NCBI GenBank assembly: GCA_943704525.1 | Contig: CALSCQ010002321.1 | Location: 1 to 27,214, forward strand | Direction of reading: 5' to 3' | Source: Pigoraptor vietnamica | Lineage: Eukaryota > Opisthokonta > Filasterea | DNA length: 27,214 bases | Made by a program: the position numbers and the translations under genes | Notes under the pieces: generated by a model | What the model was told of the DNA's origin: nothing | What the model saw: the letters and a program-made list of their open reading frames with translations, nothing else | The model's database searches: none | In this document: piece by piece, positions 1 through 27,214 of the stretch | Position numbering within the stretch: the stretch's first letter is position 1 | How the letters are laid out: each line of letters opens with the position of its first letter

Positions 1-14
1 CCCCCCCTCCGCAG

Positions 15-89
15 CTGCGCATGATGAACCCAAGCCTGGGACTGTACCAGGACCCCAACGACCCGAACGGGCGCTGCGCGGTCATGTGA
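15..89 (+). CDS. 3' terminal exon of a CaaX-box protein (partial)
   Basis: A pyrimidine-rich stretch ending in CAG (1-14) looks like a 3' splice site. It is followed by 24 codons and a TGA at 87-89. The frame at 15 joins the preceding intron in phase 0. The encoded tail is hydrophilic and ends Cys-Ala-Val-Met. C-A-V-M fits the CaaX rule, with Met at X favouring farnesylation, so the mature protein is probably prenylated and membrane-associated. The rest of the gene lies outside the window and I do not recognise the family. Ras-like GTPases, PEX19 and DnaJ-type chaperones also end in CaaX boxes, but nothing here decides among them. The exon is short, so the call rests on the splice site, the frame and the terminal motif together. 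Confidence 0.5.
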   Translation: MRMMNPSLGLYQDPNDPNGRCAVM

Positions 90-793
90 AGAGTGAAGAG
101 CGGCCCCGCATCTGCTGGCGTTTTTGCTTCACTCGCTCGTTCGCTATCTCCTCCCTCTCCCTCCCTCCGTCCCCCCAACACACACACACACACGCACACT
201 CCTCTAACATACACTCTTTTCTCTTCTCTCCCTCTCTCGCCCGCTCCTCTCTCCTCTCTCTCTCGCACACTTTCATTGTAGCGGACAGTCGAGTGTCCGC
301 TTATGCCCCTCCCCCTTCAAACCGGCTGTCGTTTGGTTGATAAGCCGGTTACAGTACGGGAACTTGCTGCGTGCGTGCCCACCGCGCGTGCGTCTGCGTC
401 GCGCCCCGCGTTCGCGCGTTTTGCACGTCCACCACACACCATGCAGAGAATACACAGCACCTATCATCCCCCGAACCTAATTGTGCAGGTTCTATCCTCA
501 CGCTTCTCTGTGCGTTCCCTAATGTTCCCTCCACGCGTGTTCTCAGCTCTATGAAGCACATTTTCTCCCATCGTCTTATTAGTGCGGCGGCAACCTGCCA
601 GCGGGGCGCGCCGCTCCGAGGGAGACATTACAGTGGAAGACAGAACGATACGTACACGCGCAGAATTACAGCGACGCAGCAGCAGCGAGCGGCAAGAAAC
701 GAGCGATAAGCAGCACAGTAAAAGAATTTCGGAACAAGACGCGCCCAACACCAAAAAAAAAACAGCCAATCTGCAATCAAGCGACGAGTTGCT
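90..793. other. Convergent 3' flanks, no gene seen
   Basis: This stretch lies between the stop of the CaaX-box gene and the stop of TOM22, which converge on it. It holds a pyrimidine-rich and CA-repeat block (about 120-270) and otherwise mixed sequence. The open frames here are short, overlap on both strands and have low-complexity Ser/Arg/His composition, so I do not call them genes. It probably contains the two 3' UTRs and poly(A) sites, but I see no clear AATAAA on either strand. Confidence 0.5.
120..270. repeat. CT-rich and (CA)n low-complexity block
   Basis: A CT-rich tract (about 140-176) runs into a short CA repeat (about 178-198) and then into further CT-rich sequence up to about 265. 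It is simple-sequence DNA, probably in the 3' UTR or just downstream of the CaaX-box gene. Confidence 0.75.
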
Positions 794-1646
794 TCATCGC
801 GCGCCTGGCACCTGGCCAAGAGGGTTGTGGACGGGGCCGCCGTAGAGGGCGGGCTGCAACATCTGCGAGTGCATGGAAACAGAAGTTTCAGCGGTAACGC
901 AAGGAAAAGTGACAGTCGCAGTGACAATGAAGTGTAACATTGCGCACGTGCCGACACACCACCACACAGCATCACGCCCGTGCGTGCGCATGCTCCACCG
1001 CATAACGCACCTGACGCTGCTGCTGCATCGCGGCCTTCTGTTCGTTCTCCCACGCGACAAGCTGCTGCTCCTTCTCGACCTCCATACCGAGCGGCAACAC
1101 GAGAAGAAGAAGCGACGTCGTCAGCACCCACGTCGCCTTGCCGCCAAACCGCAAGAGCCCCTTGGTCGCTGCACTCGCAACCGCGTACACCGCGGACAGC
1201 TGCTCACGCCGAGCCTCGGGGACGATCTCCTTCAGTGCCGCGATGCGCTCGAAGATTGTCTCGTCGGCATCCAAGTCCTTTCGCATGGCACACACAGCAT
1301 CAGTACTTGCGCGCACATGCATGATGAACAACACTTGGCACCGCGTGGGGCCATTGGGCGGCGCAAAAAAAAAACAAACGGAAATTTGACCGACGTCTGT
1401 CGCTCGATGACACTACCCTGTCCTTTGGTACAGCACAAACACTCCCTTGTCAAAGCGCTTCCCAACCTCATCGTCCTCGTCGTCCTCTTCCTCCATCATG
1501 GCTTCGACTTCCTCCACCTCGTCCTCAAACTCGTCGTCATCGTCGGCGTCAACGATCGCCACGTCCTTCGGGGGCTCGGTCGTCGCGCGCCCCGCTGCGT
1601 CCTCCGGGATCTCGTTAATGTTCACCATCTTTGATCTCACCGACAC
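794..1646 (-). CDS. TOMM22: Mitochondrial import receptor subunit TOM22
   Basis: TOM22 is the central receptor and organiser of the outer-membrane TOM complex. It has an acidic cytosolic head that binds presequences, one transmembrane helix and a short intermembrane-space tail. I model three exons on the minus strand. Exon 1 is 1646 to 1443 (or 1467) and encodes an extremely acidic Asp/Glu-rich head. Exon 2 is 1277-1011, with the family motif DETIFERIAALKEIVPE followed by the membrane helix around WVLTTSLLLLVLPLGM and then EVEKEQQ. Exon 3 is 862-794, with a Pro/Gly-rich tail like that of animal TOM22. The donor at 1010 (CAG|GTGCGT) and the acceptor at 863 are clear and phase 0. The first intron is less certain: its acceptor is an unusual AAAG, with a TACTGAT branch-point-like element about 20 nt upstream, and two phase-0 donors are possible. 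Length is 171-179 aa, against 142 in human. The start could also be the Met at codon 7. Confidence 0.9.
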
Positions 1647-2444
1647 GGTGACGGATAAGCCCTGGTATGAACGACCTTCCGGAGTCAGAAAATACGAAAT
1701 GGAGGCGAATAATCTGAAGGCGATTACCTAAGGGCAAGCCGAGCTCAAGTGCCGTTTCCCGCATGCAAACGCACGTGCGCTCATACGCCGGTTAAATTGA
1801 AATATTGTTTAAACTGTTCATGGAAATTTGTGTGGATTTGAATTGAAGGTGAGTACGATGCAGTGATGTAAATGGCAAAATGGTAATATTATATACAAAT
1901 ATGGATATTTATTTCCATACTTTCTATTTACGGCACATGAAACGCGTCACGTGATAAATTGCGACGTTTTAATTCGAGAAATGTCAGAAATCTGATCATT
2001 TTTTACAATATTTTCAATTTAATAGCCTCGAATAAAAGTTTGTCCTAATCACTTTTCCCCGTTCACGTGCTGTTGGCCGATGGGCGCGCAAACTCAACTG
2101 CGCAATTCGCCGTTTCGCAATGAGATGCAGTTTTTCTGCCGTCGTGAAATCCACTCGCTCTCCCCCTTTCTCTCCACAAAGTCTTGTCGTGAGCGTTGAG
2201 GCGGTACAGTTTGCGCACAGTCTCTGTGCCCGTCGTGTTTTCATCAGCGCAAGCACGCACGACTCCACTTGGTCCGCCTTTTCCCTCTGTGCGTTTCGCT
2301 CTTCTCTTCATTCTCGTCGTCGCAGCTGCGGGTGAGCCGCGCGGAGGCTTATGAGCGTCCATAGAGCGCCCGCACGTCGGGCGCAGTAGTCTGCTGTTGC
2401 GTATATATAGTCCAACAAACGCACGTGACCGTCCCCACAAGAAT
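1647..2444. promoter_or_regulatory. Divergent TOM22/DCAF1 promoter region with AT-rich island
   Basis: TOM22 (minus) and DCAF1 (plus) start on either side of this 0.8-kb gap. Positions about 1790-2040 form a sharp AT-rich island in otherwise GC-rich DNA. A perfect palindromic E-box TCACGTGA sits in it at 1947-1954, and a further CACGTG is at 2064-2069. No convincing open reading frame lies here. The small frames at 2014-2542 have no family features and overlap on both strands. Confidence 0.6.
2402..2409 (+). promoter_or_regulatory. TATA box of DCAF1
   Basis: TATATATA lies 35 bp upstream of the DCAF1 ATG at 2445, in GC-rich surroundings. If it works as a TATA box, transcription would start near 2430-2440 and leave an almost leaderless mRNA. 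An E-box (CACGTGAC, 2422-2429) lies between it and the ATG. Confidence 0.5.
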
Positions 2445-2944
2445 ATGGAGACGGAGCCTGCTGACCGCCGTGCCACGCTGCTGGCCCTGGGGGAGCTGTC
2501 GTCCAGCACAGCGCCTGACGTGCTTGCGAACGCGCTCAACACGTGAGTGTCGGCGGACTTGCGTGTCCATCTGCTTCGTTAAAACGTGATTTTGGTGACT
2601 TGCCGTTCACACTTTTGTCTGCTTAATCTCTCATTCCGTACTTGCAATTAGTATATCGGACATTCTCGAGCGCGCCGAGGATGCCTATCAGACGGTGGTG
2701 GTCGACCCGCACGCGGACGAGCGCCGGGGACACGCCATCGGGCAACTCTCCGACCTCATCATGGACCGTGACAACGTCGTGGAATCGCTCGTTACGAACT
2801 TTGTGTTCCACAGGGAATCGGCTGTGACGACGGCGGCGATGCGTCTGTTGCTCGTGCTTGCGCCGTTGATGCACCCGGAAATTCTTCTGCAAGACGTGAG
2901 TGAAACTACATTTGCGCTGGGCAGTGTAACCGCGCCGTTACTGA

Positions 2945-2976
<32 letters not shown>

Positions 2977-5900
2977 GCACACAATCGTCATGTATACGCG
3001 TACACATACACGGTGCTCGCACGTACAGGAGCGAATGGTGGATCGCCTGCTCGGCCACTTCAACTCGAACGAACAGCCCATCCGCACGTACGCAACCGGA
3101 GTCCTGGCGGTCGCCCTCGGAGAGCGGGACGTCGCAGACCGTGTCGTTGGCACCGATTTCGTCACGGTCGCCCTCTCGCGTCTCCGCGCATACCTCTACC
3201 GCACCCGCGGGATCGTCATCCCCACGCTTTCCCCTGGGGCGGACGCCGCGCTGACGGACGATCTCGGGATCGTGCTGCCTCCCGGTGACGATGTCGCGTC
3301 GCAGCAACAGGGCGCACAGAGTGGCCCAATTTCCACGGCACCGAACGGTGGGCCTGGGCGGAGTAACCAGCCCGCGGCGCCCGGAGGCGTACTTGCTCCG
3401 GAGGTGTTGGGGGGTGTTGTCGTGGGAACGCTAAGGGACGTGCGGCGGCGATTCGATCGGCGCTACGGCGAGCCTCTTTTTCTTATGCAGTGCATGGGGG
3501 AAGTGGGCGAGTACCAAGAATCGCTGGCGGCCGTGTTCGAGGGCGGCGGCATGGAGATAGCGCTGCACTTTCTGGCCATCGGCCATTCGAACCGCTTCTT
3601 CCTCTTGGACGCGCTCAAGTGCCTCTGCGGGCTGCTCGCGCACCGAAAATTTGCGTCGGAATTTGTCGACCGGGGCGGCGTGGGCCTCCTGCTCGCCATT
3701 CCGCGCCTGCAGTATGTCGCCGGGGGCGTCGCACTTGCTCTGTACTCGCTGTCGTGCGTGCCGACGGTCATGGAGAAAGTGTGCCTGCTGCCCCACCCGA
3801 CGACGCGGAAAATTGTCGCCTTCGCGCTTTGGCTGGTGGAGTGCGGGCACGACTCTGCGCGCATGAACGCCGCCCTCTTCTTTCACGTTGCGTTTTCTTT
3901 TCGCGCGATCCTCGAGCTGTTTGACGAGATGGATGGCCTCCGCCTCCTGATCAACCTCATCTCGACTCAGTTTGCCGGCGCCGAAGAAACGTCCGTTGAT
4001 GCGCGCCCGCTCATGACGAACACGTGCCTCGCACTTCGGCAGTACATGCGCATGCACCTGGAGTCGCTCGCGGACACGGCGAAGCGGCGGCGCGCGCGGC
4101 GGACGAACGGAGACCAGCGGCCGATCCCCCCTACGCCGCTGCCGGCGTACAAGGCGGCATCGTTGGACACGGAGCGCGCCAACGAGAACATGCGAACGGT
4201 GTTAGACTCGTACTTTGTGCTCTTCCCCAATGCAAACAATGTGCGGTCGCCCCGGTGGCGGCCGACGGAGCAGCTGATCAAGCTCGAGGCGATCCCTCTT
4301 CTCCTCCAGCTCGTCGAGGCGTCCGACATGTGGCGGATACCCGACCTCGCGCAGTTTGCGCTCGAGGTGCTTGAGATTGCGGCCGTCGTGCCCGCGACGC
4401 ACCTTCCCATCATTACGGCGGCGATCGAAGTGGACGGACCCGCGGGCACGGTAACAGGGGTGGCACTCATCCTCGCCGCCGCCGAGGGCAAGCCGCACCA
4501 GGAACCAGACGTCCGAAGAGCCGCACTGCAACTTCTCTGTGCGCTCGTGTGCAGGCAGCCGCACGGGTCGCAACAGCAGCAGCCGGGGCCATCGAGCGGA
4601 CCACCGCGCCTGTCGCTCGGTTCGCGTCCGACCACCACACCGGGGACGGCTCCAGGCGCGCCAGGCCCCCCCGCCGCGCGCCGTGGTGCTAACGCAAACG
4701 GCCACGCTGCCGGGGGTGCGCGAAGCAGCGGTGGTCCCATGACCGCGGACGATGTCGCATGGCAGGTGTGGGAGAGTGTGCGGGGAAACAACGGCATACG
4801 CGTTCTGCTTCAGCTCTTGCACACGCGATCGCCCCCCAAGGCGGCCGATGCGATTCGCGCGCTTGCGTGTCGCGCGTTGCTGGGTCTGTCCCGCAACACG
4901 AACATCCTGCAAATTCTGAGCAAGCTCCAGGTGACCGGCGCGTTGTCGGACCTCTCGCGCGAGCCTGTGCTTCCGGACGGCGCGAGTTGGCACGAAATGT
5001 TCCGGTCCAGCGCGATGGAGCTCATCGCGAGCGTGACGGGGCGGACGGGCATTGCCGTCACGAGCGAGGCCGCAGATCACACGCTGCGCAAGATTGAGAA
5101 GGCGGCGATCGTTAGCACGACGAACGTGTCGTACCCGGACCGCGAGCTGCTTCGGCTTATCCACGCGCACCTCCAATCGAAGGGGCTCGCGAGGGCAGCC
5201 GACGCGTTGCAGGCTGAGGCGATGCTGGACGGCGACGCCGCGGCTCCCCTGCCGACGACCACGCCGCTCTCGCAACTGCACGTCCACTCGCACGGGCACC
5301 TGCTTCATCAGATGTCGGCGCCGTCGGGAACCGGGCACGTGCACAGCACGCCTTCGACGCCGTGGCCTACGTCTGGCGCCCGGGGAAGGGAGCACCACGC
5401 CCCGTCCGCAACAGCGCACGTGCACCGGCCGGGCTCTCCGGAGCCGAAAGCGCCCAAGGGAGCATCGAATTTGCAAGTGGTGCCTGTCGCGCGGGAAGCG
5501 GGGGCAGCGACTGCCGTGCCGCAGAGTGTCCTCTCGACGCCGGTCGCGGGATCTGGACATGCGACGCCCGTCAGCGCGACCACACCTCTGCGTTTCCGCA
5601 CCCCGATGTCGCTACGGCCGGTGGACGACGCCGCTTCGACAGTGCGCTCGCAGACGCACGCGTCGCACGCTGCAGGGGCGGGTGAGACGCCGACGGTCGG
5701 CGTATTCGCCTTTGGGCACACGCCGGCTGCCAAGACGACGGCGCAAGTGGGCGACGTGCAGGGGCCCAAGTCGCTGGACCAAATTGTGACGCAGTACTTG
5801 CGCGACCAGCACACGCATTGTCCAAATCCCGTCGCGGTGCTGCCGCCTTTCTCTCTTCTGAAGCCGCACAGGTATGGACGCATGCGCGCTGGTGTGTCGT

Positions 5901-7656
5901 ATTATATTCCTTGTTGTGCTTGTATTGCATTATGTGTCCTCATCCCTCGCCGCCACCGTGCTCAGGTGTCCCGAGCCAATTCGCCCGCTGAACGCGCCCT
6001 TGTCGGTCACTGCACGCGTGCATCGCGCGGAGACGCTCCCGCCATTCGGCGGCACGCATGGCCGGCGTCAGATGCGGCGGTTCATCTACAGCCGCTTCCG
6101 CCCCGTGCGCGTCTATCGCGACGAGTTTGTCGGCTACACGTGCGTGTCGTTTCTCGGAGATGACCGCCTCGTGCTCGGCACGTACACGGGGGAGATCAAG
6201 GTGTACCAGCTCGACACGACGGCCGAGCTCATGTCGGTCACGTGCCACAGCGGGACGGTGTATTCGGCGCGGCCGTCCCACGACGCGACGCTTCTCCTCA
6301 CTTCTTCGAGCTATGGGCCTGTTCGCTCGTGCTTGTGGAGCATGGGTGGGTGGCCGTGTGTGCGTTCGTTGTTTGTGTGCCGCTTGTTGGCCTTCGTCCC
6401 TCTCCTGCGAGACATGCCTCAACTCATCACATCTCCATTGGCGCAGACAACATGGAGGCACCGCGCTATTCGTTTGCGGACGATGCCGTCGTCATGTTCA
6501 GCAACGCGAACGACCGAATTGTCGGGACCGCGGAGGACTCGACGCAGGTCTACTCTGTCGCGACCGGCCAACGCCTGTGCACGCTGAGCGATCCGGCGAA
6601 CGCGAACAACTACCGCAAGAACTGCGCGTTCTTCAACCCGACGGACGACCTCATCCTCAGCGACGGCATTCTGTGGGATCCTCGCATCAGCCGCAAGATA
6701 CACAAGTTTGACAAGTTCAACAACTACTACTCGGGCAAGTTCCACCCGAGCGGCCTCGAGGTCGTCATCAACTCGGAGATATGGGACCTCCGCACGTTCA
6801 AGCTCCTCCGCACCGTCCCTGCGCTCGAGCAGTCGCAGATTGTGTTCAACGACGGGGGCGACGTCATCTACGGCGTCGTGCGGCAGTACGAGGACGAGTA
6901 CCACAACCGCCCCCGGAACCCCTTCAGCTCGACGTTCCGCACTTTCGACGCCACGGACTACTCGTCGATTGCGACGGTGGACCTCGAGCGCCGAATTGTC
7001 GATCTCTGCCCGTCGCCGTGCGACACGCGCATTGCCGTGGTGGAGGTGTGTTTTGGACGCAGCCTGTCTGACGCGTGTGTGTGGCCATCGTCGTGTTACG
7101 CTTGTGCGGGCATAAATGTACGCTCGGACTTCATGCTGATCATCTCTACCCTCTGCAGAATGAAAGCGTCGAGAACGGCCCCGTTCGGTTTGACACGGAC
7201 GTTGTCGCGTGCCGCCTGTACGAAGTGGGACGCAAGCGCCCGTCTGACGATGATAGCGACGCGGACGACGACACGGAAGAGGACATGGAAGACGGCGACG
7301 AAGAAATGGACTCTGTCGTCGAGTCTGAGGACGACAGCGACGTCGATGCCATGGAGGGACTTCTTGCTGCCGCGTCAGACTACAGCTCGGATGCTGGGGA
7401 CGGTGACGCTGCTCCGGCGGTGCCTGCTGGAGACGACGGAGACGCAGAGTGGGAGTCGGACGATGGGGTTGACGCGAATGGCGGGGATGTTGTCGAGGGC
7501 GACGGCGACGGGGCGGTGGAGGCGCTGGAGGGGTTCAGCGACGAGGATGACGACAGCGATTTGGTGGAAGAGCTGTTCGGCGGCCACTATCGCGGGGCGT
7601 TCATCACGGACTCTGAGGGCTCGGACGACAGCGAGGCGTATATGCCGTTCTTCTGA
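2445..7656 (+). CDS. DCAF1: DCAF1 (VprBP), CUL4-DDB1 substrate receptor
   Basis: DCAF1 is the substrate-recognition subunit of the CUL4-DDB1 ubiquitin ligase and acts mainly in the nucleus. Six exons: 2445-2542, 2652-2895, 3029-5871, 5966-6345, 6447-7045, 7159-7656. They give 1553 aa, against 1507 in human. An N-terminal armadillo-like helical region includes the family signature IRTYATG near residue 128. A Gln/Pro/Ala-rich linker follows near 620-660. A LisH motif lies at about 815-845 (YPDRELLRLIHAHLQSKG). The block around DQIVTQYLRDQHTHCPNPVA precedes a WD40 propeller at about 1062-1400. The propeller has two DDB1-binding WDxR motifs, ILWDPR (about 1262) and EIWDLR (about 1299), plus the diagnostic KIHKFDKFN and CRLYEVGRKR. 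The last exon is a long Asp/Glu-rich tail, as in animals. All introns are GT-AG with consistent phases. The start is the first ATG after the TATA box. Confidence 0.97.
2946..2986 (+). repeat. Poly-C plus (CA)n microsatellite in DCAF1 intron 2
   Basis: A run of 17 C is followed directly by a CA repeat with one interruption. It lies within the 133-bp intron 2896-3028 and may act as part of an extended pyrimidine-rich region upstream of the acceptor at 3028. The homopolymer length is likely to vary or to be mis-sequenced. Confidence 0.9.
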
Positions 7657-7958
7657 GATGGCAGTAAAACTGACTGAGGGTCCTCGGTAACAGAATCGGC
7701 AGAATCACCAATTTTGTGATGACGTACGTGTGACGGTTGGTCGGTTGTCAAGAATTTTGGCGACGCCAACCCAACACAGTCTGTCATTAGGGCAGAGTCG
7801 ATGACGGCGCTCGCTTGTCTTTCCGTTATTGGAGGTGGCATGCGACTCGTGGTACGTTGGGAAGAGAGACCGCGCTTGCTCCCCAGCGTAAAATGCCTTG
7901 ACCCCCTCGGTGACCGTGAGGGTCGTGCCGCACATCTGCGGCCATTCGATTCGAGTGG
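7657..7958 (+). other. DCAF1 3' flank / next gene's 5' flank
   Basis: About 300 bp separate the DCAF1 stop from the next ATG, in the same orientation. I see no gene, no clear AATAAA and no TATA box. The 3' end signals of DCAF1 and the promoter of the downstream gene must be packed here. Confidence 0.5.
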
Positions 7959-10900
7959 ATGGCGTCGTCGCGGCTTTCCGCCATGGACGCTGCGTCGCGC
8001 ATGACGGGGGGTCGTGGCGGGTTCGCACCCACAACGTTGGTGACGCCATCCGTGGACATTGAAGTCGCTGCCTCCGCTGTCGACCCGCGTGCGGCGCGCA
8101 TCGTGGCCTCTCGTGCGGCACGCAACGGCGCAACCGGTGCCACCCCTGCACCGCCGCCGCCGCCGGCAGCGACGGACGGGAAGAATGGCGAGGGGAAAGA
8201 AGCGGATGCGGAGCTGCGCGCGCTTGAAAAGGAGCTCGCGGCGCAAGAGTCGCGCGTGCAGTTGCTGAAGGCCCAGCTGCAGCAGCGCAAAGCCGGCGGC
8301 GGAGATGCCGGGCTGCGCGTGGCGGCCATTGAGGCGAAGCTGAACGCGGAGAGGGAAGCGAGCATGAAGCTTCGTGAGAAGATGCAGGACATTCGATCGC
8401 ACATGCGGCGCATCGACGATGACGAGTTGCTGTTGGAAGAGGAGATGCGGCGGCTTGAGGAATTGTCCGGCGCAGAGGCGCTCGCCTTCGCAAAGCTGAA
8501 AATGGAGCAGGTCGAGAGCCAGCGAAAGCTCACAGAGAAGGAGATTGCGGCGCGGACGCTGGAGATCGAATCGATCCGACAGATTTTGAAAGAGAGGGAA
8601 GAGCGCGATCTTGCTTCTATCCGGGGGCACCTAAAGGGGACAGAGATGCGCGACGTCATGGAGACGCTGTACGGCTCTGTGGACGAGGCCGTCGGCGGCG
8701 AGCGTGCGACGGAGATTGGGCTGTCGAAGCAGGCGGACGAGCGCAAGAAGATGCTCGACGAGGTGATTGCAAAGCGCAAGGATGTGAGGGGGCGGCAGAC
8801 GGTGGCGACGAACGACCGCATGCACAGGCTCGAGAGGGAGCGCGCGGCATTGGAAGAGCGTCGAAGGGATTTGCTACAGCGTCGCGCCGCGGACAAAGGG
8901 GGCCGCGTGGACGGTCCTGTGCGTGAAACGCCGCCCGATGCCGCCGCGGACGGCGCCGTTGTGCGTGCAATGGGCGAGCTGAAGCCTACGGCGGAGCGGC
9001 TCAAGCAGCTGAAGCGAGAGCTCGCGAGGGACAGGCGGTACGCGCAGCCCAAGGAGTACAACGGAGAGCTGGGCCCGCAGTCGTACCGGCCGTGGCAGCT
9101 GGGCGCGTACTACATGTGCAGGGACATTGTCGTCTCAATCGCTGACCGGTGGGTGGTCTTGGGCGGCTTTGAGTGCGCGGAGTGCGAGCGTGTTGCCTGC
9201 GCTGCGACAGCGGAAAGAAGAAGAACACGCGCCGTGTGAAATTGTTAGAACGTGTGCCCGAATAGCGTGCCAATCTTGTTGACGCGTGTCCTCTGTGCAG
9301 CATCTGCGACGAACGCTCCCTGCGCGCGGCAGGGCTGAGCGAGCTGCGTGATGGCTTCCTAGGGTGGGACCTTGGGCGCCGCACGCTGGAGAAGCAGATT
9401 GCCAACATGGAGATTAACACGCTCGCCGCTGAAATCGGACGGGTGGGTCGTGTTTCTCTCTCACTTTCCCCTCCCCCTCCCCCCCTTCTTTCTCCTTTCC
9501 GATCTATTGACGCGCGCACATACGATGCGCGCAGCTTGTCGTATGCCAGACCGCATTTCGTCGCTTCTGGTGATCATTGCTTGCCTCTCCTCCCACCCTC
9601 CAATGTTTCCTAACATGTGCATCGCCGTCCGCAGGAAATCGAGGCGGAGGTCGTGAACGAAATGGCGCGCGAAGTGTACAACGAAATTGTGGCCGTCACT
9701 GGACTTGCGCGTCGGTGGATCGATGCGATCCTCGTCGACGCTGTTCAGAGCATCGGCGTGGAAGTGTACGGACAAAAGGGTGACCGTGCCGCCGTGCGCG
9801 GCCTTCTGGTGCGTCGCCTTAGAGTGCCTTGCATTGGTGTCGTTGTCGGAGTTGCATGGCTTCAATTTCGCTTTCTTCTTTCTAATGTTTTTAAGGGTTG
9901 TGGCATTCGGCATAGCGAGGAGGCCGCAGAATGATGGCTATGTATGGCGCGTGTTACTTACGGCTCCCGCGCCCTTTGCAGACTCGTTCGCTAGCCGAGA
10001 TGCAGAAGATGCGCGCGAAGCGGCCGAATGTGTTTGCGCACACGCAGCGACTGGTGCCCGAGGATCCCGACGCGCGTGGGTTGACCTTTTTAGTGCTTTC
10101 CTGGATTTTCTTGAGGCTATTCTGGTTATCACGAATCTAGTGAACACCTGCACTCAGAGTGTAGTAGCACTTGCACTCGAGTGACTCTCGATCGCCCGCC
10201 TTTCCGCAGAGTCGCGCTCTACGGCAGTGACGAGGGAGGGCACAATGGCGGCAGCGCCTGTCGAAGAGGTCTTTGATGGCACTCTGCTGCGCGTCAGCGA
10301 ACTGAGCGAGGCCCGCGTGGCCAACAGGCTGCCGTCGCCGAACCCCCGGATGCACGCGAGGCGCGACCAGTATTATTGGGTGGGCGTGTCGGCCCACATG
10401 GAGAAGCAGGACGTCAAGCGCGCCCGAGGGGGCGTGTCTTCCGCCGCCGTGGCGCCGTCGGGTCGTCACATGGCCGTTGCAACGCTCGCGGGCGACCTGC
10501 ACCTGTACGATTGCAGCCCCACTAGAGAGCAGCGCGCCCCGCAGCACGTGGGCGTCGGGATGAAGGCGACGCAGCGCACGGACATTGACGCATCGCGGGT
10601 CATCGAGCACCTTGCGTGGAGCACGGACGGCACGCGGCTGGTTGGCATCGACGACAAGGTGAGGCGGTTGTTTGTGGCATTGCGATGTCTCGTACCCGCC
10701 AGTAATGGAAAACTCCGCCCTTCCCAAATGCCTTCTATAGAAACTCTTCCCACGAGTTTCCCTTATCCGATAGCCACCGACTTACTCCGTTTAAACCGAT
10801 AGGCCCGGATTCACCTGTGGGTCGTATCGAACATCCGGGGCGCCGTCAACCTGTCCAGCGGCGAGGAGGTGCAACCCCTGCGACCCTCGTGGACGCTCGC

Positions 10901-12650
10901 TCCCCGCGACCTTCTCTTCGCAAAGGGCCCGTTTGCAACGCGAAAGGTGGGACCGGTGACGTTCACATCGGGCGAGACGGACGGCGCGTCTCAGCCCACA
11001 GAGCGGCCAGTGCGCGCTCTTTTCTTCCCGTCGTTCACTCTCCTCGGTGGCCAGCACTCTATCGTCGCCTGCATGTCAAGCGGCGACATTCTCAAGCTCA
11101 ACTTTCCCGGGTCGCGCTCGTTCGTGCACGTGCCCATCGTCAGCGTGCCGGACGACGCGCGCAGCGAGATCTCGCTCGGAATCGGCGCCGAACTATTTCG
11201 CGGCCACTCGAAGCCGGTCGTGTGCGTCGCCTTTCCCGGTCGCGCGGCGTGCATGGTGTCGGCGGACGAAGGAGGGATTCTGCTCAAGTGGGACTACAGC
11301 GCCGACGCCGTCAGTGGATTTGGGTGGTTTCTGCCCTCTGTACGGGCCAAGGTGGAGCTGGCCGTGACGCGCTACCAGCCGATTGGAAGCACGACGACGG
11401 TGTTCACGGACTCTCGCAAGACGGGCACGCGACTGCATGGGCGCACGAAGGCGGAGATCAAGAAGGCACGCGCGGACGGTGCGTCTGTTGCCATGTGCAG
11501 TGCGGTTGCAAGTTCTTAGTTACGTACATGCTAAGCTTTGTATTTGTTTGCTGAGATTGCTGACACTGCTCCTTTTCGCCGTTCCTTTCTCTTCTCAGCC
11601 GAGGCGCGCCTTGTCCGCATGCAATTGGGAGACCCGTATCACGTGGCGCAGGGAAAGGGGAAGAGCCAGGTGGGCATCTGGCGTCGTGTCACTTCGCTAC
11701 CGACGACTTCGAGAAACGGTTTCGCTTCAGACGTTTGGCGATGATTCCAGTCGCTGCACTGTCGTCTCCATCCCGACCCGCTCCCCTAATTAATCTATTT
11801 ACCGCCTTTCCTGTGCGCTGTGCAGGAGTATACCTACGCGCCCGCCACTGTCGGCTCGGAAGGGGCCGACTTCCACGTCGTCACTCGCACGGCCGACGGT
11901 CTCCTCTCGTCCCACGTGACCCAGCGCTACGTGCCCGTTAGTCACCCGGCCACGGCGCTGCTGTGCGTGCGCGCGTCGCCCAACAACAATCACATGGGAT
12001 TTCTCTTGCTTTTCGCGCAGCACCGGCAGAAGGGTGGGTCCTCTCTCCCTCTTGCTTTGCTTGCGGTGGCATGAGATGATGGTTGTTCTTGTCTCCACGC
12101 AATCTTATCTTGCGATCGTTTTGCAACTCGCAGCTCCCCACCTCACGATCGTCACCGTGTCGCTGGAGGCGATGGAGCTTGATCACGTGCGCATCGACGT
12201 GCCCATAAGCGATGCGGACTTCAAGAAGTACGCCGCGAACCACAACCTCTGTTCCATAGAGGCACGTGACATGACACATGTTTGCCGCGCTTCATACTTC
12301 CCTCCCCCTCTCTTTTTCTTTCCCTTTTTTGTTCTAGATTTGCGCGTTTTTTCCCAGAGCCATTTGCTGTGTTCGCACGTGACGTGAAGCATTCATTACA
12401 CGCGTTTGTCCTTCTCTCACTGTCCGCGCGCAGATCACTCCGGTCCTCGGCGTGTCGCATTCGGACTACGTCGTCCTCTGCCTTGCCGGGTCTCTCTCCG
12501 TGTACTCGCTGCACTCTGGCGTGCTTGTCAAGACGTTTGAGTCGACCCGGTTGCCGCAAGACATCAACGTCATGGCCGCACCCGACTTCTCAGCTTTGTA
12601 CGCCATGGGCAAGGTTGGCATTCGTGTGTGTGCGCGTTTTTTATTTTTTA

Positions 12651-12719
<69 letters not shown>

Positions 12720-13145
12720 TGCGTGTTTTTGTGTGTGTGTGTGTGTGTGCGTGTGTGCGTCTGCGTCTCCGTCTGCGTGCGTGCTGGTGCGATGGTTTTT
12801 CACTTTCTAATATTCTTGCCCCATGCTCTAATGTCGCAGGGAACGTCGACTCTCTTTTCCCTCCTCCTGGCCGACAACGGCCAACCCGAGTTTCGACGGC
12901 GCTTTGCGCATACATTACGCGTCGAAGACCGACGGCGCAGCGTCGTCCCCGAACTCCGCGCGGCCATTCCGCCGCCAAAAGGCAACGCACAACGCATCCA
13001 CGAGGGATGGGCTTCGAGCGGGCGCGCGGCCAAGCACGTTGTCCGCGAGATACTGCTCGATGTGTTGGATGTTGCGACGGGCGGCGCACGTCCGACGGAG
13101 GCGTGGAGGGCCCCCGTTGCGGCGGCTGCCCTCTCGTCGCGCTGA
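7959..13145 (+). CDS. Unidentified coiled-coil + WD40-repeat protein (one 11-exon gene)
   Basis: I do not recognise the family. Exons: 7959-9148, 9301-9442, 9635-9808, 9982-10075, 10210-10658, 10803-11478, 11599-11669, 11826-12033, 12134-12261, 12434-12613, 12840-13145. They join in frame into about 1205 aa. Residues about 70-385 are a charged Ala/Glu/Arg-rich coiled coil. Residues about 385-510 are helical. From about residue 560, WD40-like blades appear (SSAAVAPSGRHMAVATLAGD, RIHLWVV, FRGHSKPVVCVAF, GGILLKWDY near 842). The C-terminal 100 residues are basic and helical. A short helical motif recurs in both halves (R388-DIVVSI, R456-EVYNEI, R1173-EILLDV). Intron 8 appears to be GC-AG. The alternative is two genes, ending at 10140 and starting at the ATG at 10245. 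I prefer one because the 10076 donor (GTGGGT) and 10209 acceptor match in phase, and the read-through sequence is T-rich and unlike local codon use. Start: first ATG; the ATG at 7983 is possible. Confidence 0.7.
12637..12770 (+). repeat. Poly-T, (GT)n, (GTGC)n compound microsatellite in an intron
   Basis: Within intron 12614-12839 of the coiled-coil/WD40 gene there is a run of 20 T (12651-12670), then 15 GT units (12671-12700), then GTGC repeats and a second, shorter GT block. The repeats lie on the sense strand between a GTTGGC donor and a GCAG acceptor. Confidence 0.92.
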
Positions 13146-13665
13146 TTTTCGGACGTCAACACCCGACGCGCACACGAGATTGATTGCGTGTGAGCATTTT
13201 TTCGCTTGCACACTGAAGAACGATCAACGCAACTGCGTTGAGAGACAGCCGGACCTCCAGTCGCTGGTCGCGGGGGTCAAAGTAAATAACTGGTACGAGG
13301 TCGCCAGTGCCTCTCAGCGATAGCTTCAACTTGGAGCACATTGCGACAGAGTGTGTTCGCATGCAGTGGACAGCTTTCAAGCGGAGGAGAGAAATGCGCA
13401 CAGAAGCGAAAGGATCTCCGTGTCGATGAATCGCTTATTTACACTCCCTGTGGCCACGCCAGTCCACGCTAGGCCAAAGGCTTCGCCACAAAAAACAAAC
13501 AACGCAAACGCGTCAAAAACGCAACGCAAATGACGCTTCGCAACTGAGACGCTGCGGCGGCACACACAACACGCGCCCACGACGCGGCGCATTTCAACCC
13601 ACAACCAGTCAAACATAGGCCACGCAAGGCCATCTCACTTCGCTCGCGCGAAAATGTCACTGTAC
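13146..13665. other. Convergent 3' flanks, no gene seen
   Basis: The stretch lies between the stops of the coiled-coil/WD40 gene (plus) and NDUFB2 (minus). Open frames here are short, Arg/Ala-rich and without family features. I see no clear polyadenylation hexamer. Confidence 0.5.
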
Positions 13666-14257
13666 TCAGTGCTTCTTGTCATGATGGTGATCGTCGTGGC
13701 CCCCGCCGTGGCCGCCCTCCCACGGATACCGAAGGCCCTGAAAAGGTCAAAAGGATGGACACGCTTGAGCGACGCGCGCACAATCATGGCAACTTGCAAA
13801 TGTGTGTGTGTGTGTGGCGCGTACACGGACACTGTGAGAGAGTATCTCAAATTCAAATGACTCTGGGGAAAGCGATGTGAAGAGTATTAAACCAAAAAAA
13901 GGAGAGAGAATAGAAAGAAACAGGCACATTACAAACGCAAGTACAGAATAGGACAAAATGCGCGAGCATAGGCATTTCCAACAACACTTGACACCAAATT
14001 TCGAGACGGGGATTCGCCAACGCGTACTTCAGCCCATAAGAAAGGGTACACGCATCACAAGGGTGTGAAGGGGAAGAGAATGAGGAGAGGGGGGGGTGAA
14101 TTCGCAAGCGCAGAAGAGGAAGCATGTCGCGTGCACACACCAGCAGCACGGCGCCGTCCTCCTTGAAGCGGTAGAAGACCCACGCCCACATGATCGCAGG
14201 GAGCCCCGTCGCAGCCGTGCGGTGGAACAAATGGAGCGCACGACTGCCGCCCGCCAT
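13666..14257 (-). CDS. NDUFB2: NADH dehydrogenase (complex I) subunit NDUFB2
   Basis: NDUFB2 is a small accessory subunit of the membrane arm of mitochondrial complex I, with one transmembrane helix. Two exons on the minus strand: 14257-14141 and 13737-13666, joined in phase 0 (donor CTG|GTGTGT, acceptor TTTTCAG). They give 62 aa. Exon 1 contains TGLPAIMWAWVFYRFKEDG. This matches the family core, seen as GLMWFWILWRF in human and as MWFWILYRAKQDGP in plants. Exon 2 encodes GLRYPWEGGHGGGHDDHHHD, matching the plant-type GWRHPWEGH plus Gly/His tail as I remember it. I chose the ATG at 14257 because it gives the usual family length. The frame is open upstream to an ATG at 14365, but that extension looks like untranslated leader. 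The gene is divergent from the first histidine kinase. Confidence 0.93.
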
Positions 14258-14898
14258 CTTCGCCAGCAGAGACGAACGGCCTCTTTCCTCTCGTTGTGCC
14301 TTTGATGCTCGTTCTCTTCGCGTTGCGTCCAATCTCCTTCCGACGTTGTCGGAAAATTCGAACATCGGAACGTGAGATTATTACGATTGCGTAATGACGT
14401 CAAGATTATTGGCAGTTATGACGGCATTTCCATGTTCCCGCAGTGACAAACCCAACACCCCTGACGCGGTGCTAGCCCTCCGAATTTTGCACTTTGCCCC
14501 GATTTTGTCGATGCCGTCGCCGCAATTGCTCTGCGCTGTGCGTTCCACTCTCGAACGTTCACCACCGTCGACCCCATTGCTGACAGTCCCGTAAAGGCAC
14601 GTGTTTCACGTCAGCTTGCTCCATTGTCCGATAACGCCCCACTCTTGCCCCACGCTCCTCTCAGTGCGTGCTGTTGTCACGGTGTGTGATCGGGCTTCCC
14701 ACGGGCGGCACGCGGTGGCGCAAGTGGAGCGCAAGGCCTCCACAAAACGGAAAAGAAATCGAGATGACAGTTGTGTCGCCGGAACTCGGAGAATTTGCCA
14801 CCCTCTCGTGCGCACAGGTGCCCACTGAGGAGATCGTAATGTGTGTGGCGGCTTTGTAATCGCTTGCCTCTTTCGCCCGCGGGCGCTTCTACTCTGAA
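14258..14898. promoter_or_regulatory. Divergent NDUFB2 / histidine kinase promoter region
   Basis: This 640-bp gap separates the starts of NDUFB2 (minus) and the first hybrid kinase (plus). It carries a perfect CRE-type palindrome at 14395-14402 and an E-box core CACGTG at 14598-14603. No TATA box is evident. Short open frames in it have no recognisable features. Confidence 0.5.
14395..14402. promoter_or_regulatory. Palindromic CRE-like bZIP site TGACGTCA
   Basis: A full 8-bp TGACGTCA lies about 140 bp upstream of the NDUFB2 ATG and 500 bp upstream of the kinase ATG. This is the consensus for CREB/ATF-type bZIP factors. Position and perfect match suggest a real site, but factor and function are not shown by the sequence. 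Confidence 0.4.
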
Positions 14899-17800
14899 AT
14901 GAGCGAATCGGCGCCTAGCGAGGAGAGTGCACGAACGGCGCTCGTGATGGGGTGGTCGCGCTGGACCATCCTCACGCTCGCTGTCGGCGTTGCGTGCCTT
15001 GCCGTCATACCCCCCGCGGTGTACCACGAAGCGCGGAGGAACGAGCACGCCCTTTTGGAGTATCGGTTCTCCGAGGCCGCGCAGGCGGAGCTTCGGAACG
15101 TCGCGATGCTCGTCAATCGCACCCTGCACACGATCGAAGGGCTGCGAATTCCCGTACACCTTGAGGGCGAGGGCCTCACGCAGGCGAACTTTGACGAGTC
15201 GTGCGCGCTCCTCTCGCGACCGTCGTCGATCGCTCTCCTGATGTGGAACGCGCTTGTTCTCGAGGGCGACCGCGACGCGTACGAGATGCGGATGCGCGCG
15301 ATGCACGCGGACGACCCCTCGTTCGCGTCGTTTGAAATTTTCGAGATTCGCATGCCGAATCTTACGCACATGGATCCCTCCGTTCGCCTGAATACGTCGC
15401 GCGCCGACAAGCGCGATATGTACCTTCCCGTAACGTACATGTACGCTGCGTCGGGCATCCACTTCGGCTCCCGACGCATTGGCGTTGATCTCCTCTCGTC
15501 GCCTCCGCACAAACGGGCGGGTAATCTCACGGCGGCGCTGTTTGAGGGCGAGCCGGCCATTTTCACCAACATGAACTTCGCCGGCGACCGTCTCGGCAAG
15601 GGCACCTTCTTCTTCGTGCCGGCGTACCGGGGTGCGAAGGTTCCCGCGACGGTCGAGGAGCGTAAGCGCATGGCTGTCGGGTTCGTGTCGGCGGTGGCTG
15701 GCATGACGGATATGATTGACGAGGCGCGGGCACACAAGAGATCGCTTCACATGTACGTGTTCGAGGCGAACGGTCGCGGACTGCTGTATGCGGACGAAGG
15801 CATGCCACTCGTGGACGCTGCGGACGACATTCCCGCAGCCCACGGCGTGCGGCTGAGTCTCACGCTTGCGATTGCTAACAAGAAGCTCTCGTTTTTGGCC
15901 GTGCCGTCGGACGAGCTCGCACGGCTGTCGACCACGTCGGGGCCGGTGATCTACGCCGCGGCTGCGTCGCTGGCAATCGCCGTGTTGATCGTCGCGGCGC
16001 TCACGGCAGGCGACAGGATAACGCGATCGCAGCGGTCGATGGAGGAGAGCGAGGAGCGGAGGCAGATTGTCAGCAAGATGATTGGTGTGTTCGGTCGGCG
16101 CGTGCGGCGTGTGTTTGTGCGTCTGTGTGTGTGTGTGTCTGTGTGTTAGTAGTTTTAATGCAAGGTGCACGTGCTCTGCACGCAATCTGTGCTCACATTC
16201 TACCGCTCTCGCCGTTCTTTCGATTTGCTCTTCCAGGCTACGTCAATCACGAGGTATGCTGCCGTGTCGTCGCGTTGAGTGCCAATCTCTCGCTTGTACG
16301 CTTCGTTCCCCCTTTGTCGAGCCCATTCTCATCTAGTCGGCCGGGTTGCACAGGTCCGCAATCCCCTCAACGGCATGCTGGGCTGCCTCGACGTCATGTC
16401 CAGCGCTGTGACAAGGCTGCAGAAGACGACAAAGGCGGAGCGGTCGATCGTCAAGGAACTGGGGAAGGCAATCGAAGACGCGCGCGCACAGGGGGAGCTT
16501 ATGACGTGGGTACTCTTCACTGTGCGCGCGTGTCTGTCACTACTTTGCTGACACATGTCGTCGTCGTGCTGGAAAGCTCACATACGTGGTCCGTGCTGCA
16601 GCCGCGTGGTCGACGACATGCTGGACATTCGCAGTCTGGACGAGGGTCGCATGCACATCGTGCTTGCGCCGGCGTCCGTGTCCTCCATCCTCTCGAAATT
16701 GGTGACGGCGGTCCGTCTGCGACTGGCTGAGAAGCCAGCCCTCTCGCTCCGCGTGGACGATCTCGAGGGCTCTGCGGCGATCATGTGTGACGCAGACCGT
16801 GTCCTGCAGGTGCTCCTCAACCTTGTCGTGAACAGCATCAAGTACTCGGAGGCCGGCGAAGTCCACGTGCGCACGGAGGTCGTCGCGGGACAGCAGGACA
16901 AGGCGCAGTTCTTGCGATTTTCCGTCACTGACTCCGGCAAGGGTGAGCCAGCCTTCTCCTTCCGCATGCACTGCGCACTTGCAAGATATTGCTGTGTGCC
17001 TGTGTGGCATCCCACTAGCATGGCTTCTCATTCCATGTTTTGCACGTTTCTCGCTCTCTTCGGCGCAGGCATCGAGCACGACAAGAGGCACCTCATCTTC
17101 CAGCCGTGGCGGCAGCTCAACGGGATGTCGCGCGGCCAGGGCGTCGGCCTCGGCCTCTACCTCTGCTCGATGCTGGCCAAGCGCATGGGCGGGTCAATGG
17201 GCTTTTCGAGTGCCGTGGGCGTCGGCAGCACGTTTTGGATCGACATTCCCCACATTGTTAGCGAGATGCCGGTGGAGGACGTGTCTATTCGTACGCCGGA
17301 GCTCTCAAGCCGCTCTACTACGCCGGAATCTCGTCCCCACAGCGATAGTGGCGACGACGGCGATGTCCGGGACGCGAACGACAGCTCGGAGATATCTTCG
17401 ACGCGGTCCGATCACACGATACCCGCATTGGTTGGAGCGGTACGTGTGTGTGTAACTGCTTGCCTTCACTTGCGCACGTTGGTGTGGAACTGTCACTTAC
17501 CGTCGCCTACCTCCTCTTTTTTATGAGCGCAGTCGTCGACACCGCCCCTCTCCCGCCGCCACCTCGTGTGCGACGACGACAAGATCAACCGCACCGTTTT
17601 GAAGCATCACATTAGACGTGTGGACCCTCACTCTACGATCGACGAGGCGTGCGACGGGCCGGCGGCGTGCGAATTGGCGGCTGCGAACGACTACGACTTT
17701 GTTTGGTTGGACATGCGCATGCCGAACATGAGTGGTGTCGGTGAGTTTGCTGCTGCGCTATCAGCAATTCGATGAAGTTTGTGCCCCCTCTGCGACCCGT

Positions 17801-18040
17801 GCTCTTATAGTTAACAACTCGGTTTCGTTTTTTCGCCGCCTAATGTTTTCGCGCGCAGACGTGGCCAAGCAAATTCAAGCCGACGGCTCAAGAAACCGCG
17901 GGGTGTTAATTGTCGGCATCACTGGCGACGTTACCGCCGACGACCTCAGGGACTATCGTGACGCCGGCATGCGACATTTGCTGAGCAAGCCCGTCAAGGC
18001 CGAGACGATCGCCCAGATGATCGAGCAACCCCTCCGGTAG
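14899..18040 (+). CDS. CHASE-domain hybrid histidine kinase, copy 1
   Basis: This is a membrane sensor kinase. An outside ligand binds CHASE, the kinase autophosphorylates a His, and the phosphate moves to a receiver Asp and then to a phosphotransfer protein. Seven exons: 14899-16084, 16237-16253, 16354-16505, 16602-16942, 17069-17439, 17533-17740, 17859-18040 (818 aa). TM1 is about 22-42. The CHASE domain is about 45-345 (MWNALVLEGDRDAYE, YLPVTYMYA, RIGVDLLSS) with several N-glycosylation sequons. TM2 is about 349-371. The H-box is GYVNHEVRNPLNG, with His400 on a 17-nt microexon. Then come the N-box (N525, N529), G1 (DSGKG, 562-566), F-box (FQPW, 576-579) and G2 (GQGVGLGLYL, from 588). The receiver has CDDDKINR (702-709), phospho-acceptor D749 (WLDMRMPNMSG), GITGD and K802. 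All catalytic residues are present. It has one receiver, where plant cytokinin receptors have two receiver-like regions. The ligand cannot be read from the sequence. Confidence 0.96.
16109..16146 (+). repeat. GT-rich microsatellite in intron 1 of kinase copy 1
   Basis: Degenerate GT/CTGTGT repeats lie about 25 bp inside the intron 16085-16236, just upstream of the microexon's intron half. They may be a binding region for GU-rich splicing factors. Confidence 0.8.
16237..16253 (+). other. 17-nt microexon encoding the phospho-acceptor His (copy 1)
   Basis: A 17-base exon (GCTACGTCAATCACGAG) is flanked by TTCCAG and GTATGC. It adds two bases to a split Gly codon and then encodes Tyr-Val-Asn-His-Glu, the left half of the H-box. 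The right half, VRNPLNG, starts exon 3 at 16354. Without this exon the kinase has no acceptor histidine and the frame shifts. Confidence 0.92.
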
Positions 18041-18135
18041 CCGACTCTAAAACATTCACATGTGCGCTTTTGCTTGTCCCTCTTTTTCCTTGCGTGTCGC
18101 ATGTCACATTTACATAATGTATAAATATTTTGGGC

Positions 18136-18155
18136 GGAGTGAGCCGGCTCACTCC
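18136..18155. repeat. 20-bp perfect palindrome
   Basis: The half-site GGAGTGAGCC is followed at once by its exact reverse complement, with no spacer. It sits 96 bp after the stop of kinase copy 1, next to an AT-rich TATAAATATTTT. It could be a dimeric factor site, or part of the 3' UTR that folds into a hairpin. Confidence 0.85.
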
Positions 18156-18392
18156 TGCCGCACAGCGTTTTGGTCAGCGACTGTGGATTGTTCGCCAGTT
18201 ACAGTTTGCATTGACGACGTGAGTGTAACAAGCGCGTTTCTACCGGCAGCGTAACATCCACCCTGTGTTGTAAAGGGAAGCGTCACGTGTGGGTTAGGCG
18301 ACAATAGAAATCAAATGTCCGGCGCAGTGTACAAATCGGGGAACACCCAGAGATGGTGACTGTAATTCCAGGTAACAAGATCAGTAAAAATT

Positions 18393-18478
18393 AATAAATA
18401 TTTATGCGCACCAAATAAAGGATTTCTTCAACCTTTGTTTGGCTCATTTTGTATGCAATTTACTGTCCCACTAATAAA
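18393..18478 (+). terminator. Cluster of three AATAAA poly(A) signals
   Basis: AATAAA occurs at 18393-18398, 18414-18419 and 18473-18478, in an AT-rich patch about 350-440 bp downstream of the copy 1 stop. They are candidate polyadenylation signals for that gene. The AT-rich composition alone makes chance matches more likely. Confidence 0.4.
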
Positions 18479-18873
18479 ATTTATATTTTTACATTTGCAA
18501 GTGGGCGATTCTCCCATTCACCTTCCGTTCTCCCCATTGCGTCTGTGATGTCGGCGCAACGCAATTCCCGACACAGCTCGCCACACGCTCGCACCACGCT
18601 CGCCTGACCTCTCACCATTCACTTTGCGTGTCGGCCTCTCTTCTCTCCGTTCCCGGCAACCCGTCCTGACATTCCCCCGTTGACGCTTCGTCGTCACAAG
18701 CGCTTCGTCGCAATCAAATCGTTGCACACAGTGGTTTTAAAAAACGCCGGAAAATCGAAACCGCGGGGAATTTCGCGTTTGCCGTTTCGTCGAGGAGATT
18801 GCCACCCGAACGTTGCCGTCAGCTCCCGTGAGGATTACGAGTGAATGTGAGCGTGAATTTTCCGTGGGTCGCT

Positions 18874-21800
18874 ATGAGCTCCGCCGAAGGCTCATCCCGC
18901 TGGCGTCGGCGGACCAAAGCCGCTGTGACGAGCACGGAAGGCGCACACGAGAACATTGCGCTGGGGAACTTGCGTCCCGGTTCGCCCGAATCGGACGTTG
19001 ACGATGGCAAACGGCGCGTGGGGTGGTGGCGGACACAGTGGGGCCACCTTCGGCCGTACGTTCGCTGGTGGAGCGTGCTGATTGTCCTCATCCTACTCGG
19101 GTGCCTCGCGTTGTTGCCGTACGTCGTCTACCGCGAGGCCACACACAAAGAACAGGATGTGCTCGAGAACAGGTTTCTCGAGACGGCGATTGCCGAGCAG
19201 CGGAATATCGGCTTCATGATTGATCGCACGCTGCGGACGGCGGTGAACCTGCGCATCCCGCTTTACCTCGAAGGACGGGACGGCCTCTCGTACAAAGATT
19301 TTATGGCGTCGTGCGACCTCTTGTCGCGCCCCGAGTCGCTCGCCGTGTTGATTTGGAACGCTTTTGTCCGCGGCGAGGAGAGGGACGCGTTTGAGGCAAA
19401 CATACGTCGCCTCAACAACGGCACCGCCGCCTACGCCCATTTTGAGATTCTCGAGCTCGTCAAGAACGGCCTGTCGAGCCTCAACCCCGCGCTTGTTGCG
19501 AACACGACGCGCGCGGCGAATAGGACAGCGTACATCCCGCTTATGTACATGTGGACCGCGCCTTCCATCCGCGCCAACAGCCGCATCGGGATAGATCTTA
19601 TGACCTCGCAGCTGCACGGGAACGTGTCCGGGCCGATTCTCAGCGGCGACGCCTACATTCTGACGACCGTCGTGTATCCCCTCGACCGCCTGAAGAAGAG
19701 CATCTACATTTTCACGCCGACGTACGAGGGTGTGGGTGTGCCGGACACGCCCACGGAGCGCTGGAACAAGGCGACGGGGCTCCTCGCGACGATCGCGGGC
19801 ATGTCGGCCATGGTGGAGGAGGCGCGCGCGTACGTAAACTCGCTCCACGTGTACATATTCGAAGAGGACGGCAAGGGGCTCATGTACGCCGAGAATGGCC
19901 TGCCACTTTTCAGCAGTTCCGCCGCCGTGCCGCGCTCGCACGGACTGCGCATAGAGCTGCCCATGCCAATGGCGAACCGCGTGCTGACGTTCGTTGCGGT
20001 CCCGACGGACGAGCTTGTGGACATGTCGACGACGATCGGGCCGCCGGTGTTTGCGGCCGTGACGGCGATCGCCGTGGCGATTGTGCTCGTGATCGCCGTC
20101 TTTGCGATTCGCAAGATTATCCGGACGCAGCGGAAGGTGTCCTTGTCGGAGGAGCGGCGACACCTCGTCAACCAGATGATCGGTACGTGTGCGTGCGTGC
20201 GCGTGCGCGTGCATTTAGTGGCGTGTTGTACGCTGTGAGTGTGGTGAAGGTGCCCCGCATCTGATGTGCGCTCCTTTCCTCCGCCTCAACAGGTTACGTC
20301 AACCACGAGGTAAGCGAGAGAATGCAGCCCCTGCGCCCGAACGATGTTGTGTGGGTTGTCGCTGCTCTGTACTTCCGCTGACGCAACAACATGGCTCCCT
20401 CCCTTCAGATTCGCAATCCCTTGAACGGGATAACGGGCCTCGTCGAACACGCGATCGAGTCGGCCGACAAGCTGCTTCGCGACGTACCCAGCGAGAAGGA
20501 AGCGCTCGCCGCGTCCCTGCGTTCGGACCTCAAGGACACGTCCAACATGTGCGACCTCATGCGGTGCGTCGTTTTCACTTGCTGTGTTCGCTGCTCTTTC
20601 TGTTTGCTGAGATTCAGCACGATCGCATCGTTGTGGGTGGCTGACGCGCGGGCTCGTGTTTTGCTGTGCTTCGTGCGCGCAGGCACATTATCGACGACGT
20701 CCTTGACATCCGGTGCCTCGACGAAGGCCGCCTCCGCATCATCCAAGCGCCCGCGTGCGTGCAACGCATCCTTTCGGAAGTTGCGGCCATTGTTCAGCCC
20801 AAGCTGAGCGAGAAGGCGGGCATGTCCCTCTCCGTCGCCGAGTTTGAGGGCGAGCCAATCGTCATTTGCGATGCGGTGCGGTGCAAGCAGGTCTTGGTCA
20901 ACTTTATAGTCAACAGCATCAAGTACAGCGACCGCGGCACAATCTTCGTCCGCGCGGAGGTCAGGGGAGACCCTCCGTCCCGCGTCCTCCACTTTTCGGT
21001 GACGGACAGCGGCAAGGGTGCGTGTTGCGTCTGTGCGGGCTAGCGTCCCATTCCCTTTGAGTCTGTGCCGGGCCTGGCCTCTGCTATTGTCGCCTCTCCC
21101 ATGGTATTTGTGTCTCATTCGTGTTCTCATCTGTGCCCTCGCTCCACTCCAGGCATCGAGGACTGCAACAAGGGCCTCGTCTTTCGCCCGTTCATGCAGC
21201 TCAACGGCGCCGTGCGGCACCAGGGAGTCGGCCTCGGGCTGTACCTCTGTTCGCTGCTCGCCAAGCGAATGCTCGGCAACATTGGCTTCGAGAGCAAGGC
21301 GGGCGTTGGGAGCACATTTTGGTTCGAGGTGCCCTACACCGTCCTCGGGGCGACGCCAGCCACCGAGAGCCTCGTTTCGTCGGATTTGATGAGCGGCGAC
21401 ATGCAGTGCGTTGTCGTGGACGCAGGGGACGACCGGAGCGCGAGTGACGCGGGAAGCGCCGCCGGGAGCGCGCACTCCCACGCGAAGGAGATTACGGCGG
21501 GCGCTGCGATGATGCCTTCACTGGCCGCTCGCAGCGATGCACTAGTCGAGGCGAGTTCGGGACCCGCGCCAGAGGTGCGTGTGTGTGTGAGATATTCCTC
21601 TGTGTGGTGTTTGTGTGACGTATCTGTCTCTTTTGTGTGTGTGTTTGTGTAAAGTATCTGTTTAAAAGCGATTCGCTATTATGAGGGACACCTCTTCCCC
21701 ATCTTATTAGCTCGTGGTTCCTCAGACTTCGGTGGAGTTTGCCCGCACCCTTCGTCACCTCGTGTGCGACGATGGACGCATCAATCGCGTCGTGTTGCGC

Positions 21801-22243
21801 CGATACATCGAGGCGGTTGACGCGGGCTGCGTCGTCGACGAGGCCGAGAACGGGCTCGTGGCGTGCGAACTTGCGGCCGCCAACGACTACGACATTATCT
21901 GGATGGACGTTAAGATGCCCGTCATGGACGGAATGGGTGAGTGTGGTGCATGCTATGTGTTTCGGTCTCGGTGTCGTCTTTAGTGTGCGAACGGAAGGTC
22001 GTTGTGTGTTGAGCGTGAGTGGAGGGTAACGAAAAAGTCTGAAATAATCCTCTTTGCGCAGAGGCAACGCAACGCATCCAGGCCGGTCCGCGGAACAATA
22101 CAACGGCGGTGGTTGGTGTTACTGGTGACGTAACGGCCGGGGAAGTCGCAAACTACCGTGACGTCGGAATGTTCAGCGTGCTGAGCAAGCCTGTGTCGCG
22201 CAAGTTGGTTGCAGAAGCGATTGCAAAGGTTCGCGACGGCTGA
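18874..22243 (+). CDS. CHASE-domain hybrid histidine kinase, copy 2
   Basis: This is the tandem paralogue of the kinase just upstream, with the same design. Seven exons: 18874-20182, 20293-20309, 20409-20563, 20683-21017, 21153-21574, 21711-21936, 22062-22243 (881 aa). Exon 6 could instead start at 21726. All intron phases equal those of copy 1, and exons 2 (17 nt) and 7 (182 nt) have equal length. A longer basic cytosolic N-terminus precedes TM1 (about 66-86). The CHASE domain follows (IWNAFVRGEERDAFE, YIPLMYMWTA, RIGIDLMTS), then TM2 (about 390-412). The H-box is GYVNHEIRNPLNG (His441), the N-box NFIVNSIKYS, G1 DSGKG, the F-box FRPF and G2 HQGVGLGLYL. The receiver has CDDGRINR, D812 (WMDVKMPVMDG), GVTGD and LSKP. 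It looks fully active. The Ser/Ala-rich linker before the receiver differs most from copy 1. The ATG at 18874 is used; the frame is open upstream only to non-ATG codons. Confidence 0.96.
20293..20309 (+). other. 17-nt microexon encoding the phospho-acceptor His (copy 2)
   Basis: This is the exact counterpart of the microexon in copy 1: 17 bases (GTTACGTCAACCACGAG) with the same phases and the same Gly-Tyr-Val-Asn-His-Glu coding. Flanks are CAACAG and GTAAGC. Three synonymous changes separate the two microexons. Confidence 0.92.
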
Positions 22244-23198
22244 GTGAACTGAAGGACGACTCGCCAGCGGCGTGTGCGCGTGCTACTTTTTTTTCCTTTC
22301 TCTTCGGGACTGGTTTTCGAAGAGTTGTATAAAGAAATCTTTTAATGTTAATCTCAAAAACAGTCTAGTTAGAGTTGTGGTATGGTTGAGTATGAATTGG
22401 CTGTCTCTCGTTTCAGTGCTAGCGAACTTGAGCGTACCACGGGGCTACGGGGGTTTGGGACGTCGGCTGACTTAATCGAATTGTCAACGGAACCACACCG
22501 CGGACAGAAGCTAGCATGACGTTTGATGCGGGGGGCCGTGACGAATGATGCGCCCTTTTGTTCCAGTAGCCAGGACAAAGACTACGCCCACTTTTCACGT
22601 GCCGTTCGTTGTCGATTGTGTTTGTGCCAAGCATCCGTAGCGGAATCGCTCGCAAAGTGAGCAAAAAATGACTAACTTGCTGGTGCAGTTTTCGCACCTG
22701 GCGATTCTTTTTGTCATATCATCGTCATTATCCGAATTACGTCATTTCAACTGTCTGTGTCGTCATCGTGACGATAGAATAATCTTCGCAAGCCGAGCAC
22801 TCGCTGCTTCGTGTAACACCCACCCTACACTCGTCTCAGTAGTTTGTGTGTGTACTGTGTGAAACGTAACGGTTTTGTATCGCTGGGGATCGCCCGACGT
22901 ACGCACGTTTTTGTTTGCATTGCTCCACACGCGCAGCGCCCCACACGAGCGCCCAGCGCACACGTGGCGTCTCTTGCAGCGACCGTACCTCGGTGCATGG
23001 GTCCAGCCTGTGTGTGACGCACGTGACCGGGAGAAATCTCCGTTCAGGCACTTGTCCGGTACGCCTGTTTCAAGTTGCATCGCAAAAAAGCGTCTGTGCC
23101 GAGGCGAGAGGGCGATTTTCTCGTGCGTGAGCGTGCGGTGCGTGCGTGCGTGCGCGCGTGTGCGAGAGAGAGAGGGGCCGCGGCCGCCGTCCTTAGGG
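22244..23198 (+). other. Kinase copy 2 3' flank / ATG16 5' flank
   Basis: This 955-bp spacer has no gene that I can support. Its left part (22290-22370) is relatively AT-rich. E-box cores CACGTG lie at 22596-22601 and 23020-23025, and a purine/pyrimidine GTGC and GA repeat block (about 23126-23174) lies just before the ATG16 start. Small open frames here have no family features. Confidence 0.5.
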
Positions 23199-26806
<3,608 letters not shown>

Positions 26807-27050
26807 GACCCCCCTCCATGCGAAGGGGGCTCGAATAACAGTGTTTTTTCTTCTCCCTCCTGTGTGTGTGTTGATTTTCAGTCCGCGATGGCGTCAGTGC
26901 ACGCATTGCGCCCAACATATGGTCGCATGTGACGAAAGGCAACGATTGAATTGTGATACACGCACGCAAGCACGCACACGCACGCACGCAGCGAGCACGC
27001 CCGGGGTTTGCGCAGTGTTGTCATGAGACATGCCGTCCTTCAAAAGGGCC

Positions 27051-27140
27051 TCAGCTGTACGGCTTTGCACCCGGCCGCTCCTTCTCCGACTCCTTTTCCA
27101 CGGCGATCTTTGTGCTGATCTTGTCCCAGTCGACAGACAC
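27051..27140 (-). CDS. 3' terminal exon of an unidentified gene (partial)
   Basis: On the minus strand a CTTTCTTGCCACATGCTCAG acceptor (ends at 27141) precedes 29 codons and a TGA at 27053-27051. The product tail starts VSVDWDKISTKIAVEKESEK and ends Pro-Tyr-Ser. Its G/C-ending codons match the other genes here, whereas the other two frames give low-complexity Arg or Cys-rich strings. The rest of the gene lies beyond the window and I do not recognise the family. It converges on ATG16. Confidence 0.5.
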   Translation of the reverse strand: MSVDWDKISTKIAVEKESEKERPGAKPYS

Positions 27141-27193
27141 CTGAGCATGTGGCAAGAAAGGCGCGTGTGTCACACAAAGGAAGAGGGTGGAGA

Positions 27194-27214
27194 GGGGGGG
27201 GGGGGGGGGGGGGG
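27194..27214. repeat. Poly-G tract at the window edge
   Basis: Twenty-one G run to the end of the window. Read on the minus strand this is a poly-C tract, probably in the intron upstream of the terminal exon at 27140, comparable to the poly-C tract in DCAF1 intron 2. Confidence 0.9.

Follow-up and report, generated by a model that had tools for sequence, protein, structure and literature searches.

What kind of receptors are encoded by the two adjacent genes in the middle of this window (the whole stretch of DNA analysed here, 27,214 nt, which is one entire contig of a draft assembly), how did the pair arise, and what might it sense? The sequence-only reading had described the two genes, hereafter A and B, as TM-CHASE-TM-HisKA-HATPase-receiver proteins with matching introns, produced by a local duplication and possibly specialized for different ligands. 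Below we consider gene structure, history within the receptor family of this genome, and the probable ligand and signalling route.

Gene structure and domains of the A/B pair

Gene A (14899-18040, + strand) has 7 exons and encodes 818 aa, and gene B (18874-22243, same strand) has 7 exons and encodes 881 aa; from the exon coordinates, the intergenic spacer is 833 bp long (18041-18873). Exon 1 of A (14899-16084) encodes TM1, the CHASE sensor (Pfam match 15178-15765), TM2 and the start of HisKA. It is followed by a 17-nt microexon (exon 2, 16237-16253) with the phospho-acceptor His motif (G)YVNHE, by exon 3 (16354-16505) with the remaining H-box and HisKA, and by exon 4 (16602-16942), which covers the HisKA end and the HATPase from the N-box to DSGKG. 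Exon 5 (17069-17439), whose 3′ end in the linker is less certain, encodes the HATPase G-boxes and linker, exon 6 (17533-17740) the linker end, the receiver acidic pair and the phospho-Asp (WLDMRMP), and exon 7 (17859-18040) the receiver Thr and Lys (SKPV) and the stop. In B, exon 1 (18874-20182) encodes an N-terminal extension, TM1, the CHASE sensor (Pfam match 19297-19827), TM2 and the HisKA start, exon 2 (20293-20309) is again a 17-nt microexon with the phospho-acceptor His, exon 3 (20409-20563) belongs to HisKA, and exon 4 (20683-21017) covers the HisKA end and the HATPase up to DSGKG. The HATPase G-boxes and a long variable linker are encoded by exon 5 (21153-21574), the first half of the receiver by exon 6 (21711-21936), and the receiver Thr and Lys (SKPV) and stop by exon 7 (22062-22243).

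All 12 introns of the two genes have GT-AG boundaries, and their phases (1,0,2,1,0,1) are common to A and B, as are the lengths of exon 2 (17 nt) and exon 7 (182 nt), in agreement with the earlier claim of two equal exons; intron lengths are unequal. The exons were checked with a spliced aligner and a family profile from which the modelled gene was left out, the sister being included. Every one of the 12 introns came back, and the splice junctions agreed at 23 of 24 sites; the acceptor of B intron 5 was placed at 21726 by the profile, as against 21711 by eye. When the sister gene alone served as query, intron 5 shifted in both genes. The statement that six intron positions and phases are equal therefore holds for all six phases and for five of the six positions on the A/B alignment, because intron 5 sits in the unalignable linker; there the two genes agree only in intron phase, in the models chosen, and roughly in intron location.

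Pfam, together with the gene models and motifs, confirms the proposed domain order of both neighbours. CHASE scores 59.4 bits in A and 25.4 bits in B, the latter barely above the cut-off of 25, and HisKA, HATPase_c and Response_reg exceed their cut-offs in both. The location of CHASE between two TM helices is indicated by Pfam, the fold match, the long terminal helices of the AF2 models and hydrophobicity judged by eye. A pattern search found NHE, DSGKG, GVGLGL and the receiver DD/D/T/K residues complete in A and B; the N-box, for which our written pattern matched nothing, is present in both in the family alignment. Each protein thus has the phospho-acceptor His with N, G1 and G2 boxes and a C-terminal receiver with the acidic pair, phospho-Asp, Thr/Ser and Lys, bearing out the claim that both copies keep every catalytic residue. 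Judged from these motifs, A and B are functional-looking membrane receptors of the CHASE hybrid histidine kinase class. The pair is an ordinary, well-preserved example of this known class, and the wider family with its mosaic copies is of more interest than the pair itself.

An old tandem pair in a receptor family of at least 14 members

A search of the 32.5-Mb, 1395-contig draft assembly with a CHASE profile gave 12 matches on 10 contigs. Besides A and B, we modelled ten CHASE genes, a copy upstream of the gene on contig C72 (C72up) and one gene on C1131; in C72up and C1131 the sensor is partly or wholly missing at the contig end. The family has at least 14 members, including the divergent C707, in which the aag acceptor next to the H-box and the NHG motif are doubtful, and C1387, truncated by the contig end. 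Three tandem pairs are found: A/B, C1260a/b and C72/C72up. Intron predictions for the paralogs cannot be relied on within the variable linker, and no conclusions are drawn from them there.

A and B are sisters in all three trees, with supports of 98/95 in the kinase+receiver tree (13 family members, C1387 being left out, and 12 bacterial kinases as outgroup), 94/94 in the sensor tree (12 rows) and 93/99 in the full-length tree (11 rows); the star of the tree program (95/80) is attained in one of the three. The sensor and full-length trees do not include C72up and C1131, and the full-length tree also omits C1387, which is truncated at the contig end. In the kinase+receiver tree, which carries long-branch warnings for C707 and several bacterial rows, the pair groups with C72/C72up at 93/92. 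A placement of the two copies in distant clades was looked for in the three trees and not found. In raw identity over kinase and receiver, B is nearer to C360 (50%) and C1131 (49%) than to A (46%), which according to the trees is due to the long branch of A. Sensor identity fits the pairing: 42% between A and B, at most 30% between A and other members, and at most 35% between B and others. The letter composition of A was flagged as odd in the sensor tree.

Overall identity between A and B is only 43-45%, distributed as 41% in CHASE, 44% in HisKA, 55% in HATPase, 52% in the receiver and 19% in the linker. Low identity combined with the sister relation indicates that the duplication was local yet old; the proposed local origin stands, the genes being adjacent, on one strand and sisters in every tree, and on these sequence comparisons A/B is best described as an old tandem duplication. 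The claim that the sensor halves and the linker have diverged more than the kinase cores is correct for the linker and for the sensor relative to HATPase and receiver, whereas sensor and HisKA are about level, so that in this comparison the sensor appears not much more diverged than the transmitter. Ligand specialization of A versus B gains no demonstration from a sensor identity of 42% against 46% for kinase+receiver; it is possible, as are putative A/B heterodimers. Synonymous divergence of the pair is too high for a reliable dN/dS, hence we draw no inference on selection on the A/B sensors.

Could the shared gene structure merely reflect youth, through a recent or homogenized duplication? 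The shared intron phases and the two exons of matching length would fit, and the other tandem pairs in this genome (C1260a/b and C72/C72up) are indeed recent. This explanation is nevertheless contradicted by the divergence, since identity is low, intron lengths differ, dS by domain ranges from 0.80 to 2.13 and, depending on which of the three trees is taken, 1.29 to 1.81 changes per site separate A from B; we regard it as barely credible. It is also conceivable that A, the faster copy, has lost signalling and modifies B, for example in a heterodimer. The terminal branches of A and B (1.37/0.43, 0.89/0.41 and 1.3/0.35 in the three trees) make that of A 2.2 to 3.7 times longer, but the HisKA, HATPase and receiver motifs of A are intact and its reading frame is open across all 7 exons, which makes a modifier role very unlikely. 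An old tandem duplication that left two intact-looking receptors remains our preferred account.

Most of the common intron structure is older than the pair. Intron 4 is present in 11 and intron 6 in 7 of the 13 testable family members, and introns 1 and 2 occur in 4 and 3 of 14 members, respectively, implying that the structure of A and B was mostly inherited from older ancestors. Intron 3 is confined to A and B (2 of 14), the C1131 intron being two bases off. Duplication after intron gain, as had been proposed, is therefore true, but the shared introns are weak evidence for it, since only intron 3 is peculiar to the pair. Across the family, introns lie at five different positions in a stretch of about 8 codons around the phospho-His (16085-16353 and 20183-20408 in the window; L010, L011, L014, L015, L016, L017 and L019 elsewhere), which may reflect either repeated gain or the shift of one old intron.

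Mosaic paralogs

C1260a and C1260b (L009) and C360 (L012), which lies on another contig, have transmitters far more alike than their CHASE domains. Nucleotide differences among the three are 17-26% in CHASE and 2-10% in the TM segments, HisKA, HATPase and receiver; the linker (28-50% different) was left out of the clustering tests. At four-fold sites, CHASE and the remaining sequence differ at 39/97 and 36/259 sites for C1260a/b, 38/90 and 34/263 for C1260b/C360, and 32/115 and 32/262 for C1260a/C360, with the divergence of the last pair mainly in the first half of CHASE. In a two-rate segment test on four-fold sites, the observed value was reached by none of 200 permutations for any of these pairs, which form one trio and are not independent, nor for C72/C72up. 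In C72/C72up (L017 and L019), where C72up lacks the greater part of its sensor, the segment that stands out lies in the kinase and is free of changes (0/103 sites), and is not CHASE; the pair has no nucleotide difference in 99 compared HisKA codons, against 32% in the linker. Three older control pairs gave no clustering, the observed value being reached by 36, 27 and 93 of 200 permutations. For A/B, divergence is too great for this test.

The CHASE dN/dS of 0.25-0.29 in the three pairs of the trio does not indicate positive selection, and the raised synonymous divergence of these sensors points to conversion. This pattern of site differences in the mosaic copies appears to be best accounted for by patchy gene conversion between loci or by an exchange of segments of the sensor. 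Tentatively, we suggest a repertoire with a constant transmitter and a variable sensor. Conversion would keep the TM segments, kinase and receiver alike even across contigs so that all members could talk to one HPt protein, while the ligand-binding part of CHASE would diverge or be swapped as a cassette, yielding interchangeable small-molecule sensors for a protist; of the tandem pairs produced in this way, A/B would be the oldest still present. With recent mosaic copies at hand, it can be tested whether such receptor repertoires diversify through new sensors on a fixed transmitter.

Candidate ligand, signalling relay and relatives

Models of the A and B sensors (AF2, pLDDT 80.7 for each) have the same fold as AHK4 and PcrK. 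The pocket residues, whose comparison with AHK4 had been recommended from the sequence, were read off a distant alignment (12-15% identity) that was carried over by eye to the two proteins. In this alignment AHK4 F304 and T317 are both replaced in A and B, T317 by Phe, and a Thr in both proteins adjoins the place of T301, ambiguous by one position. The AHK4 residues required for binding (F304 and T317, with T301) are accordingly not found as a set in A and B. In AHK4 the ligand is contacted by D262, which plays no part in this argument. On the pocket residues compared, plant-type cytokinin recognition by A and B seems unlikely, and a classical plant cytokinin is probably not what they bind.

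That the two proteins are nevertheless ordinary receptors of a cytokinin (isopentenyladenine or a discadenine-like compound), as in plants, is in our view improbable. Their fold and domain order are those of AHK4 and their fold that of PcrK, both carry the Thr beside the T301 place, and the assembly has IPPT-family genes, a possible source of isopentenyladenine. Against this stand the replaced F304 and T317, the latter by Phe, in both copies, and LOG, for which an exon-by-exon search of the draft assembly, which a divergent or split gene could escape, gave no match. Pocket differences have to be weighed with the report that PcrK binds isopentenyladenine though its pocket differs (PMC7072313).

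Overall, we consider it quite likely that A and B are intact-looking CHASE hybrid kinases, derived from an old tandem duplication in the family of at least 14 members, which couple small-molecule sensing to a relay from His to Asp to one HPt protein and on to regulators, with a ligand that is probably not a cytokinin. A small extracellular (or lumenal) molecule would bind the CHASE pocket, ligand class and membrane topology being presumed, and the two helices would pass the conformational change from CHASE to HisKA. The His encoded by the microexon would be phosphorylated, and the phosphoryl group would be handed on within the same receptor to the receiver Asp, from there to the single HPt found, and finally to response regulators. 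Regulators and phosphotransfer proteins, whose search in the genome had been proposed, both turned up: 40 receiver matches (exons counted separately, many within hybrid kinases) and one HPt match, in an exon-by-exon search of the draft which a divergent or split gene could escape. Read by eye, the HPt gene on C15 consists of two exons and encodes the motif AREAHALKGSAAG. Ten receiver-bearing frames were scanned, four of which have HATPase_c, one a protein kinase domain, one a T-box and one a sub-threshold Forkhead match, the other three having no other Pfam domain. The simplest wiring would be many receptors feeding one HPt and, through it, several regulators.

Compared with plant AHK2/3/4 (CRE1), A and B lack the pocket residues F304 and T317 of AHK4 and have the 17-nt microexon at the phospho-His; moreover, their family counts at least 14 members and LOG was not found in the draft searched exon by exon. 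Xanthomonas PcrK is the best or near-best CHASE fold match and the best profile match, but it is bacterial, and the comparison covered its sensor. Early-diverging fungi are described as having hybrid kinases in which CHASE is at the N-terminus, flanked by a TM helix on either side, with an expansion proposed in some flagellated lineages (PMC5285503); by that description they resemble A and B as opisthokont proteins of the same sensor arrangement, although T301, ambiguous in A and B, is reported there to be kept, or replaced by Ser, in almost all members. Dictyostelium DhkA, a protist CHASE kinase whose reported ligand is the SDF-2 peptide and not a cytokinin (PMC7700396, PMC1863423), is likewise similar by description in having a likely non-cytokinin ligand. 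Animals are reported to be without typical histidine kinases (PMC7700396). If the genes described here come from one of their close unicellular relatives, the presence of at least 14 CHASE receptors would therefore show what has been lost and which signals receptors of this type detect in organisms other than plants.

A bacterial origin by direct match was considered and rejected: a kinase-core scan of a genome collection confirmed 123 loci, of which 80, with 25-36% identity over the best segment, were kept. We extracted 22 of these 80 and used 12 as the outgroup. The H-box pattern was found in 20 of the 22, always as [ST]HE[ILM]R[TS]P and never as the NHE[ILV]RNPL of the A/B family, and in the other two the pattern had no match. 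Among viral contigs, 22 stretches matched in a sensor scan, and none proved to be a relative.

Several other genes were seen alongside. Contig C791 (G000, L126:997-2571) has one open frame of 525 aa that joins a Brachyury-like T-box (PF00907, E 1.7e-58; 1xbr, E 1.2e-55) to a receiver-like domain (PF00072, E 1.2e-9), in which the phospho-Asp place is occupied by Glu (VLTEI, by eye), followed by a coiled-coil-like tail. This frame is possibly a T-box pseudo-response regulator, as far as its domains indicate; among the papers listed in a literature search, a thin test, there is no similar T-box/receiver fusion. A receiver-bearing frame on C1035 (L122:410-2194) has a Forkhead match of 20.4 bits, below the cut-off of 27, and one on C1317 (L123:3-1922) combines a protein kinase domain and a receiver in one open frame. 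The assembly further contains 11 T-box exon matches on 6 contigs, six integrin beta matches on 4 contigs (5 above the cut-off) and six Zn_clus matches, all above the cut-off. T-box and integrin beta are markers that suggest a unicellular relative of animals as the probable source, with a fungal or other opisthokont origin less probable; the Zn_clus matches do not decide between these. Within the window, positions 2599-7690 hold a large gene with an acidic tail that we take to resemble DCAF1/VprBP, Pfam giving no match in the two frames scanned, and positions 23697-26806 an ATG16-like gene, in which an ATG16 domain (E 1.5e-31) precedes frames that carry WD40 repeats.
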